NCBI RefSeq assembly: GCF_004119455.1
Contig: NZ_NRQT01000001.1
Coordinates: 1 to 64,000 of the forward strand
Reading direction: 5' to 3'
From: Chryseobacterium sp. CH25
GTDB lineage: Bacteria > Bacteroidota > Bacteroidia > Flavobacteriales > Weeksellaceae
Length of the DNA: 64,000 bases
In this document: in pieces, positions 1-64,000 of the stretch
Layout of the letters: every line of letters begins with the position of its first letter
Position numbering within the stretch: position 1 is the first letter of the stretch
Notes under the pieces: generated by a model
What the model saw: the letters and a program-made list of their open reading frames with translations, nothing else
Database searches by the model: none
What the model was told of the DNA's origin: nothing
Program-made: the position numbers and the translations under genes

Positions 1-1528
1 TTTTAGTCACTCTATTCTTCGTTTTAAAGTTCTGAAGCTGTCTTCCGCTCATATCATACAGCATAATATCAGCTTCTTTGAAATCATAGCCAATTTCTAT
101 ATAGGCATAGTCTGATACAGGATTTGGATAGATTTTGATATCATATTTTTCTATCAGGTCATTCACCTGAGTATCACCGAGTTTTACAATCTTCCAGTTC
201 TCTTTTCCCAGTTCTTTGGCACTGGTTCCGGCTAATACAATAGAGCCATCTTTGTTTAATTTCACATCTGAAAGTCGTTCTTCTTTTTGTCGGGATTCTC
301 CTGCTACATGCTTTCGCCACTGTTCATTTCCGTTTCCATCTAAATACAGCATCCAGAAAGTTTCATCATCTTTTTCTATTCTACCTTCAGTCTGAGTGTA
401 ACCACCTAATAAAATTCCTTTTGATGATTGGCCATCTGCAGAATGAATCACACTTGCTCCCATCAGAATATCACGATTCTTGAAATTGTAGGACTTCTGC
501 CACTGTTCATCGCCTCTTTCATTTAAAGAAATCAGCCATAGGTCTGTTCCTTCTTCAATCCCTACTGTTTTGTTTCCGGATCTTTCGGAGCGGGATTCGC
601 CACCAATGATATAACCGTTTGAAGTTAAAGCCAGGGTTCTGATATGGTCGTCTCCTTTCCCCCCAAAGTTCTTTTCCCATTCTACTTTTCCGTTTTTGTC
701 CAGTTTGATGATCCAGTAATCACCTTCTCCGAAATTTTCTGTGGATTTTGCAGTACGAGATGCGGGGTTCGAGGTGCGAGGATCAGAAGGTGATACATTT
801 CCACGAGGGTTATCCCCGGATCCTGAAACACGAACCTCGGAACTCCTTGAGTAAATTCCCAATAGGGCTCCACCATCCTTTGTTGGAATCATTTTCTCCA
901 CTTCATCTAATCCTTTTCCGCCTAAGACAAGTTGTGAAAGTTCTTTTCCATCTTTGTCGAGTCTGGTAATCCAGACATCTTTGGAACCATAACCTTTGGA
1001 TGAGTTCTGTACATTTCCGGCTATAAAAAAGCCTAAATCTGTACTTTGAATCACTGCTCTGGCTTCTTCATCGGAACTTGTTCCTAAGGTTTTCTGCCAT
1101 AGCTCATCTCCAAATTCATTAATTCTGATCAGCCAAATATCTGATCCGCCTTTGGAATCTTCTTTTTTATCCAGACCTTTTCCTGAATACGATGTTCCGG
1201 CTATAAGAAATCCTCCATCCTGAGTAGATACTGTAGCAGAGAGATAATCATGGTTATTTCCTGAGAAATACTTTTCCCAGGATTCTTCTCCCTGTTGGTT
1301 CAGTTTAACCAGGTGAAAATCGTAGCCGTTATTCTGCCTGCTTCCCTGTTGGAGTTTATCGCTCTGTATTGAGCTTCCTGTGATCAAATACTGCTGATCT
1401 ATTGTCGTAGTGACCTGGCTCAGAAAATCCTGAGTTGAAGATTTGATATCTTTTTGCCAGAGAACTTCCTGAGCAGACAGCCCAAGAACCGTGCATACAG
1501 TACATACACTGAGATAAATCTTTTTCAT
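1..1528 (-). CDS. T9SS-exported repeat (propeller-like) protein, C-terminus cut by window edge
   Basis: The reading frame is open from ATG at 1528 to the window edge, about 509 codons. It starts with a signal peptide (MKKIYLSVCTVCTVLGLSAQ). It then contains about six repeats with the pattern GG-(Y/F)-x-I-x-(A/G)-G-(T/E)-x-S, an acidic or basic linker, (D/Y)-(I/L)-W-(L/I)-x-(K/R)-(L/I)-(D/N)-x-x-G and W-(Q/E)-K, as in propeller-type secreted proteins. Near the edge it has KIYPNPVSDYAYIEI followed by MLYDMSGRQL, the hallmark of a type A T9SS C-terminal sorting domain. The protein is therefore probably exported by T9SS and either surface-anchored or released. Its true stop lies just outside the window. 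One inter-repeat linker is expanded by an inserted palindromic element (755-846). Its function is unknown. Confidence 0.85.
   Translation of the reverse strand, partial: MKKIYLSVCTVCTVLGLSAQEVLWQKDIKSSTQDFLSQVTTTIDQQYLITGSSIQSDKLQQGSRQNNGYDFHLVKLNQQGEESWEKYFSGNNHDYLSATVSTQDGGFLIAGTSYSGKGLDKKEDSKGGSDIWLIRINEFGDELWQKTLGTSSDEEARAVIQSTDLGFFIAGNVQNSSKGYGSKDVWITRLDKDGKELSQLVLGGKGLDEVEKMIPTKDGGALLGIYSRSSEVRVSGSGDNPRGNVSPSDPRTSNPASRTAKSTENFGEGDYWIIKLDKNGKVEWEKNFGGKGDDHIRTLALTSNGYIIGGESRSERSGNKTVGIEEGTDLWLISLNERGDEQWQKSYNFKNRDILMGASVIHSADGQSSKGILLGGYTQTEGRIEKDDETFWMLYLDGNGNEQWRKHVAGESRQKEERLSDVKLNKDGSIVLAGTSAKELGKENWKIVKLGDTQVNDLIEKYDIKIYPNPVSDYAYIEIGYDFKEADIMLYDMSGRQLQNFKTKNRVTK
755..846. repeat. palindromic repeat inserted in frame in the T9SS protein gene
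   Basis: The left arm (755-784) and the reverse complement of the right arm (819-846) are imperfect copies; both contain GAGGTTCG- or GGGGTTCGAGG-like cores and both end inward in GGATC. The element is translated without a stop as a Ser/Pro/Arg-rich linker of about 30 residues, where the sister repeats have short linkers. A related sequence lies between genes at 55165-55200. I infer a REP/MITE-like dispersed element; copy number elsewhere is not visible. Confidence 0.6.
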
Positions 1529-1573
1529 TCCCGTGTTATTTTTGAGTTTAATGATTAGCTTTTTAAATTGACA

Positions 1574-1602
1574 CAAATTTAACTTTTTTTAGTTCATACA
1601 AA
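1574..1602 (-). promoter_or_regulatory. Bacteroidota-type promoter of the T9SS protein gene
   Basis: On the minus strand a TTTG (1602-1599) is followed after 17 bases by TAAATTTG (1581-1574), matching the flavobacterial -33/-7 consensus. It lies about 45 bases upstream of the ATG at 1528. Confidence 0.55.
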
Positions 1603-1730
1603 TCACATGAATGCGATTTAATATAAAATATCTCTAAATCCGAAGACATTTCATTGCACTTTTATAAACTTGCATTATTCTGCAAAGCTAATACAGCAGT
1701 ACGACAGAAAGTGTCGTGTTATTTTTGTAT

Positions 1731-1760
1731 AAAAAAACCTTTGAAAAAATCTCAAAGGTT
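1731..1760 (-). terminator. intrinsic terminator (distal, downstream of TonB receptor gene)
   Basis: On the minus strand AACCTTTGA and TCAAAGGTT form a hairpin followed by a run of seven T. It lies downstream of the hairpin at 1817-1849, so the two may act in tandem. Confidence 0.6.
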
Positions 1761-1816
1761 TAGCTAGCTGGACAACATACCTGTATTTTCTGTTATATCT
1801 ACTGCTTTTTCTCCCT

Positions 1817-1849
1817 GAAAAAAGCCCTTTCCGTAATACGAAAAGGGCT
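1817..1849 (-). terminator. intrinsic terminator of TonB receptor gene
   Basis: On the minus strand AGCCCTTTTCG and CGGAAAGGGCT form a stem followed by TTTTTT. It begins about 20 bases after the stop codon at 1872. Confidence 0.8.
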
Positions 1850-1871
1850 GAGTTCTATAAAAGGATTTAAA

Positions 1872-3995
1872 TTAATAATTAAAATTAAGAGAAACTGTAT
1901 AATATCTACCGTTTCCGCGTACATATTCCGCATCACGCGCGGTGTACATTGAAGTAGGTGTGAAATAAGAAGTATTGAAAACATTTTCTATCCCAAGCCC
2001 TACCGTCAGAAGTTTATTAATTTTATAGCTTCCTTGAACATTGAAAAGGTTAAAACTTTTTACAGGACCTTCTCCTTCATCATACTTTCCTGAAGAAGCA
2101 GGCTCAAACTTATCTCTTTTAAATGAGTACATATGATAGACTCCCAACTGCAGTTTTTGAACCTTATCATTCCATTTAACGAAAGAATTCAACCTTGCAG
2201 GTGCAATTCTTAAACCGCTTAAATATTTTTCGTAGCTGTTGTCATTTTTAACATCTACTTTTCCTTCCTGATAAGTATAATTGGTTCCGATAGTCAATCC
2301 TTGTGTCGGATAGATATTGACTGCCAGCTCTACCCCATTAATATACTGAGGAGCGCGAAGCGGAGTCCAGAAACCATTCACAGAAACCAGATCAGCTCCC
2401 AACTTGGAATAATTATAAAAATAGCTGGCTGAAAAATCTACGTACTGCCCTATTTTACTATTGAAACCTATTTCATAGTTGTCAATAACTACAGGGTCTG
2501 TATTAATTTCACTGAGGACATTGCTCTTGGCATCTCTAAGGACACGCCCCAGATCATAGATATTAAATCCTCTGGAATAAGAGGTAAAAGGCTGAAAGAA
2601 ATCAAAGGCCACATAGCTCACTCCTACGTTGTAAGACAGGTTTGAATAATTCAGTCTTCCCCCTTCTACATTGAACGGAACATCTTTGTTGGAAGGCAAA
2701 GTAGTATAATCCGGAACTTTTACAGACATTTTATCCCATCGAACACCTGCTTTCACTGTCAGATCATCAGTAAGAAATAATTTCCCCTGTACGAAAGGGG
2801 CTGCAGCCAACATATTCATTTCCGGAACCCACATTCTTCCGTCTACCAGAGGCTGGCTTGTTTTTTCATTTAATAGATCAAGACCATATGTCAATGAACC
2901 TTTTAATCCTTTTTCTTTTCCAAACTCAGTATTAAAATCGGCTCTGAAACCGTATTTTTTCTCTAAAATGGCCGATTGTCCTCCTGTTTTCCATCTTGGT
3001 GCATTTCTGTAATCATAAATGGTATAAAAATCCTGGAAATACAGAGTCGTGTTAAGGGTTGTGTTACGGAAAATATTCTTATTGATATATTTTAAATACC
3101 CATTATGGTTATATCTTGTTCCTTCTTTCACCCCTTCTCTGTCTCCTAATTTACCCGTAGAAGGTTTTTCTCCGTATTTCCCGAGGTCTAAAATATATTT
3201 GGAATCCTGCAGACTGGAATAGTAGTTATACATCACTTCCAGTCGGTTATCATCATTCAGATCATATCCTATTTTTGCAAAAATATTATTGACGGCAGTT
3301 TCTCCCAGCCCATATCGTGGATTCTGAACCAGTCCTTCACCATCTATTTTTACTCCGTTTTGGGTAAGCGTTCCATTGACAAGATAATCGAACTTTCCTA
3401 CTTTTCCGAAGAAACTTTGTGAAATTCTATACCCTGCACCACCATCTGATTTAAACATTTTGTTATTGAACAAATCATGGCTGGTAAATCCTAATACGGT
3501 TCTTCCTGAAAAAGTTTTGCCAGAAGTACTTTTTTGGGTAATATAATTAATGATTCCTCCTTCCGCACCATTCCCATAAATGGATGTAGCTCCTTTTACC
3601 ACTTCAATGCGTTCTAAAACTGAAGGGTCAATACTTCGTATTTCTCTGTCATTGTTTCGTAAAGGACTTGATTGTGGAATTCCGTCGATCATAATCAGCA
3701 CATTTCTTCCTCTTAAAGTCTGTCCTCTGTTGCTTACCAGATTATTTCCAAATGCTAATCCGGGCACTTTATAAGCCAGAATATTACTGAGATCAGCAGA
3801 AATTAATGCTTGTTCTGTAATTTCTTTTTTGTTGATAATGTTAACTGTAGACGCTGTTTTCTTTACGATTTCCGGAGATCTTGATGCGGTAACAATTACT
3901 TCATCAAGTCTGTTCTGTTCTAATGAATCTTTTTTCTGGGCAGCGGCTTGAGAAAATACCACAAGGCTTCCGATTAAGAAAATAGATTTCTTCAT
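1872..3995 (-). CDS. TonB-dependent outer-membrane receptor (siderophore-type)
   Basis: This is a 707-residue protein with a signal peptide (MKKSIFLIGSLVVFSQAAAQ). The N-terminal plug domain is seen in LDEVIVTASRSPEIV, LRGRNVLIMIDGIPQ, IDPSVLERIEVVKGATSIYG and EGGIINYITQ, roughly residues 30-155. The 22-strand barrel follows and ends in an aromatic C-terminal strand (YYTVSLNFNY). There is no N-terminal carboxypeptidase-like extension and no adjacent SusD, so this looks like a FecA/IutA-style receptor rather than a SusC glycan importer. Ferric siderophore uptake is an inference from the family; the substrate cannot be read from the sequence. The gene is monocistronic, with its own promoter (4025-4053) and terminators. 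Confidence 0.9.
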   Translation of the reverse strand: MKKSIFLIGSLVVFSQAAAQKKDSLEQNRLDEVIVTASRSPEIVKKTASTVNIINKKEITEQALISADLSNILAYKVPGLAFGNNLVSNRGQTLRGRNVLIMIDGIPQSSPLRNNDREIRSIDPSVLERIEVVKGATSIYGNGAEGGIINYITQKSTSGKTFSGRTVLGFTSHDLFNNKMFKSDGGAGYRISQSFFGKVGKFDYLVNGTLTQNGVKIDGEGLVQNPRYGLGETAVNNIFAKIGYDLNDDNRLEVMYNYYSSLQDSKYILDLGKYGEKPSTGKLGDREGVKEGTRYNHNGYLKYINKNIFRNTTLNTTLYFQDFYTIYDYRNAPRWKTGGQSAILEKKYGFRADFNTEFGKEKGLKGSLTYGLDLLNEKTSQPLVDGRMWVPEMNMLAAAPFVQGKLFLTDDLTVKAGVRWDKMSVKVPDYTTLPSNKDVPFNVEGGRLNYSNLSYNVGVSYVAFDFFQPFTSYSRGFNIYDLGRVLRDAKSNVLSEINTDPVVIDNYEIGFNSKIGQYVDFSASYFYNYSKLGADLVSVNGFWTPLRAPQYINGVELAVNIYPTQGLTIGTNYTYQEGKVDVKNDNSYEKYLSGLRIAPARLNSFVKWNDKVQKLQLGVYHMYSFKRDKFEPASSGKYDEGEGPVKSFNLFNVQGSYKINKLLTVGLGIENVFNTSYFTPTSMYTARDAEYVRGNGRYYTVSLNFNY

Positions 3996-4024
3996 ACTTA
4001 AGTGTTATTTAGAATAATTAAAAA

Positions 4025-4053
4025 CAAAAGTACGGTTTTTAGCCTATTTCAAA
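4025..4053 (-). promoter_or_regulatory. promoter of TonB receptor gene
   Basis: TTTG (4053-4050), 17 bases, then TACTTTTG (4032-4025) on the minus strand match the flavobacterial consensus and lie about 30 bases upstream of the ATG. The rest of the 4054-4235 gap is AT-rich, with no other signal that I would defend. Confidence 0.55.
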
Positions 4054-4235
4054 ATTTGGCTGTTTTAATAGCTAACTTTATGATATAGTTTTAAATAAAT
4101 TAATTCAAAGTATTTAAATAAAATAATAAATTCAATTTAGTTATATAGTTTATTTTATCAATATCAACTGATAATCATCATGTATAAAACGGGATAACAA
4201 TCTCTTTCCTTTAATAATTTTTTACTGTCTTAACG

Positions 4236-4263
4236 AAAAAACCTTTGAAATAATTCAAAGGTT
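4236..4263 (-). terminator. histidine operon terminator
   Basis: AACCTTTGAA and TTCAAAGGTT form a stem with a short loop, followed on the minus strand by six T. It directly abuts the hisIE stop codon (4264-4266). Confidence 0.8.
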
Positions 4264-4851
4264 TTATTGATCTCTTGTCTTAAGAATTTCTTCAATCTCT
4301 TCTATTGAAAATCCTTTGGCTTTCAACAAAATCAGAAAGTGATACAGCAAATCTGCAGCTTCATTTTTAAAGAGCATTTCATTATTATCTTTGGCTTCAA
4401 TAACTAATTCTACAGCTTCCTCACCTACTTTTTGAGCTACTTTATTGATTCCTCTCTGATACAGTGAATACGTATAAGATCCTTCTGTCTTACTATCAAT
4501 CCTTTGCGCTATTTTTTCTTCCAGTTCATATAAAAACCCTTTGGCATCCTTTTCTCCAAAACAGCTGAAACTTCCGGTATGGCATACCACATTCGTAGGA
4601 ATAACTTTAATCAGTATGGTATCCTGATCACAATCAATATCAATACTTTTTACAGTTAAAAAGTTGCCTGATTCTTCTCCTTTTGTCCAGAGCCTGTTTT
4701 TGGAGCGACTGAAAAAGGTAACCACTTTTTCTTTTTCGGTTTTCTCAAATGCTTCCTGATTCATGTAGCCCAGCATCAGCACCTGCAATGTTCTGTAATC
4801 CTGAATCACTACCGGAACAAGCCCGTTATCTTTATTAAAATCAATATTCAT
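4264..4851 (-). CDS. hisIE: HisIE: phosphoribosyl-AMP cyclohydrolase / phosphoribosyl-ATP pyrophosphatase
   Basis: This 195-residue bifunctional enzyme catalyses steps 2 and 3 of histidine synthesis: PR-ATP to PR-AMP, then opening of the purine ring to ProFAR. The N-terminal HisI domain (about 1-105) carries DIDCDQDT and the Cys-rich [11 protein letters not shown] that bind Zn and Mg. The C-terminal HisE domain (about 110-195) has the helical [14 protein letters not shown] and NEAADLLYH motifs of the all-alpha pyrophosphatases. It overlaps hisF by 4 bases (ATGA-type junction) and is the last gene of the operon. Confidence 0.97.
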
Positions 4852-5600
4852 CGTACGTTTATTTGTTGAGTTTTTAATTGTTGTTTTAAATCCTGAATCC
4901 CTATTTCATTAAAATGGAATATACTGGCTGCCAAAGCTCCTGTAGCTTTTGTTTCATTGAATACTTTAACAAAATCATTTGCAGTTCCGGCACCACCGGA
5001 AGCTATCACAGGAATGGTTACGTGCTCTGAAACCAGCTTTGTAATGTTAAGGTCAAATCCATTTTTGGTTCCGTCCCCATCCATAGAGGTTAAAAGAATT
5101 TCACCAGCTCCTAAAGCTTCTGCTCTTTTTGCCCATTCTACCGTGTTCAGTTCTGTAGCTTCTCTTCCACCCTTAATGTGAACAAGGTCGGTTTCATTGA
5201 CTCTTTTAGTATCAATCGCCACTACGATGCACTGGCTCCCAAATTCATTAGCCAGCTCGGCAATCAGTTTCGGATCTTTTACTGCAGAAGAATTGATGCT
5301 GATCTTATCTGCTCCAGCCTCCAAAAGCTTTCTTACATCTTCTACAGAGGCAATTCCGCCACCAACCGTAAATGGAATACTCAATTCCTGAGCGATTTTG
5401 CGTACCAGTTCTACAAAGGTTTTTCTGTTTTCAATAGTGGCTGTAATATCAAGAAAAACTAGCTCATCAGCCCCTTCCTGTTCATATTTTTTGGCCAGTT
5501 CCACCGGATCACCGGCATTTTTAAGATCCTCAAAATTGATTCCTTTTACCGTACTTCCATCTTTAATATCAAGACATGGGATGATTCTTTTTTTAAGCAT
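4848..5600 (-). CDS. hisF: HisF: imidazole glycerol phosphate synthase, cyclase subunit
   Basis: HisF is the TIM barrel that combines ammonia from HisH with PRFAR to make imidazole glycerol phosphate and AICAR. I chose the start at 5600 ([15 protein letters not shown]) over the in-frame ATG two codons upstream (5606), because it places the catalytic Asp of PCLD at the canonical position 11. The second catalytic Asp is in VAIDTKR. The phosphate-binding VGGGIAS and ASGGAG loops are present. The length is 250 residues, normal for the family. It overlaps the hisA 3' end by 8 bases and hisIE by 4. Confidence 0.96.
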
Positions 5601-6318
5601 TTTCAATAAAATTTTGAAGTTGTTGAAGACTTATTTTCCCTTCGTAAATAGCCTTTCCAATAATGGTTCCTGTGCATCCGATATCTTTCATTTTATACAC
5701 ATCTTTAATTCCGGAAATACCACCACTGGCAATCAGCTGTAAGGAAGTTTTATATAAAATTTCAATGTAAAGACCTGTTGAAGGGCCTTCCAGCATTCCA
5801 TCCTTTGAAATATCCGTACATATAGTCGTTTGCATCCCTTTTTTCTGATATTCAAGAATAAAGTATATAATATCTTTATCACTTTCTTCCTGCCAGCCAG
5901 AGGTCTTTATCTTCCTGTTCTCACAGTCTGCCCCCAGAATAATTTTTTCTGGACCATATTTTTCAAGGGTACTGAGACAAAATTCCGGATTCTGAACGGC
6001 AATACTTCCTAATGTAATCTGTTTTGCCCCGGAATTAAAAGCTGTTTCAATATCCTGTGAAGATTTTAATCCACCCCCAAAATCAATATGCAGAGAAGTT
6101 GATTTTGCAATATTTTCAAGCACTTTCTGATTCACAATATGTTTAGATTTCGCCCCATCAAGATCCACCAGGTGAAGAAACTGAATACCAAAGTCTTCAA
6201 ATTCCCTGGCCACTTCTACAGGATCTTCATTGTATATTTTCTTGGTGCTGTAATCTCCTTTGGATAAACGCACACATTTTCCCTCAATAATATCAATAGC
6301 CGGAATAATCTTCATCAT
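5593..6318 (-). CDS. hisA: HisA: ProFAR isomerase
   Basis: HisA is the TIM barrel that converts ProFAR to PRFAR by an Amadori rearrangement. The 241-residue protein opens with [22 protein letters not shown], where the Asp of AIDI is the catalytic acid of the first half-barrel. The second is in CTDISKDGM, and the phosphate loops are FGGGLKS and ASGGISG. Two adjacent ATGs (6318 and 6315) are possible starts. The first overlaps the hisH stop as ATGA, consistent with translational coupling. Confidence 0.95.
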
Positions 6319-6896
6319 GATAAGTTTATAAAGTTGTTGAGAATCTTACTGCCTATACTGCCCGATTTTTCAGGGTGAAACTGAACCGCATAAAAGTTAT
6401 CTTTCTGCAGAGAGGCACTGAACGGCAGAATATAATCACAAACCGAAGTTGTATATTCTGACAATTCACAGTAATAGCTGTGAACGAAATACACACCATT
6501 TTCAGGTATAATTCCGGACAATAATGAAGATTTCTGTTCTGAAACCGTGTTCCATCCCATATGAGGAACCAGTTCCAATGGTGGGAATCTTTTTACTTTG
6601 ATATCGAAAATCCCCAGTCCTTCTGTATTGCCCTCTTCATTTCCCTTACACATCAGCTGCATTCCAAGGCATATTCCCAAAACTGGCTGTTTCAATGTAG
6701 GAATAATTTTGTCTAGCCCTTTTTCTTTTAGCAGCTTCATGGTAGAAGATGCCTCGCCTACACCGGGGAAAATCACCTTATCTGCATTTCGGATTACTTC
6801 CTGGTCATCTGTAATCACTGAGCTTATATTTAGCCTGTTTAAAGCATTCTGTACGGAGCTTACGTTCCCTCCATTATATTTTATTATTGCGATCAT
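6315..6896 (-). CDS. hisH: HisH: imidazole glycerol phosphate synthase, glutaminase subunit
   Basis: HisH is a class I glutamine amidotransferase that feeds ammonia to HisF. I set the start at 6896 ([14 protein letters not shown]), one base after the hisB stop. An upstream in-frame ATG at 6938 lies inside hisB and would add 14 unrelated residues. The 193-residue product carries the triad Cys76 (GICLGMQLM), His174 and Glu176 (QFHPEKSG), plus the oxyanion strand FPGVG. Its position between hisB and hisA is standard. Confidence 0.96.
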
Positions 6897-6897
6897 A

Positions 6898-7992
6898 TTA
6901 TAAACTTCCTTTGGTTGAAGGTAAATTATAGTTGTCATCGGATTGATTGACTGCCATTTTCACTGCTTTTGCAAACGCTTTGAAGATGGATTCTATCTTG
7001 TGGTGTTCGTTATCTCCTTCTGATTTGATATTTAAATTGGCTTTTGAAGAATCTGTAAACGATTTAAAAAAGTGGAAAAACATTTCTGTAGGTACATCTC
7101 CTATTTTCTCTCTTTTAAATTCTGCCTCCCAGACGAACCAAGGTCTGCCTCCGAAATCAATAGCAACCTGCGCAAGACAGTCATCCATTGGAAGCAGAAA
7201 GCCATATCTCTCAATTCCTTTTTTCTTCCCTAAGGCTTTTAAAATGGCCTCTCCCAGTACAATCCCTGTATCTTCAACCGTGTGGTGCTCATCTACCTGA
7301 AGATCTCCATTCACTTTGATCTTAAGATCCATATTTCCGTGTCTTGCGATCTGATCCAGCATGTGATCAAAGAAGTGAAGCCCTGTTGATATCTCAGACT
7401 GACCGTTTCCATCGAGATTAACTTCAATTTCTATTTCGGTTTCATTGGTCTTTCTATAGACTTTTGCCTTCCTCATTCCAGACTTTAAGAACTGGTAAAT
7501 CTCATTCCACTGTGTTGTTGTAAGATCTGCTTCTTTATTAAAGTTTTGGTTTAGAAAAATAGATTTAGACCCCAAATTTTTAGCAAGTTGAATATCTGTA
7601 ATTCGATCACCAATTACAAAGGAATTTTCCAGATCATAATCACCATAAATGTATTTCATTAACATTCCTGTGCCTGGTTTTCTGGTAGGCAAATTTTCAC
7701 TTTCAAAGCTTTTATCAATCAAGATATCACTAAAAATGATGCCTTCGTTTTCAAAAGCTCTGAGCATTTTTTCATGAGGTTTAATAAAATCCTCAAAAGG
7801 AAAACTTTCTGTTTCCAATCCATCCTGATTGGTTACCATCACCAATTCATAATCCAGTTCGTTTGCAATTTTTGAAAGATTTTGAAAGACACCAGGATAA
7901 AATTCCAGCTTTTCCAGTGAATCCACCTGAAAATCTGTAGGCGGCTCTATAATTAGGGTTCCATCCCGATCGATAAACAATATTTTTTTCAT
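6898..7992 (-). CDS. hisB: HisB: bifunctional histidinol-phosphatase / imidazoleglycerol-phosphate dehydratase
   Basis: This 364-residue fusion performs steps 6 and 8 of the pathway. The N-terminal HAD phosphatase has the DRDGT nucleophile motif at residues 8-12, TNQDG near 54 and GDRITD near 128. It lacks the Cys cluster that binds zinc in the Escherichia coli enzyme. The dehydratase domain (from about 173) has HFFDHM at 206-211 and DEHHTVED at 234-241, which bind the Mn ions. It starts 2 bases after the hisC stop and ends 1 base before hisH. Confidence 0.96.
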
Positions 7993-7994
7993 CT

Positions 7995-9019
7995 TTAATT
8001 ATTTTTTAAAAGAGTAATCAGCTTTTCATTCTCCTGGCGGGTTCCTACATTAATCCTGATGCATCCCGGAATCGCCGGATCTCTTCTGCTTGTTAAAATT
8101 TCCCGTTCCAACATCTTTTCATATACTCCATCAACATCATTAAGTTTGATTAAAAAGAAGTTAGCATCTGTTGGAAATACTTTGGATATGCATTCTATAT
8201 CCTTAAACTGATCCTGTAACCAAATACGTTCTTCAATAATATTACGTACATTATCTTTTAGTCTATTTTCATCTTCAAGGGCATTCAGAATCAATTCCTG
8301 GCTTAATGCATTTACATTGTAAGGAGCCTTCACTGTATTGATTAACTGAATAATCTCATCAGAAGCATAGGCAACACCTACTCTGGCTCCTGCAATTCCC
8401 CAAGCTTTTGAAAAGGTCTGAAGAACAATCAGATTAGGATACTCAACCAACAGTTCCAGACTTGATTTTTTCCGGAAAACTCAATATAAGCTTCATCTAC
8501 CACAACAATTCCGTTAAAATTCTGAAGATAGAATTCAATGTCTTCCGTGCTGTTTCCGGTTGGATTGTTTGGGGAACACAGGAAGAAAACCTTTATTGGC
8601 GTTTCATTAACCGTTTTTAAAAAATCTTCTTTTACGATCTCAAAGTTTTCATCCAGATCAAGCTGCAAAACCTTGTTTTCATTAATGGTTGCATAAAAAC
8701 CATACATGGCAAAAGAAGGATTCATCATCAGAATAGTATCTTTTTTAGGCTCACAGAAGATTTTAATGATTAAATCAATCAGTTCATCACTTCCGTTTCC
8801 TACAGCGATCTGTGCCGGAGACAGATTTCTAAGTTCTGCTAAACTGTTTTTAAGTTTTCGTTGGGTAGAATCCGGGTAACGGTTCCATTCTCCAAACGGG
8901 CTTTCATTAGCATCTAAATAAGTAGGCTCGTTAAATTCATTATGATCTCTAAAACTTATATAAGGCTTTAATTTTAAAATATTTTCTCTTACTAATGTAT
9001 TGATACTGATTGTATTCAT
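7995..9019 (-). pseudogene. hisC: hisC, histidinol-phosphate aminotransferase, broken by a one-base deletion
   Basis: HisC is the PLP enzyme that converts imidazole acetol phosphate to histidinol phosphate. Two abutting frames together cover a normal enzyme. Part one (9019 to 8429) runs from MNTISINTLVRENI through GNGSDELIDLI, CSPNNPTG and VVVDEAYIEFSGK, then changes to a nonsense tail. Part two (ending at 7995) continues with LVEYPNLIVLQTFSKAWG, which holds the PLP lysine. The break is at an A6 run (8466-8471). One extra A restores GKKSSLELLVEYPN and a 341-residue protein, the usual length. Possible causes are a real mutation, a homopolymer sequencing error, or slippage at the A run. The neighbouring genes are intact. 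Confidence 0.9.
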
Positions 9020-9020
9020 A

Positions 9021-10298
9021 TTATTTTTTTAATCTTATTGATACTGCATTTTTGTGAGCAAGAAGTCCTTCTGCTTCTGCCATTACTTTGATTGTTTTTC
9101 CTAAGTTCTGAAGTCCTTTCTTAGACAAATGCTGGAAGGTGATTTTCTTTACAAAACTGTCCAGAGACACTCCACTGTAATTCTTTGCATACGCATTAGT
9201 GGGAAGAGTGTGATTGGTTCCACTGGCATAATCTCCGGCACTTTCGCAGGAATAATTCCCAAGGAATACTGAACCTGCATTCTGAATCTGAGGGATATAT
9301 TTTTCAAATTCATCCATGGCCAGAATAAGGTGTTCAGGAGCATATAAATTACTGAACTCAACTGCTTCCTCAAGATTATTTAGCAAAATAAAACAACTAT
9401 TTTCAAGCGATTTTCCAGCCATTTCATTTCTTGGTAAGTCTTTGATCTGCTTCTCAACAGCACTGATTGTCTCATTAAACACTTTAAGATCTGTAGTTAA
9501 GAAAATTACCTGACTGTCGCTACCGTGTTCTGCCTGTGAAAGCAAGTCTGCAGCACAGAATTCCGGGACAGCCTGTTCATCAGCAATTACTAAAACTTCA
9601 CTTGGACCAGCCGGCATATCAATGGCTACTCCATACCGTTGGGCATATTCTTTGGCAGCTACCACAAACTGATTTCCAGGGCCAAAAATCTTATATACCT
9701 GTGGAATACTTTCCGTTCCTAAAGTCATTGCTGCGACCGCCTGAGCACCGCCTGTTTTGAAGATCTTTGAAACTCCACACAGTTTTGCCGTATATAAAAT
9801 CGCAGGATTTACTGCTCCGTTTTTGTCTGGTGGCGTGCAAAGAACAATCTCTTTACACCCAGCAATATTAGCAGGTACCGCAAGCATCAGCACGGTTGAA
9901 AATAAAGGCGCTGTTCCTCCCGGAATATAAATTCCTACCTTCTCTATGGCCCTGTTTTCTCTCCAGCAAACAACCCCTTTTGTGGTTTCTATTTTCTGAA
10001 TCTCCGGACTTTGAGAGTTGTGAAATTTAAAAATATTCTCTTTTGCCTGTTGGATAGCCTCTTTTAATTCGTTGCTAAGCTCGTTTTCTGCCTTAATAAT
10101 TTCTTCTTCGATAACAGCAATACTTTTAGTTTCTGCTTTATCAAATTTTTTATTGAATGCTATTAAAGCTTTATCTCCCTTGTTTTCAACTTCGGTAAAT
10201 ATTCCTTCTATCAATCCGGAAATTTCTTCCCGTTCAAAAACAGGACGCTTTACGAGGTCTTCCCATGTATCTTTTGTTGGATATCGATATATTTTCAT
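9021..10298 (-). CDS. hisD: HisD: histidinol dehydrogenase
   Basis: HisD is the zinc- and NAD-dependent enzyme for the last two oxidations, histidinol to histidine. The 425 residues are full length. Recognisable motifs are GIYIPGGTAPLFSTVLM, GGAQAVAAMTLGTESI with the adjacent KIFGPGN, MPAGPSEVLVIAD, and LLSQAEHGSDSQ (Gln and His zinc ligands). NAGSVFLGNYS and SAGDYASGTNHTLPT near the C-terminus complete the active site. It ends one base before the hisC start. A 252-base AT-rich gap separates it from hisG, unusually long within this tightly packed operon. Confidence 0.97.
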   Translation of the reverse strand: MKIYRYPTKDTWEDLVKRPVFEREEISGLIEGIFTEVENKGDKALIAFNKKFDKAETKSIAVIEEEIIKAENELSNELKEAIQQAKENIFKFHNSQSPEIQKIETTKGVVCWRENRAIEKVGIYIPGGTAPLFSTVLMLAVPANIAGCKEIVLCTPPDKNGAVNPAILYTAKLCGVSKIFKTGGAQAVAAMTLGTESIPQVYKIFGPGNQFVVAAKEYAQRYGVAIDMPAGPSEVLVIADEQAVPEFCAADLLSQAEHGSDSQVIFLTTDLKVFNETISAVEKQIKDLPRNEMAGKSLENSCFILLNNLEEAVEFSNLYAPEHLILAMDEFEKYIPQIQNAGSVFLGNYSCESAGDYASGTNHTLPTNAYAKNYSGVSLDSFVKKITFQHLSKKGLQNLGKTIKVMAEAEGLLAHKNAVSIRLKK

Positions 10299-10378
10299 CT
10301 GTATTATTTTTTCTTAGTGTGAATTGAATTATTTTTTGAGCCCTTAAGAGTATAGCTTAAACTGTCTTTAATGAAGCC

Positions 10379-10550
10379 TTAACTTATCTTAACATCTACA
10401 TTTTTCTTAATGGTTTATTATTGCTGTTTTATTAATTTTATTTTAACTATTAGGATTTTAAGGTCGTTAGCATTATATTTTGAAACTTAACTTATCTTAA
10501 ATTTACCTTACCTGTCTTTTCTTAATAGTTCATTGTTTTTATATTTTAAA
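10379..10550. repeat. degenerate tandem duplication in the hisG-hisD gap
   Basis: The 10299-10550 gap contains no ORF. AACTTATCTTAA occurs near 10381 and again near 10492, each followed by a similar string (TTTTCTTAAT, then (G/A)GTT(T/C)ATTATT- or ATTGTT-like sequence). This suggests an old duplication with a period of about 110 bases. I see no convincing promoter or terminator in it. Confidence 0.4.
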
Positions 10551-11402
10551 TCACCATTTATCAATAGGAATAATAAGTATATCCTGCGCTCCGTTTTCCT
10601 TCAGCTCATCAATCACTTCCCAGAATCTTTCTTCATCAATTACAGAATGAATACTGCTCCAGCCCTCTTCTGCCAATGGAATAACAGTCGGGCTTTTCAG
10701 TACGGGAAGTACATCCGCCACTTTCTGAATCATATCATTGGGAACATTCATCAGGATATATTTTGAATTTTTAGCTTTTAAAACAGCCTTAATTCTGAAA
10801 AGGAATTTATCAAGAATAGCTGTTTTTTCGGATGATAATTGTGGGGTTTGTGCCAAAACGGCCTCTGATTTCAATAGCGTTACCGTTTCTCTCAACCCGT
10901 TTTTGAATAAGGTGCTTCCGGAGCTAACAATATCACAGATTCCTTCTGCCAGGCCAATATTAGGGGCAATTTCAACGGAACCGGAGATCACGTGGATATC
11001 TGAAGTGATTCCTTTTTGTTCTAAAAATTTTTTAAGGGTATTAGGATAAGAAGTGGCTATTTTTCGGCCTTGAAAGTAAGCCAGATCATCGGTTTCGATT
11101 TCTTTCGGAACAGCGATGGATACACGGCATTTTGAAAAACCAAGTTTCTCAACAATCTGGATCTTTTTTTGTTTTTCAACTAAAAGATTTTCGCCTACAA
11201 TGGCTACATCTACCACTCCATCTTCCAGGTATTGAGGAATGTCTGAATTTCGCAGATACATGATTTCCATCGGGAAGTTATCTACGGAAACTTTTAGTTG
11301 GTCTTTACCGTTGTTGACAAAGATTCCACAGTCTTTGAGAAGCTGCAGGGATTCTTCGTATAAACGGCCACTTTTCTGAATCGCAATTTTTAATTTACTC
11401 AT
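10551..11402 (-). CDS. hisG: HisG: ATP phosphoribosyltransferase, long form
   Basis: HisG catalyses the first committed step, joining ATP and PRPP to give PR-ATP. The 283 residues start with MSKLKIAIQKSGRL. They include the periplasmic-binding-like catalytic core (VDVAIVGENLLVE, ATSYPNTLKKFL, EIAPNIGLAEGICDIVSSGSTL with the PRPP loop) and a C-terminal region of about 75 residues (KYILMNVPNDMIQKVADVLPVLKSPTVIPL). That region marks the long HisG(L) class, which binds histidine by itself and needs no HisZ. The operon can thus be controlled by feedback on this enzyme and by the upstream attenuator. Confidence 0.96.
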   Translation of the reverse strand: MSKLKIAIQKSGRLYEESLQLLKDCGIFVNNGKDQLKVSVDNFPMEIMYLRNSDIPQYLEDGVVDVAIVGENLLVEKQKKIQIVEKLGFSKCRVSIAVPKEIETDDLAYFQGRKIATSYPNTLKKFLEQKGITSDIHVISGSVEIAPNIGLAEGICDIVSSGSTLFKNGLRETVTLLKSEAVLAQTPQLSSEKTAILDKFLFRIKAVLKAKNSKYILMNVPNDMIQKVADVLPVLKSPTVIPLAEEGWSSIHSVIDEERFWEVIDELKENGAQDILIIPIDKW

Positions 11403-11470
11403 TTCGTCTTTTTTGAGTCCGAGTAAATAAAAACTGATCTGTTGAAATTTCTGAGGAGAATTCAGGAAAC

Positions 11471-11503
11471 AAAAAAACCGTCTATTTACTCAGACGGTTT
11501 TTA
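11471..11503 (-). terminator. his operon attenuator: terminator with competing antiterminator
   Basis: On the minus strand CCGTCT (11497-11492) and AGACGG (11483-11478) form a terminator stem followed by seven T, about 70 bases before hisG. A second AGACGG copy (11548-11543, extendable to TTAGACGG at 11550-11543) overlaps the stop codon of the leader peptide and can pair with CCGTCTGA of the first arm for 8 base pairs, excluding the terminator. A ribosome reaching the stop would cover that copy, allowing termination. A ribosome stalled at the His codons would leave it free. This is the geometry of classical attenuation. Confidence 0.85.
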
Positions 11504-11546
11504 AATATTTTTGATTTTAGCACAAACAAATATCAATCAATTCCGT

Positions 11547-11597
11547 CTAACAGAGATGATGATAGTAATGATGTAATGCTAAAATTATTGGCTTCAT
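11547..11597 (-). CDS. histidine operon leader peptide
   Basis: ATG at 11597 opens a 16-codon frame, MKPIILALHHYYHHLC, ending in TAG at 11549-11547. Four of the 16 residues are His, all CAT, in two pairs flanking two Tyr. It lies between a consensus promoter and an intrinsic terminator upstream of hisG. I infer a HisL-type attenuation peptide whose translation senses charged tRNA-His. The two Tyr codons might add a second input, but that is speculation. The peptide itself probably has no other function. Confidence 0.88.
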   Translation of the reverse strand: MKPIILALHHYYHHLC

Positions 11598-11614
11598 TGT
11601 ATTGAATTATGATG

Positions 11615-11644
11615 CAAATGTAGGGTTTATTTTTAAAATGCAAA
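11615..11644 (-). promoter_or_regulatory. his operon promoter
   Basis: On the minus strand TTTG (11644-11641), 18 bases, then TACATTTG (11622-11615) match the Bacteroidota consensus. The expected start of transcription, around 11608, is roughly 10 bases before the leader peptide ATG. Confidence 0.75.
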
Positions 11645-11650
11645 GTTTTT

Positions 11651-12748
11651 TTAGATAATTTTTTGATAAAGATTCATCAGATTCTTTGCGATAGGCTCAT
11701 CATTAAACTGCTGAACGAACTCGAAACCCTTTTCCACACGGCGTTTTCTTTCGGATTCATTATCCCATAAAAATTTGATCTTGGCTCTGATGTCAAGGTC
11801 ATTATTCGGATCAATGTATACTGAGTTTTTCCCTCCTGCTTCCGGCAGGCAGCTTGTGTTACTCGTAACCACAACTGTTTTTGAGAAAAGTGCTTCTATT
11901 ACAGGGATTCCAAAGCCTTCAAAGAAGCTTGGATATACAAAAATATCAGCCAATTTGTAGATTACTGCCAGTTCATCCATAGAAACTCCTTCCAAAAATG
12001 AAACCTGTTTTTCCATTTTGTTTTTCTTCAGGAAGTTTTCTATTTTCTGATAATATTTGGTCTTTTTCCCAACAACAACCAAAGGAATTCCGGTGTCTTT
12101 GATGGCTTTTACCACATTCAGAAGGTTCTTACGGTCTTCAATGGTTCCTACATTCAGAATGAATTTTTCCGGAAGTTTAAACTTATCTTTAGCAGCCTGA
12201 ATCTGTTCCGAAGTCTGCTGTTCTTTGAATGCTTTATGGCAACCCTGATAAATGACTTCAATTTTACTTTCAGGAACTTGTAAAAACTGGATAATATCTC
12301 TTTTGGTCTGTTCTGAAATGGCAATGATCTTATCAGCCATAGCAGCTGCTTTTTTAAACTTCCAAAGATGTATTTTACGGTCAAAAAAGGAATAATATTG
12401 TGGATATCTTACAAAGATCAGATCATGGATGGTTACGATCTTTTTAATAGGTTTCTGATCCCATTTCAGAGGTAATTCACCGGATAAACCATGGAATATA
12501 TCAGCCCCTTGTCTTTGGGCATCTTTTCCCATTTTAAGCTGGCGGGAAAGGCTTCCTTTTGAGGTTTCCACAAACTTCACATTGGGACGGTCAAGAATAT
12601 CTTTTCCGCGCTCAGATTTGTTCTTATTGAGCAGCAGATATTCATTGTCCGGCTCGTATTGTGAAAGAATTCTTACCAGATCTCTTGAATAGTTGCCCAG
12701 CCCGGACGTATTATGGAAAAAACGTTTTGCGTCAAAAGCAATTTTCAT
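11651..12748 (-). CDS. GT4-family glycosyltransferase
   Basis: This is a 365-residue cytoplasmic glycosyltransferase with the GT-B fold. The N-terminal acceptor domain begins MKIAFDAKRFFHNTSGLGNYSRDLVRIL, with the glycine-rich GLGNY motif. The C-terminal nucleotide-sugar domain holds FILNVGTIEDRKN, VFVYPSFFEGFGIPVIEA (the EX7E-type element) and VVTSNTSCLPEAGG. These are characteristic of GT4 mannosyl- or glucosyltransferases. It overlaps the deacetylase gene by 4 bases, so the two are probably co-transcribed in a cell-surface glycan locus. The sugar specificity cannot be told. Confidence 0.9.
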   Translation of the reverse strand: MKIAFDAKRFFHNTSGLGNYSRDLVRILSQYEPDNEYLLLNKNKSERGKDILDRPNVKFVETSKGSLSRQLKMGKDAQRQGADIFHGLSGELPLKWDQKPIKKIVTIHDLIFVRYPQYYSFFDRKIHLWKFKKAAAMADKIIAISEQTKRDIIQFLQVPESKIEVIYQGCHKAFKEQQTSEQIQAAKDKFKLPEKFILNVGTIEDRKNLLNVVKAIKDTGIPLVVVGKKTKYYQKIENFLKKNKMEKQVSFLEGVSMDELAVIYKLADIFVYPSFFEGFGIPVIEALFSKTVVVTSNTSCLPEAGGKNSVYIDPNNDLDIRAKIKFLWDNESERKRRVEKGFEFVQQFNDEPIAKNLMNLYQKII

Positions 12749-13520
12749 GCGTGTATCTGTTTTTGAAATTCCTGAAATGTACCAAAAGTATGGCCTTTTT
12801 CTTTAAGCCACCCTACAAAGGTATCAAATCTTTCCACCATCTCTTTTCCGGAGTTTTTCACGGTAAAACCAGGCAGTTTGAATGCTTCGTCTTTAATGGA
12901 TGAAAATTCCCAGGGGTGGAAATATATATTCAGATACTTGTCTTTCTTCAACACATCAGCAGCCAGCTTTTTATAGATGGCTAAAGGAAAATTGTGAAAG
13001 CTTAACCAGAATAAAGGGACTCTGAAGTTGGGAGAAACAGAGGCAGGAACCTGCATTACATTTCCTTCTTTAAAGTAAGTCCTTGATACTTTAAGGTTGT
13101 TATATCTTCCCGGTAAAAACGTAGGATTGATGGATGAATTGTATGAATACCCTGCTTTTTCGACTTCTTTTTCGTCTACAGGCATCATTCTCGGCATCCT
13201 TAAACCTGTCACTTTTGTGGAAAACAATTCTTCCAGTCTTTCTCTTGATTCTTTCAGATGTTTATCTTCAAATTCTGAATGAAACCAGGTGTGTGAAGCC
13301 AGTTCATGTCCTTCTTTCAATAATCTTTCAATAAGATGTTTGCTGTTTTCTGCAAAGACTACGGTAGAAAAAAAGGTAGCTTTTGCTCCGTGTTTTTTAG
13401 AATATTTAAAATATTTTCTAGTCCGTGCTGAGATATAGAGATTTGTTTATCAAAAGAGATCTCGCCTTTATATTCCAAAGGCATGTCGAACTCCTCGATA
13501 TCAAAACTTAATAAAACCAT
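12745..13520 (-). pseudogene. polysaccharide deacetylase (NodB-like), broken by a one-base deletion
   Basis: The gene starts at 13520 as MVLLSFDIEEFDMPLEYKG, carrying the catalytic DIEEFD motif. The frame runs into a stop after an A6 run at 13393-13398. Adding one A gives ILKKHGAKATFFSTVVFAENSK and joins the downstream frame GHELASHTWFHSEF, which supplies the metal-binding His residues. The restored protein is 258 residues and ends at 12745. It would be a carbohydrate esterase family 4 enzyme removing acetyl groups from surface polysaccharide. Without the repair, only a C-terminal fragment (from about 13320) could be made. It directly abuts the GT2 gene and overlaps the GT4 gene. Confidence 0.85.
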
Positions 13521-14450
13521 TTAAAAATTTTTGTTTTTAATAATATAATTAGGTCTTTCTTTAACCTGTTTAAAGATTTTTCCTAAATAAATACCAATGA
13601 TTCCCAGGATAATCAGCTGAATACCTCCAAAGAATACAATAGTCATAATTAATGATGCCCAACCTGAGATTTCTGTGCGGACAACAAAGGCGTAAATAAC
13701 ATATGCAGCATATCCTATTACTGAGAAGAAAGAAAATAAAAAGCCCAGATAAGCGGCTAAATAAAGTGGTTTTACACTAAAAGCTGTAATTCCCGTAAAA
13801 GCAAATTTGAGCATTTTTTTCAGGTTATAACTGCTCTCTCCTGCCATTCTTTCTCCTGCTGTAAAATCTATTCCGATTTGTTTATAACCCATCCAGCTTG
13901 TTAATCCTCTTAAGAACAGATCGTCTTCTTTGAAACTTCTCATCGCTTCTACAGCATTGGCATCCATCAATCTGAAATCTGATCCGCCGCCTTTGGTAAG
14001 ATTTACATCTGAAAGGCTGGATAATAGCTTATAGAAAACATCTGAAGTTTTTCTTTTAAAAAAGGAAATCTGTTTAGGATAGGTTCTTACTGTAAATACA
14101 ATATCATAGCCTTCTTCCCATTTTTTTATCATTTCAGGGATGAGTTCCGGTGGATGCTGAAGATCGCCATCCATTGAAATAACAGCATTTCCTTCAGCAT
14201 GATCCATTCCGGCTTTTACTGCCGGCTGGTGTCCGAAGTTTCTGGAAAATTCAATAAATTTTACTTCTTCATGCTTTTGAGAAAGCTCCTCTAACTTCTG
14301 TTGTGTGTTATCTCTGCTTCCGTCATTAACAAAAATGATCTCAAAATCATAATGCTCCAGTCCTGAAAAAACTTCTTTTATTTTTTCATGAACTAAAGCT
14401 ACGTTACCTTCTTCGTTATGAGCAGGAATGACAATAGAAATTTTCTTCAT
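13521..14450 (-). CDS. polyprenyl-phosphate glycosyltransferase (GtrB/DPM-like GT2)
   Basis: This 309-residue protein has an N-terminal GT-A domain: MKKISIVIPAHNEEGNV, IIFVNDGSRDNT, FSRNFGHQPAVKAGMDHA and the DXD-type MDGDLQHPPELI. Two C-terminal transmembrane helices follow (about 230-260 and 270-295). This is the GtrB/ArnC/DPM1 architecture, which loads a sugar on undecaprenyl phosphate at the inner leaflet. Its neighbour (14454-15623) is a polytopic GT-like protein that could use that lipid-linked donor at the outer face. The two genes are 3 bases apart. Confidence 0.9.
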   Translation of the reverse strand: MKKISIVIPAHNEEGNVALVHEKIKEVFSGLEHYDFEIIFVNDGSRDNTQQKLEELSQKHEEVKFIEFSRNFGHQPAVKAGMDHAEGNAVISMDGDLQHPPELIPEMIKKWEEGYDIVFTVRTYPKQISFFKRKTSDVFYKLLSSLSDVNLTKGGGSDFRLMDANAVEAMRSFKEDDLFLRGLTSWMGYKQIGIDFTAGERMAGESSYNLKKMLKFAFTGITAFSVKPLYLAAYLGFLFSFFSVIGYAAYVIYAFVVRTEISGWASLIMTIVFFGGIQLIILGIIGIYLGKIFKQVKERPNYIIKNKNF

Positions 14451-14453
14451 ATA

Positions 14454-15623
14454 TTAATTTAAAGTGTAATCCTTTTCAAAATCTTTGGTCATCAGTTCAT
14501 AAATCACTCTTAACCAAACTACAATACAAGGTACGGCTTTCAAAGAATATTTAATGATATAATTTTGTTTGATGAATTTCGGGAATAAGTCTGATGGTGA
14601 AAAACAGGTTAAAATGATAACAAATACCAGTAATCCGATAATAAACGGTGTTTTTTCTTTCTGAAGAGTAAACCAGATCATTACTCCTGCTACTGCAATA
14701 ATATACGTTGGTGATTCAGAACCTGAACTGAACAATACTAAAAACAGTAATGTAGAAGCTAGAATCATCAATTGAAATGCATAATTTTTATATTGTTTGA
14801 TTCTGATATACGGCAAGGCAAATAAAGGAACTCCGAAAGCTAAAAATGTAAGATTTGAAATAGTAGCATCTCCTAAAATTCTTCTTACAAAGCCCATAAG
14901 AGAGATATCCTGCATATTCCCTAAGACCTGATTATCATTATTTTTTGAGATCAGAGACGTAGCCCAGTCTGAATAACACTGAATAACAAACTGCGGGCTT
15001 GAATAGATCATTGGGATCACTAAACACAGGACAGCAATAGCAATTCCTGAAAGAATAAATTTGACTTTATTTTTGATGAAGAAAAACTGTGATAATCCTA
15101 CAATTCCGTAAAGTTTCACAAAAATACCTACCACAATAGCTGTAGCCGACTGTACTTCTTTTCTTTCGTAAATAAATGTTGCTGACAGCATTAAAAGTCC
15201 TACCAAAGCGATATTGAACTGTAAGCTTACTGCAGCCGTGATAAATTCCTGCAGACACAGTAAAGCAAAAAGTGCTTTTTTAGTATCTGAAAACGGAAGT
15301 TTGTGGATAGCATACAGGAAAATGGCTGTGTTAGCTACGTTCCAAAGGGCAATTCCCATCCAGTCCGGCATTATGGCAAATGGAGCAATCAGCAAACTGA
15401 AAAAGACCCCATAATGATTCATATCTGAATAGAGCTCAGGATATTGTAAATACAGATTCTTCTGATCCAGGGTATTAAAAAACACTCCTTTGAAAATCAA
15501 ATAGTTATTAATCGCCTGAGGTCCTCTGGAAAATTTAGAAAGTGCGGTAGCAATGGCTACAATAATATAAACCCCAAATATATATTTAGGGTTTAATAGT
15601 ATTTTAAGAAATTTTTCTTTCAA
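14454..15623 (-). CDS. polytopic membrane glycosyltransferase-like protein (GT87/DUF2029-type)
   Basis: The 389 residues form about 10-11 hydrophobic helices with short loops. A periplasmic-type loop follows the first helix (KFSRGPQAINNYLIFKGVF...), and later loops contain YSDMNHYGVFF and CYSDWATSLISKNNDNQV. The pattern resembles DUF2029 / GT87 polyprenyl-phosphate-sugar-dependent transferases (GT-C fold). The family assignment is by pattern and neighbourhood only. It is the first gene of the four-gene glycan cluster reading toward 11651. Confidence 0.65.
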   Translation of the reverse strand: MKEKFLKILLNPKYIFGVYIIVAIATALSKFSRGPQAINNYLIFKGVFFNTLDQKNLYLQYPELYSDMNHYGVFFSLLIAPFAIMPDWMGIALWNVANTAIFLYAIHKLPFSDTKKALFALLCLQEFITAAVSLQFNIALVGLLMLSATFIYERKEVQSATAIVVGIFVKLYGIVGLSQFFFIKNKVKFILSGIAIAVLCLVIPMIYSSPQFVIQCYSDWATSLISKNNDNQVLGNMQDISLMGFVRRILGDATISNLTFLAFGVPLFALPYIRIKQYKNYAFQLMILASTLLFLVLFSSGSESPTYIIAVAGVMIWFTLQKEKTPFIIGLLVFVIILTCFSPSDLFPKFIKQNYIIKYSLKAVPCIVVWLRVIYELMTKDFEKDYTLN

Positions 15624-15653
15624 AATAAGTGGTATTAGTTTAAAGACTTAATC

Positions 15654-16466
15654 TTAAACAGCTACATTATTCTCTCTCAATGCATCATTAAGAGAAGTCT
15701 TTTTATCTGTAGATTCTTTTCTCTGACCGATGATCAGTGCACAAGGAACCTGATATTCTCCTGCAGGATATTGTTTTGTATAGCTTCCAGGGATTACTAC
15801 AGAACGTGCAGGAACTCTTCCTTTAATTTCGATAGGCTCACTTCCTGTTACGTCAATAATTTTTGTAGATGCTGTTAAAACAACATTAGCTCCCAATACA
15901 GCTTCTCTTTCTACGTGAACTCCTTCTACTACGATACATCTTGAACCGATGAAACAGTCATCTTCAATGATTACCGGAGCTGCCTGTAATGGTTCTAATA
16001 CTCCACCAATTCCAACACCACCACTTAAGTGAACGTTTTTACCGATCTGTGCACAGCTTCCTACTGTTGCCCAGGTATCTACCATTGTTCCTGAATCTAC
16101 ATAAGCACCAATATTTACGTAAGAAGGCATCATAATTACTCCTGAAGCTACGAAAGAACCTTCTCTCGCAATTGCATGAGGAACTACTCTTACTCCTTTT
16201 TCCGCATAATTTTTCTTTAAAGGAATCTTGTCATGGAATTCAAATGGACCAACTTCAATAGTTTCCATCTTTTGGATTGGGAAATACATTACTACTGCTT
16301 TCTTCACCCATTCATTTACCTGCCATCCGTTTTCCGTAGGTTCAGCTACACGAAGTTCTCCGGAATCTAATAAAGAAATAACCTCTCTGATCGCTTTCTG
16401 GCTGTCTTCATTTTGTAATAATTCTCTATTATCCCAAATGTTTTCAATAGTTTGTTGTAACGACAT
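15654..16466 (-). CDS. dapD: DapD: tetrahydrodipicolinate N-succinyltransferase
   Basis: DapD transfers succinyl from succinyl-CoA to tetrahydrodipicolinate in the succinylase route to diaminopimelate and lysine. The 270-residue protein has the N-terminal helical part (MSLQQTIENIWDNRELL) and a left-handed beta-helix built of hexapeptide repeats (VNIGAYVDSGTMVDTWATVGSCAQIGKNVHLSGGVGIGGV). The C-terminal CoA-binding segment, GRVPARSVVIPGSY, is present. It is cytoplasmic and trimeric in known members. A TATCTTTG -7-like element sits at 16511-16504 upstream, without a well-spaced -33. Confidence 0.96.
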   Translation of the reverse strand: MSLQQTIENIWDNRELLQNEDSQKAIREVISLLDSGELRVAEPTENGWQVNEWVKKAVVMYFPIQKMETIEVGPFEFHDKIPLKKNYAEKGVRVVPHAIAREGSFVASGVIMMPSYVNIGAYVDSGTMVDTWATVGSCAQIGKNVHLSGGVGIGGVLEPLQAAPVIIEDDCFIGSRCIVVEGVHVEREAVLGANVVLTASTKIIDVTGSEPIEIKGRVPARSVVIPGSYTKQYPAGEYQVPCALIIGQRKESTDKKTSLNDALRENNVAV

Positions 16467-16549
16467 GTTTCTTATTTAAATTAGTTTGAAAAATTATACC
16501 GGCCAAAGATACAAAAAAGTTCAGCAAAACGGTTTTTAAGTTTGTGCTT

Positions 16550-17161
16550 TTAATAAAGGCGCAGCATACGTCCAACCCTCTTTTTATAAGTCTGATAGAT
16601 TTGTCCATGCTGTTGGAGTAAATGTGCTTCTTCAAGCCGTATCTGAATCTGTATTAAAATACTTCCTACGATCAAAAATATCAAGGAAATAACAGTAGGG
16701 AGAAGCAGAAAAAAACCTATGAGACTTACTACCATTCCTAAAAATATAGGATTTCTGGAGAATGAAAACACACCATTGGTAATGAGCTTCGTTTTCAAAT
16801 CACGATCAATCCCGATTCGCAAGGAATCCTTCATATGAAGCTGTGCTACTATCACCCAAATAAAAGAGACTGTCATTAATCCAATACCGATATATTGAAA
16901 AGCATTTGACTTTAATACAGATACTTCATAAGCACTCTTTATGGTTTCAGGAAATAGCAAAAACAGTATTGTATAAATGAATAAAGCAATCAGAATCAGT
17001 TTGAAATACCATCCAACCAATGCATAGGCAGAATCATCATCTGGTAAAACATTTGGGTTCTTACCAATTTTTCTGGCTACCGAAATGCTTATTCCCAAGA
17101 ATGAAACGATAAAAAAAAGAATAAAATAAAATGGGATAAAGAATCTGATAAAATCTGTCAT
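16550..17161 (-). CDS. membrane methyltransferase-like protein (ICMT/NnrU-type)
   Basis: From the ATG at 17161 (MTDFIRFFIPFYF) the protein is 203 residues; an earlier ATG at 17188 would add nine. It has about five transmembrane helices. The C-terminal stretch LITNGVFSFSRNPIFLGM, followed by RLEEAHLLQQHGQIYQTYKKRVGRM, is typical of the isoprenylcysteine carboxyl methyltransferase / phospholipid methyltransferase superfamily (the NP...G and EE...Y-x-x-Y-x-x-x-V-x-R motifs). The substrate is unknown. Neighbouring genes give no clue. Confidence 0.75.
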   Translation of the reverse strand: MTDFIRFFIPFYFILFFIVSFLGISISVARKIGKNPNVLPDDDSAYALVGWYFKLILIALFIYTILFLLFPETIKSAYEVSVLKSNAFQYIGIGLMTVSFIWVIVAQLHMKDSLRIGIDRDLKTKLITNGVFSFSRNPIFLGMVVSLIGFFLLLPTVISLIFLIVGSILIQIQIRLEEAHLLQQHGQIYQTYKKRVGRMLRLY

Positions 17162-17374
17162 GGTTAAATAATTTAGGGCAAATTTCAAAGATTCTCCTAT
17201 GCAATACTATTGCAATTTTCATTGTAAAGAAATAATGACAACAATTATTTGACAGATGTTTTTTTGCAGAACTGCATGTATTATTTTTTTCTTAACACAT
17301 ATAACTACAGGCTTAATTAAACTTCAACTAACGTGATATAAATTTATATAATATAGCAATTTACATAATATTAC

Positions 17375-18223
17375 TTAAACTAAAGATTTATATTTATTTT
17401 TACTTTTTTTAAACTCTGTCAAGCTCATATTATGTTGCTTTTTAAAAAATTTATTCAGGTGACTTTCATCTGAAAAGCCAAATTCTGTAACAATTTCGTT
17501 AACCCTCATATCACTGAAAAGAAGCCTGTGCTCTATCAATCTCAATTTATAATTCAGGATATAATGAGTGATGGTTTCTCCACACTGATTTTTAAAATAG
17601 CTCCCAAGATAGGTTTCAGAAAGTCCAAATTCTTTAGCAATAACTGTTACTTTTAAAAGAGCCGGATCATGAATATTTCCCTGGATATAATTAATAATTT
17701 CTACAATTCTTTTATCCGTATTGGAGGCTGCATGCTCAATCCTCATTTTGGATATATTCCTTGCTGCTATCACAATCAACGCATTCACATAATGCAATGT
17801 TAATTCCTCCTGATAAAGATCAGGATGATTAAGGCCATGAAGGAGTGACGTCACAATAGAGTCTACCAAGACAATATCTGGCTTATTCTGCAGAATACAC
17901 CCGGAAAGATAAGAAGCCCCATACAATAAGCATCCTATTGAGTTAATATTATTCCATTTATAATCTTTTACATATCGATCACTGAACTTTACAAGTAAAA
18001 GCTCCGTTTTTTCTTCAACATCCAAATGGTGTTTATCATCGGGGGTCAGCAATATCAGACTGCCTTTACTATAAGATGCTATATTGTTATTGATCGTAAA
18101 GGCACCTTTGCCGGAAATAACATATATAATCTGAAAAAAAGAATACCGATTGTCTTTTAAAGGGCAATTTTCAGTTTCATGATATTCCACTTTTACCAAT
18201 TGATCTATATTTTCTCTTTTCAT
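17375..18223 (-). CDS. AraC-family transcriptional regulator
   Basis: The protein has an N-terminal cupin sensor (FFQIIYVISGKGAFTINNN... GSLILLTPDDKHHL). The C-terminal double helix-turn-helix reads VIAKEFGLSETYLGSYFKNQCGETITHYILNYKLRLIEHRL, then VTEFGFSDESHLNKFFKKQHNMSLTEFKK. I prefer the ATG at 18223 (MKRENIDQLVKVEY) over 18247. The upstream alternative would place a near-perfect palindrome (18226-18245), probably an operator, inside the coding region. It is divergent from the MFS exporter gene, so control of that exporter is the natural inference. Confidence 0.9.
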   Translation of the reverse strand: MKRENIDQLVKVEYHETENCPLKDNRYSFFQIIYVISGKGAFTINNNIASYSKGSLILLTPDDKHHLDVEEKTELLLVKFSDRYVKDYKWNNINSIGCLLYGASYLSGCILQNKPDIVLVDSIVTSLLHGLNHPDLYQEELTLHYVNALIVIAARNISKMRIEHAASNTDKRIVEIINYIQGNIHDPALLKVTVIAKEFGLSETYLGSYFKNQCGETITHYILNYKLRLIEHRLLFSDMRVNEIVTEFGFSDESHLNKFFKKQHNMSLTEFKKSKNKYKSLV

Positions 18224-18225
18224 AT

Positions 18226-18245
18226 GGTAAATGTACTTATTTACC
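18226..18245. promoter_or_regulatory. palindromic operator candidate between araC-type and MFS genes
   Basis: GGTAAAT and ATTTACC form a perfect 7-base inverted repeat with a 6-base spacer, immediately upstream of the AraC start (18223) and 65 bases upstream of the MFS start. Autoregulation or control of the divergent pair is inferred. Confidence 0.45.
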
Positions 18246-18309
18246 ATTAATGTACTGATTTTTTACAAATTTTCTGTTCAAATTTGCTATATCAAAATTT
18301 TTACATTCA

Positions 18310-19497
18310 ATGAAAAGATCAATCTACGTCCTGGCGCTCGGGGCTTTCGGTATTATTACCACTGAATTTGGGGTTGTTGGAATTCTTCCTACGATCAGCA
18401 GACAATTCGGGGTTTCAATTGATACAGCAGGATGGTTACTGAGCGCTTTTGCCATTACAGTAGCCGTTTCCTCACCTTTTATCACCTCTTTCACCTCTAA
18501 AATAAACAGAAAGATTCTTCTATGCCTTGTGATGAGCATATTTGTACTTTCCAACCTTATGTCTGCTTTTTCTACCAACTTTACCATGTTGATGATAGCC
18601 CGTATATTACCGGCCATATTGCATCCGCTTTTCTGGAATATCTCCATTGCTATTGCATTTAAAGAAAAAGGAGCAAAAGGGGTCTCTACTGTTATGCTGG
18701 GATTGAGCCTTGCCACTGTTCTCGGTATTCCGATGACAACCTATGCTGCTGATCTCTTTCACAACTGGAAGGCTTCATTTTTTCTGAGCAGCGCCATCAG
18801 TTTAATTGCGTTTATTGGATTATTACTTTTTATTCCTTCCCTACCTGCAGAAAAGGAAAAATCGGAACAGAATCAGTTCACCGTACTTAAAAACCCTATT
18901 TTGTGGATCAACCTGATTTCCACTATTGGTACATTAGCTGCTATGTTTTCCAGCTACACCTATCTTACCGCTTACCTTGAAGAAATCACCAGAATGGATG
19001 GTGCTCAGATCAGTATTATGCTGCTTCTTTTCGGAAGTATGGGAACTCTTGGAAACTGGCTTATGGGAATTGCTTTAAACCGAAATGTAAAGATTACCAC
19101 AAGAGTATTCTTACTGTTATTAATTACAGTGCAAATTCTTGCTTATATTCTGGGTGGAGTTTTTATCCCTATGGTTATCATCGTATCTTTCTGGGGAATG
19201 ATTCATACTGGAGGTTTTCTGGTCTGTAATATCAGAACCACACAAAATATTCCTCATCATGTACTGGAATTCGTCAACAGTTTGCTTACATCATCTTTTA
19301 ATATTGGAATTTCACTGGGTGCATTCCTTGGCGGAATTGTAAGTGCTTATTATGGAGTTCAGCATGTTCTTTCTGTAAGTATTTTACTTCTTTCTATTAC
19401 TTTTGTTCTAAGTTTCTTTTCTTTTCCTAAAAGTATTTCAACAGATGAAGAAAATGAAGAGGACGAACTCCCGGCACCTGTATGTGAAAATATCTAA
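18310..19497 (+). CDS. MFS transporter (DHA1-type efflux)
   Basis: The 395 residues form 12 predicted transmembrane helices. The N-terminus reads MKRSIYVLALGAFGIITTEFGVVGILPTISRQFGVSIDTAGWLLSAFAITVA, which matches the DHA1 drug/sugar/arabinose efflux subfamily (AraJ/YdhP-like). The loop between helices 2 and 3 is SKINRKILL. The C-terminus is an acidic cytoplasmic tail. With the divergent AraC regulator it probably forms an inducible export unit. The substrate is unknown. A strong terminator follows. Confidence 0.9.
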   Translation: MKRSIYVLALGAFGIITTEFGVVGILPTISRQFGVSIDTAGWLLSAFAITVAVSSPFITSFTSKINRKILLCLVMSIFVLSNLMSAFSTNFTMLMIARILPAILHPLFWNISIAIAFKEKGAKGVSTVMLGLSLATVLGIPMTTYAADLFHNWKASFFLSSAISLIAFIGLLLFIPSLPAEKEKSEQNQFTVLKNPILWINLISTIGTLAAMFSSYTYLTAYLEEITRMDGAQISIMLLLFGSMGTLGNWLMGIALNRNVKITTRVFLLLLITVQILAYILGGVFIPMVIIVSFWGMIHTGGFLVCNIRTTQNIPHHVLEFVNSLLTSSFNIGISLGAFLGGIVSAYYGVQHVLSVSILLLSITFVLSFFSFPKSISTDEENEEDELPAPVCENI

Positions 19498-19522
19498 TCA
19501 GTATATCATCAGATAAATAAAA

Positions 19523-19552
19523 AAACAACCCTTTTTTATGGGTTGTTTTTTA
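19523..19552 (+). terminator. terminator after MFS gene
   Basis: AACAACCC and GGGTTGTT form a stem with a T-rich loop, flanked by A and T runs. It could work on both strands, but only the plus-strand MFS gene ends near it. Confidence 0.8.
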
Positions 19553-19634
19553 TTAGATTTTGGCTAAAGCCAATGGAATAGGTTTTTATTATATTGAATG
19601 AATATACAATTATAGAACAATCTGTGAATTTCAG

Positions 19635-20012
19635 TTATTCCGTCTCATCAATAATAAATTCCATTGTCTTTTCAATATGCCTGTCTTCAATAATTCCGGT
19701 TGCGTACTTACTGTTCCGTCCGAAATTATATTTTGCAAGATAGGCCTTATTGATTTCATCAGTCAACTGATCTATATCTTCAGGGATTACAGCTTTTATA
19801 CGATATACTGTATTGCCGCATTTGATTTGTCCTGTTGAACCTTTCAGGAAGGTATTATACCAGCTTTTTTCGGCAAGCCCCCATGATCTGGCAAATATTC
19901 TGTCCTGAATAACGACCATCCAGATCTCCAAAAATTCAGTTCTTTCTGATCCAGCTTTTATTCCGATAAGATTATTGGTTGTAATGTAGTTCAGTGCTTT
20001 GTTTTTATTCAT
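19635..20012 (-). CDS. DUF2255-like protein
   Basis: This is a 125-residue soluble protein with no signal peptide. The central part, IWMVVIQDRIFARSWGLAEKSWYNTFL... GQIKCGNTVYRIKAV, resembles the DUF2255 / nitroreductase-type split-barrel proteins that act on small oxidants or flavins. The family name is from memory and its function is undescribed. It is flanked by the MFS terminator region and a LytTR gene about 120 bases upstream. Confidence 0.6.
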   Translation of the reverse strand: MNKNKALNYITTNNLIGIKAGSERTEFLEIWMVVIQDRIFARSWGLAEKSWYNTFLKGSTGQIKCGNTVYRIKAVIPEDIDQLTDEINKAYLAKYNFGRNSKYATGIIEDRHIEKTMEFIIDETE

Positions 20013-20131
20013 CTTTGAAAAAGTTTCTGTAAAACTAAGAGAAGATGAATTGAATAAAAACTTTTTTATACCGTTGAGCTTAAACTCAATGTATATTGCT
20101 TATTAATATATGTGGATTGATTTTTAAAGCA

Positions 20132-20449
20132 TCATTTACCAATAGCTTCAAGAAGGCACTCTTTATAGCTTTTAGCGACCGTAATTTTTAAATTACCACA
20201 TAAAAGCTGATTGTCTTCAAAAGATTCAATATTGGTTAAGTTAACGATATACGAATTATGAACCCGCATGAATTCTTCCGGCAGGTTCTCGATTAAATCT
20301 TTAAGGGTTCTGTAATAGATATATCTGCTTTGGTCTATAGTATGCACTTCTACATAATTCCCCAGACCTTTGATAAAATTGATATCCTTAAAGAAAAGTT
20401 TTACCAGCTTTTTATCTGTTTTAATAAAAGCAAACGTTCTGTTCTCCAT
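20132..20449 (-). CDS. stand-alone LytTR DNA-binding protein
   Basis: The 105 residues are almost entirely a LytTR domain: FFKDINFIKGLGNYVEVHT, YRTLKDLIENLPEEFMRVHNSYIVNL and KITVAKSYKECLLE. No receiver domain is present, although LytTR domains are usually fused to one. The gene starts 8 bases after the NlpC/P60 stop, so it is probably in that transcript. It may act as a constitutive or protein-controlled DNA-binding factor. Confidence 0.85.
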   Translation of the reverse strand: MENRTFAFIKTDKKLVKLFFKDINFIKGLGNYVEVHTIDQSRYIYYRTLKDLIENLPEEFMRVHNSYIVNLTNIESFEDNQLLCGNLKITVAKSYKECLLEAIGK

Positions 20450-20457
20450 AAGAATTG

Positions 20458-21030
20458 TTATAAAACTCTTTGAGCATGAAGATAGGCTTTATTCCAATAC
20501 TTTTCGTTCAGAGATGAAATAATAACACCTTTTGAAGTTGAAGCATGAATAAATTTCACTTCTCCGTCCGGACCGATATCATGAACAATTCCTACGTGAG
20601 AAACTCTACTTCCACCAGCTGTTGCAAAAAAGAGTAAATCTCCTGGTTTTACATCCCTGATATCAATATTTTTCCCTGTTTCAGCCTGATCGGATGATCT
20701 TCGGGGAAGGTTAAAGGCATTTTCTTCAAAAACCTTTACGGTAAATCCGGAACAGTCAAAACCTGAAGATGTATTACCACCAAACCGGTAAGGAGTCCCC
20801 AGATATTTTTCTGCATCCTTTAAAACATCATTGATAGATCTTGATACATTTCCATCAAACTTAGAATCCAGTTTTCTTAGGTTTTCAGATTTCGCCACTG
20901 TTTTGGACCCTGATTTCTTACTGGAAGAAACGTTCTTTGAGGACCCACAGGACACTACAAAAGCAGATGCAATCAGCAATACAGAAAGCTGCTTTATACT
21001 CAATTTTTTTTCAAATAATCCTGATCCCAT
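20458..21030 (-). CDS. NlpC/P60 family cell-wall hydrolase lipoprotein
   Basis: The 190-residue protein has a lipoprotein signal (LSVLLIASAFVVSCGSS), a Ser/Lys-rich linker and a C40 peptidase domain. The catalytic Cys is in SSGFDCSGF, the His in RVSHVGIVHD, and the third polar residue in VKFIHAS. PYRFGGNT precedes the Cys as usual. It would cleave D-Glu-Dpm bonds in peptidoglycan from the inner face of the outer membrane. It lies upstream of the LytTR gene in the same operon. Confidence 0.92.
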   Translation of the reverse strand: MGSGLFEKKLSIKQLSVLLIASAFVVSCGSSKNVSSSKKSGSKTVAKSENLRKLDSKFDGNVSRSINDVLKDAEKYLGTPYRFGGNTSSGFDCSGFTVKVFEENAFNLPRRSSDQAETGKNIDIRDVKPGDLLFFATAGGSRVSHVGIVHDIGPDGEVKFIHASTSKGVIISSLNEKYWNKAYLHAQRVL

Positions 21031-21066
21031 ACTCGTCTGATTTTTACTTGATTAGCGATTGATGTA

Positions 21067-21100
21067 CAAATATACATTTTATATTTTAATTATAGTACAA
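21067..21100 (-). promoter_or_regulatory. promoter of NlpC/P60-LytTR operon
   Basis: The minus strand reads TTG (21100-21098), 23 bases, then TATATTTG (21074-21067), about 37 bases before the ATG. The spacing is at the long end of the consensus. Confidence 0.45.
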
Positions 21101-21136
21101 CTATACTACAACTATATAATAAATATATGTTAAAAT

Positions 21137-21166
21137 TTTGATTTTCATTATTTATTGCTATATTTG
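21137..21166 (+). promoter_or_regulatory. promoter of the 21184 gene
   Basis: TTTG (21137-21140), 18 bases, then TATATTTG (21159-21166). The ATG follows 17 bases later, implying a very short 5' leader. Confidence 0.6.
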
Positions 21167-21183
21167 AATTCAATTTTGGCGAT

Positions 21184-21774
21184 ATGGCAACCTATGAAAG
21201 TCTCATCAAGATTAAAGGCTCCGTGGGAGATCTTGTTTTTTATACTCTGAATGGCAAAAATGTGGTTCGGAAGAAAAGCGGGTTCAATAAAAAAGCTTTT
21301 AAAAAAGATCCGTCTTATGAAAAGGTAAGGCAGAACAGCTCTGAATTTGGGCATTGTTCAAAGATGGGAAAGATCATCAGAAACAGTTTAGATATTTTTC
21401 TTAAAGAATCAGGTGATGCCCTACTCTACCAGAAGTTTGCCAGGCTAATGACTGAAATAAAGGATCTGGATATTATTTCCGGACGAGGAAAACGAACCGT
21501 TGAAAATGGTCTGAAGACTGATGCAGGAAAAAAGCTTCTTAATGCCTTTCAGTTTGGTGAAATCAAAAATATATGCACAGAAATTGAATATAAAGATGAT
21601 CTCCTTTGTGTAAAAGAAGATAAAACAAAAAGCTTAACAATAATTACGTTAAAGCTGGATTCAGAAAATTATACTGTTGAGAAAACTGAAGAAGAATTTT
21701 CTTTGAATCAAAATCCAATATCTTTTAAAAAAATTTTTCAGAGGATAATCCTCTTCTTTACTTTGTTGTTCTGA
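21184..21774 (+). CDS. hypothetical protein
   Basis: I do not recognise a named domain in this 196-residue protein. It is rich in Lys and Glu and has no signal peptide (MATYESLIKIKGSVGDLVFYTLNGKNVVRKKSGFNKKAFKK). It reads like a family of Bacteroidota proteins with an N-terminal segment resembling small DNA-associated or structural proteins. The C-terminus ends in a short hydrophobic run (FQRIILFFTLLF). It is monocistronic, between a consensus promoter and a terminator. Confidence 0.75.
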   Translation: MATYESLIKIKGSVGDLVFYTLNGKNVVRKKSGFNKKAFKKDPSYEKVRQNSSEFGHCSKMGKIIRNSLDIFLKESGDALLYQKFARLMTEIKDLDIISGRGKRTVENGLKTDAGKKLLNAFQFGEIKNICTEIEYKDDLLCVKEDKTKSLTIITLKLDSENYTVEKTEEEFSLNQNPISFKKIFQRIILFFTLLF

Positions 21775-21819
21775 GAAATGAAAGTGATGAAATTTCCCAC
21801 ATGGGATTTTTATAAATAA

Positions 21820-21847
21820 AAAAACCTGCAGATTTGCAGGTTTTTTT
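21820..21847. terminator. bidirectional terminator between convergent genes
   Basis: AACCTGCA and TGCAGGTT pair around a 4-base loop, with A runs on one side and T runs on the other. It serves the plus-strand gene ending at 21774 and the minus-strand gene ending at 21851. Confidence 0.85.
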
Positions 21848-21850
21848 ATT

Positions 21851-22219
21851 CTATTTCTTGTCTCCTTTCCAGGTTCCGTATTGTGCCGGCGTTGGAAGGG
21901 TATTTGACCAGCTTCCGTTTCCTTTTTTGTCCGGATTAAGTTTTCCTTTAAATTCTCCTTTTGACGGAAGACCTACTGTTCCTACCAGATCACCACTGTT
22001 ACTTAAGTTTCCGGAAATATTATAGTTTTCACTACTGACATCAGAATGCATGGTTCCTGATACCTTCCCCGTTTTATCAACCACAAAATTCCACACTCCT
22101 TTATCTCCGCCTTCATAAGTTCCAGACCATGTTCCTACATAATCATAAATGGTATCATCATCAGAACTGCAACCGATAAATAAAAATGCCGTTAGTAAAA
22201 GTAAAAAAAGTTTCTTCAT
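21851..22219 (-). CDS. small outer-membrane lipoprotein
   Basis: This 122-residue protein has a lipoprotein signal (MKKLFLLLLTAFLFIGCSSDDD). The acidic residues after the Cys match the surface-exposed lipoprotein export signal of Bacteroidota. The rest is a small beta-rich domain with the repeated pattern GTWSGTYEGG, GKVSGTMHSD, GDLVGTVG and GEFKGKLNPDKKGNGSW, as in lipocalin-like or calycin-type folds. Its function is unknown. Confidence 0.8.
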   Translation of the reverse strand: MKKLFLLLLTAFLFIGCSSDDDTIYDYVGTWSGTYEGGDKGVWNFVVDKTGKVSGTMHSDVSSENYNISGNLSNSGDLVGTVGLPSKGEFKGKLNPDKKGNGSWSNTLPTPAQYGTWKGDKK

Positions 22220-22608
22220 AGTTTCAGTAGTTTTATAACCTAAAATCCTGTTATCCTCTATTACATTGTATTCAGAAATATCCTGTTAGAGAGAATGAGC
22301 TTAATATTTATTATTTTTTATTTCGTGCAAATCTACTAATTTTTTATTCAAATTATCTGAATTTTAATTAGTAGACAATATGTTTGTTAAAAACCAACAT
22401 ATTCCGGCTAAAATACAAATATTTTTCAAACAAAACAGTGATCATTAATTTTTGAGTTAATATTCAAAAGCTATTATTAAAAATTTTCATCAATAAGCAT
22501 ATATTACAATATAAATTTAGATGTAACATATTTTTAATTCGTTTTTTATTCTCCATTAATACATATTTCATATCTTAGTGAAAAAATTAAACGTATCTAA
22601 AAAATACC
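22220..22608. other. AT-rich divergent intergenic region
   Basis: This stretch between divergent genes is very AT-rich. A weak TATCTTAG lies just before the plus-strand gene. I see no ORF, stable hairpin or repeat that I would defend. Confidence 0.5.
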
Positions 22609-23294
22609 ATGAAAACAAAGACATTTTTTTGACAGCACTTGCTTTGTGTAGTTTCGCAAGTGCACAAGTTGGAATTAACACAACAACGCCTACAACTACG
22701 TTGGATGTTAACGGATCGGTAAGGGTAAGAGGTCTGTCAAATAATGAACAGCAAATTGTTACCGCCAATACAGACGGAACATTCGGCTTATTATCTCCGG
22801 AGGAAATTTTCTCTCCTAAAGCTATATTAAATACATCAACATCAGGAACTGAATTAAGAGCTACGATCTATGAAGGAAAGTGCTTTCAGCCTACGGACAA
22901 TGCATCATCCTGCGTAGTTTCTTTAAGCCATTACAGCTCATGCTTAGGGTTTAACACTCCTATAGAGACTAAAATAGTGGTAGGTCAGAACATTACACCC
23001 GCCAATGGTCAGTTTTCTGGAGTATGGAGTGCCCGTTATGTTGATAATAAAGGTTTTTCCGGTAATCTTCCCATTGCCAACCAACCTATTCCGGATTATC
23101 CCAGAATATCTTATCCAAACGGAACCACATCCAATTATCTGGCAAGTTCTTATCTAGCCGGACAACAGTGTACTGCTGATCTTGTTACCACGATAGATCC
23201 TGCAACCGGTAATATTAAAGTAGAATCTGTAAAGCGAAATATGTATGCCCATCTCATTTACCTTCTTTCGGTAGCGCGTTCAAGAAGTTTATAA
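22609..23294 (+). pseudogene. small exported protein with apparent one-base deletion in the signal peptide
   Basis: From the ATG at 22609 the frame reads MKTKTFF and stops at TGA after a T7 run (22624-22630). One more T gives MKTKTFFLTALALCSFASAQ, a perfect signal peptide, followed by VGINTTTPTTTLDVNGSVRVRG and a 228-residue protein. VGINT-(T/S)-x-P-x-x-x-LDVNG is a common N-terminal module of flavobacterial exported surface proteins, seen again at 62174. A GTG at 22578 gives an open frame without repair, but with a less convincing leader (MKKLNVSKKYHENKDIFLTAL). The mature part has several Cys residues and no recognised domain. Confidence 0.7.
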
Positions 23295-23341
23295 TAGAAT
23301 TGTAAGTAGAATAATGACTTACAGGGTACAACAAATTAAAT

Positions 23342-23371
23342 AAAAAAGACTGATTACAATCAGTCTTTTTT
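23342..23371. terminator. bidirectional terminator
   Basis: AAAGACTGATT and AATCAGTCTTT form a near-perfect stem between the convergent genes ending at 23294 (+) and 23400 (-). Confidence 0.85.
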
Positions 23372-23399
23372 ATTCCTATACGAATTATAAGAGTTCAAT

Positions 23400-25157
23400 T
23401 TATTTAACACTTTTTGCCCAGTCGTCCATATACTGTTCAAAAACAGTAAGAGGCATTGCTCCGCCCTTCAGAATAGTATCATGAAAATCTTTGATATTAA
23501 ACTTTGAACCAAGTTGTGCTTTGTATTTATCACGCAGTTCTTTTATTTTCAACTCCCCTATTTTATAAGAAAGAGCCTGTCCGGGGTTTGCCATATAACG
23601 TTCTATTTCAGCTGTGGCAAACTGTTCAGAAACAGGTTCATTATCCAGCATATATTTAATGGCCTCTTCACGGGTCATTTTTCCAGTGTGTAGGCCTGAA
23701 TCCACAACCAAGCGGATAGCACGGTGCATCTCTGTTCCCAGTGCACCCAACTGATGATACGGATTGGTATAAACTCCTAGATCTTTCCCCAGGGATTCCG
23801 TGTACAGTGCCCAGCCTTCTACATATGCACCGTTCATATACTTTTGTCTGAACTCCGGAACAGAGGTATTTTCATATTGAATACTGATCTGATAATGATG
23901 ACCCGGAATAGCTTCATGTAAAAATACGCTTTCCATATCCATATTGGTAATGTTGATTTTTGTTGGATCTAAAATTGGTGCATAAAAAATACCAGGACGG
24001 TTGGCAGAAAGGTTTCCAGGGAAATATTGTGGTGAAGCTGAGGCTGCTCTAAACTCTTCTGTTTTACGAATTTCAAAAGGCGTTTTAGGCATAATACCAA
24101 AATACTTCGACAAGTTGGGCTTAATCTTATCATAAACATTCTGATAAGCATCCAACACTTCTTTGTCTGTTTTGAAAGGCATAAACTGTTTATCGGTTTT
24201 CATAAATTCAAATAATTCAGAAAGTGAGCCCTTAAAACCAATAGATGTCTTAATCTTTTCCATTTCTGCAGTGATTCTTGCTACTTCAGATAAACCTAAC
24301 TTATATACTTCTTCCGGATCTTTATCAACGGTTACCATTGAAAAAATATAGTCTTTATACATCTCCTTTCCGTTGGGGAAAACATTGATCCCTGAAGATG
24401 AGCGGGCTTTCGGCAAATATTCATTCTGGAAAAAATCTGCCAGTTTCTGTATGGAAGGGAAAATGTTTTTCCCCAGGACATTTTTAAATTCTGTACTTAA
24501 ACGGTTTTTATCTTCTTTTGAAAAATCCTTTGGAAAATTCTTTATTGGTTCATAGAAAGAAGACTGATCATTATTTTTGGCAAGCTTCTCCAGTTGCGGA
24601 ATAATTTTCACCACCAAAGATTTAGGCAAAACAATTCCTGCTTTGATTCCTTTCCGCATATTTTGTATGGAAACATCTGTCCACCTTGAAAAGGCCTGAC
24701 AGCGTTTCAGCCAATTTTCATAATCTTTTACTGTTTTGAAAGGTTGTGCTGAGTTCCCGGAGCCCAACAACGCCATATAGGTAGGAATACTTCCCATTTG
24801 ATTAATAGGCATATATTCCCCATGATATTTTTCTGTCTTAAGCGCTATCTGAATATCATTTTCCAAAATTGCCAACGAAATACGGTCTTCTTTGTTCAGA
24901 TCCTGATTTTCAAAAGGCTTCAGAAGATTAGCATAATTTATATAAAAGTCATGTATTTTTTTGAGTTGATTTTCATCATCAGCGGGGAGCTGATCATTAT
25001 AACCGTCAATACCGTTAAAAGTTGCATTCAATGGACTCAGTACATTTGACTCTTTATAATATTGATCAAAAATCTGATGTAATTGGGTATTTTTTTGCTG
25101 CGCATTCATGCAGGAAACAATAGCTGTACTGAGTAAGACTAGCCTATACTTTTTCAT
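23400..25157 (-). CDS. DUF885 family exported metallopeptidase
   Basis: This 585-residue protein has a signal peptide (MKKYRLVLLSTAIVSCMNAQ; the Cys could make it a lipoprotein). DUF885 proteins are zinc-peptidase-like. The signature HEAIPGHH is at residues 414-421 and EGWALYTE at 447-454, giving the expected His-His-Glu zinc ligands. The length is typical. It would act in the periplasm or at the outer membrane on peptides. It is transcribed alone. Confidence 0.9.
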   Translation of the reverse strand: MKKYRLVLLSTAIVSCMNAQQKNTQLHQIFDQYYKESNVLSPLNATFNGIDGYNDQLPADDENQLKKIHDFYINYANLLKPFENQDLNKEDRISLAILENDIQIALKTEKYHGEYMPINQMGSIPTYMALLGSGNSAQPFKTVKDYENWLKRCQAFSRWTDVSIQNMRKGIKAGIVLPKSLVVKIIPQLEKLAKNNDQSSFYEPIKNFPKDFSKEDKNRLSTEFKNVLGKNIFPSIQKLADFFQNEYLPKARSSSGINVFPNGKEMYKDYIFSMVTVDKDPEEVYKLGLSEVARITAEMEKIKTSIGFKGSLSELFEFMKTDKQFMPFKTDKEVLDAYQNVYDKIKPNLSKYFGIMPKTPFEIRKTEEFRAASASPQYFPGNLSANRPGIFYAPILDPTKINITNMDMESVFLHEAIPGHHYQISIQYENTSVPEFRQKYMNGAYVEGWALYTESLGKDLGVYTNPYHQLGALGTEMHRAIRLVVDSGLHTGKMTREEAIKYMLDNEPVSEQFATAEIERYMANPGQALSYKIGELKIKELRDKYKAQLGSKFNIKDFHDTILKGGAMPLTVFEQYMDDWAKSVK

Positions 25158-25317
25158 ATTTTTATTAGTTTATCATCTGAACAATAAAAATACATTAATT
25201 ATTCAATACGTAAACTAATTAACAGTCTGATATTCAATAAACGCACGGTTATTGAATATTTTTAACAGGATTAAAGAGTTGTTATTATTCAATGTGTCGT
25301 ATTCAGCATCAGTATTG

Positions 25318-26214
25318 TTACCTGGTTCTTTTTTCTGTTGTAGCCAGCCAGCAAAGTACAGAGCCTGCGCAAACCATTAAAGCTCCCTGCCAAAAGGACA
25401 ATCCCAATGTTGTAGATAGAAGAACGGAAGACAAAGCTGATGATAAAACCGGGATAAAATAGGATGCGCCGGTTAAAACAGTAACATTTCCATTCAAAAT
25501 TCCGATGTTCCAGGCCGCATATCCAAATCCCATCGCAGATGCTGCAAGTAAAAGATATACAACTGAGGATAGGCTAACCTGCATACTTCCCGAATCACCT
25601 ATTACTAAATATTTTACCCATAAGGCAGCTGCTACCATTATAAAAAACAAAGTTATTCCGTTTACTCCATGAGCTATACGAACAGTCACCACACAATATG
25701 CAGACCATAACAGAGCTCCAATAAAAGCCAATCCATAACTTAACGGATTGGTTTTAATATTACCCAGCATCTGAGAAATATCCAATCCCTGCTCTCCTCC
25801 CAATACCCAGACAATGCCCAACATAGAAAGAATAATTCCGGGAACAATCAGCCAGTTTGTTTTTTTACCAGTAAAAAGAATGGCGGCCACCATGGTAAAT
25901 GTGGGCCAGAGATAATTTACCATCCCTACTTCAATAGCCTGTCTGCTATTGGTGGAATAACCTATGGAAAGTGCCAGGCAAAGTTCATAGGAAACCATCA
26001 GCAAACCACCATATATCAAATATTTCCTCGGAAATTTTGATAAGGGAACCCATTTCATAGTCAGAACCAAGAACACAGAAGCTACAGTATATATTAATGC
26101 AGCCCCGGCAGTAGCTCCAAAAGAATGGCTTACTTCTTTGATAAGGCCTACAATAGAAGACCATAAGAGAATGGCACAAAATCCAATGGTAGTAGCTTTG
26201 GTTTGTTGGGGCAT
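25318..26214 (-). CDS. yddG: YddG-like aromatic amino acid exporter (DMT superfamily)
   Basis: The 298-residue membrane protein has ten helices made of two EamA repeats. The N-terminus MPQQTKATTIGFCAILLWSSIVGLIKEVSHSFGA and the middle NYLWPTFTMVAAILF match YddG, which exports Phe, Tyr, Trp and related compounds. GFGYAAWNIGILNGNVTVLTGASYFIPVLSS in the second repeat is also typical. It is in the inner membrane and stands alone. Confidence 0.85.
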   Translation of the reverse strand: MPQQTKATTIGFCAILLWSSIVGLIKEVSHSFGATAGAALIYTVASVFLVLTMKWVPLSKFPRKYLIYGGLLMVSYELCLALSIGYSTNSRQAIEVGMVNYLWPTFTMVAAILFTGKKTNWLIVPGIILSMLGIVWVLGGEQGLDISQMLGNIKTNPLSYGLAFIGALLWSAYCVVTVRIAHGVNGITLFFIMVAAALWVKYLVIGDSGSMQVSLSSVVYLLLAASAMGFGYAAWNIGILNGNVTVLTGASYFIPVLSSALSSVLLSTTLGLSFWQGALMVCAGSVLCWLATTEKRTR

Positions 26215-26364
26215 AGAGCTTTTTGTTTACTTATATCTTTAATAAAGGATAAAAATATGCAAAAAATGAAGATTAGAATGTATTACGGCGTTAATACGAT
26301 TAAAAAAACAGCTATAAACTTATTGATTCCTATTGAAAAGTACAGATCGATTAAAAGATCCTTT

Positions 26365-26395
26365 CTTGATACTTAAAGGAAAAAAATTAACTTTG
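26365..26395 (+). promoter_or_regulatory. promoter of the 26434 gene
   Basis: CTTG (26365-26368), 19 bases, then TAACTTTG (26388-26395), about 38 bases before the ATG. Confidence 0.5.
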
Positions 26396-26433
26396 AAGGA
26401 AATTAATAATTAGAATGATAACCAATTATAAAA

Positions 26434-27147
26434 ATGAATACTAACGAGTTCCTGAAAACTACCAAAAAGAAATCTGATGACTTTGTGTTCAGAATTATTG
26501 TTCCTCTTTTGGGTTTATTAGTTGTAATATTCAATCCAATATCCCTTTTTATAATTTCGGTTTTAGCAAGTATTCTTGTTTATATTACTGTTTTTCGTAC
26601 CACTATTTTCAGTAAGACTTTTTTATATTTTCTGGCTGTTATTTATGCTGTAATCATGTTTGTTTATTCTGTTTCTCCAAAAATTCAGTATACAGAATTT
26701 AAAACAACACATCCTAATTGGATTGAAACGGAAGGAACGTCCTTAACTGCTGATGTCAACTGGCGGGGTGGAAAAAACCGTAGATCGGTTGCAGATATCA
26801 CCTATCAATATCGGATGAATAATAAGACCTTTAAAAAAACGGCAAATAACGCACTCAAAAATAATACTTACAGCGTGTTCTGGAACTCAGAAAAGGAAAA
26901 AAATGAATCTAATCAGGATTTAAAAAAACGTGTGGAAAACTACGTCCAACAGAAAAATTTCAAAATTCTGAGAAACCCGAATTCAGGAGAAACCAAGCTA
27001 TTTATTCCCTTAAACGACCTGCTGCTTTCCAACTCTTTTGGGTTCCAATTGCTAGTTACTTTTTCCAAAGTAATGCTGGTTCCTTTCTTTTGTATGTTAT
27101 TTCTTTTTTTCTGGAAAGACAAGGGTTTCAATGGTTTTAAGAAATGA
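26434..27147 (+). CDS. hypothetical membrane protein
   Basis: I do not recognise a family for this 237-residue protein. It has two closely spaced hydrophobic hairpins near the N-terminus (about 20-75), then a basic hydrophilic domain of about 120 residues (TSLTADVNWRGGKNRRSVADITYQYRMNNKTFKK...). The C-terminal helix is FQLLVTFSKVMLVPFFCMLFLFFW. The topology, with a soluble middle domain resembling DUF3592 proteins, suggests a periplasmic middle domain. DUF3592 is only a guess. Confidence 0.7.
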   Translation: MNTNEFLKTTKKKSDDFVFRIIVPLLGLLVVIFNPISLFIISVLASILVYITVFRTTIFSKTFLYFLAVIYAVIMFVYSVSPKIQYTEFKTTHPNWIETEGTSLTADVNWRGGKNRRSVADITYQYRMNNKTFKKTANNALKNNTYSVFWNSEKEKNESNQDLKKRVENYVQQKNFKILRNPNSGETKLFIPLNDLLLSNSFGFQLLVTFSKVMLVPFFCMLFLFFWKDKGFNGFKK

Positions 27148-27187
27148 ATAGCCTGAGCATATTTAAGTACTGAAATACGAAGCCTTT

Positions 27188-28075
27188 TTATTTACTAATA
27201 TTCAAGCTCAGTAGCCAAAATTGTTGTTTCTCCAATCCTTTAAGCGGATCAGAACCATAATTAAAACTTCCACCAATAGAGACTTTAACAGGTTCATAAG
27301 CAATAAAAATATCAGCACCTGCTTTAAACAAATGGGTATAATCTTCCTTGTATTCCGAAGTATTGATTGCGTCTACCCTTCCTGTATAGTCCAGAGTTAA
27401 GCGTACTATGGGATTATAATTATCTGACTTTGATGTAATTTGATACTGCAAACCAACAATATAAAGTGGTCTTATGATTAATCCCTTAGAATCTTTGTCT
27501 TTTGCATTAAATATTCCCTGTGACTGCAATCCACCATAAAAAGACAAGAATATCCCCTGTCTGTGCTTATTATACCAGCTGAAGCTATTGATATTGGTAC
27601 CATGAGTACCATCTTTATAATAGCTAAATAGAACAGTTGAGGCAAAGGAATTTTTAATAGCAACACCATCATATACATATTTTAAATCCGCATCGATATA
27701 AATGCTCTTTTCTGAATCAAATTCGGAGAAAGGATCAGCTTCAGAAATGGAAAGGATTTTGTTTGTTATACCATATCCGACCTGAAAATTATTTTGCTCC
27801 TTATCTGTAAGTGTATTCTTATGATATTCAATAAGAGCTTTGGAAACTCCGTATTTAAAAATGTCATCAAATTTATAGGCAACTCCTAAATTGATTAGCC
27901 ATGATGAAGGCATGTTTTTAGGAAAAGTAACCATAAACTGGGCCGGCTTTTCTTTTTTCTCAGCAGTTTCCAAAGATTCACTGATCTGAATATTCTGCCA
28001 GAATTTACTATCAGACTGTGCATACAATTCACTACCAAAAGTAATAGCTAATAGGGTTATATACAACTTTTTCAT
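27188..28075 (-). CDS. hypothetical outer-membrane beta-barrel protein
   Basis: The 295-residue protein has a signal peptide (MKKLYITLLAITFGSELYAQ). The mature part alternates polar and hydrophobic residues with Gly/aromatic-rich strands (LINLGVAYKFDDIF, NNFQVGYGIT, IYIDADLKYVYDG, LTLDYTGRVDAI, VKVSIGGSFNYGSDPL) and ends in WLLSLNISK. That suggests a small outer-membrane barrel. Its start overlaps the end of the 149-residue gene by 4 bases, so they are translationally coupled. The function is unknown. Confidence 0.75.
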   Translation of the reverse strand: MKKLYITLLAITFGSELYAQSDSKFWQNIQISESLETAEKKEKPAQFMVTFPKNMPSSWLINLGVAYKFDDIFKYGVSKALIEYHKNTLTDKEQNNFQVGYGITNKILSISEADPFSEFDSEKSIYIDADLKYVYDGVAIKNSFASTVLFSYYKDGTHGTNINSFSWYNKHRQGIFLSFYGGLQSQGIFNAKDKDSKGLIIRPLYIVGLQYQITSKSDNYNPIVRLTLDYTGRVDAINTSEYKEDYTHLFKAGADIFIAYEPVKVSIGGSFNYGSDPLKGLEKQQFWLLSLNISK

Positions 28076-28521
28076 ATCACAGTAATTTTAGAAGGTGGAA
28101 TATAGGCGACCTTGCCTACCAGATCAACGCAATCCTTTACCGTCACACAGGATTTTACTTCTTTACGGAGAATCTCTCTAGCGGAGGGATTATGTTTTTG
28201 GGCTATTTTATTGAATCTTGTAGTAAGTGCATTATAATTTTGAGGATCTTTAAATTTATAAGTTGACATTTTCTTATCATCCATAATTGTCGAAGGATCC
28301 GTTTCACCATCACCATGAGTTGTGAGTATAGCAACTCTCACCTGATATGATATTGTAGAGGAACTGGTCTGATAATCGGACACCTGCAGAAGAAATGTAC
28401 TTAATTTCATATCCTTAACCTTAATGGCTTTATTGGATTTTTCAAACTTATCTATCGCTTTCACTAGATTATCGAATGATTGCGCATGTACTTTAACGTA
28501 ATAATTCTTTTTTTTGCTCAT
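28072..28521 (-). CDS. hypothetical protein in hydrolase cluster
   Basis: This is a 149-residue soluble protein without a signal peptide (MSKKKNYYVKVHAQSFDNLVKAIDKFEKSN). I do not recognise it. It is Lys-rich, with two Cys in VKSCVTVKDCVDLVG. It lies between an alpha/beta hydrolase gene (68 bases upstream) and the beta-barrel gene (4-base overlap), so a shared role with them is likely. Confidence 0.75.
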   Translation of the reverse strand: MSKKKNYYVKVHAQSFDNLVKAIDKFEKSNKAIKVKDMKLSTFLLQVSDYQTSSSTISYQVRVAILTTHGDGETDPSTIMDDKKMSTYKFKDPQNYNALTTRFNKIAQKHNPSAREILRKEVKSCVTVKDCVDLVGKVAYIPPSKITVI

Positions 28522-28589
28522 GATATTTAGTTCTATAATTAATAATAACTTATAATAAGTGCTATGGGATAAAATAAACTGTAACCTGA

Positions 28590-29312
28590 TTAAAAGGTTT
28601 CCCAGACCTCTGAAACAGCTCTGGGATGATTGAGGTATTTAAATCCATCGTGGTTTGCCGGCCCATCATCATCAAATGATGTTTCGACCTGTTTGAAATT
28701 AGGATGCTGAGCTAAAATATCTCTGCTTGCAAAGACCAGATCATTATCATTATTCAGGTTGTACCACTTTCTGATGGGGAGCTGGGCAATGGGAAATGTT
28801 GTATGGGCCGACATCAATTTACTTCCAAGCTGAGAGCCAGCTGTTACAAGTGTTAAATTTTTATATTTATCCTTATTTTCCCTGAGTAAAAAGTATTCAT
28901 AGCACATAATAGATCCAAGGCTATGTGCATAAATAATATCTGGTTTATGAACATCAATCTGTTTCTGTAGTTCATTCCAGAGTTCCCGCTTCAATCTAGG
29001 CTGCTGTAAGTATTCCACAACCATATCGGGATAATCATCCATCCAGTCTGAAAGATTTAAAACTTTTTCTGTTTTTCTATGTCTAATAAAATCCAGAAAT
29101 GTCTTCACTACAAACTTGGCATAGTCTACTATACCTGCATTTGTCTTCACAAAAAAACTGTCAAATTTCATAAATACAATATTGTGATCATCAACAATAT
29201 TAAGGTGAAGTTTCAGTCCGCTACGCCATTTATTTGCCCATCCGCCAGGGCCATCCATACTTTTATCTTTACCACCTATTCCGTGGATACAAAGAACTTT
29301 TGGTTTACTCAT
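28590..29312 (-). CDS. alpha/beta hydrolase, lipase-like, cytoplasmic
   Basis: The 240-residue protein opens with KPKVLCIHGIGGKD, the oxyanion HG-x-G strand. The nucleophile elbow is AHSLGS within DIIYAHSLGSIMCYEYF, and the probable catalytic His lies in DDDGPANHDGFKYL near the end. There is no signal peptide. Esterases and lipases of this type include T6SS phospholipase effectors, but also many housekeeping enzymes. It heads a three-gene group reading to the beta-barrel gene at 27188. Confidence 0.8.
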   Translation of the reverse strand: MSKPKVLCIHGIGGKDKSMDGPGGWANKWRSGLKLHLNIVDDHNIVFMKFDSFFVKTNAGIVDYAKFVVKTFLDFIRHRKTEKVLNLSDWMDDYPDMVVEYLQQPRLKRELWNELQKQIDVHKPDIIYAHSLGSIMCYEYFLLRENKDKYKNLTLVTAGSQLGSKLMSAHTTFPIAQLPIRKWYNLNNDNDLVFASRDILAQHPNFKQVETSFDDDGPANHDGFKYLNHPRAVSEVWETF

Positions 29313-29434
29313 AATTTAATAGTTTTTGGTTATTAATAACTTTAAGTAAGAATAGATTATTTAAAATGATATTCAACAGAACAACAATATTGTCAACAGT
29401 GAAATCATCATCAATACATTCATTTAGTTATCAT

Positions 29435-29890
29435 CTATTCTTTGGTAACTTTGGATTCTCCATTCCCCATAATTGTGATAATTGGGCCACGGTATGTATA
29501 TTCTTTGATATTTTTAAAAGTTGAATAGTCTGCCGATACTATTAAAGTCTCAAACCTTGTTGTATCCGGGGAATCAAATTTCATTGCACATTCCAACTTA
29601 GATGTTTTTATATTCTCAATCTTTAACTGGGATTTGCTATTAACATTTTCTAATGTAAGGGATGCAATGCGTAAGCATCCGGTTTGATCCTTAGCTGTAG
29701 TCCATGATATTTTCATAGGTTCCTTACGATCTTCGAAGCCAATTTCAAATTCTTTATTTGTTGTATTATTTGAAATTTGCCACTTAGGATTTTCAGATAG
29801 AAAGTCTTTCGTATAGACTACTTTTTCCTTTGGTGCATTACATGAGCAGATTGCAATACATGTAAACAATGTTAAAATTGAAGTTTTCAT
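29435..29890 (-). CDS. hypothetical lipoprotein
   Basis: I set the start at 29890, giving MKTSILTLFTCIAICSCNAPKEK, a clear lipoprotein signal. The ATG at 29956 would put 22 unrelated residues before it. The mature part (about 130 residues) is beta-rich with no recognised domain. It is alone on its transcript. Confidence 0.7.
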   Translation of the reverse strand: MKTSILTLFTCIAICSCNAPKEKVVYTKDFLSENPKWQISNNTTNKEFEIGFEDRKEPMKISWTTAKDQTGCLRIASLTLENVNSKSQLKIENIKTSKLECAMKFDSPDTTRFETLIVSADYSTFKNIKEYTYRGPIITIMGNGESKVTKE

Positions 29891-30187
29891 GTTTTGATGT
29901 TTATGGGTTATCAGATACCTAAAGTTAACAAAAAGAGAAGTATAAGACAATACCACAAACAGGTAATAAACCTGCTGTTATAAATTGTTGAGACAATTCA
30001 ATAAACTCATGAAACATTTCAGTAAGGATGGTAACGAACTTGAGAAAGAATTGCTATAGTGAATTTACTTGACCGAATATCTGTAAATATGATAATACAG
30101 AGTTTGAAGTTTTTGAAGATAATGCTATGGTTTTGAGTGGTAATAGCTACTACAGAATGTTTTTTCAATAAAAATTCCGATAAAACA

Positions 30188-30218
30188 TTTGCATATATCA
30201 TTTAAATACTTACTTTTG
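30188..30218 (+). promoter_or_regulatory. tRNA-Ala promoter
   Basis: TTTG (30188-30191), exactly 19 bases, then TACTTTTG (30211-30218). Transcription would begin a few bases before the mature tRNA 5' end. I see no gene in the rest of the 29891-30232 gap. Confidence 0.7.
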
Positions 30219-30232
30219 TACCACTTCAAAAT

Positions 30233-30306
30233 GGGGGATTGGCGCAGTTGGCTAGCGCGTTTGACTGGCAGTCAAAAGGCCACGGGTTCGAATCCCGTAT
30301 TCTCCA
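30233..30306 (+). tRNA. tRNA-Ala (anticodon GGC)
   Basis: The 74 bases fold into a full cloverleaf. The acceptor stem GGGGGAT/ATTCTCC includes the G3:U70 pair that is the alanine identity element. The D stem is GCGC/GCGC and the anticodon stem TTTGA/TCAAA has loop CTGGCAG (anticodon 30267-30269). The T stem ACGGG/CCCGT carries TTCGAAT. The discriminator is A. CCA is not encoded. Confidence 0.96.
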
Positions 30307-30317
30307 CTTTTAATTAG

Positions 30318-30350
30318 AAAGTTGTAATCCAAATGATTGCAACTTTTTTT
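30318..30350 (+). terminator. terminator after tRNA-Ala
   Basis: GTTGTAATC and GATTGCAAC form a stem with one wobble, followed by seven T. Confidence 0.8.
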
Positions 30351-30783
30351 ATTATAATTCTTAACGAAAAGATTTTGAACTATTATTGCATACTTGAATA
30401 TTTCTAGAAGTTAGTAAACAGTATTTTATCTTGTCTTAATCATTACCTTTCTTAAAAATGTATTGTCCTATAATAGACATAATTCCCTATTTATAGATTT
30501 AACAAAAAAAAAATCTATATTTTGTATAAAAATGCTGATATTTCTCAATATTTTTAATCAAATAAATGTTTATATTATCATCAAAATAGACTCATTTTGG
30601 TTAAAATTATTGATCTAACAAACTACAAATTAAAGTGTTAAATAAAGTTAACATATCTTAAAATAAGGATCAATCATGCTCATTATTCGACGTTTACAAA
30701 ATCGCGTAAAAAAGATTTAATACTCAATTAAAAAATAAATTTTCATCTTTGCAGCCTTAAAATCAAACACGCTAGTTTATTTC

Positions 30784-33381
30784 ATGAGCATTATTTTAAA
30801 AAAGCGACTTCTTATAGCGCTTGTATTGCCAACGGCCGCCTTGTATTATGGGCAGAGTACGAAGGATTCTTTAGAAAAATCTAAATCTATTGATGAGGTG
30901 ATGTTGGTAGGTAGAAACCTTTCCCAAACAGCCAAAGAAAGAAAAACACCTGTTGCAGTTTCCAACATTAAGGCAGCTGAAATTCAGGAAAAACTGGGAA
31001 ACAGAGAATTCCCTGAAATTATGAAGTCTACTCCATCTGTTTACGTTACCAAAGTAGGTGGTGGATTCGGAGACAGCAGAATTAACATGAGAGGTTTTGA
31101 TGGTGCCAACATTGCGGTAATCATCAACGGACAGCCTGTTAATGATATGCAGGGAGGTACTGTGTACTGGTCTAACTGGACTGGACTAGCAGATATTGCA
31201 AGCTCTATTCAGATTCAGAGAGGTTTGGGAGCTTCTAAATTTGTAGTTCCTTCTGTTGGAGGAACCATCAATATTGTAACCAAAGCTACCGATTCTGAGC
31301 AAAAAGCAATGATTAAGGCTGAAGCTGGTAACGACAATTACTCAAAGCTTTCAGCGATGTACTCTTCTGGGTTGAAAAACAAATGGGCAACTACCGTATT
31401 GCTTTCCCGTTGGCAAGGTGATGGTTACATCAACGGAACTAAAGGTGAAGGATATTCATGGTTCTTCTCTACAGGATTTAAGCCGAATGAAAAACATGCG
31501 TTCAACTTCATTGCAACGGGTGCACCACAGGTACATGACACAAGAAGATCTTCTGCAACCGGAGCTAACGTAGCAACTTTACAGCAGTTCGAAACTTACG
31601 GAAGAAGATACAACCCACAAACAGGAATGCTGAACGGTTCTCAATTCAATTTAGCACCTAACTTCTACCACAAGCCAATTGCTTCATTAAACTGGGACTG
31701 GAGTATTAATGACAACCTTAAACTATCCACAGTTGTTTACGGTTCTTGGGGCCGTGGCGGCGGCGGTACCGGACTTAACGGTTCTATCGTTCAAGGTAAA
31801 AATACTATGAATTTCATGAATAGTGCTGACGGTACTATCAATTGGGACATGATTTACCGTTACAACAGAGGAGGTGCAGTAACAGATTATAATGGAAATA
31901 CTTTCCAAAAATCTGCTTTCGTTGCTCCTGCAGGCTCTCCTACTGATTATAATGGACAAAATGTAGCTACTTTAAACGGAACTACTGGTATCGTTAGAAA
32001 GCAAAGTATTAATGCTCATGACTGGTACGGAGTAATTGCTGACCTTAATTATAAAAAGAACAACTGGACTTTTAATGGAGGGATTGATCTTAAAACTTAC
32101 AAAGGAGCTCTTTATGATATTACTACTGACCTGTTAGGATCTGATGCTTTATTTGTTAAAAGTACAGTAAACGCTCCCAACGGTTATTATGTAGACCGTA
32201 CTGTAAAACCTGAACCTCTTACAAAAACTGGAGATACACAGAAAGTATCTATCCACAATGAAGGTCTTGTAAAATGGGCTGGCGTATACGGAATGGTTGA
32301 ATATAGCTCTGAAAAACTAAGTGCATCTGTTCAGGCATCCGTTTCTGAGCAATATTACAAGAGAAGAGACTATATGTTGTACACTCCTGGAAACCAGGAA
32401 ACCAAATGGTACCACAAAACAGGTTATATCGTAAAAGGAGGTGCTAACTATAACATTGATGATCATCATAACGTATTTTTCAATGCTGGAGTTATTTCAA
32501 GACAGCCATTATTTAATGCACTGTTCCCTTCCAACCAGAACATCTATAATGATGCGAAGAATGAAAGAATTTTCTCTTTAGAGCTAGGATATGGTTTCAA
32601 ATCCCGTTATATCGATGTTAACATCAACGCGTACAGAACACAGTGGGATGACAGATTCATTTCAAGAACATTCAATGCAGGAGCTGCTGATGTTGCTAAA
32701 TTCTCTCAATTAAAACTTGGAAATGCTTATTTCTACAATGCACTGAATGTTGGTCAACTTCACCAGGGTGTTGAATTGGAAGCGAAAGCAAGACCTTTTG
32801 CTAACCTTAGATTAAGAGGGATGGTTTCATTTGGAAACTGGAAATACAAAGGAAATGCAAACTTCAATATTCTTGATGTTCAAAGCAACCAGGAAGTTGC
32901 CGGAGCAACAGGGGTAATCAACATTAAAAATCTGAAAGTGGGTGATGCTGCACAGACAACTGCAAGCTTAGGAGTTGACTATAACATTACCAAAGCATTC
33001 AGTATTGATGCAAACTGGGAATATTATGACAAATTATATGCACAGTTCAACCCTATCAACTTCCTTACAGAGGCTGACAGAGAAAGAGGAATTGTAAAAT
33101 TACCAAGCTATAACCTATTTGATGTAGGAGCTAGTTATAAATTCGAAATCGGTCAGAAAAAATCGTTAACATTAAGAGCGAACGTTTACAACTTATTCAA
33201 CAAATATTATATTTCTGAACTAAGTTCTAATATCCATGCTACTGATGTGATTGGTACTGGTCCGGATAAAGGAAAAACATACCAGGAAGCTGGTAGAGTT
33301 TACCAAGGTGTTGCAAATGCCAATACAGGTTTCTTAGGATTCGGAAGAACGTGGTCTGTGGCTGCTACTTTCAGATTCTAA
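30784..33381 (+). CDS. TonB-dependent outer-membrane receptor
   Basis: This is an 865-residue protein with an N-terminal signal (MSIILKKRLLIALVLPTAALYYGQ). The plug domain shows SIDEVMLVGRNLSQTAKERK, FPEIMKSTPSVYVTKVGGGFGDSRINMRGF and IAVIINGQPVNDMQ, ending in ASKFVVPSVGGTINIVT (residues about 35-165). A large barrel follows and ends in TWSVAATFRF. There is no N-terminal carboxypeptidase-like domain and no SusD partner, so a FecA-like importer of an iron chelate or other small nutrient is likely. A 470-base AT-rich upstream region contains the tRNA terminator and no other gene. A terminator follows. Confidence 0.9.
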   Translation: MSIILKKRLLIALVLPTAALYYGQSTKDSLEKSKSIDEVMLVGRNLSQTAKERKTPVAVSNIKAAEIQEKLGNREFPEIMKSTPSVYVTKVGGGFGDSRINMRGFDGANIAVIINGQPVNDMQGGTVYWSNWTGLADIASSIQIQRGLGASKFVVPSVGGTINIVTKATDSEQKAMIKAEAGNDNYSKLSAMYSSGLKNKWATTVLLSRWQGDGYINGTKGEGYSWFFSTGFKPNEKHAFNFIATGAPQVHDTRRSSATGANVATLQQFETYGRRYNPQTGMLNGSQFNLAPNFYHKPIASLNWDWSINDNLKLSTVVYGSWGRGGGGTGLNGSIVQGKNTMNFMNSADGTINWDMIYRYNRGGAVTDYNGNTFQKSAFVAPAGSPTDYNGQNVATLNGTTGIVRKQSINAHDWYGVIADLNYKKNNWTFNGGIDLKTYKGALYDITTDLLGSDALFVKSTVNAPNGYYVDRTVKPEPLTKTGDTQKVSIHNEGLVKWAGVYGMVEYSSEKLSASVQASVSEQYYKRRDYMLYTPGNQETKWYHKTGYIVKGGANYNIDDHHNVFFNAGVISRQPLFNALFPSNQNIYNDAKNERIFSLELGYGFKSRYIDVNINAYRTQWDDRFISRTFNAGAADVAKFSQLKLGNAYFYNALNVGQLHQGVELEAKARPFANLRLRGMVSFGNWKYKGNANFNILDVQSNQEVAGATGVINIKNLKVGDAAQTTASLGVDYNITKAFSIDANWEYYDKLYAQFNPINFLTEADRERGIVKLPSYNLFDVGASYKFEIGQKKSLTLRANVYNLFNKYYISELSSNIHATDVIGTGPDKGKTYQEAGRVYQGVANANTGFLGFGRTWSVAATFRF

Positions 33382-33408
33382 TTAATACCATCTGAATATA
33401 AAACAATT

Positions 33409-33436
33409 GAACCCGTCACTTCTGGCGGGTTCTTTT
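33409..33436 (+). terminator. terminator after TonB receptor gene
   Basis: GAACCCGTC and GGCGGGTTC pair (one mismatch or wobble near the loop), followed by a T-rich stretch. Confidence 0.8.
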
Positions 33437-33526
33437 CTTTTAAAAGATAGTGCTATACTCTCCTATTATCTAAAAAAATAAGTAATAAATTAGACGGGAC
33501 AAAAATTAAAAATCATTTCTATTGTA

Positions 33527-34162
33527 ATGGACAAGGAAACTATATATTATATCATAACCTATTTTAGTAATCTGATGACTAATCGCGAAAAATTAGCACT
33601 GAAATCTCATATGTTTACTTGCAAAACTTCTGATAATCCCAAAATGAAAAGGATACTTACAGAGAAAAACTGGATAAGTTCTGATCCTGAAATCACCTCT
33701 CTTCTTCAGAATGGTTATAATGAATTCGAATTAAAAATAATTCAACGAATAATGACTGAAACTCCAGAAAAAGTATTTTTTAATAATTGTCCTAAATGTA
33801 ACAGGCTGGCCCGCACTCCTTATGCAAAGCAATGCAGATACTGCAGATACAGCTGGCATAATCTGGTGGCAAAATTTAAAATTGAAAGTGTCTTCCAACT
33901 TACCAACAGAAGTTTTTATCTCCTTGGAGAAATTGTAGAAGGAGAAATAACTCCAGGTCAATTGATGGATTTAACAACAATAGGACTTCATAAAAAAATT
34001 AAAATTGACTCTATTGAATTGGGTAATAAACCGAATAACGGAAAGCCATGGAATGGGATTGCACTTGGAACCAATGAACTCACAGAAGATGATAAGCTGT
34101 ATTTGAAACAGCAATCCTTTTTTCATCCCACAATCAATATCATTACTACTCAACCGATTTAA
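33527..34162 (+). CDS. hypothetical zinc-ribbon protein with C-terminal barrel-like domain
   Basis: This 211-residue soluble protein has an N-terminal helical part, then a four-Cys ribbon (CPKC ... CRYC, about residues 88-108). The C-terminal part (SFYLLGEIVEGEITPGQLMDL ... WNGIALGTNELTEDD) resembles the beta-barrel of EF-Tu domain 2. No function is known to me. Its last 17 bases overlap the end of the convergent gene at 34146. It may be a lineage-specific accessory gene next to the T6SS module. Confidence 0.75.
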   Translation: MDKETIYYIITYFSNLMTNREKLALKSHMFTCKTSDNPKMKRILTEKNWISSDPEITSLLQNGYNEFELKIIQRIMTETPEKVFFNNCPKCNRLARTPYAKQCRYCRYSWHNLVAKFKIESVFQLTNRSFYLLGEIVEGEITPGQLMDLTTIGLHKKIKIDSIELGNKPNNGKPWNGIALGTNELTEDDKLYLKQQSFFHPTINIITTQPI

Positions 34163-35027
34163 CCTTTAAATCCATATCAATCAGGTAAGCAAGATGCTCA
34201 TGCATTTTTTCTATGAAATGAAGTTTAGCATCCATTATTCTGCCGGTTGATTTTTCAAAATTATATTTTACTTTCACATTGAACTCAAACTGGTCAATGG
34301 AAAATTCTTTCTCATTGTCATAAAGCTTTTTGATATGACTTTTCATAAGCTCTTCTCTATTGTTAAGCTCAGCATGAAACTCTGTAAAAAGAGTATTGTT
34401 TTCTTCTTCAAGCTTTACCAGTTTCAATTGATAGTGATACTCTACTCCCTGCATCAATCTGGAACGGATATTCAATGGACTGGATAGAAAACTGTAATAT
34501 TCATTAGGTGGAAATATCAGACTGTAAACTTCCGGTAGCAGTAAAATATATTGTAAGTTCTTCTTCAGTTCATCCTCAAAACTTTTCAATCCTTTTTCAT
34601 AATTGGCAACCAGTTTAACCTGATCTTTTTCTTCCGGGAAAACTGTTGCCATCTTATTTTCTTTCCATTCTTCCCAACTCTTCCACAGTTCATCTTTATT
34701 TTCAACAGAGAGGATTTTTCCGTTTGTATTTCGTTTGATATAAAGATTACGCGAAATATCAGAAAGGGTAAGACTTTGCAACAAAAAAGGTTTCATGACA
34801 TGATCTTCCGTATCTCCTGTAATTTCCTGAAGGGTTATGGTATTGTAAATAAAATCTGATTCTTTCTGCTGGTCAACCAACAGTTCAGATGAGGTTTTTA
34901 AAGAGACTGGGGGATTTTCCTTACCCATCAGAAAGGTGTTCTCCACATTTAGGGTATATTCCTGTGAGAATTTTTCAAGTTGAAGAAGAGGAATATTTTC
35001 CCCAAAAAAGAAGTTTGAAATGCTCAT
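34146..35027 (-). CDS. hypothetical protein at end of T6SS effector module
   Basis: I set the start at 35027 (MSISNFFFGENIPLLQLEKF), giving 293 residues; an ATG at 35072 would add 15 unrelated ones. It is acidic and helical with no signal peptide. Coiled-coil-prone segments occur around the middle (SWEEWKENKMATVF..., FEDELKKNLQYILLL). I do not recognise the family. It is the last gene of the minus-strand series beginning at vgrG, so an immunity or accessory role is possible but unproven. Confidence 0.7.
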   Translation of the reverse strand: MSISNFFFGENIPLLQLEKFSQEYTLNVENTFLMGKENPPVSLKTSSELLVDQQKESDFIYNTITLQEITGDTEDHVMKPFLLQSLTLSDISRNLYIKRNTNGKILSVENKDELWKSWEEWKENKMATVFPEEKDQVKLVANYEKGLKSFEDELKKNLQYILLLPEVYSLIFPPNEYYSFLSSPLNIRSRLMQGVEYHYQLKLVKLEEENNTLFTEFHAELNNREELMKSHIKKLYDNEKEFSIDQFEFNVKVKYNFEKSTGRIMDAKLHFIEKMHEHLAYLIDMDLKVKSVE

Positions 35028-35095
35028 TACTTTATTTTGACTCCGGTGCAATTTGATTAATGATCTCCCCAAGCACCCATAATTATATATTAAAA

Positions 35096-35749
35096 TTACT
35101 GTTCATAAAATCTGGCTAAATCAAATCCCATTTCCTTAGATAATTCATAATAGCTTTTATTAGAATCTAAATTCAAATCTTTATAAACTTTATCTCTTAA
35201 TTCAGGAAAATTCCTTAAATCCATTTCCTTAAAACTATCGCTATAATGTTCTCCAGCAATCAGATCTTCGCGCCCTTGTAAATGAACACACTCATTAGCC
35301 AATACTTCGGGATATTCTGCACTCCAATTAATTTCAAAATCATTAATATCTTTGTATTGTGTTTTAAAATGAAGTTCCCCTCTTAGCAGCTGAATACTTC
35401 CATATGCATCACCAATAATTTCAGGAAATTCAACAGATTGGTGGTCTACCGTTAAATGTCCTGTCTTTCCCCATTTTAATCTATTAGCCTTTGAATCAAT
35501 CCTATAAGTAAAAACCCCGTCTATTAATGTTTCCAAATGTTCAGGAAGATCTGGTTTATCATAGATCCCTTTATACATTCTTATTAACTGACATTCTTCA
35601 TAGACATCAAAGTATAATTCATCATCTTGCTCAATAGAGGGTGTAAAATATTGTTTTTCAACATCGAACAGAATTTGCCCGAAAATAAACTTATCAGACT
35701 CTTCAAGTTGTAAATAAAATAGATCTCCTTGATTTAATTTTTTGCTCAT
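35096..35749 (-). CDS. putative immunity protein (Imm26-like)
   Basis: With the start at 35749 (MSKKLNQGDLFYLQLEESDKFIFGQIL) it has 217 residues; an ATG four codons upstream is also possible. The opening resembles Imm26-type immunity domains (a GD-(I/L)-F-x-(I/L)-x-L strand followed by (Y/F)-x-x-G-x-(I/V)). The assignment rests on that pattern and on its position two genes after the toxin. It is acidic and cytoplasmic. It probably neutralises a nuclease or other toxin, but which one is not visible. Confidence 0.55.
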   Translation of the reverse strand: MSKKLNQGDLFYLQLEESDKFIFGQILFDVEKQYFTPSIEQDDELYFDVYEECQLIRMYKGIYDKPDLPEHLETLIDGVFTYRIDSKANRLKWGKTGHLTVDHQSVEFPEIIGDAYGSIQLLRGELHFKTQYKDINDFEINWSAEYPEVLANECVHLQGREDLIAGEHYSDSFKEMDLRNFPELRDKVYKDLNLDSNKSYYELSKEMGFDLARFYEQ

Positions 35750-35766
35750 ACAAACAAACAATATTT

Positions 35767-36363
35767 TTAAGCAGGTACTGATGGGAGCTCATTGAATAGA
35801 TTCTGGTAATCCAATAATGCTTCATAGTCTAAATAATCTTTAGGAGTATCAAACCAATGTTTAGATAAATCTGCAGTTCCGAATTGTTCTACAAGCTCAA
35901 CATTACCATTAGTTTCAGTAAACTCTTCTGAAAAAACATTATTTTTTTTCTTTTGCGAATAAAAAAGTATTGTTTGGCCTAAACCTCCTATCCTATCTAT
36001 TTGGCTTAAAAATATTTTATTATTATCATAAGGCACAAATCCATCATCAATATGGCCTTTCATAAAATTTGTACTTAAATATACTTTCAACCCACCTTCT
36101 TTTTCTTCATAATATTTAATACTTATTGAAAGAGTTGTATTACTAACTGTAGCATACGGCTTCTGATCCTTATAAAATGTGATAGCATATTCCAGATTAT
36201 TCTCAAATGCATATTTAGCCCAATCTTCTGGAGAAATATTTGAAAATTGTTCAGGGATATTCAATCCAAATTCATTGGATAAAAGTACCTCAAGAGTAGT
36301 TTCTTCACTCATTATGATTTCTCCCATAGCAGTATTATAATCTGCAAATTTCCTTGTATACAT
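35767..36363 (-). CDS. putative immunity protein next to PAAR-Hint toxin
   Basis: The 198-residue protein starts 5 bases after the toxin stop codon, the classical place for the cognate immunity gene. It is acidic (MSEETTLEVLLSNEFGLN, FGTADLSKHWFDTPKDYLDYEALL), soluble, and has no recognised domain. Role assignment is from position only. The base composition is AT-rich, like the toxin tip. Confidence 0.6.
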   Translation of the reverse strand: MYTRKFADYNTAMGEIIMSEETTLEVLLSNEFGLNIPEQFSNISPEDWAKYAFENNLEYAITFYKDQKPYATVSNTTLSISIKYYEEKEGGLKVYLSTNFMKGHIDDGFVPYDNNKIFLSQIDRIGGLGQTILFYSQKKKNNVFSEEFTETNGNVELVEQFGTADLSKHWFDTPKDYLDYEALLDYQNLFNELPSVPA

Positions 36364-36368
36364 AATTT

Positions 36369-37985
36369 TTACTTTATAAATTGTGACATATCATCAACAA
36401 TAGTAACTCCTTTTTTTGCGGCATGGTCTAATAGTTCTTTACTTAAATTACCTTTATTTTCCACATGCAAAATTACACTACTTGCTGATGGTATTTTCTT
36501 ACCTGTTTCTTTAATTGTAGATTCAGCATAATGAGCTGCATCATCAATATAACTTTTAATGGTTTTATCAGTTATTTTACTTAAATCACTTGCTTTACGT
36601 TCAATTATTTTATATGTTCCGTCTTTTAATCTTATTAAGCCATCAATAGCACCTTCTCCACCATTCTTTAATAAAACTCTTACTTCTTGAGAATATTTAA
36701 ATCCTTTTTCTAATGCTTGCTTACGTAATTCACCATTCCATACTAAATTAAAAAAATATCCACGTCTAACTCTCTGAAACCATTTCTGAGATTCCAAAAT
36801 CATTTGAGACAAGCATCTTCCAGAATTATGGACCAATAAAGCCAGCAATCCTACAAAATAGGTATGAAAATGGGCTACCGTAAAGTTATAAACTTTTTTA
36901 GGTTCATAGCTATATTCTGTTCTTTCAATGGTAACTTTCTCATCATTTTTGGTTAGAATTTTTTCGCCTATTTCTAATTCTGAAGCATCTTTCCAGCCTT
37001 CCTCAGTATAAAAAGGATGTATCGCTGTTGTTTCAATCACTTCGGCTTCTGTATAAATACTAATCGTATGGTCACTTTCATTGGTGATCAGATCAATCAC
37101 CGGCTGAAGAGCTACAGTATCCGTATCTTCATCATAAGCCCATACCAGATCTCCGATGCGGATGTCTTCAATATTTTTAATTCCATGTTCGGTATGAACA
37201 GGGGTTCCAGCTGGAAAACAGGCAAAAACACAGGTTTTAAGCAGTTTTTTAGCAACATCATCTACGCTTTTCTTTAAAGCTTCCTTGCTCAGTTTTTTCA
37301 GCGCAGCTTTTCCCATCTGCTGCAATGCTTCTTTAGAGATCGCTTTCGCACCTGCTTTTATAGCGCCTTTCACTCCTGCTTTTGCTCCTTGCATCGCTAC
37401 CGTTCCCGTTCCAAAGGAAACCACCCCTACAGCAATAGAAGCTACATCCCAGATTAGAAATCCGGCATTCATAAGACTGCCGCCAACATCTCCAGTTTGT
37501 ATATCATTAATAAGATCACGGCCGCTTCCCCAAACGGGGATCATCCCTTCTACAAAACCAGCTTCCCCTACACTGTCTCCATGTCCACTGTCATCAAGCT
37601 CACGCTGTGCCTGATCCTGCATATCTTTTACTTCCTGAGCAGCATCGTCCGGAAGAGGAACCTGCCCGCTGGTCATAAATTCTATCTTTCCACCCACAGG
37701 GCATTGGCAGGTACTTTTTCCTATTAAAGATCTGATTCCGTTAATTTTTACCTGCCAGGTATCCTGCCAGGTCATAGGAACAGTTGTGGGCGTACAGGGA
37801 CCACCACTTATTTTACACACCTTAAAGGATGGAATATTAATCAAAGGAGTTGCATCTTTATTGGTAGCCACAAGACAACCGTGGATTTTCACCTTTGTAT
37901 TGAACGTAGGCTTGAAGAAATCCGGGGCAGCTCCCTGATCACACATCATCAGGGCATTGAGGGTTATGTATTCTAACTCATCCAT
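36369..37985 (-). CDS. T6SS effector: PAAR-like (DUF4280), Hint and PD-(D/E)xK nuclease toxin
   Basis: This is a 538-residue polymorphic toxin. Residues 1-115 form a DUF4280 PAAR-like spike tip (MDELEYITLNALMMCDQGAAP, KVKIHGCLV, CQCPVGGKI). A hydrophobic linker follows (about 145-210, GMIPVWGSGRDLINDI...). A Hint self-cleavage domain spans about 252-390, with the start CFPAGTPV (Cys256), AIHPFY (His323) and the C-terminal VHN (His386-Asn387). The last 150 residues carry GAIDGLIRLKDGTYKIIERKAS, where Asp448, Glu462 and Lys464 match a PD-(D/E)xK nuclease core. I infer delivery on VgrG by T6SS, release by Hint cleavage after Asn387, and DNA cleavage in the target. Confidence 0.88.
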   Translation of the reverse strand: MDELEYITLNALMMCDQGAAPDFFKPTFNTKVKIHGCLVATNKDATPLINIPSFKVCKISGGPCTPTTVPMTWQDTWQVKINGIRSLIGKSTCQCPVGGKIEFMTSGQVPLPDDAAQEVKDMQDQAQRELDDSGHGDSVGEAGFVEGMIPVWGSGRDLINDIQTGDVGGSLMNAGFLIWDVASIAVGVVSFGTGTVAMQGAKAGVKGAIKAGAKAISKEALQQMGKAALKKLSKEALKKSVDDVAKKLLKTCVFACFPAGTPVHTEHGIKNIEDIRIGDLVWAYDEDTDTVALQPVIDLITNESDHTISIYTEAEVIETTAIHPFYTEEGWKDASELEIGEKILTKNDEKVTIERTEYSYEPKKVYNFTVAHFHTYFVGLLALLVHNSGRCLSQMILESQKWFQRVRRGYFFNLVWNGELRKQALEKGFKYSQEVRVLLKNGGEGAIDGLIRLKDGTYKIIERKASDLSKITDKTIKSYIDDAAHYAESTIKETGKKIPSASSVILHVENKGNLSKELLDHAAKKGVTIVDDMSQFIK

Positions 37986-38001
37986 GATTTCTGTTTTAGA
38001 A

Positions 38002-40134
38002 TTACATAATATTGGTATCTCCGGAAGACATCACAGCACTTGGCCCTCCTGTAATGGTAAGTGGCGAATCTGTGCTAATATCCATAGGACCACCTTTACT
38101 TGACAGTCCTAATGCTCCAGTAAGGGCAGTAATATCAATCATACCTTTTCCTGCTGATGCCATAATTCCAGCTTCTGATATGGTAATAGAATTATCTCCC
38201 ACCTGTAATGTGATGCTTGTTTTACCATCAAGGGTAATATTTCCTCCTGCATCCATTTTTAATAATGATTGTGGTGGAGCATCTTTCTTGCCACCAACGT
38301 TGATTACATTGGTACTTCCTGCGTTTACAGTATGGTTGCTATTAGCATTGGTGGTTGCATTTCCGGTTCCGTCAAAATTCATATTGGCACCACCCTGATC
38401 TTTAAGATTCATAGATCCGGCACCATTGTCATATTTCAATTCTGCACCGCTTCTACCGCTGAAACTCATAACATTATTTCCGGCACCACCACCAGCTCCA
38501 ATTCCGCCATGGTACATTCCGCCCATGACAAAAGGACGGTCCGGATGAAGATGTACAAAATTAACAATCACCTGATCTCCTACTTCTGGAATAGACATAA
38601 AACCACGGTTTTTGCCTACTTTTTCACTGCTTCCTGCATCCGGTGACATCACCCTGATAAATTCTGTAGTATCCTGTCCGCTTTGCCAGTCGAGTTGGAC
38701 CTGTACACGGCCTTGATTTTCAGGATCGGTATTTGAAATCACCTTTCCAAACTGAGGTTCTGCTACAGGAACCGTAAATTCCGGTCTTGGTATAAATCCG
38801 GTGTCAGAGGCTATTGCCTGGAAAGATCCATCGTAATATCCACGTGCATCCACCTGATGAGTTACCTCTATCAGCATTAATTTCGTAAAATAAGAAGTAT
38901 CGTTGGTATCTGTTTTACGCATCTGAATATCTGCAATACATCCCGGATAAAGAAACGGTACCGTTGTATTCCCGGAAGTCACAAAAACTTCTGAAGCTTT
39001 GCTTCCTGCAGTTCCCTTTTGAGAAGCATCAATATCCATAAATGATGAAGCTTTAATGGGAGCTACTCTTAAAGATGGTGTTTGAAAAGTCTTTTCTGAA
39101 ATTTCATAAGCCCGCTTGGCAATATCTGAGGTATGCGTTATTTTGGAACTTCCGCCTTTAAATTTCTCATTTTTACTGCTATTGTAACCATAAAATGAAG
39201 GGTTCACATGCTGGGCTTTCATTTTGATTTTAACGTCTGTAAGGTTACTGCCATAAGTTAACAATACAGGTTTTTCCTGTGGTGGCAGCTGTCCGAAATG
39301 AAGTACTTCTCCATCGTAGAAAAACTGTTCTCCATAGGCTTCAGCCATTCTGGCCAGATAATTATAATGGGTTTCTCCGTATTGAGAACTGTAAGATACA
39401 TTGCCATGACGGGCATCTACTCTGAAATCGTATTTCCCCTGGCCTAACCCTTCTTTAATCACTTCATTAGCTATACTGTTCAAACTAATAGGCTGTGCAC
39501 CCCCAAAACTTTGAATGTGAGGCGCCGCATCCAGTAAAATAGTTGGACTGAAACCGGACAATACAAGATTGCCCAGACTTCCTTTTTCCTGGCTGAAACC
39601 AACTTCTGTGATAACTCCTACAAAATTTCGTTCGGCACCACCTTCCACATCTTTATATTTGAAGACTACCGTAATCCTTTTTCCAAGGAAATTCTGTACT
39701 TCTTCAAGATTATGGTTTTCCGCACTACCTAAAGTATCATGAGCGAGAATCAACTCGAATTCATGATGTTTGGTGGCACTTTGTGTAAGTTTAAAATTTT
39801 TGAAATATTTTATGGGTTTGCCCTCCACATGAATATCAAGCTTTACTACCCGGTTAATTCCTGCTATGGCACTTTCGGGAATACTGTCTGCATTAAATAT
39901 TCTGGAAGTAGGCTGCTTTGCCCAAAGTTTTTCTTTAATAATGGAAGGCTCATTCGGCAACAAAGGCTGATTCAGGAATTGTTTTCCTGTATTCACTACA
40001 TTGACTGCGTTACTCACTTTTGAAGCAATTTTCTTTGCTTCTTTCATTTTTTTATTGTCCTGGATTTTGTTTACAAAACCTGGCTTGTCTGAATCTATTT
40101 CCGGTTTGGGAAGATTATTCTGTTCCTGAAACAT
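38002..40134 (-). CDS. vgrG: VgrG-like T6SS spike protein
   Basis: The 710-residue protein has an N-terminal gp27-like part (KYFKNFKLTQSATKHHEFELILAHD). A gp5-like OB fold follows (PQFGKVISNTDPENQGRVQVQLDWQSGQDTTEFIRVMSPDAG, then GDQVIVNFVHLHPDRPFVMGGMYHG). A C-terminal needle of short beta repeats (NITLDGKTSITLQVGDNSI) ends it. This is the Bacteroidota T6SS(iii) VgrG type. Its stop is 16 bases upstream of the PAAR-toxin start, so tip and cargo are co-expressed. The rest of the secretion machine is not in this window, making this an orphan effector island. Confidence 0.93.
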   Translation of the reverse strand: MFQEQNNLPKPEIDSDKPGFVNKIQDNKKMKEAKKIASKVSNAVNVVNTGKQFLNQPLLPNEPSIIKEKLWAKQPTSRIFNADSIPESAIAGINRVVKLDIHVEGKPIKYFKNFKLTQSATKHHEFELILAHDTLGSAENHNLEEVQNFLGKRITVVFKYKDVEGGAERNFVGVITEVGFSQEKGSLGNLVLSGFSPTILLDAAPHIQSFGGAQPISLNSIANEVIKEGLGQGKYDFRVDARHGNVSYSSQYGETHYNYLARMAEAYGEQFFYDGEVLHFGQLPPQEKPVLLTYGSNLTDVKIKMKAQHVNPSFYGYNSSKNEKFKGGSSKITHTSDIAKRAYEISEKTFQTPSLRVAPIKASSFMDIDASQKGTAGSKASEVFVTSGNTTVPFLYPGCIADIQMRKTDTNDTSYFTKLMLIEVTHQVDARGYYDGSFQAIASDTGFIPRPEFTVPVAEPQFGKVISNTDPENQGRVQVQLDWQSGQDTTEFIRVMSPDAGSSEKVGKNRGFMSIPEVGDQVIVNFVHLHPDRPFVMGGMYHGGIGAGGGAGNNVMSFSGRSGAELKYDNGAGSMNLKDQGGANMNFDGTGNATTNANSNHTVNAGSTNVINVGGKKDAPPQSLLKMDAGGNITLDGKTSITLQVGDNSITISEAGIMASAGKGMIDITALTGALGLSSKGGPMDISTDSPLTITGGPSAVMSSGDTNIM

Positions 40135-40164
40135 GACATCAATTTTTTTGGTGTATGACTTATT

Positions 40165-40303
40165 TGGATATTCTACCTTTGCAGGTGAGACCCTTTAGCT
40201 CAAAGAACCAATCGGCAGCTTGCAACGGCCTCTTGAACAAGCTTTTTAATGATTGATCCGAGATGGGTTCAGTGGGAATTTTCAGAAAAATTTATTCCAC
40301 ATT
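40165..40303 (-). ncRNA. candidate structured RNA in the vgrG 5' region
   Basis: Read on the minus strand, this non-coding stretch can form several helices. Stem one is GAACC (about 40271-40267) with GGTTC (40209-40205), extended inside by CGG/CCG. Stem two is AGCTTG (40243-40238) with CAAGCT (40224-40219). A GNRA tetraloop hairpin, ACCTGCAAAGGT, lies at 40186-40175. The loop of stem two contains GAGGCC, which can pair with GGTCTC downstream as a pseudoknot. A hairpin GTGGGA...TTCCAC (plus-strand sense) lies at about 40272-40299. Its local GC is higher than its surroundings. The plus strand is an alternative: TACCTTTG at 40174-40181 is promoter-like. Strand and identity are unproven. Confidence 0.45.
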
Positions 40304-40488
40304 TAAGTACCTGGAAGCACTTTTATACAGGACTGATTATTATATTTTTTCATAAGTTTTTTCGGTGATTTTGGTAATGCAATATATCACCTTAAATATT
40401 CACGACAAAATGAATTACCTATTATTTCAAAAATTGTAGTAGAACTACGACAATGAATTTAAAAGGTCTTTTAACAGTAGCTTTTATT

Positions 40489-40532
40489 AAACAAAATATC
40501 CATGTTGCATTCAGATGATCAGCAACATGGAT
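40489..40532 (-). terminator. terminator of GNAT-MarR operon
   Basis: ATCCATGTTGC (40498-40508) and GCAACATGGAT (40522-40532) form a perfect 11-base stem, followed on the minus strand by ATTTTGTTT. A second imperfect palindrome (40433-40454, ATTGT-x-GTAG/CTAC-x-ACAAT) lies between it and vgrG. The rest of the 40135-40592 gap is AT-rich and empty apart from the RNA candidate. Confidence 0.7.
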
Positions 40533-40592
40533 AGTAAGCAATAAATTATTGACTCTATATTAAAATATACTCAGGATCGTAAATTTTAATAT

Positions 40593-41072
40593 TTACTTTG
40601 CATTTTTAAGCTGCAAAGCTCTTTGGTAGAAAGACTGGCTGGCAATTTTCTCTTCTGCTTCATTAATAGCGGCCAGCAGGTTATTCTGATTATCAGAAAT
40701 GTCTCCGAGTATCTGAGACATCAGTTCCCAGACAGGCTTCATTTTCTCTATAAGTTCATGTCCTTTGGAAGTCAGCATAAACAGTCTTTTGCGCTCATCC
40801 TGTTTGTCTTTTTTCCATGCTATCAGTTCCTGTTTTTCTAACTCTTTCAGCAAAGTGATGGTAGATGGATGGGTGTATCCTATTTCATTAGCAATTTCTA
40901 CTACACTTGCTAATTCTTTCTGATAAATAGTGTAGATTACGGGAAACCATTTCAGTTCAAAATCAATTCCAAAGGCTTTATAAATCAGAGCACCATCTTT
41001 TCTCAGCTGTTCACTGAGACGGTGCATTCTTGTGGAGATAGCAAGGATTCCTGCTTCGTTGATAACATTCAT
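40593..41072 (-). CDS. MarR-family transcriptional regulator
   Basis: The 159-residue protein has a winged-helix domain: ASVVEIANEIGYTHPSTITLLKELEKQELIAWKKDKQDERKRLFMLTSKGHELI, with the conserved DxRxR-like wing (DERKR). It starts 2 bases after the upstream GNAT stop. MarR and GNAT domains are often fused in one protein in other bacteria, which supports a functional pair here. Confidence 0.92.
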   Translation of the reverse strand: MNVINEAGILAISTRMHRLSEQLRKDGALIYKAFGIDFELKWFPVIYTIYQKELASVVEIANEIGYTHPSTITLLKELEKQELIAWKKDKQDERKRLFMLTSKGHELIEKMKPVWELMSQILGDISDNQNNLLAAINEAEEKIASQSFYQRALQLKNAK

Positions 41073-41074
41073 GT

Positions 41075-41563
41075 TCAGTCAATATGTAAGTGATAAAAAA
41101 TATCATCAGCACTCATTAGTGGAAAACGTTCCGGAAGTTCTTCTTTTTTGATTTTTATGAAATCATTTCTTTCATAAAACCGTTGAGCTGCCTGCAATAC
41201 TGTTATTGTTCCCAAATATAGATCATGAATTTTATTTTCACGGCAGAAAGCAATTAAAATTTCCAATAAAATCTGAGCTATATTCAACTCTTTACCTCTG
41301 AATTCTTTTTTCACGAACATCTTTCTGATGGCTCCTGCCCTCTCATCAAACTTCACCAAAGCAATAGAACCTACCAGTTCTCCATCTATAAATGCTCCCC
41401 AGAAGTTTCCTCCGGCCTCATGATAAAAACTTTCTATTTGCTTTAAATCTGGCTGGTCTTCTACAGTAATCGGTATATTAAATTCTTTTTGCTGAATATT
41501 CAGAATCAGATCAATTGCCTGCTCTGAATATGTATTCCCTATGGATTGTACCTGCAATTTCAT
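41075..41563 (-). CDS. GNAT-family N-acetyltransferase
   Basis: The 162-residue protein has a GNAT fold. The acetyl-CoA loop is AIRKMFVKKEFRGKELNIAQILL, a variant of the R/Q-x-x-G-x-G/A motif, and IHDLYLGTITVLQAAQRFYERNDFIKI is motif B. Its substrate is unknown. It is the first gene of the GNAT-MarR unit; the MarR protein probably regulates both. Confidence 0.88.
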   Translation of the reverse strand: MKLQVQSIGNTYSEQAIDLILNIQQKEFNIPITVEDQPDLKQIESFYHEAGGNFWGAFIDGELVGSIALVKFDERAGAIRKMFVKKEFRGKELNIAQILLEILIAFCRENKIHDLYLGTITVLQAAQRFYERNDFIKIKKEELPERFPLMSADDIFYHLHID

Positions 41564-41765
41564 ATTGTTTATTTTAAAGTATAAAACTACGTAGTTAAAT
41601 ACATATTTCCAAATTGAATTTTATATTTAAAAAATTTTAACCTATTTTTTTAAGGTAACAGTTTGTATTTATTCAATTCTTTAATCAAAAAACAAATCAT
41701 ATTTTATTTATATCGTGATATTTAAGTAATTTTCAGACATTAATCAGACTAATACCAGAAATCGA

Positions 41766-42746
41766 ATGAAAATAGAAAATATAAAGCCATTTAACGGGCA
41801 GCATTGCGAAACAACAGCAACAGGAACTTTATTACTGCAACTTGGGATAGGTCTATCTGAACCTATGCTGTTCGGATTGGGTGAAGGCCTCGGTTTTATC
41901 TATTGGAATATGAAAACAATGGACTTCCCTTTCATTGGAGGCCGGGTAAAACCTGATGTGCTGACTCAAAATATAGCTAGAAATCTGAATCTGGAATTAA
42001 CTGTGAAAGAAACTTCTTCGCCTCAAAAAGCATGGACTGCTGTGAAAGAACTTCTTGATAATAGACATGTTGTTGGATTAAAAATGGACTGCTTTCATTT
42101 GGAATATTTTTCAAACCCATTTCATTTTGCAGGACATTATGCTGCCGTTTATGGATATGATCATCAAAATGCTTTCCTGGTTGATACCAGACAACAGGGC
42201 GTACAGGTTCAGACTTCTTTAAAAAGTCTGGCCATGGCACGTGCTGAAAAAGGACCTATGGCCTCTAAAAATCTCTATTATACCCTAAAAAAATCAGATA
42301 AAGAATTTGATTTGAAAGAGGCTGTCTTCACTTCTATCAGAAATAATTCCATCGAATACCTGAATCCACCTATAACCAATGTAGCTTATAAAGGAATTTT
42401 GAAAACAAGCACTGAGATTATCAAATGGTTCCATACCAGTAAGAATATTGAAGATGAATTTGGACTTTCAGCGATGATGATGGAAAAAGCAGGAACCGGC
42501 GGAGCATTGTTTAGGAACCTTTACCGGGACTTTTTAAAAGAAAGCTATAATTTATTTAAACTTGAGCAATTCCAAACAGGATATGAAGCCTTTTCTGAAA
42601 TTGCAGAACACTGGACAACTGTAGCTCAGTTATTTGAGAAAGTGAGCAAGACAAAAGATTTTAAATATATTCAGGAAGCATCAGAAACTTTAAAAATACT
42701 ATCTGTTCAGGAAAGAAAAGCAATGGAAATATTAGGAACAATATAG
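41766..42746 (+). CDS. BtrH N-terminal / DUF4872-like protein
   Basis: The 326-residue soluble protein begins with FNGQHCETTATGTLL, which places a Cys and a His-rich pocket as in BtrH-type and C39-like acyltransferase folds. GHYAAVYGYDHQNAFLVD supplies the likely His and Asp. The C-terminal helical region is DUF4872-like. BtrH in butirosin synthesis is an acyl-ACP acyltransferase; homologues outside antibiotic clusters have unknown roles. It is monocistronic, and nothing nearby suggests antibiotic synthesis. Confidence 0.7.
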   Translation: MKIENIKPFNGQHCETTATGTLLLQLGIGLSEPMLFGLGEGLGFIYWNMKTMDFPFIGGRVKPDVLTQNIARNLNLELTVKETSSPQKAWTAVKELLDNRHVVGLKMDCFHLEYFSNPFHFAGHYAAVYGYDHQNAFLVDTRQQGVQVQTSLKSLAMARAEKGPMASKNLYYTLKKSDKEFDLKEAVFTSIRNNSIEYLNPPITNVAYKGILKTSTEIIKWFHTSKNIEDEFGLSAMMMEKAGTGGALFRNLYRDFLKESYNLFKLEQFQTGYEAFSEIAEHWTTVAQLFEKVSKTKDFKYIQEASETLKILSVQERKAMEILGTI

Positions 42747-42765
42747 ACACTTTTGCATCCAACAT

Positions 42766-42794
42766 AAAAAAACGTGTGCCATCTCTGACACACG
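42766..42794 (-). terminator. terminator of efflux operon
   Basis: On the minus strand CGTGTG and CACACG form a stem followed by seven T, just after the outer-membrane factor gene. It may also stop the plus-strand BtrH-like gene. Confidence 0.75.
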
Positions 42795-42821
42795 CATTTA
42801 TTATTTATTACAAGATACTGT

Positions 42822-44237
42822 TTATTTCCAGCCTCCACCCAGAGCCTGATAGAGCTCAACGGCAGCCTTCATTTTATTATATCTCGCATTGGAAATATTC
42901 AGTTCTGCATTCAATGAATTAACACTGGCATTCAGAACTTCAAGATAGTTAGCCATCCCGTAGTTGACCAATTCCTGGGAATATTCTACAGAATTTTTGT
43001 AGGCATTCAGTTCTTTTTGCTTCAAGTCAATAAATGAATCCTGAACGGAGAACACTCTGATAGCATCTGAAACTTCTTTTCCAGCGGTAAGCACTGTTTT
43101 TCTGAAGTTCAGATAAGCAGTTTCCTGATTGGCAAGACTTACATCATAGTTAGTCTTGATGGTTCTTTTGTTCAGAATAGGTTGAGCTAATCCTGCCACT
43201 ACATTCGCAAATAATGAGTTTACATTAAACAGGTGATCGATATCTACAGATTGAAGACCACCGGTTCCTGTAAGCTTTAGTGTAGGATAAAACTGGGCTT
43301 TTGCAGCATTGGTAAGCTCAAATGCATTCATCAAGTTGTACTCTGCTCTCATGACATCCGGACGGTTAGCTAATAATTGTGCCGGATATCCTAACTTAAG
43401 ATCAATTGGAAGATTCTGTCCTTCCAGCGTAGATCTTTCAATAGTATGAGATGGTTCTCCCATCAAAAGGCTCATCGTATTTTCAAGCAATTGGATCTGT
43501 GTATCAATATCGATTAATAAAGATTTAGCATTGAATACAAGCGCTTCACTCTGTTGCACGGCTACCTCTGTAAGGGTTCCGGAAGCTTTCAGAGCTTTTG
43601 TGGTTTCCAGGTTTTTCTCACGAATAGCAATTGTTTCTGTAATGATCTTTTTCTGTGCATCAAATGTCAACAACTGGTAATACGCAGAAGCAATGGAAGA
43701 AACAAGACTGCTTTTCACAGCTTTATGCGCTGCTACCGTTCCAAAATACGCTGCTACCTGTGCTTTTTCCTGTGCCTTCATTTTTCCCCAGATATCAGCT
43801 TCCCAACCTAAGGTGGCTGTAATATCAAACTGGTTCACGTAACGTCTTTCTCCGATAATCTGCCCAAATTGGGTATTAAGAGACTGTGTCTGGAAAGTAT
43901 AATTGGGTCCTACAGAAAGAGTTGGAGCATAGGCAGCCTTACTTTGTTTAAGATAAGCTTCTGCAGAACTGATACTTTGTAAAGCAATCCTAATGTCCAG
44001 GTTATTGTCCAAAGCTTTGGAAATATGCCCCTGAAGTATTGGATCTGTAAAGATTTCCTTCCAGGAAACATTCGCTACACTGGTACTGTCTGAAGGAAGC
44101 ATATCTGTACGGAAAAGCTTTTCATCAACAACGTTCTTCGGCCTTTCGTATTCCTTTCTGGCCATACAGGACGTGATGGCTCCCAGCATAATGGCTGAGA
44201 AAGTTATTCCTTTTATGATGTTTATTAAACTCTTCAT
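42822..44237 (-). CDS. outer-membrane efflux lipoprotein (OprM/NodT family)
   Basis: The 471-residue protein has a lipoprotein signal (GITFSAIMLGAITSCMARKEYERP) and two OEP repeats, each with long helices (ALDNNLDIRIALQSISSAEAYLKQSKA; EVSDAIRVFSVQDSFIDLKQKELNAYKNSVEYSQ). LLANRPDVMRAEYNLMNAFELTNAAKAQFYPTLKLTG is diagnostic of the NodT/OprM family. It forms the trimeric exit duct for the RND pump encoded immediately upstream and is the last gene of the operon. Confidence 0.94.
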   Translation of the reverse strand: MKSLINIIKGITFSAIMLGAITSCMARKEYERPKNVVDEKLFRTDMLPSDSTSVANVSWKEIFTDPILQGHISKALDNNLDIRIALQSISSAEAYLKQSKAAYAPTLSVGPNYTFQTQSLNTQFGQIIGERRYVNQFDITATLGWEADIWGKMKAQEKAQVAAYFGTVAAHKAVKSSLVSSIASAYYQLLTFDAQKKIITETIAIREKNLETTKALKASGTLTEVAVQQSEALVFNAKSLLIDIDTQIQLLENTMSLLMGEPSHTIERSTLEGQNLPIDLKLGYPAQLLANRPDVMRAEYNLMNAFELTNAAKAQFYPTLKLTGTGGLQSVDIDHLFNVNSLFANVVAGLAQPILNKRTIKTNYDVSLANQETAYLNFRKTVLTAGKEVSDAIRVFSVQDSFIDLKQKELNAYKNSVEYSQELVNYGMANYLEVLNASVNSLNAELNISNARYNKMKAAVELYQALGGGWK

Positions 44238-44243
44238 TGTTTA

Positions 44244-44319
44244 AAATTAGAAGTTAGAAATCAGAGGTTAGAAACTGAACATGAAAAAATTCTAAGTTCA
44301 GTTCCAGCTTCTCTAATTT
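44244..44319. repeat. imperfect palindromic intergenic element
   Basis: The left arm at 44244-44280 contains two tandem GTTAGAAA-type units. The right arm at 44296-44319, reverse complemented, shares both ends with it (AAATTAGA and ACTGAAC). The element lies between the RND and outer-membrane factor genes without interrupting either. Confidence 0.45.
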
Positions 44320-44323
44320 ATTT

Positions 44324-47300
44324 TTACTCGGCTAAATTGATGTCTTCTTTTTTAATAGGTTTGATCTTTTCCTGTATAGATTCAAAAATCACATACAATA
44401 CCGGAATTACAAATAATCCCAATACCGTTCCTATCAACAATCCTATAGCTGCACCGGTTGCAATGGATCTGTTACCTACAGCTCCAATTCCACTTGCTAA
44501 AACCAACGGTAATAAACCGAAGATAAAGGCAAATGATGTCATTAGAATAGGTCTTACCCTAGCTTTAGCAGCATTGATCGCAGACATTACAATCGTTTCA
44601 CCATGATGTCTTCTCTGAACAGCAAATTCCACGATAAGGATTGCATTTTTCGCCAATAGTCCCACCAGCATGATCAGTGCAATCTGGAAATAAATATTAT
44701 TTTCCAAGCCCATCACCTTCTGTCCTAAGTAAGCTCCCATTACCCCTAAAGGAAGAGAAATTACAACAACCAGCGGAAGGATATAACTTTCATACTGTGC
44801 AGAAAGGATAAAGTATACAAAGATTAAACTCAATGCAAAGATCAAAAGAGTCTGAGATCCTGAATTTAATTCTTCTCTCGTCAACCCGGTAAATTCTACT
44901 GCATAGTTTTGATTCAGGGTTTCACTGGCCACCTGCTGTACGGCAGTAATAGCATCTCCGGAACTGTATCCTTCAGAGTTAGCTCCCGTTACTTTCACAG
45001 AGGTAAATAGGTTATAACGGCTTACAGATTGTGGCCCATATGCTTTTGTTAATGTTACAAATTGTGAAATCGGAGACATGATACCTGAACCAGTTCTTAT
45101 ATAAAGTTCGTTTAGATTGTCAATATTCTTTCTGTTTTCAGGGAGTGCCTGAACCATTACTCTGAACTGTTTTCCATACTTGGTAAAGTCAGCAGTATAA
45201 ATACCACCAATATATCCCTGCATGGTAGCCAGAATATCATTTACAGAAACTCCAAGCTGTTTAGCTAGCGGAACATTAATCTCCATCTGATACTGAGGGT
45301 ATCTGGTATTGAATGACGTTTGGGCAAACTGAATTTCCGGTCTCTGCATCAACTTACCAATAAATTCATTTGTTTTATTGTCCAGATCAGCATAATCTCC
45401 CCCTGATTTGTCCAGCAATACCATTTCAAAACCTGCACTACTACCAAAACCTGGTACACTTGGTGGCTGGAAGAATACTACTTTAGCATCAGGAACAGCT
45501 CCTACAATTCCGAATAGTTTTTTCGTAATATCTTCAGAAGTCTGCCCACCTTTTTTCCTTTCTTCAAATGGCTTCAACTTAACAAACGCAAGACCATTAT
45601 TACTTCCGTTTCCGGATAAGAATCCTCTACCTGTAGAAATGGTAACATTCTGTACCCCCGGAACTTTCAAAGCTTTAGCCTGAAGAGTTTTCAAAGCGTT
45701 GTAAGTTCTTTCCATAGAAGCTCCCGGAGGAAGCTGAACGTCTGTAAAGATAATTCCTCTGTCTTCTGTAGGTACAAAACCTTTCTTCATACTGCTGCTT
45801 GCCCAGAATAAAATACCTCCGGTAACCGCAAAAATAATCAGGGTTACCCATTTATGTCTTAAAAGGAATACAAATCCTCTTCCGTAACGTTCAGTAGTTG
45901 TTTTAAAAGCAATATTGAACTTGTAGAAAAATTTCTGTAGAATATTTAAGTTCTGATATTCTGCATGATGCTCTGCGTGAGGCTTTAAGAATAATGAACA
46001 TAAAACAGGGCTCAATGTTAATGCATTAATTGCAGAAATGATGATGGCAATAATCAGCGTAATACCAAACTGTTGGTAGAATACCCCTGTAGGACCTGTA
46101 ATGAAGGTTACCGGGATAAATACAGCTGCCATTACCAAAGTAATAGAAATAATAGCTCCTGTAATTTCATCCATTGCTTCTACCGTAGCTTTTTTCGCAT
46201 CTGAAATACCGTGCTCCATCTTCGCATGGACGGCCTCGACGACCACAATGGCGTCATCCACCACAATACCGATCGCCAGTACCAGTGCAAATAAGGTTAA
46301 GAGGTTCAATGAATATCCGAAGAGATTCAGGAAGAAGAACGCTCCCACAATAGATACCGGAACCGCAATAGCTGGGATCAGAGTAGATCTGAAATCCTGA
46401 AGGAAAATATATACTACAATAAATACCAGGATAAACGCTTCAATCAGGGTATGTACTACTTTTTCAATTGAAGCTTCAAGGAATTCGTTGGTATCAAAGT
46501 TAAAAGTATACTTGATTCCCTGCGGAAAAGTTCCCTCTGCAGATTTCAGATAAGCTTTGATATTTTTAATAATCTCCTGTGCGTTAGATCCCGGAGTCTG
46601 GAAGATCCCCATACTGATGGAAGGATTGTTTCCGTTTTCCCCGACACCAGTGTAAGACTGACCTGCCAGTTCTACTTTGGCAACATCTTTCAGCATCAGG
46701 TTTTGTCCGTTTGCAAGGGCTTTAATGATGATATTATCGTACTGTTCTTTATCGTTAAATTTACCTACATATTTGATAATGTATTCAAAAGAACTTCCGC
46801 TATTTTGTCCGATAGAACCTGCAGCAGCTTCTCTACTCTGCTCGTTGATTGCATTGGTAACATCTGTAGGTGTTACTCCATAGGCAGCCATTTTTGCAGG
46901 GTCCAGCCAGATTCTCATCGAGTAGTTCTTACCTCCGAAAACGTTGGCATCCCCTACACCATTTACCCTTTTCAGGTTAGGAATAATATTAATATTCAAA
47001 AAGTTCTGAAGATATACGTCATCCAGATCTTTATTTTCAGAATAGAAAGACATATACATCAGGGCGCTGGTCTGCTGCTTCTGCGTTACAACCCCTGAAC
47101 GGGTTACTTCAGATGGCAGAAGTGGTGTTGCTCTCGCCACACGGTTCTGCACGTTTACTGCAGCAATATCCGGGTCAATCCCTTGTTTGAAGAAAACCTG
47201 GATCTGGGCAGATCCGTCATTCCCGGCACTGGAAGTGATATAATCCATTCCTTCCACCCCGTTAATCTGTTCTTCCAAAGGTACTACCACACTTTTCATC

Positions 47301-47470
47301 ACCGTTTCGGCATTGGCTCCCGTATAGTTTGCGGAAACACTCACCGTAGGTGGTGCAATATCCGGATATTGCGTAACCGGTAACGAGATCAGTCCTAGCA
47401 CACCGAGAATCACAATCAAAATTGAGATTACGGTAGATAAAACCGGTCTGTTAATAAAGTTTTTTATCAT
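44324..47470 (-). CDS. RND multidrug efflux pump (HAE1 family)
   Basis: The 1048-residue inner-membrane pump starts MIKNFINRPVLSTVISILIVILGVLGLISLPVTQYPDIAPP and has 12 transmembrane helices with two large periplasmic loops. Helix 4 shows GIVVDDAIVVVEAV, with the paired Asp of the proton relay, and helix 10 carries the relay region around LLAKNAILIVEFA. The length is normal for AcrB/MexB-like pumps. The gene overlaps the adaptor stop by 1 base. It exports drugs or other amphiphiles using the proton gradient. Confidence 0.96.
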   Translation of the reverse strand: MIKNFINRPVLSTVISILIVILGVLGLISLPVTQYPDIAPPTVSVSANYTGANAETVMKSVVVPLEEQINGVEGMDYITSSAGNDGSAQIQVFFKQGIDPDIAAVNVQNRVARATPLLPSEVTRSGVVTQKQQTSALMYMSFYSENKDLDDVYLQNFLNINIIPNLKRVNGVGDANVFGGKNYSMRIWLDPAKMAAYGVTPTDVTNAINEQSREAAAGSIGQNSGSSFEYIIKYVGKFNDKEQYDNIIIKALANGQNLMLKDVAKVELAGQSYTGVGENGNNPSISMGIFQTPGSNAQEIIKNIKAYLKSAEGTFPQGIKYTFNFDTNEFLEASIEKVVHTLIEAFILVFIVVYIFLQDFRSTLIPAIAVPVSIVGAFFFLNLFGYSLNLLTLFALVLAIGIVVDDAIVVVEAVHAKMEHGISDAKKATVEAMDEITGAIISITLVMAAVFIPVTFITGPTGVFYQQFGITLIIAIIISAINALTLSPVLCSLFLKPHAEHHAEYQNLNILQKFFYKFNIAFKTTTERYGRGFVFLLRHKWVTLIIFAVTGGILFWASSSMKKGFVPTEDRGIIFTDVQLPPGASMERTYNALKTLQAKALKVPGVQNVTISTGRGFLSGNGSNNGLAFVKLKPFEERKKGGQTSEDITKKLFGIVGAVPDAKVVFFQPPSVPGFGSSAGFEMVLLDKSGGDYADLDNKTNEFIGKLMQRPEIQFAQTSFNTRYPQYQMEINVPLAKQLGVSVNDILATMQGYIGGIYTADFTKYGKQFRVMVQALPENRKNIDNLNELYIRTGSGIMSPISQFVTLTKAYGPQSVSRYNLFTSVKVTGANSEGYSSGDAITAVQQVASETLNQNYAVEFTGLTREELNSGSQTLLIFALSLIFVYFILSAQYESYILPLVVVISLPLGVMGAYLGQKVMGLENNIYFQIALIMLVGLLAKNAILIVEFAVQRRHHGETIVMSAINAAKARVRPILMTSFAFIFGLLPLVLASGIGAVGNRSIATGAAIGLLIGTVLGLFVIPVLYVIFESIQEKIKPIKKEDINLAE

Positions 47471-48657
47471 TAGAATTTCGGTTTTATAGATTCAACAAGA
47501 CTGTCCATTTTAATTGGTTTCGGCTTCACAGCTGTACCTGGCTTCAACCCTCCGATACCTGCTGCAATAACTCTTTCACCTTTATTCACTCCTGATTTGA
47601 TCAACGCTAAATTGTCGATTCTGTCAATAACATTTACAACAACATTTTTAGCTGTATCTCCTTTTTCTATTTTGTATACATATACAATACCCTGCTGCTC
47701 GTAAGTAGCACTTTCAGGAACTACAAGAACATTATCATAATGCTGAGGGAATCTGATGGTTCCACTGTTACCATTGCTTAATAATTTTTGAGCATTAGGG
47801 AATGCAACCCTGAACTGAATGGTTCCCGTTGTAGGATCAATCTGGCCTGTGATGGCTTCAATTCTTCCTTTTTCAGGATAAAGGCTTCCGTTGGCTAACT
47901 GAAGCTCTACCATTGGTAAATTTTTGATTTTCTCAGGCATAGAAGCTCCTGGAGCTTTTTCAAGGAAGTTGAAATATTCTTTCTCATTCATTGCAAAGTA
48001 AGCAAAGATCTCTGAAGTGTCAGAAATCGTTGTCAATGGAGTTTGGTCAGATGGTCCTACCAAACTTCCCACCTTTAACGGAAGTCTTCCGACTACCCCT
48101 GAAATAGGCGCACGAATGATGGAATATTCAATATTCGCTTCTACTCCTTTATAATTGGCTTCAGCCTGTCTTTTGGCAGCATGTGCCTGCTGTAATTGAG
48201 CCTGAGCCTGTGCAAGTTGAGCCTGAGCAGTCTGCAACTGTACATTACTGATAATGTTTTTCTGAACCAGAGGTTTCAGTTTGTTTACTTCTACCTGTGC
48301 AGCATTTACAGATGCCTGTGCAGCAGCAATACTGGATTCAGCAGCTCCAATTCCTGCCTTGGAAGCAGCCGCATTTTCAGTAAGAATATTGGTTTCCAAA
48401 CGGAACAAAGGCTGTCCTTTGGTAACATACTGTCCTTCATCTACCAGTAACTGGGTAATATATCCCTGTATTTTAGCACGTACATCATTGTTCACTCTAC
48501 CCTGAATGGTAGCCGGAAACGTCTGATAACCTACTATATTTTTTGCCTCCACAGAAACAACAGGGTACGGCTTGGCACCATCCTGTTTCGGAGCTTCTTT
48601 TTTGCAGGCTGTGAGAGAAAGCGCTGCCATTGAAAGTATAACTAGCTTATTATTCAT
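47470..48657 (-). CDS. RND efflux periplasmic adaptor (membrane fusion protein)
   Basis: The 395-residue lipoprotein (MNNKLVILSMAALSLTACKKEA) has a biotinyl-lipoyl half-motif (VRAKIQGYITQLLVDEGQYVTKGQPLFRLE). A long Ala/Gln-rich coiled-coil hairpin follows (AGIGAAESSIAAAQASVNAAQVEVNKLKPL... QAQLAQAQAQLQQAHAAKRQAEAN). IIRAPISGVVGRLPLKVGSLV and the C-terminal beta-barrel complete it. It bridges pump and exit duct. It starts 1 base after the regulator gene stop. Confidence 0.96.
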   Translation of the reverse strand: MNNKLVILSMAALSLTACKKEAPKQDGAKPYPVVSVEAKNIVGYQTFPATIQGRVNNDVRAKIQGYITQLLVDEGQYVTKGQPLFRLETNILTENAAASKAGIGAAESSIAAAQASVNAAQVEVNKLKPLVQKNIISNVQLQTAQAQLAQAQAQLQQAHAAKRQAEANYKGVEANIEYSIIRAPISGVVGRLPLKVGSLVGPSDQTPLTTISDTSEIFAYFAMNEKEYFNFLEKAPGASMPEKIKNLPMVELQLANGSLYPEKGRIEAITGQIDPTTGTIQFRVAFPNAQKLLSNGNSGTIRFPQHYDNVLVVPESATYEQQGIVYVYKIEKGDTAKNVVVNVIDRIDNLALIKSGVNKGERVIAAGIGGLKPGTAVKPKPIKMDSLVESIKPKF

Positions 48658-48658
48658 T

Positions 48659-49113
48659 TTATAGTTTATTAAGAGATTCCTGAATATTTTCTATGTTTTT
48701 ATTTAAGAGTGCTTTGTAAACTTCTATTCTTTCGTTGTATCCATCGTCTTTACTTTTTTTAAAATTGTTTAAATCATCTAATAGCTTTAATTCGTCCTGC
48801 ATTTTTTGGACAATTTTCTCAAATCGAATTTTCTTGTATTCATCATTGATGAAAAAATACCGTTTCCGCTCATCCATTTTGTTGTGATCTACAATAAGTT
48901 GTGCATTCAATAACAATGAAATACTTGTAGAAACAGAACTTTTACTCGCAGAAAGCACTTCAACAAACTCATCAAAAGTAATTCCTACTTTCTCATAATC
49001 AAAAAGAAGGTAGGAATAGATTTTGAGGCTAATGGGGGTAGGTTGAAAATGGTGCCGTAGAACTTTACGGCATCCTGAAAAATTTTCTCATCAATTTCTA
49101 TACTTTGGTGCAT
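48659..49113 (-). pseudogene. efflux operon regulator (MarR/GbsR-type), apparent one-base deletion
   Basis: From the ATG at 49113 the frame reads MHQSIEIDEKIFQDAVKFYG... NLPPLASK and then hits a stop. One extra A at the A4 run (49025-49022) gives LASKIYSYLLFDYEKVGITFDEFVEVLSASKSSVSTSI, joining the downstream frame, for a 151-residue protein. That restored protein has a GbsR/MarR winged helix (SASKSSVSTSISLLLNAQLIVDHNKMDERKRYFF) and a coiled-coil tail. As first gene of the efflux operon it should repress it. As written, only a fragment missing the N-terminal dimerisation helices (from about 48958) could be made. Confidence 0.8.
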
Positions 49114-49125
49114 AATATAAAAATT

Positions 49126-49165
49126 TGAACAAATGTAAAAATTAGTTCAGAACCAAACGAACAAA
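49126..49165 (-). promoter_or_regulatory. efflux operon promoter with candidate operator
   Basis: On the minus strand TTTG (49157-49154), 16 bases, then TACATTTG (49137-49130). Several GAAC/GTTC half-sites overlap it: TGAAC at 49126-49130, GTTCA at 49145-49149, GAAC at 49150-49153 and 49159-49162. The central pair forms the palindrome GTTC-A-GAAC between the two promoter boxes. Binding by the adjacent regulator is inferred. Confidence 0.5.
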
Positions 49166-49229
49166 GCTGATAGAGATTATAAATAAAGAGCGTTTTAAAA
49201 ATTCAATGAAAGTTGATTTAACTTTTTGC

Positions 49230-49742
49230 TTAAATTATAATCTTCTCAAAAGCCTTTCTCAGCCCATCCTTTAAAAGGACCTCTCCGCAATAGGAATATC
49301 CTTTGCCTTCAAGGATCTTCAGCATTGCAATATTATCATGGTTGGTATCTACTTTTACACTTTGGATTCCATTAGATCTTGTGAAGTCTTCAATGTGATC
49401 AAAAAGCTTCTTAGTCATACCCTGTCCTGCAAATTTTTCATCAATCGCCACACGATGTACCACTACAAATTCTCCATCGCTCAGCCAGGCTCCTTCAATT
49501 TTACTGTATGCAGGCTCATCATTAAGAATTAAAGCTGCATACACTGCAATTTTTCCGTCTACTGTAAGCACATATCCGAAACCTTTTGCAATATCGCTTT
49601 CTACTGTATCAAGATTAGGATAGCCATTCTGCCATTGTGTGCTTCCGTCCTGTCTTCTTCTTTCAATGGATTGCTGGATGATTCCCCAAATAATGTCTCT
49701 GTCTTCAATTTCCGATTTTCTTAGTTTGATTTCTGGATTCAT
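49230..49742 (-). CDS. GNAT-family N-acetyltransferase
   Basis: The 170-residue protein has the GNAT acetyl-CoA signature VVVHRVAIDEKFAGQGMTKKLFDHIEDF, with the Q-G-x-(T/G) loop. VKVDTNHDNIAMLKILEGKGYSYCGEV follows as the C-terminal motif. It stands alone, upstream of the efflux operon promoter on the same strand. The substrate is unknown. Confidence 0.9.
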   Translation of the reverse strand: MNPEIKLRKSEIEDRDIIWGIIQQSIERRRQDGSTQWQNGYPNLDTVESDIAKGFGYVLTVDGKIAVYAALILNDEPAYSKIEGAWLSDGEFVVVHRVAIDEKFAGQGMTKKLFDHIEDFTRSNGIQSVKVDTNHDNIAMLKILEGKGYSYCGEVLLKDGLRKAFEKIII

Positions 49743-49817
49743 GTTGTTGATTTTGATTAAAAAAACATCAAGTTAAAAAGTTAAAAGTCTGAACTACTTA
49801 TCTTTGATTATCTGAAC

Positions 49818-50000
49818 TAAAGTCCGCTTTTTATTAACGCAAATATTTTATTTATAAAGCTTAAGATTTTAAGTGAGCAAAGATTGTGACTTCGTCGTTG
49901 AATAAGCGGATGGCTGTGCGATCACTTCATGAGAATCAATTTCATTGATTCTTTCTTTGCTTTCTAAAAAATATAGCATAAGGTTACTAAAACTTTGTGT
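49818..50000. repeat. candidate intergenic repeat-like region
   Basis: The 49743-50180 gap has no ORF. It contains a perfect hairpin (GAATCAAT at 49933-49940, ATTGATTC at 49944-49951). The surrounding text is of unusual, non-coding composition (GCAAAGATTGTGACTTCGTC, ATAGCATAAGGTTACTAAAACT) and partly resembles the tail of the 55255-55420 region. I infer a dispersed non-coding repeat. Copy number cannot be seen here. Confidence 0.3.
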
Positions 50001-50180
50001 CAAATTTAAATCAGACCAATACTAGCTTTTGGTTCTGATTGATAATAATAGTTTCTTCAAATTATCTTTTAAACATTTAGTTTTTTAATAATTTAATAAT
50101 TGATTTAATTAAAAAACCGAAAACTAATTAGAAATTAATTTTCGGTTCGAAGTAGTAAAATTTAAAATTATGAAATTGTT

Positions 50181-50411
50181 TTAATAATTTTCATTTTGTT
50201 GAAGATAAGCATCAATAATTTCAAATGCTTTCTTCTCGTCCTGCAGATCCACCATTACCTTTAGCGATGTTGCTGTAGGTGTTGTGGTAAATGTAAGATA
50301 GTTGTTTTCAACAGAGTTTGTAATTTGTGCATCATCCAATTTAGACTTAACCAACTGAATTTCTGAAGGGTTATCACTTTCGTAAACTGATACTCTCGTA
50401 CTTCTTTCCAT
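50181..50411 (-). CDS. DUF2007-like putative signal-transducing protein
   Basis: This 76-residue protein has a ferredoxin-like DUF2007 pattern: TRVSVYESDNPSEIQLVKSKLDDAQITNSVEN, then LKVMVDLQDEKKAFEIIDAYLQ. These small proteins resemble the GlnB/PII fold and have no established function. It stands just downstream of the lat gene on the same strand (62-base gap) and may be co-transcribed with it. Confidence 0.8.
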   Translation of the reverse strand: MERSTRVSVYESDNPSEIQLVKSKLDDAQITNSVENNYLTFTTTPTATSLKVMVDLQDEKKAFEIIDAYLQQNENY

Positions 50412-50472
50412 ATTCTAATTGTTTGAGTATCTAAATGTACAATGTTTTTTTGAAAATTACAAATCTTTGTTT

Positions 50473-51798
50473 TTAAATTTTATTAATATTGCTTTCAATT
50501 TTATCTAATGCCAGCTGAATTTCTTCTTTGGTAACATTAAGGTGTGGTCTGAAACGTAAAGACTGATCACCACAAGGAAGAATGATTAATCCGTCATTGA
50601 ATAATTCAGTCATCATCTTGTTTCTGTCTGCTCCAGATGGAAGATCAATGGCACACATTAATCCTCTTCCTCTTGCATTGGAAATTTTTGATGGATATTT
50701 CTCAGCTAATGCTTTTAAGCTTTCTAATAGGAAATCTCCTACAACTCTTGCATTTTCTACAAGGTTTTCTTTTTCGATGACTTCCATTACCAATTGGAAA
50801 CGTAGCATATCGATAAAGTTTCCTCCGAATGTAGAGTTGATTCTTGAACTTTCTCTGAAAACGTTGTTCGGAACTTCGTCAAATTTCTCCTTGTTAGCCA
50901 ATACTCCACAAACCTGAGCTTTTTTACCGAAAGAAATGATATCCGGCTTAGCAGTAAAATGCTGGAATGCCCACATTTTACCTGTAATGGCAATCCCTGT
51001 CTGAACTTCGTCAAAAATTAGTAAGATTTCATTGTCATCACAGATCTTTCTTAAACCTAATAAGAATTCATCTCTGAAGTGGTTGTCACCACCTTCTGCC
51101 TGAATAGGTTCAATGATGATACAAGCTACTTTATCAGGATTCATCAGAATTGCTTCTTCAATCTGAACTAAAGCTAATTGCTCTTGTTTAATTGTTTCAG
51201 CTAAATTCTCCTCTGTAATTGGGAATGATAATTTTGGATTTAAGATTCTTGGCCACTTAAACATTGGAAAGTATTGGTACTTTCTAGGATCTGAAGTATT
51301 TGTTAAACTTAAAGTATAACCGCTTCTTCCGTGGAAAGCCTGTTTGAAGTGAATACAGATTCCTGCTTCAGTATCAAGACCTTTTTCAAAGTTTTTACGT
51401 GTTTTCCAGTCGAAGCAAGCTTTCAATGCGTTTTCAACGCCTAAAGTTCCCCCTTCGATAAAGAAAGCATATTGTAATTCCTGAGGAATAACTACTCTTT
51501 CAAATACTTCTAAGAAGTGAGCATATTCTTCTGAGTAAACGTCTGCCAATGTTGGTTTATTAACAGCCATTCTTCCCAACCATTCTGATCTTTCTACAAG
51601 ATACGGGTGGTTGTACCCGATGGAAGCTGATGCAAACATAGAGAACATATCCAGGTATTCTCTGTCTGTAAGTTTATCGTAAAGCCATGATCCGTGAGAT
51701 TTTTCAATGTCCATCACGAAATCGAAACCGTCTGCCAACACGTGTTTTCCAACTGTTTCTTTAACTTTATTTGCTTGTATATCTAATGTGTGTTCCAT
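50473..51798 (-). CDS. lat: L-lysine 6-transaminase
   Basis: This 441-residue class III PLP aminotransferase moves the epsilon-amino group of lysine to 2-oxoglutarate, giving aminoadipate semialdehyde. The sequence shows DMFSMFASASIGYNHP, AFFIEGGTLGVENALKACFDWKTRKN, HGRSGYTLSLTNT and ILLIFDEVQTGIAITGKMWAFQH. The PLP lysine lies in IISFGKKAQVCG. These match the LAT family (EC 2.6.1.36) rather than ornithine or GABA transaminases. The adjacent aldehyde dehydrogenase provides the next step. Confidence 0.9.
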   Translation of the reverse strand: MEHTLDIQANKVKETVGKHVLADGFDFVMDIEKSHGSWLYDKLTDREYLDMFSMFASASIGYNHPYLVERSEWLGRMAVNKPTLADVYSEEYAHFLEVFERVVIPQELQYAFFIEGGTLGVENALKACFDWKTRKNFEKGLDTEAGICIHFKQAFHGRSGYTLSLTNTSDPRKYQYFPMFKWPRILNPKLSFPITEENLAETIKQEQLALVQIEEAILMNPDKVACIIIEPIQAEGGDNHFRDEFLLGLRKICDDNEILLIFDEVQTGIAITGKMWAFQHFTAKPDIISFGKKAQVCGVLANKEKFDEVPNNVFRESSRINSTFGGNFIDMLRFQLVMEVIEKENLVENARVVGDFLLESLKALAEKYPSKISNARGRGLMCAIDLPSGADRNKMMTELFNDGLIILPCGDQSLRFRPHLNVTKEEIQLALDKIESNINKI

Positions 51799-51824
51799 AA
51801 TAAATTGTTGTGTGATTTAATAAG

Positions 51825-51866
51825 TGAATGATTAAGCAATCAAAAGACTGAGCATTCAATCATTCA
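51825..51866. repeat. intergenic palindrome between lat and aldehyde dehydrogenase genes
   Basis: TGAATGATT (51825-51833) and AATCATTCA (51858-51866) form a perfect 9-base inverted repeat with a 24-base loop that itself carries ATTCAATCATTC-like text. It resembles a short interspersed palindrome more than a terminator, since no T run follows. Confidence 0.35.
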
Positions 51867-51912
51867 GGTTATTAAGTTTTTTATAGTTTTTTGGTTGCTT
51901 TAAGTAAAGCTT

Positions 51913-53463
51913 TTATAAATCAAATTTAATCCCCTGTGCTAAAGGAAGTTGTGCAGTGTAATTTATAGTATTAGTTTGTCTTCTCATATAATACTTCCAG
52001 GCATCAGATCCAGATTCTCTACCTCCGCCGGTTTCTTTTTCACCTCCGAAAGCGCCTCCGATTTCTGCACCTGAAGTACCAATATTTACGTTTGCAATTC
52101 CACAATCTGAACCTGCATGAGAAAGGAATAATTCTGCTTCTCTAAGGTTTTGAGTCATGATAGCAGAAGAAAGTCCCTGCGGAACATCATTCTGAATTGC
52201 AATAGCTTCTTCTAATGTTTTGTATTTGATTAAATATAAAATTGGGGCAAATGTTTCATGCTGAACAATCTCATAAGAGTTTTTCACTTCAGCAACACAA
52301 GGCTTCACATAGCATCCGGATTCATATCCTTTTCCAGATAAAACACCACCTTCAACAACGAATTTTCCACCTTCTTTTTTACATTTCTTGATAGATTCTT
52401 CGTACTGATTTACGGCATCAACGTCAATTAGTGGTCCTACATGATTAGCTTCATCCAATGGATTTCCGATTTTCAATTGTCCGTAAGCTTTTACAAGTCT
52501 TGTTTTTACTTCATCATATACATCTTCGTGGATAATCAGTCTTCTTGTAGAAGTACATCTCTGCCCTGCAGTACCTACCGCTCCGAAAACAGCTCCGATG
52601 ATAGACATGTTAAGATCTGCTTCTTTAGTAATGATAATCGCATTGTTACCACCTAATTCAAGGATAGACTTCCCGAATCTTTCTGCTACTTTAGAAGAAA
52701 CCATTCTTCCTACTCTTGTAGAACCTGTGAAAGATACTAAAGCTACTCTTTTATCATCCACTAATTTCTGTCCGATTTCGTGATCAGCTACCAATACACT
52801 TGAAATTCCTTCTGAAAGGTTGTTTTCTTTCAAAACTTCATTCATAATATTCTGACATGCAATGGCACAAAGCGGAGTTTTTTCTGATGGTTTCCAGATT
52901 GTCACGTTACCGCAGATCCAAGCTAAAGCTGTGTTCCAAGACCAAACTGCTACCGGGAAGTTGAATGCAGTGATGATTCCCACTACCCCAAGCGGATGGT
53001 ATTGCTCGTACATTCTGTGACCAGGTCTTTCTGAATGCATTGTATATCCCTGAAGCTGTCTTGAAAGTCCTACTGCGAAATCGCAGATATCAATCATTTC
53101 CTGTACTTCTCCAAGTCCTTCCTGCAAAGATTTACCCATTTCATAAGAAACAAGTTTTCCAAGATCATCTTTATATTCTCTTAACTTTAACCCAAGCTGT
53201 CTTACGATCTCTCCTCTCTTAGGAGCCGGGATCAGCCTGAATTCCTGAAATGCCTTTTGAGCTGTTTCAATTACTTTGTCATAATCACTTTCTCCGGAAG
53301 TCTTTACTTTAGCAATTAATTTCCCGTCTGCAGGAGATACGCTTTCTATCGTCTTTCCTGAAGCGAAATATTTACCGCCCACTGAAGTCCCTTTATTCTC
53401 TTCTTTAATACCAAGGTTTTTGAGTGTTTTTTCGATTCCGAAATCCTTTACTTTTTTTGACAT
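51913..53463 (-). CDS. aldehyde dehydrogenase, alpha-aminoadipate semialdehyde type (ALDH7-like)
   Basis: The 516-residue NAD-dependent dehydrogenase resembles antiquitin/AmaB, which oxidises aminoadipate semialdehyde to aminoadipate. Motifs: [41 protein letters not shown] (catalytic Glu), [16 protein letters not shown] (catalytic Cys), and [38 protein letters not shown]. It lies immediately upstream of lat (114-base gap), so together they convert lysine to 2-aminoadipate. A near-consensus promoter (TTTG, 18 bases, TATCTTTA) precedes it. Confidence 0.9.
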
Positions 53464-53542
53464 AAAATCTTACTTTTCGTTCTCTCTAAAGATAAAAATA
53501 TTATGCGAACCTCAAAACTTTAATTTTTTAATATGCTTTTTA

Positions 53543-53573
53543 TTTGGACTAATTATAAACATGCTTATCTTTG
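53543..53573 (+). promoter_or_regulatory. promoter of the 49-residue protein gene
   Basis: TTTG (53543-53546), exactly 19 bases, then TATCTTTG (53566-53573): a textbook flavobacterial promoter, 26 bases before the ATG. Confidence 0.75.
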
Positions 53574-53599
53574 TAGGGTAATCTTTTTGACAATCACCG

Positions 53600-53749
53600 A
53601 TGGAAAATTCACAAGAAAATAACTCAAAGTTTAAAAAGTGGTTCAAGCGTGTGGGATGGGCAGGGTTTGCTTTCTTTACCATTAAAGGCTTGATTTGGCT
53701 CGTTATATTCTACTTTGGAGCAGATTCGCTTCAGAGTTGTATGAAATAA
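53600..53749 (+). CDS. 49-residue single-span membrane protein
   Basis: ATG at 53600 opens MENSQENNSKFKKWFKRVG, followed by one transmembrane helix (WAGFAFFTIKGLIWLVIFYFG) and a short tail, ADSLQSCMK. The basic residues before the helix predict a cytoplasmic N-terminus. It has its own consensus promoter and an intrinsic terminator right at the stop, so it is a real gene despite its size. The function is unknown. Confidence 0.85.
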   Translation: MENSQENNSKFKKWFKRVGWAGFAFFTIKGLIWLVIFYFGADSLQSCMK

Positions 53750-53776
53750 AAAAGCAGAGAAAGATTTCTCTGCTTT
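53750..53776 (+). terminator. terminator of the 49-residue protein gene
   Basis: AAAGCAGAGAAA and TTTCTCTGCTTT form a perfect stem with a 3-base loop, followed by a T-rich tract. It begins immediately after the TAA. Confidence 0.9.
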
Positions 53777-53937
53777 CTTTTTTATAAGGTTAATTAGAAT
53801 GATTAATTTCTTTTAACACTGAAGAAAAATTGATAATAAATTAAACACTTTCATATTCATACCATATCAATTTTCTCATTTTAATGAATTAAAACCATTT
53901 TCCTTCGGCTTTATCTTCCCCATTTTTGCCTTCAAAG

Positions 53938-54126
53938 CTAGTCTTTTTTCTTCCTCCCCGAGTTAACAAGGCTTTGATGCAGGAGATATTCAATCTGACC
54001 ATTCACACTTCTGAATTCATCATTGGCCCATTTTTCGAGGAGCTTATAGGTAGACTCATCTATCCTTAAGACAAAGGATTTCTTGCCTTTGTTTTCCGAA
54101 GTGTTCTGAGCTTTTTCTGATTTCAT
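53938..54126 (-). CDS. Arc-type ribbon-helix-helix protein
   Basis: I set the start at 54126 (MKSEKAQNTSENKGKK), giving 62 residues; an ATG nine codons upstream is possible. KSFVLRIDESTYKLLEKWANDEFRSVNGQIEYLLHQSL is an Arc/MetJ-type ribbon-helix-helix domain. Such proteins beside SPFH genes are common in this group; whether they bind DNA or stay with the membrane protein is not established. It follows the SPFH gene by about 84 bases on the same strand. Confidence 0.8.
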   Translation of the reverse strand: MKSEKAQNTSENKGKKSFVLRIDESTYKLLEKWANDEFRSVNGQIEYLLHQSLVNSGRKKKD

Positions 54127-54209
54127 TATTCTTGTTTTTGATGCAAGACGCATTGGGTTATATTCCAGCTTTATAACTTCAATAAAACGGGAACGATTAA
54201 TTTTTACAG

Positions 54210-55055
54210 CTAGTTATACAATGTTCCTGCATTCAATACTGGTGTTGCCGCTTTTTCGCCACAAAGAACCACCATTAAATTGCTTACCATTGCTGCCTTT
54301 CTTTCATCATCAAGCTCAACAATATTTTCTTCAGAAAGCTTTTTCAAGGCAAGATCTACCATTCCAACCGCTCCTTCCACAATTTTTGTTCTTGCCGCCA
54401 CAATAGCGGTAGCCTGCTGTCTTTGAAGCATTGCTCCTGCAATTTCAGAAGCATACGCTAAATGCGAGATTCTAGCCTCCTGGATTACGATTCCAGCTTT
54501 TGAAAGACGGTCTGTAAGTTCCTGTTCCAAAATAGAATTGATTTTGTCTCCTCCTTCTCTCAATGTAATCGGAGCATGATCGTCTTCCAGATTATCGTAC
54601 GGAAAGCTCATCGCCAAATGACGCACAGCTGCTTCACTCTGCATCCTTACAAAGTCTGAATAACGTTCTACATCAAAGGCAGCTTTATAAGTATCTCCTA
54701 CTTTCCATACCATTACTACTGCAATTTCAATAGGGTTTCCCATCTTGTCATTTACTTTCAAAGTCTGTCCCTGTAAGTTTTCTGAACGCAGTGACATCTT
54801 CTGAGAGGAATACAATGGATTGATAAAGAATAATCCGTTGTCTTTTACAGTTCCTACATACTTTCCAAAGAAGTTCAATACTCTTGAATGATTAGGCTGA
54901 ATAATCATTAACCCTTTCAAGAAAAAGCATGCCAACAGAAAGCATAACATAGCAATAACAACGTATGTAATACTCTGATCTACTCCTGAAATAAAAAAAT
55001 ATGCTGCAGCAACGAAGAGTACCAAACAGATCACTAATGTAAGATAACCCGACAT
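54210..55055 (-). CDS. SPFH/band 7 domain protein (stomatin-like)
   Basis: The 281-residue protein has two N-terminal transmembrane helices (about 3-20 and 28-48), then an SPFH domain: LMIIQPNHSRVLNFFGKYVGTVKDNGLFFINPLYSSQKMSLRSENL. A helical segment with EARISHLAYASEIAGAMLQRQQATAIVAARTKIVEGAV follows. It probably forms large membrane scaffolds in the inner membrane. It is upstream of the Arc-type gene. Confidence 0.9.
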   Translation of the reverse strand: MSGYLTLVICLVLFVAAAYFFISGVDQSITYVVIAMLCFLLACFFLKGLMIIQPNHSRVLNFFGKYVGTVKDNGLFFINPLYSSQKMSLRSENLQGQTLKVNDKMGNPIEIAVVMVWKVGDTYKAAFDVERYSDFVRMQSEAAVRHLAMSFPYDNLEDDHAPITLREGGDKINSILEQELTDRLSKAGIVIQEARISHLAYASEIAGAMLQRQQATAIVAARTKIVEGAVGMVDLALKKLSEENIVELDDERKAAMVSNLMVVLCGEKAATPVLNAGTLYN

Positions 55056-55164
55056 GGGTTTTAATGTTTTTCCATGATTGAATTTTTATTTTGATATTAA
55101 TTTGATATCATAAAGGTAGCAATATTTTTTGAATTCTGAATGATAAATTTTGATTTTTTGATGT

Positions 55165-55200
55165 AGGGTGAGGTACGAGTTACGTGTTTCGAGATCTCAA
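55165..55200. repeat. palindromic repeat half related to the 755-846 element
   Basis: The stretch GAGGTACGAGTTACGTGTTT, continuing CGAGATC, aligns with the reverse complement of the right arm at 819-846 (roughly three quarters of positions match). I infer another member of the same dispersed family, here intergenic. Confidence 0.5.
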
Positions 55201-55254
55201 AACGTATCAGTAATCATAGTTTTTTAGCAATATAAAATCAATACCAGATAAAGT

Positions 55255-55420
55255 AAACGCGAGGTTCACTAAGAGTTTATGAATTATAATGAAAAAGAAC
55301 GCAGAGGCGTTTCACTCAGCTAAAAACCACACTTTGCTAAACGAAGTGCCCTTGCGAACGGAAAATGAAAAAGCTAGTATAATCAGCCTTGCGAACATAG
55401 CGTTAAAACTAATTCAACAT
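55255..55420. repeat. candidate intergenic repeat-like region
   Basis: Within the 55056-55558 gap there is no ORF. This part has locally higher GC and strings such as AACGCGAGGTTCACTAAGAG, AACGCAGAGGCGTTTCACTC and two CCTTGCGAAC copies (near 55352 and 55388). The internal duplication and non-coding character suggest a decayed repeat. I see no RNA fold that I would defend. Confidence 0.3.
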
Positions 55421-55509
55421 TTAGAATAACTGATTTAATTTTTGCATTAACAGACTGAAAAAAAAGAGAAATAATAGAATTTATAAAATCACAGATGACT
55501 TAGGCACAA

Positions 55510-55538
55510 AAAAATCCCGGAATTGATTTCCGGGATTT
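55510..55538 (-). terminator. terminator of ccsBA
   Basis: AAAATCCCGGAA and TTCCGGGATTTT form a perfect stem with a 5-base loop and T run on the minus strand, 20 bases after the ccsBA stop. Confidence 0.9.
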
Positions 55539-55558
55539 TAAGTGATATGTTTTAAAGA

Positions 55559-58500
55559 TTATTTCTTCGTTAAAGTTTTAAACTTGAAATAAGAAACGAC
55601 TGCTAAAGTAATCATTGTAGCGATTCCGATATATACCCAAGCTGGTACTGGTACCGGATCTCCTGCTGCATATGAGTGAAGTCCACTTAGGTAGTAGTTT
55701 ACCCCAAAATAGGTCATTACCATTGAACAGAAAGCAAACATGGTTGCTACGTGGAACGCCCATCTGCTTCTTAATCCTGGAACTAATCTCATGTGTAATA
55801 CAAAAGCGTACACCATAATGGAAATGAAAGCCCAAGTTTCTTTCGGGTCCCAGCTCCAGTATCTACCCCATGATTCGTTAGCCCAGATCCCTCCAAGGAA
55901 GTTTCCTACCGTTAAAGCAAAAAGACCAATTGTTAATGACATTTCAGAAACAATTACCAGTTCTTTCAGGGTTGTATCATGGTGAATTTTATAAGTTTCT
56001 TTGCTTGAAATAATATAGAATATTAAAGATAGTACAGCAATAATCATTGACAGGGCAAAGAAACCATAACTAGATACAATGATCGCCACGTGAACAATCA
56101 GCCAGTAAGACTTCAATACCGGAACCAGTGGCGTGATCTGTGGATCAAGTGCTGAACCTCCGTGTGCAAATCCCATCATAATTACAGCTACCATGAATCC
56201 TGATGCAGGAATCAAGGCATTTGAATTTCTATACAATGCAAAACCTGCTGAAATACCTACCCATGAGATGAAGATAATTGCTTCATATCCGTTACTCCAA
56301 GGTGCGTGTCCTGAAATATACCATCTTGCTATAAGCCCCAGGAAGTGGAATACATATCCTATAGCCCCAATAGCAATAATTGTTTTAATTACTTTGTTTA
56401 AAGTTTTATTAGGCTTGAATAGCTCAACAAAACCTAAAATTAAAAGAAGACCTCCGATAATCGTATAGAAAATCAATAATTTAAAGTTGATATTCACATT
56501 GTTCATGAATACTTCAAGATCTACTTTAGATTGATCAGGAACAACAGCTTTCCCCCATTTCTTCTGATAATCTGAAAGTTTTACCAATTCAGAATCTGCT
56601 TTGCTCCAATCTCCCGATCTCTGCGCACCGATAACTTCTGAAAAATAAGGTCCCATTACCTGCTGAGACTCCATATCCGGTTCAAACTTCTGATCCAACC
56701 ATGAGTGCCAAGTGTGATTAGCATCATTTTTCACAGGAACGATTCTTAAGAACTGACCACTGAAAAACTCATTAAAGATCTGAACTCTTTCGTTAAGTTT
56801 AATCACCTGCTTGTCATATTCAGACTGATCTGCCGGCTTTTTAGCAAAAGCTGCGTTATAGTCTCTTTCCAGAACATAAGACAACATTCCAGTTCTTTTA
56901 TCTACAGGGAATAAGTTCAGTAAAGAAGTATACCCCTCTTCATTGGCTTTTGTTTTTTCAAGAAGTGCTTTCCCACCCTTTTCATCAACTTTGATTAGAG
57001 GAACTGATGTCCAGCTTTCCGTATCTGTATTGATAGAAAGGAACCATTGGTTAGCATCAAGAGATTTTCCGTCTGTTCCTTTGAAGGTATCATGCTTGTA
57101 AAGTTTTCTTAAAACCTCTAAAGCCTGTGTGTTCATTGGAATAATACGTCCTTCGAAGTTCTGAACCAAAAGGTAACCGAATTTCTCTGCGTGTTCTTTG
57201 CTGATTTTATTTCTTCCAATGATCTCATCAGCTGAAATGGTTCTCATTTTCCCCATTGGAGAGGCTAATGAGTTTTGTTTTATCTCACTGTCCTGAGCTG
57301 TTTTAGTTTCAGGTGCTGGTGCTGTATGTGTATGCCCATCACCTTCTACATGTACATGTTCTCTGCTTCCGTCAGTTGTTCCATGGGTTTCAATTTTCTG
57401 AGCATTCAGTCCTAAACTTAAGAATAATAAAAATACTGCTGCAATTTTCTTTTTATTAGCATCTTTCAGCATTTTATTTAATTTCCAGAAGTGCGTTCCT
57501 TTCCAGAAGAAGATCACAAACATCCCTAAGAATAATAATCCGTATCCGATATAGGAAATTAAAGTTCCCCAATAATCGTGGTTTACAGATAATACCGTTC
57601 CCATTCTGTCCGGATCAAAACTTGACTGGAAGAAACGGTATCCTTTATAGTTTAGAACGTGGTTCATATAAATTTTATAAGGAGTTTCTTTTCCTTCATC
57701 AACAATTTTCACGTGACTTTCGTATGCACTTGGAGAGTTACTTCCCGGATACGTTTCCATAACGAAATCATCTAATTTTAATGCAAAAGGAGTATTGTAA
57801 ACTTTTGGCCCGAATCCAACCATAATGTTCAATCCGTCCATGGTAATTTGTTTGTATGCATTTGGATTTCCTTTTTCCACAAAAAGGTCAACCAATTGTT
57901 TTGTTTTTGGCCCCTGTAATTCAATCTGAAGCATATCCGGTACGTTGATATCTTTCTTTCTATCACCTTCAATAGCCATCAGCTTTCCTTTTTTAAGGCC
58001 TTCAGGTACTACCAGTTTTAATTCATTGATTGTATATAAACTTCTCAATGCTAAAGGCTGGAATTCATCTTTTACAGTATTTCCGGTAGCCTGAGTTGCC
58101 ATAGTCATGAAACTTGCATCTACTGGAGTTTTGATGAATAATTTACCACCTTCATTTTTGAATTCAACAGCTCCTTCAATCGCTCTGTTGAAAGTTACCA
58201 AAGTTCCGTTAATTGATTTTGTATCTCCGGCTTTGATATAAATGTTCTGTCTTCCTGTTTTTCCTGTTGAAACCAGGTGAAGATATTCAGTTCCGTTAGG
58301 CTCAGCCAATAAGCTGTCTTTTTTTCTCTGAATATATTCTTTTGCAAAGATCTTTACTTCTTTTCCGTGGAAGTCGTAAGTGGCATTAAGATCTTTGTGA
58401 AGTGGAGACATCAGATAAGGAATATCCTGATAGTTAAGGACATCTCCTTTTTCCTCGATCTGGATTTTAAGGAAATTTTTATCCGTTACAATTTCGTTGG

Positions 58501-58834
58501 ATGTTTCCCCTTCTCTGATGTGCATTGTGCCCTCAAAACTGATGTATCTTGTGATGGCACCACCAATGAAAATGAATACAAAGGCAAGGTGAAAAACCAA
58601 AACCGGCCATTTATCCTTTTTCCACAGTCTGTATCTTCCGATATTTCCTATGAAGTTAACGATAAGCAGCACCATGATGAGTTCAAACCATTTCGCCTCA
58701 TAAATTAATGCTTTTGCTGTAGGAGTTCCGTAGTCGTTTTCTAAGAACGTTGCATAGGCCATTGCGAATGCATAAACCAGTAACAATACAGCCATTGTCC
58801 TGGTTGAGATAATAATATCTTGGAGCTTCTTCAT
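55559..58834 (-). CDS. ccsBA: CcsBA: fused cytochrome c synthase (System II)
   Basis: I set the start at 58834 (MKKLQDIIISTRTMAVLLLVYAFAM), which opens with the first transmembrane helix; the frame continues upstream but without family-like sequence. The 1091 residues combine an N-terminal ResB/CcsB part (three early helices, then a large periplasmic domain and a fourth helix near 450) with a C-terminal CcsA part. WGRYWSWDPKETW near the C-terminus is the heme-binding WWD signature. A His-rich linker (HVEGDGHTHTAP) joins the two parts. The protein exports heme and attaches it to CxxCH cytochromes. Confidence 0.95.
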   Translation of the reverse strand: MKKLQDIIISTRTMAVLLLVYAFAMAYATFLENDYGTPTAKALIYEAKWFELIMVLLIVNFIGNIGRYRLWKKDKWPVLVFHLAFVFIFIGGAITRYISFEGTMHIREGETSNEIVTDKNFLKIQIEEKGDVLNYQDIPYLMSPLHKDLNATYDFHGKEVKIFAKEYIQRKKDSLLAEPNGTEYLHLVSTGKTGRQNIYIKAGDTKSINGTLVTFNRAIEGAVEFKNEGGKLFIKTPVDASFMTMATQATGNTVKDEFQPLALRSLYTINELKLVVPEGLKKGKLMAIEGDRKKDINVPDMLQIELQGPKTKQLVDLFVEKGNPNAYKQITMDGLNIMVGFGPKVYNTPFALKLDDFVMETYPGSNSPSAYESHVKIVDEGKETPYKIYMNHVLNYKGYRFFQSSFDPDRMGTVLSVNHDYWGTLISYIGYGLLFLGMFVIFFWKGTHFWKLNKMLKDANKKKIAAVFLLFLSLGLNAQKIETHGTTDGSREHVHVEGDGHTHTAPAPETKTAQDSEIKQNSLASPMGKMRTISADEIIGRNKISKEHAEKFGYLLVQNFEGRIIPMNTQALEVLRKLYKHDTFKGTDGKSLDANQWFLSINTDTESWTSVPLIKVDEKGGKALLEKTKANEEGYTSLLNLFPVDKRTGMLSYVLERDYNAAFAKKPADQSEYDKQVIKLNERVQIFNEFFSGQFLRIVPVKNDANHTWHSWLDQKFEPDMESQQVMGPYFSEVIGAQRSGDWSKADSELVKLSDYQKKWGKAVVPDQSKVDLEVFMNNVNINFKLLIFYTIIGGLLLILGFVELFKPNKTLNKVIKTIIAIGAIGYVFHFLGLIARWYISGHAPWSNGYEAIIFISWVGISAGFALYRNSNALIPASGFMVAVIMMGFAHGGSALDPQITPLVPVLKSYWLIVHVAIIVSSYGFFALSMIIAVLSLIFYIISSKETYKIHHDTTLKELVIVSEMSLTIGLFALTVGNFLGGIWANESWGRYWSWDPKETWAFISIMVYAFVLHMRLVPGLRSRWAFHVATMFAFCSMVMTYFGVNYYLSGLHSYAAGDPVPVPAWVYIGIATMITLAVVSYFKFKTLTKK

Positions 58835-59051
58835 GTTGATATGTACTTGACATGCAAAAATAAGGATGATAAACCATAAAGCACTGAAAAAAAGCTGTTT
58901 TTTGTCACTTTGATCCCGGTTTTCCTTATTTTGAATCGTTCTTAATAATATTAGAGTTATTGTAAAAAAATCAATTTCTAACACCGAAAGAATACAGATT
59001 CATAATACCTATATCAGTGATTGAAGACTTCTATTTGTGATTTATATTTTT

Positions 59052-60185
59052 TCATCTTAAAACCTCAGAAAAAAAGTTTGTTAAAAGCTCTTTACTGATT
59101 TCTGGTTTATAGATAAAATCGTGTGAACCATTTTCTATTGTCTGAAAATTCCATCCTTTTGCTTTAGATTTATTTTGGTTATAAATCTTCATCACCTCAT
59201 TATAACCAAACACATAATCATCTTTTGCACTAATCGTATATAGTGGATGATCTTTTGTGATATTTTCAAATGGAATAGCACCAATATTTAACACGGGATT
59301 GGGAGCAAAGGCATAAAAAGCTTTAAATGGAGTTTCTTTCCGTGATGCAAACCAAAACGCCGCAGTTCCACCATTAGACATTCCGCCCAAATAGATTTTA
59401 TTTTTATCTACGTTATATTTCTTTTCAACATCATTCAGGATGGTAAAAATATTTTCAAAGGCTTTCTGCTGATTCATCCAGCCAAAATCTTTTTTAGCAA
59501 AAGGATATACAATAATGGCATTGAAACCGCTCCCAACAGAAAAAATAGGTTCTTTTTTTACTCCTGGGTTTTGATAGTAAAATTCATTAATTGTATTTAC
59601 ACCCCCATGAAGGAAGAAAATAACTTTTATGGGCTTTGAAGATTTGTATCCCTTCGGTACAAAAACGATATAGGGAACCTTCATTCCTTCTGCTTCTGTA
59701 AAATATAAAGCAAATCCTGGTGAAGCCTGATTAAAAGGAATATTTTCTGTAATCTGGTTTTTAACGATCTCCTGATTCCATTGTTCGGTTTCCTGCTTTT
59801 TAAGCTTTTCAATCTGAACCAGCTTATTTTCCATATCTCCCAACAGCTGCTTAAATTCTATATTCTGATTAAGATTTTTAAATCGTTCATTGGTTTGTAA
59901 AAAACTTATTTCATCCCTACTTTTCCCTAGTCCCAGCTTATACCCTTTCTTAAGCCATTCAACAGCAGTTTTTGTGTCATTACAATTAGCAGCAGCAGAA
60001 GCAGCACTTACATAATCATAAAGTCCAATTTCTGTTTGCAGATTAAAAGCTTTTTTAAAATTTGAAAGTGCATCACAATATTTTTTTGCCTGCAAATTTG
60101 TTGCAGCTTTGTTCATCAAAGTTTCATAAGACTGTGAAAATGCATTTGAGAAACACAGCAAGCATGATAATAATATTGTTTTCAT
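59052..60185 (-). CDS. exported alpha/beta hydrolase with N-terminal TPR-like region
   Basis: The 377-residue protein has a signal peptide (MKTILLSCLLCFSNAFSQ). A helical TPR-like region follows (about 25-110; YCDALSNFKKAFNLQTEIGLYDYVSAASAAANCND). From about 165 it has an esterase domain with VIFFLHGGVNT, GGMSNGGTAAFWFASR (nucleophile Ser) and ENGSHDFIY (catalytic His). It resembles feruloyl-esterase or prolyl-oligopeptidase-like hydrolases. Periplasmic location is inferred; the substrate is unknown. Confidence 0.85.
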   Translation of the reverse strand: MKTILLSCLLCFSNAFSQSYETLMNKAATNLQAKKYCDALSNFKKAFNLQTEIGLYDYVSAASAAANCNDTKTAVEWLKKGYKLGLGKSRDEISFLQTNERFKNLNQNIEFKQLLGDMENKLVQIEKLKKQETEQWNQEIVKNQITENIPFNQASPGFALYFTEAEGMKVPYIVFVPKGYKSSKPIKVIFFLHGGVNTINEFYYQNPGVKKEPIFSVGSGFNAIIVYPFAKKDFGWMNQQKAFENIFTILNDVEKKYNVDKNKIYLGGMSNGGTAAFWFASRKETPFKAFYAFAPNPVLNIGAIPFENITKDHPLYTISAKDDYVFGYNEVMKIYNQNKSKAKGWNFQTIENGSHDFIYKPEISKELLTNFFSEVLR

Positions 60186-60254
60186 GTTATTTTAATTTAA
60201 AAATAAACAATCATTTTTATTCTTTACCGAGATTACTTGAAGACATTTGGTTAT

Positions 60255-60836
60255 TTATTTTTCCAGTGAAATCCGTTTCCTGATTTTGCTTAAAAATTCG
60301 TGGGTAATGCCAAGATAGGAAGCTACCTGCTGTTGGGTAAGTTTTTGTTCCAGTCCGGGATATTTCTCCAAAAATTCGATATAGCGTTTATCTGCCGTTT
60401 TACCTGTTAAAGAAAGAATTCTTCTCTGTAATGCTACTGATGACCGTTGATTCATGATTCTGAAAAGCTTTTCAATTTGTGGCATGGTTTCATAAAGCGC
60501 TTCCTTATCTTTTTTTGAAATCATCAAAACTTCACTGTCCATAAGGGCTTCAATATTTAAAATACTTGGTACATCATTAAGCAGACTGTCAATATCTGTA
60601 ATCCACCATCCTTCTACTGCAAAATACAAGGTCTGTTCAAATCCGTTTTCATTCAGGTAATAGATTTTAAAACATCCATTCAGAACAAAGCCTTCAAAAA
60701 GGCAATAGTCTCCTTCTTTCAGAACAACTTCTTTCTTTTTAAAGCTTCTTAATTGGAAAGGTGCAGAAAACTGCTTGAACTCTTCCTCAGAAAGATCAAT
60801 ATAGCGGCTGATATTCTTATAAAGCAGACTGAACAT
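60255..60836 (-). CDS. Crp/Fnr-family transcriptional regulator
   Basis: With the start at 60836 (MFSLLYKNISRYIDLSEEEF) it has 193 residues; an ATG ten codons upstream would add unrelated sequence. The N-terminal cyclic-nucleotide-binding-like beta-barrel (KKEVVLKEGDYCLFEGFVLNGCFKIYYL) is followed by a long helix and a helix-turn-helix (LTQQQVASYLGITHEFLSKIRKRI). It lacks the Cys cluster of Fnr. Its effector is unknown. It is encoded directly after the isochorismatase-like gene and may regulate it. Confidence 0.9.
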   Translation of the reverse strand: MFSLLYKNISRYIDLSEEEFKQFSAPFQLRSFKKKEVVLKEGDYCLFEGFVLNGCFKIYYLNENGFEQTLYFAVEGWWITDIDSLLNDVPSILNIEALMDSEVLMISKKDKEALYETMPQIEKLFRIMNQRSSVALQRRILSLTGKTADKRYIEFLEKYPGLEQKLTQQQVASYLGITHEFLSKIRKRISLEK

Positions 60837-60852
60837 GATGGTATTTAACAAA

Positions 60853-60885
60853 AATAAAGATATCAATATTCCTGATATCTTTATT
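60853..60885 (-). terminator. 13-base perfect palindrome: terminator or operator
   Basis: AATAAAGATATCA and TGATATCTTTATT pair perfectly around 7 bases, followed on the minus strand by TTTG. It sits after the isochorismatase-like gene and just before the Crp-like start. A TATTTTTG -7-like element (60856-60849) overlaps its end, so it could be an operator instead. Confidence 0.6.
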
Positions 60886-60906
60886 CATTAATAAGACAAA
60901 TTAACC

Positions 60907-61551
60907 CTATTTATCTTTTAAGAAATCGTTTGTCTTTACAATATTGGTATAAAGACCTCCGAGAGCAGATATCCCTGCTAAAAATGATCTTTGAACCTCT
61001 GATGCTTTTATAACCTGCCCATAAAGTTCCCTGTCTCTTGTTGCTGTAGCATCTCCAATAATGACATTTCTGAACCCGAAATCAAAAGACGCTCTAGTTG
61101 TAGATTCTACGCAGACATCTGTCATCATTCCGGTAATCACCAGATTTTTAATATTTTTTGACTGAAGGTAACTTAACAGTTCTGTCTCTCTGAAACTGTT
61201 AGGAAAATGTTTCTCAATCACCTTTTCACCAGCTAAGGGAGAAACCAAAGAGTGAATCTCAGTCCCTGAAGTTCCCGGTAAGAAGAAAGTCGCTCCCTCA
61301 TTGGTTGAAATATGACGGATATGAATGACTGGAAGATTGTTTTTCCTGAAATATTCCAATATCTGCTGAGAGTTTTTGGTTGCCTGTTCAGCTCCTTCTA
61401 ATGTCATTTTCCCTCCAGGGAAGTAATCGTTCTGTACGTCGATAATTAATAATGCTGTGTTTTCCATTTTTCTTTTTTGTTGTGCGTTCATTGATATCAG
61501 TGATAATAAAGCCAGACATAAAGTCAGTTTGTTTTTTAATAGATTTTTCAT
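60907..61551 (-). CDS. exported isochorismatase-family cysteine hydrolase
   Basis: With the start at 61551 (MKNLLKNKLTLCLALLSLISMNAQQ) it has 214 residues, including a signal peptide. The hydrolase domain begins at MENTALLIIDVQNDYFPGG (catalytic Asp), with EKHFPNSFRETEL (Lys) and VITGMMTDVCVESTTRASFDFG (nucleophile Cys). Family members hydrolyse amides or isochorismate and are usually cytoplasmic. The signal peptide makes this one unusual; translation from the internal Met would give a cytoplasmic form. Confidence 0.85.
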   Translation of the reverse strand: MKNLLKNKLTLCLALLSLISMNAQQKRKMENTALLIIDVQNDYFPGGKMTLEGAEQATKNSQQILEYFRKNNLPVIHIRHISTNEGATFFLPGTSGTEIHSLVSPLAGEKVIEKHFPNSFRETELLSYLQSKNIKNLVITGMMTDVCVESTTRASFDFGFRNVIIGDATATRDRELYGQVIKASEVQRSFLAGISALGGLYTNIVKTNDFLKDK

Positions 61552-61673
61552 TGATTCCATTTTATGAGACAAAGCTAGTAAGCTTTACAGTTCTGACATT
61601 TGAACTAGTTCAAAAAAGCACATCATTATAAAATAAAAACCGAAGGACCAATCCCCCGGTTTCATACTTTACT

Positions 61674-62174
61674 TTATTTCCAGTAACTCCATTTCAATCC
61701 ATCAAATACAGCCATAGTTTTACTTACTGTATCATAACAGATCATTCCGGGATACGGACTTTTAACATTGATATGAGGATCTGCTATTTTGGGTAATATT
61801 AAAGCCTTATCTGTAGATTCCAACACCAATACTCCGGGAGCATTTGTTGTAGAATTCCCGATAATTACTCTGTTAGGGCCGGGTACTTCAGTACTAGTAT
61901 TAAAAGTAGCATTATTAATAGAGCCGGCATCACTAAGTTCAACCCATGCTGAACTATCTTTCATTTTTACAATTTTATCGTTTTTATCCATCAGAATAGT
62001 TCCCGCAACAGCATCATTAGGCAGAGTCTCTACGATTGGAAGCATAATGCCATTCGTAGTATTAAGAGCAAAATCGAGTATTCCATCTCCATCCACCATT
62101 TCTTTCCCAATTCCAACTTGGGCTGAAACAAATCCTGAAAACAAAAATCCTGTGAGTAATATTATATTTTTCAT
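61674..62174 (-). CDS. small exported surface protein
   Basis: I set the start at 62174, giving MKNIILLTGFLFSGFVSAQ, a clean signal peptide; an ATG at 62204 overlaps the upstream gene. The mature part starts VGIGKEMVDGDGILDFA, like the VGIN-type modules at 22609. It contains VLVLESTDKALILPKIADP and ends YPGMICYDTVSKTMAVFDGLKWSYWK, a short beta domain common in flavobacterial surface proteins. The 561-residue protein upstream ends with a similar module. Function is unknown. Confidence 0.8.
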   Translation of the reverse strand: MKNIILLTGFLFSGFVSAQVGIGKEMVDGDGILDFALNTTNGIMLPIVETLPNDAVAGTILMDKNDKIVKMKDSSAWVELSDAGSINNATFNTSTEVPGPNRVIIGNSTTNAPGVLVLESTDKALILPKIADPHINVKSPYPGMICYDTVSKTMAVFDGLKWSYWK

Positions 62175-62196
62175 TATTCTATTTTTGAGTGATTTT

Positions 62197-63882
62197 TTAT
62201 TCATTGCAAGATCTTACAATACAATTCCAAGAAGTTCCGTTGTAGAGTTTGATACAATTATCAGCGGTATCAAAAATCAGCATTCCTTCAACCGGAAGAG
62301 CAATATTGGCAGCTGTAGTTCTGGTGATCACAAAGCCTTTATTTGTAGATTCAAGAGCAATAAATCCGTTCGGGATAATTGCCGGCCAGTTTGCCTGTAA
62401 TCCTGCATGCCCCGTAATTCCTAATTTTGTTATACTGTCCGGAGTTCCCGTAGCAGGATCTTTAGTACAGTATGCCTGAAGATTAGTCCCGAAGGTGAAG
62501 TACTGATTAGCTGGAAATGAATAATTGAATACAGCTTTACCATTTATAAAGTTTGTGGCAGATATTATTTTCACATTCTGACTAAATCCTGCATCATCCG
62601 CAATCATCATAAAAATTTTATCAGTTGCCAATATATCTGTATATCTTGAAAGATCTGCCTGAAGCCATACTGAACCTGAATCGTTCGTTCTCTGAGCCAA
62701 CCAATTTCTCTGAATAATCTTCCCTGAGGTACCATAATTAACCAAAGGAAGAGCCTGAACATTATTATCACCTGCTACCAAAAAGGTTTTATCCTGAACA
62801 AAAGGTGTTCTGCCAGCATCAGCACTGGGTAAAATAAAATTATTTGTAGTAGCCAGTGTGAGCATAATATTATTGTCTTCATTAATACTATTACTTACCC
62901 TTTGGTCTAAAACCGACATATCGTCTCTGGCTATTCCAAAAATATTATGATTAAAAGAAGTATTCAAACCGGAATTCCATGTTATCGTCTCATCGGAGCT
63001 TAAGTAATTTTGGGGCTGTTCCAAAGTAATTCCATACTTGATGCCAAGATAAGAGTTCACCCTCTGTCTTTCTACGGGAGTCTGCGTTTCGGAATATAAG
63101 ATAAACTCTCCTATTCTGTCTCCTTCCAATGAAGTGGAGCCAGACCCGGCATCGTTATCCATCAAAAGGACCATTCCCGGATAGTTGTATATGGAAGAAA
63201 TATCATTTGAAGGGCCACCATAGGTAAGACCATTATTATCAAAAAAATATTTCACATTACCTCCTACTATATCATTATAATAAGACTGAATACTGGGCAC
63301 ATTAGTTCCTACTGTATTGATCGTATTCGTTCCAAAAAATACATCTCCGGATTCTTTTTCATTATAAAATTCAGGACGGTTAGTTCTTGTTCCGAAAAAC
63401 GGGGACTGCCAAATCCCTGCAATAGCTGTAGGATTAGAACTCCGTGTAGTACCATTCATCACAAAAACAGTTCTGTAGGTAGCTGATGCGGTTCTGGTAA
63501 GATGAGTGTATGAAGTAAGTGATTTTGTAACATCATCAGGAAACCCTGACGGAAATTTATATCCTGACCTATAACCATTGGTACTCACAATTTCTATAGC
63601 GGGATTAAAATTAAAACTCGGAATTGAAGTTGCAGAACGGTAAACAGGTATGGCTCCCACTCCGGGATCTGCATAGTATCCAGGCATTCCCTGATTGGCA
63701 ATTCCGTTTACTCCGCCTGTTTTTTGATTTCCCCAAATGGGAACCTGTGTATGATCTGTTGTGGTAGCTGTACCTGCATCGGCTTTCATCCATATCTGTA
63801 AATTAGTGGAAACCCCGCCCGGAGACTGAGCCCATACCATACAATTACCCAACAAGAACACAAAGAATAACTGCTTTCTCAT
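62197..63882 (-). CDS. large exported surface protein
   Basis: The 561-residue protein has a signal peptide (MRKQLFFVFLLGNCMVWAQ) and the motif SPGGVSTNLQIWMKADAG. A lectin-like beta-sandwich follows, with IGEFILYSETQTPVERQRVNSYLGIKYGITL, the signature of a LamG-related domain in Bacteroidota adhesins. A second domain (NHNIFGIARDDMSVLDQRVSNSINEDNNIMLTLA...) and a C-terminal module (GFIALESTNKGFVITR... GMLIFDTADNCIKLYNGTSWNCI) complete it. There is no T9SS sorting tail. It may be an adhesin or glycan-binding protein. The remaining 63883-64000 holds no gene I can support. Confidence 0.85.
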   Translation of the reverse strand: MRKQLFFVFLLGNCMVWAQSPGGVSTNLQIWMKADAGTATTTDHTQVPIWGNQKTGGVNGIANQGMPGYYADPGVGAIPVYRSATSIPSFNFNPAIEIVSTNGYRSGYKFPSGFPDDVTKSLTSYTHLTRTASATYRTVFVMNGTTRSSNPTAIAGIWQSPFFGTRTNRPEFYNEKESGDVFFGTNTINTVGTNVPSIQSYYNDIVGGNVKYFFDNNGLTYGGPSNDISSIYNYPGMVLLMDNDAGSGSTSLEGDRIGEFILYSETQTPVERQRVNSYLGIKYGITLEQPQNYLSSDETITWNSGLNTSFNHNIFGIARDDMSVLDQRVSNSINEDNNIMLTLATTNNFILPSADAGRTPFVQDKTFLVAGDNNVQALPLVNYGTSGKIIQRNWLAQRTNDSGSVWLQADLSRYTDILATDKIFMMIADDAGFSQNVKIISATNFINGKAVFNYSFPANQYFTFGTNLQAYCTKDPATGTPDSITKLGITGHAGLQANWPAIIPNGFIALESTNKGFVITRTTAANIALPVEGMLIFDTADNCIKLYNGTSWNCIVRSCNE

Positions 63883-64000
63883 TAATGTATCTTTAAAATG
63901 TTCGTATCTGTTTTATACTGGTAAATCAAATAAAAGATCACCAGTTCTTTAAGAAAAATGGAATATGGAAATTGATTAAAAAATGAAGATTTATAAAGTT

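Follow-up and report, generated by a model that had tools for sequence, protein, structure and literature searches.

We consider it very likely that the his operon leader of Chryseobacterium sp. CH25 is a ribosome-mediated, histidine-sensing transcription attenuator and that the 5' arm of its terminator also takes part in a real RNA pairing with a segment located just upstream of the hisG start codon. In the 64,000-nucleotide stretch of DNA analyzed here (the window), segment 2 of the leader is complementary to three others and could thus form an antiterminator with segment 1, a terminator with segment 3, or, with segment 4, a structure that occludes the start of hisG. Because its terminator arm is complementary to a downstream segment close to the start codon, the arrangement has the form of a dual transcription-translation attenuator, so that transcripts escaping termination would be checked again at translation. 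We propose tentatively, at somewhat less than even odds, that such a two-tier device arose in the window's order by addition to a His attenuator that is widespread in the phylum.

The his operon and its leader

All elements of the attenuator and the his operon lie on the minus strand of the window, with the genes downstream of the leader in the order hisG-D-C-NB-H-A-F-IE. The first gene, hisG (10551 to 11402, start at 11402), matches TIGR00070 (180 bits) and TIGR03455 (99.6 bits), both above cut-off; among the 80 loci kept, C. contaminans (98% identity) and C. jejuense (97%) have the most similar named HisG proteins. The remaining genes (hisD, hisC, bifunctional hisB, hisH, hisA, hisF, and hisIE) occupy positions 4264 to 10298, and all his genes except hisC exceed the cut-off of their own NCBIfam model. 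The hisC frame is broken: a frameshift within 7995 to 9019 (minus strand) yields two overlapping ORFs, each matching one half of TIGR01141 below cut-off, and the relatives L248 and L249 have a single open frame of 344 residues. The frameshift is either a sequencing error or a real loss. Elsewhere in the window, a tRNA gene on the plus strand (30233 to 30306) is the sole Rfam match above cut-off.

A putative promoter (11615 to 11644) consists of TTTG at 11644 to 11641 and TACATTTG at 11622 to 11615, boxes that we take to be the flavobacterial promoter consensus; the TACATTTG block is almost unchanged across 71 loci in the genus alignment. Downstream lies a 16-codon leader peptide ORF, MKPIILALHHYYHHLC (11547 to 11597), with four His codons and a TAG stop at 11549 to 11547. 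Segment 1, the antiterminator 5' arm TTAGACGG (11543 to 11550), overlaps this stop and forms a duplex of -12.0 kcal/mol with segment 2, CCGTCTGAGTAAAT (11484 to 11497), which comprises the terminator 5' arm and loop and is the common partner of segments 1, 3, and 4. Segments 2 and 3 (AGACGG, 11483 to 11478) make up the intrinsic terminator hairpin (11473 to 11502), a CCGTCT...AGACGG stem followed by seven T residues at 11477 to 11471. The original prediction listed the promoter-like boxes, the 16-codon ORF with its HHYYHH run, the AGACGG copy at the leader stop, and the terminator, and each of these is present in the sequence. The leader RNA folds better than chance (z = -5.1, with none of 200 shuffles as good). 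The terminator ranks first of 10 terminator-like sites in 12 kb, where 7.9 would be expected by chance in such a scan, and support for it therefore comes from its conservation.

Conservation in the genus, family, and phylum

A search of 173 genomes of the genus recovered hisG in 167. The covariance model R1, which spans the leader and the terminator and was derived from 15 loci of the genus and 29 from elsewhere in the family, matched 166 of the 173; the six genomes without hisG also lacked an R1 match, and in the sole other miss (G137) hisG starts at base 100 of its contig, 99 bases from the end. We note that R1 is close to a sequence profile, since RNAalifold finds only 6 terminator pairs. 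All ten R1 matches that were compared with hisG positions sit immediately upstream of the gene, and a second match occurs in seven genomes.

Whereas R1 covered all 173 genomes, individual genus loci were first taken from 70 of the 167 (the top 30 matches together with 40 distributed over the rest of the list), and G019 was added from the phylum search, giving 72 loci in 71 genomes (L069 and L072 come from one genome). At 72/72 of these loci, hisG is preceded by a leader ORF in which 8 codons include four or more His, versus 6/1,440 dinucleotide shuffles. The genus peptide is MKPxFL[A/T][L/V]HHY[Y/H]HHLC with minor deviations, and its His run is HHY[Y/H]HH, or HHYHH in three loci.

Beyond the genus, hisG was found in 97 of 148 genomes sampled from the family and 128 of 148 sampled from the phylum. 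Loci were taken from 34 of the 78 other-genus family genomes with hisG and from 53 of the 125 further phylum genomes with hisG. We refer to the other genera of the window's family as f1, to a group given as within the window's order as f2, and to two further families as f3 and f21. Where HisG was at least 41% identical, 69 of 83 further loci had at least 4 His in 8 codons (shuffles, 4/1,660), and 76 had at least 3 (shuffles, 64/1,660). None of the four loci with a distant HisG type had a His leader, and L117, which has HisG and no His leader, is outside the structure counts. The non-His parts of the peptides vary widely across the phylum, as in MFNQLHHHHFHTCTHAS and MKNIPATYHLHHHHFNSKRAG.

The terminator is conserved as well. 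The script placed one between the leader and hisG in 71 of the 72 genus loci, and in the remaining locus (L012) a terminator is visible in the sequence though the script missed it, the stem extending past the T run. When 40 loci sampled from all groups were shuffled five times each, the native terminator score was reached in 0/200 cases, loci without a terminator being counted as unreachable. The original prediction had called for a comparison of hisG upstream regions in relatives, and the genus retains the His run, the terminator, and the antiterminator arm that overlaps the stop codon of the leader. Among the 76 non-genus loci with at least 3 His in the ORF, the script found a terminator in 64 and none in 12 (L091, L095, L096, four f3 loci, and five f21 loci); leaders of the latter kind may use another read-out. 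The four f3 loci (L139, L143, L146, and L148) combine a His-run leader with a strong hairpin at or beside the leader stop. The five f21 loci (L149, L150, L151, L154, and L155) encode leader peptides with many spaced His pairs, some from a GTG start.

A probable ribosome-gated antiterminator

In the proposed mechanism, transcription would begin near 11610 and a ribosome would enter the 16-codon leader. With ample His-tRNA, the ribosome would reach the UAG stop and cover segment 1, or would leave and allow segment 1 to fold into a leader hairpin; segment 2 would then be free, the 2:3 terminator would form, and RNA polymerase would stop before hisG. When His-tRNA is scarce, the ribosome would stall at codons 9 to 14 and leave segment 1 exposed, the 1:2 antiterminator would pair, and the operon would be transcribed.

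To model this switch, we folded transcripts that end with the terminator loop, a stage at which segment 3 has yet to be made, and kept the 27 nt covered by a ribosome single-stranded. For the window, the probability of the 1:2 pairing was 1.00 with the ribosome stalled at the first His codon, 0.00 with the ribosome at the stop, and 0.00 with no ribosome, when the leader folds on itself. With a stall at the second His codon, the probability exceeded 0.5 in 67/71 genus, 33/33 f1, 14/14 f2, and 16/17 other loci. A switch, defined as a probability above 0.5 in this stalled state and below 0.5 at the stop, was seen in 66/71 genus, 20/33 f1, 9/14 f2, and 10/17 of the rest, compared to 24/80, 34/165, 9/70, and 16/85, respectively, when the spacer was shuffled. 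The genus values agree with the earlier proposal that stalling frees the antiterminator and that reaching the stop covers it. In 13 of the 33 f1 loci, the 1:2 probability stayed above 0.5 with the ribosome at the stop. Without a ribosome, it exceeded 0.5 in 11/71 genus, 10/33 f1, 7/14 f2, and 10/17 of the remaining loci; a closed state in the absence of translation is therefore not general.

The native 1:2 partner was better than the mean of swapped partners in 26/33 f1, 7/14 f2, and 40/71 genus loci. The paired fraction was marginally above the maximum of the partner swaps in f1 (0.717 versus 0.714) and equal to it in f2 (0.829), and genus rows fell off the f1/f2 register, with 36 of 104 cells paired. 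The antiterminator pairing is kept, not broken, but the compensatory change that the original prediction suggested looking for is weak; since the pairing is conserved with little covariation, it is supported by conservation and position rather than by compensatory change. Taken with the anatomy of the leader, the folding models support the classical ribosome-mediated attenuation that had been predicted, most clearly in the genus.

The minimum free energy fold contains a further element, not part of the original prediction, that joins the leader ORF to the spacer. In this possible protecting helix (11515 to 11584), TTTTAGCA (11584 to 11577) pairs with TGCTAAAA (11522 to 11515) and would enclose segment 1 when the ribosome is absent. 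A paired change in relatives, from TTAGCA/TGCTAA to TTAACA/TGTTAA, is apparent by eye. The helix is modestly favored over shuffles: the genus mean is 21.0 expected pairs versus 16.7, with 1/71 loci above the 90th percentile, and this percentile is exceeded in 20/33 f1, 7/14 f2, 4/4 f3, 2/5 f21, and 7/17 of the rest. It is missing from the RNAalifold consensus of the 44-locus leader alignment, which contains 6 pairs, all in the terminator. In many f1 and f2 loci (L073 to L133), a stretch like GAGCTGATNATGATATG is visible by eye just 3' of segment 1; it is able to pair with the His codons, and a protecting hairpin may have it as the 3' arm.

A fourth segment complementary to the terminator arm

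Segment 4, ATTTACTCGGAC (11417 to 11428), is located downstream of the terminator, 14 nt before the hisG start codon, and was absent from the original prediction. It can form 12 bp with GTCTGAGTAAAT of segment 2, which takes in the terminator 5' arm from the third base onward together with the loop; the duplex energy is -17.3 kcal/mol. Native 2:4 partners were better than the mean of swapped partners in 32/33 f1 loci (mean, -15.9 versus -9.7 kcal/mol) and in 10/14 f2 loci (-10.7 versus -8.1 kcal/mol). In the genus, they were hardly better (48/71 loci; -16.7 versus -16.3 kcal/mol) because the sequences scarcely differ. When the downstream sequence was shuffled 100 times, no shuffle reached the duplex in 67/71 genus, 27/33 f1, and 7/14 f2 loci, and one or two did so in a further 4, 5, and 2 loci, respectively.

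The pairing covaries. In the 44-locus alignment, which omitted L126, an f1 locus without segment 4 whose inclusion would lower the score, 93.3% of 2:4 cells were paired, 10 of the 12 pairs had two-sided change, and 46 cells were two-sided. Shuffles gave 84.1%, 5.9 pairs, and 12.9 cells, with 0/500 reaching each native value, and sliding the partner paired at most 40.3% of cells. Alignments A1 and A2 also omitted the near copies L104, L105, and L106, and a 59-locus set kept all four loci. In this larger set, with L126 included, 345 of 382 f1 cells were paired (0.903, compared to a maximum of 0.794 in 500 whole-row swaps), as were 107 of 121 f2 cells (0.884; swap maximum, 0.883) and 129 of 144 cells in genus rows (0.896, equal to the swap maximum). 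Two-sided change affects the loop as well as the portion that also belongs to the terminator stem, and we therefore conclude that 2:4 competes with 2:3. Chance complementarity was considered and rejected on the basis of the partner swaps, shuffles, and covariation. A role of segment 4 as an antiterminator was likewise rejected, because it is transcribed after the terminator.

What segment 4 does is a separate matter. It is made after the terminator and ends near the hisG start by an adjoining A-rich stretch, and we therefore propose that it most likely provides a second, translational check on hisG: in read-through RNA, the 2:4 pairing would hinder hisG translation unless segment 1 holds segment 2. 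A-rich stretches are of the kind used by flavobacterial ribosomes. There is a real possibility, nonetheless, that the leader is a classical attenuator alone and that segment 4 persists because it serves the RNA in some other way: it might reset the leader following read-through, melt the terminator hairpin so that ribosomes are not disturbed, or protect the mRNA from RNases. Equilibrium folding, which gives no clear support to the translational check, leaves room for this alternative. When eight loci were folded as read-through RNA without pseudoknots or a ribosome, the 2:4 probability was 0.88 in the window locus (L001) only, 0.09 to 0.26 in three others, and 0.00 in the remaining four. Its dependence on ribosome position was small and inconsistent, changing in the expected direction in L129 (0.00 stalled, 0.23 at the stop) and in the opposite direction in L083 (0.27 stalled, 0.16 at the stop). 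The distribution of segment 4 also speaks for this alternative: it is found in the window's order only, is missing from L126 and from 5 of the 14 f2 loci, and is absent from all 16 testable loci outside the genus, f1, and f2 (a 17th was too short), though leader and terminator are present. On the other hand, segment 4 stays close to the start codon, which hints at a link to initiation without proving it. The distance to the hisG start is 13 to 18 nt in the genus (standard deviation, 1.1), 15 to 30 nt in f1, and 14 to 31 nt in f2; the distance to the terminator is somewhat more variable (46 to 55 nt in the genus, with a standard deviation of 2.1, 13 to 35 nt in f1, and 19 to 34 nt in f2).

Because segments 2 and 4 form an inverted repeat in DNA, they might also be viewed as half-sites of an operator for a his repressor. 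We regard this as very unlikely. The non-Watson-Crick cells of 2:4 in the 59 loci include 52 G-U and 8 A-C, a pattern expected of RNA, along with a further 58 mismatches (17 at the outermost pair); furthermore, the spacing of the arms varies between groups, and the pairing includes the terminator stem and loop. Least probable of all is that another sensor, a T-box or metabolite riboswitch, drives the terminator and that the His ORF is incidental: such systems also look like a structured leader followed by a terminator, but no cis-regulatory Rfam family exceeds its cut-off in the window, and the His runs are kept while the rest of the peptide changes. The T-box model had no match over cut-off in the window or at E values up to 1 in the leaders searched. 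The Rfam His leader likewise gave no match at the gathering cut-off in the window and none at E values up to 1 in L001, L100, L080, and L129. At this permissive threshold, sub-threshold matches were to Phe_leader in L001 (30.6 bits) and to Thr_leader in L100 (24.6 bits) and L129 (26.2 bits), against a cut-off of 55, and L100 also had a weak match to PyrG_leader.

Relation to known systems

We favor a histidine attenuator to which the 2:4 pairing may add a translational check, an arrangement with partial counterparts elsewhere. In the E. coli K-12 hisL attenuator, as judged from its annotation and from folding of the terminator, hisG is likewise preceded by a strong terminator and by a leader peptide with a run of His; this attenuator differs from the window leader in both peptide and RNA sequence. 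It also lacks an equivalent of segment 4: its best duplex between the terminator arm and downstream sequence was matched by 153 of 200 shuffles. The B. subtilis trp leader, controlled by TRAP, combines a terminator with a translation-blocking hairpin in the read-through RNA, and there a protein rather than a ribosome serves as the sensor. A comparative study published by Lopatovskaya and others in 2010, cited in PMC4833913, may include cases from Bacteroidetes. In the Salmonella speF leader, according to the available parts of the report, progress of the ribosome through orf34 affects both transcription termination and access to the ribosome-binding site; orf34 differs in using arginine codons, Rho-dependent termination, and RNase G (PMC6386406).

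Whether a flavobacterial version had already been described was left open by the original prediction. In part, it had: the available sections of a 2021 study of Flavobacterium psychrophilum report clues to leader-peptide attenuation before amino acid operons and a conserved, structured 5' element of hisG that has no Rfam hits and is present in other genera of the family (PMC9723704). Those sections present neither a leader sequence nor an antiterminator or fourth segment, and the distribution that they give does not go beyond the family. For B. thetaiotaomicron, the accessible part of PMC7366714 mentions short ORFs within long 5' untranslated regions that are reminiscent of leader peptides. 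The portion of PMC2965389 at hand treats Proteobacteria and Actinobacteria as the only groups with known leader-peptide systems, ermC excepted, and extends the list to Firmicutes, and that of PMC6429828 contained nothing on this element. In the literature searched, partly available as it was, we came across no account of how widely His leaders occur in the phylum or of a fourth segment near the hisG start, the latter sought only under dual control.

Segment 4 was also considered as a general scheme, a reading set aside after inspection of other amino acid operons. The genome that contains the window has a locus (L160; contig C111, about 866 kb) upstream of a trpE-like gene where a leader, MFTMSNNIWWWLSNSSSGLEVLSCC, with three Trp codons and a terminator-like hairpin with a T run can be discerned by eye; no match to segment 4 was seen there by eye, and its leader had no Rfam match at E values up to 1. 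This includes the Bacteroid-trp motif (RF01692), listed in the available part of PMC2864571 as a putative cis-regulatory RNA of Bacteroidetes, with a name that points to trp genes, which had no match in the window either. The 330 to 350 nt before other PF00425, PF00800, PF00742, and PF00920 genes contained no obvious attenuator, a weak negative given that starts were chosen by a script and only ATG-started ORFs of 8 to 40 codons were considered.

Implications

Textbook leader-peptide attenuation comes from Proteobacteria. Here, His leaders precede hisG at most of the Bacteroidota-phylum loci that we read, with differing leader sequences, in a phylum that starts translation largely without Shine-Dalgarno pairing. 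Lineages with such a leader in which no terminator was seen raise the question of an alternative read-out. In the window's order, the covarying segment 4 is a precise element whose mutation could reveal whether a single RNA arm governs transcription as well as translation.
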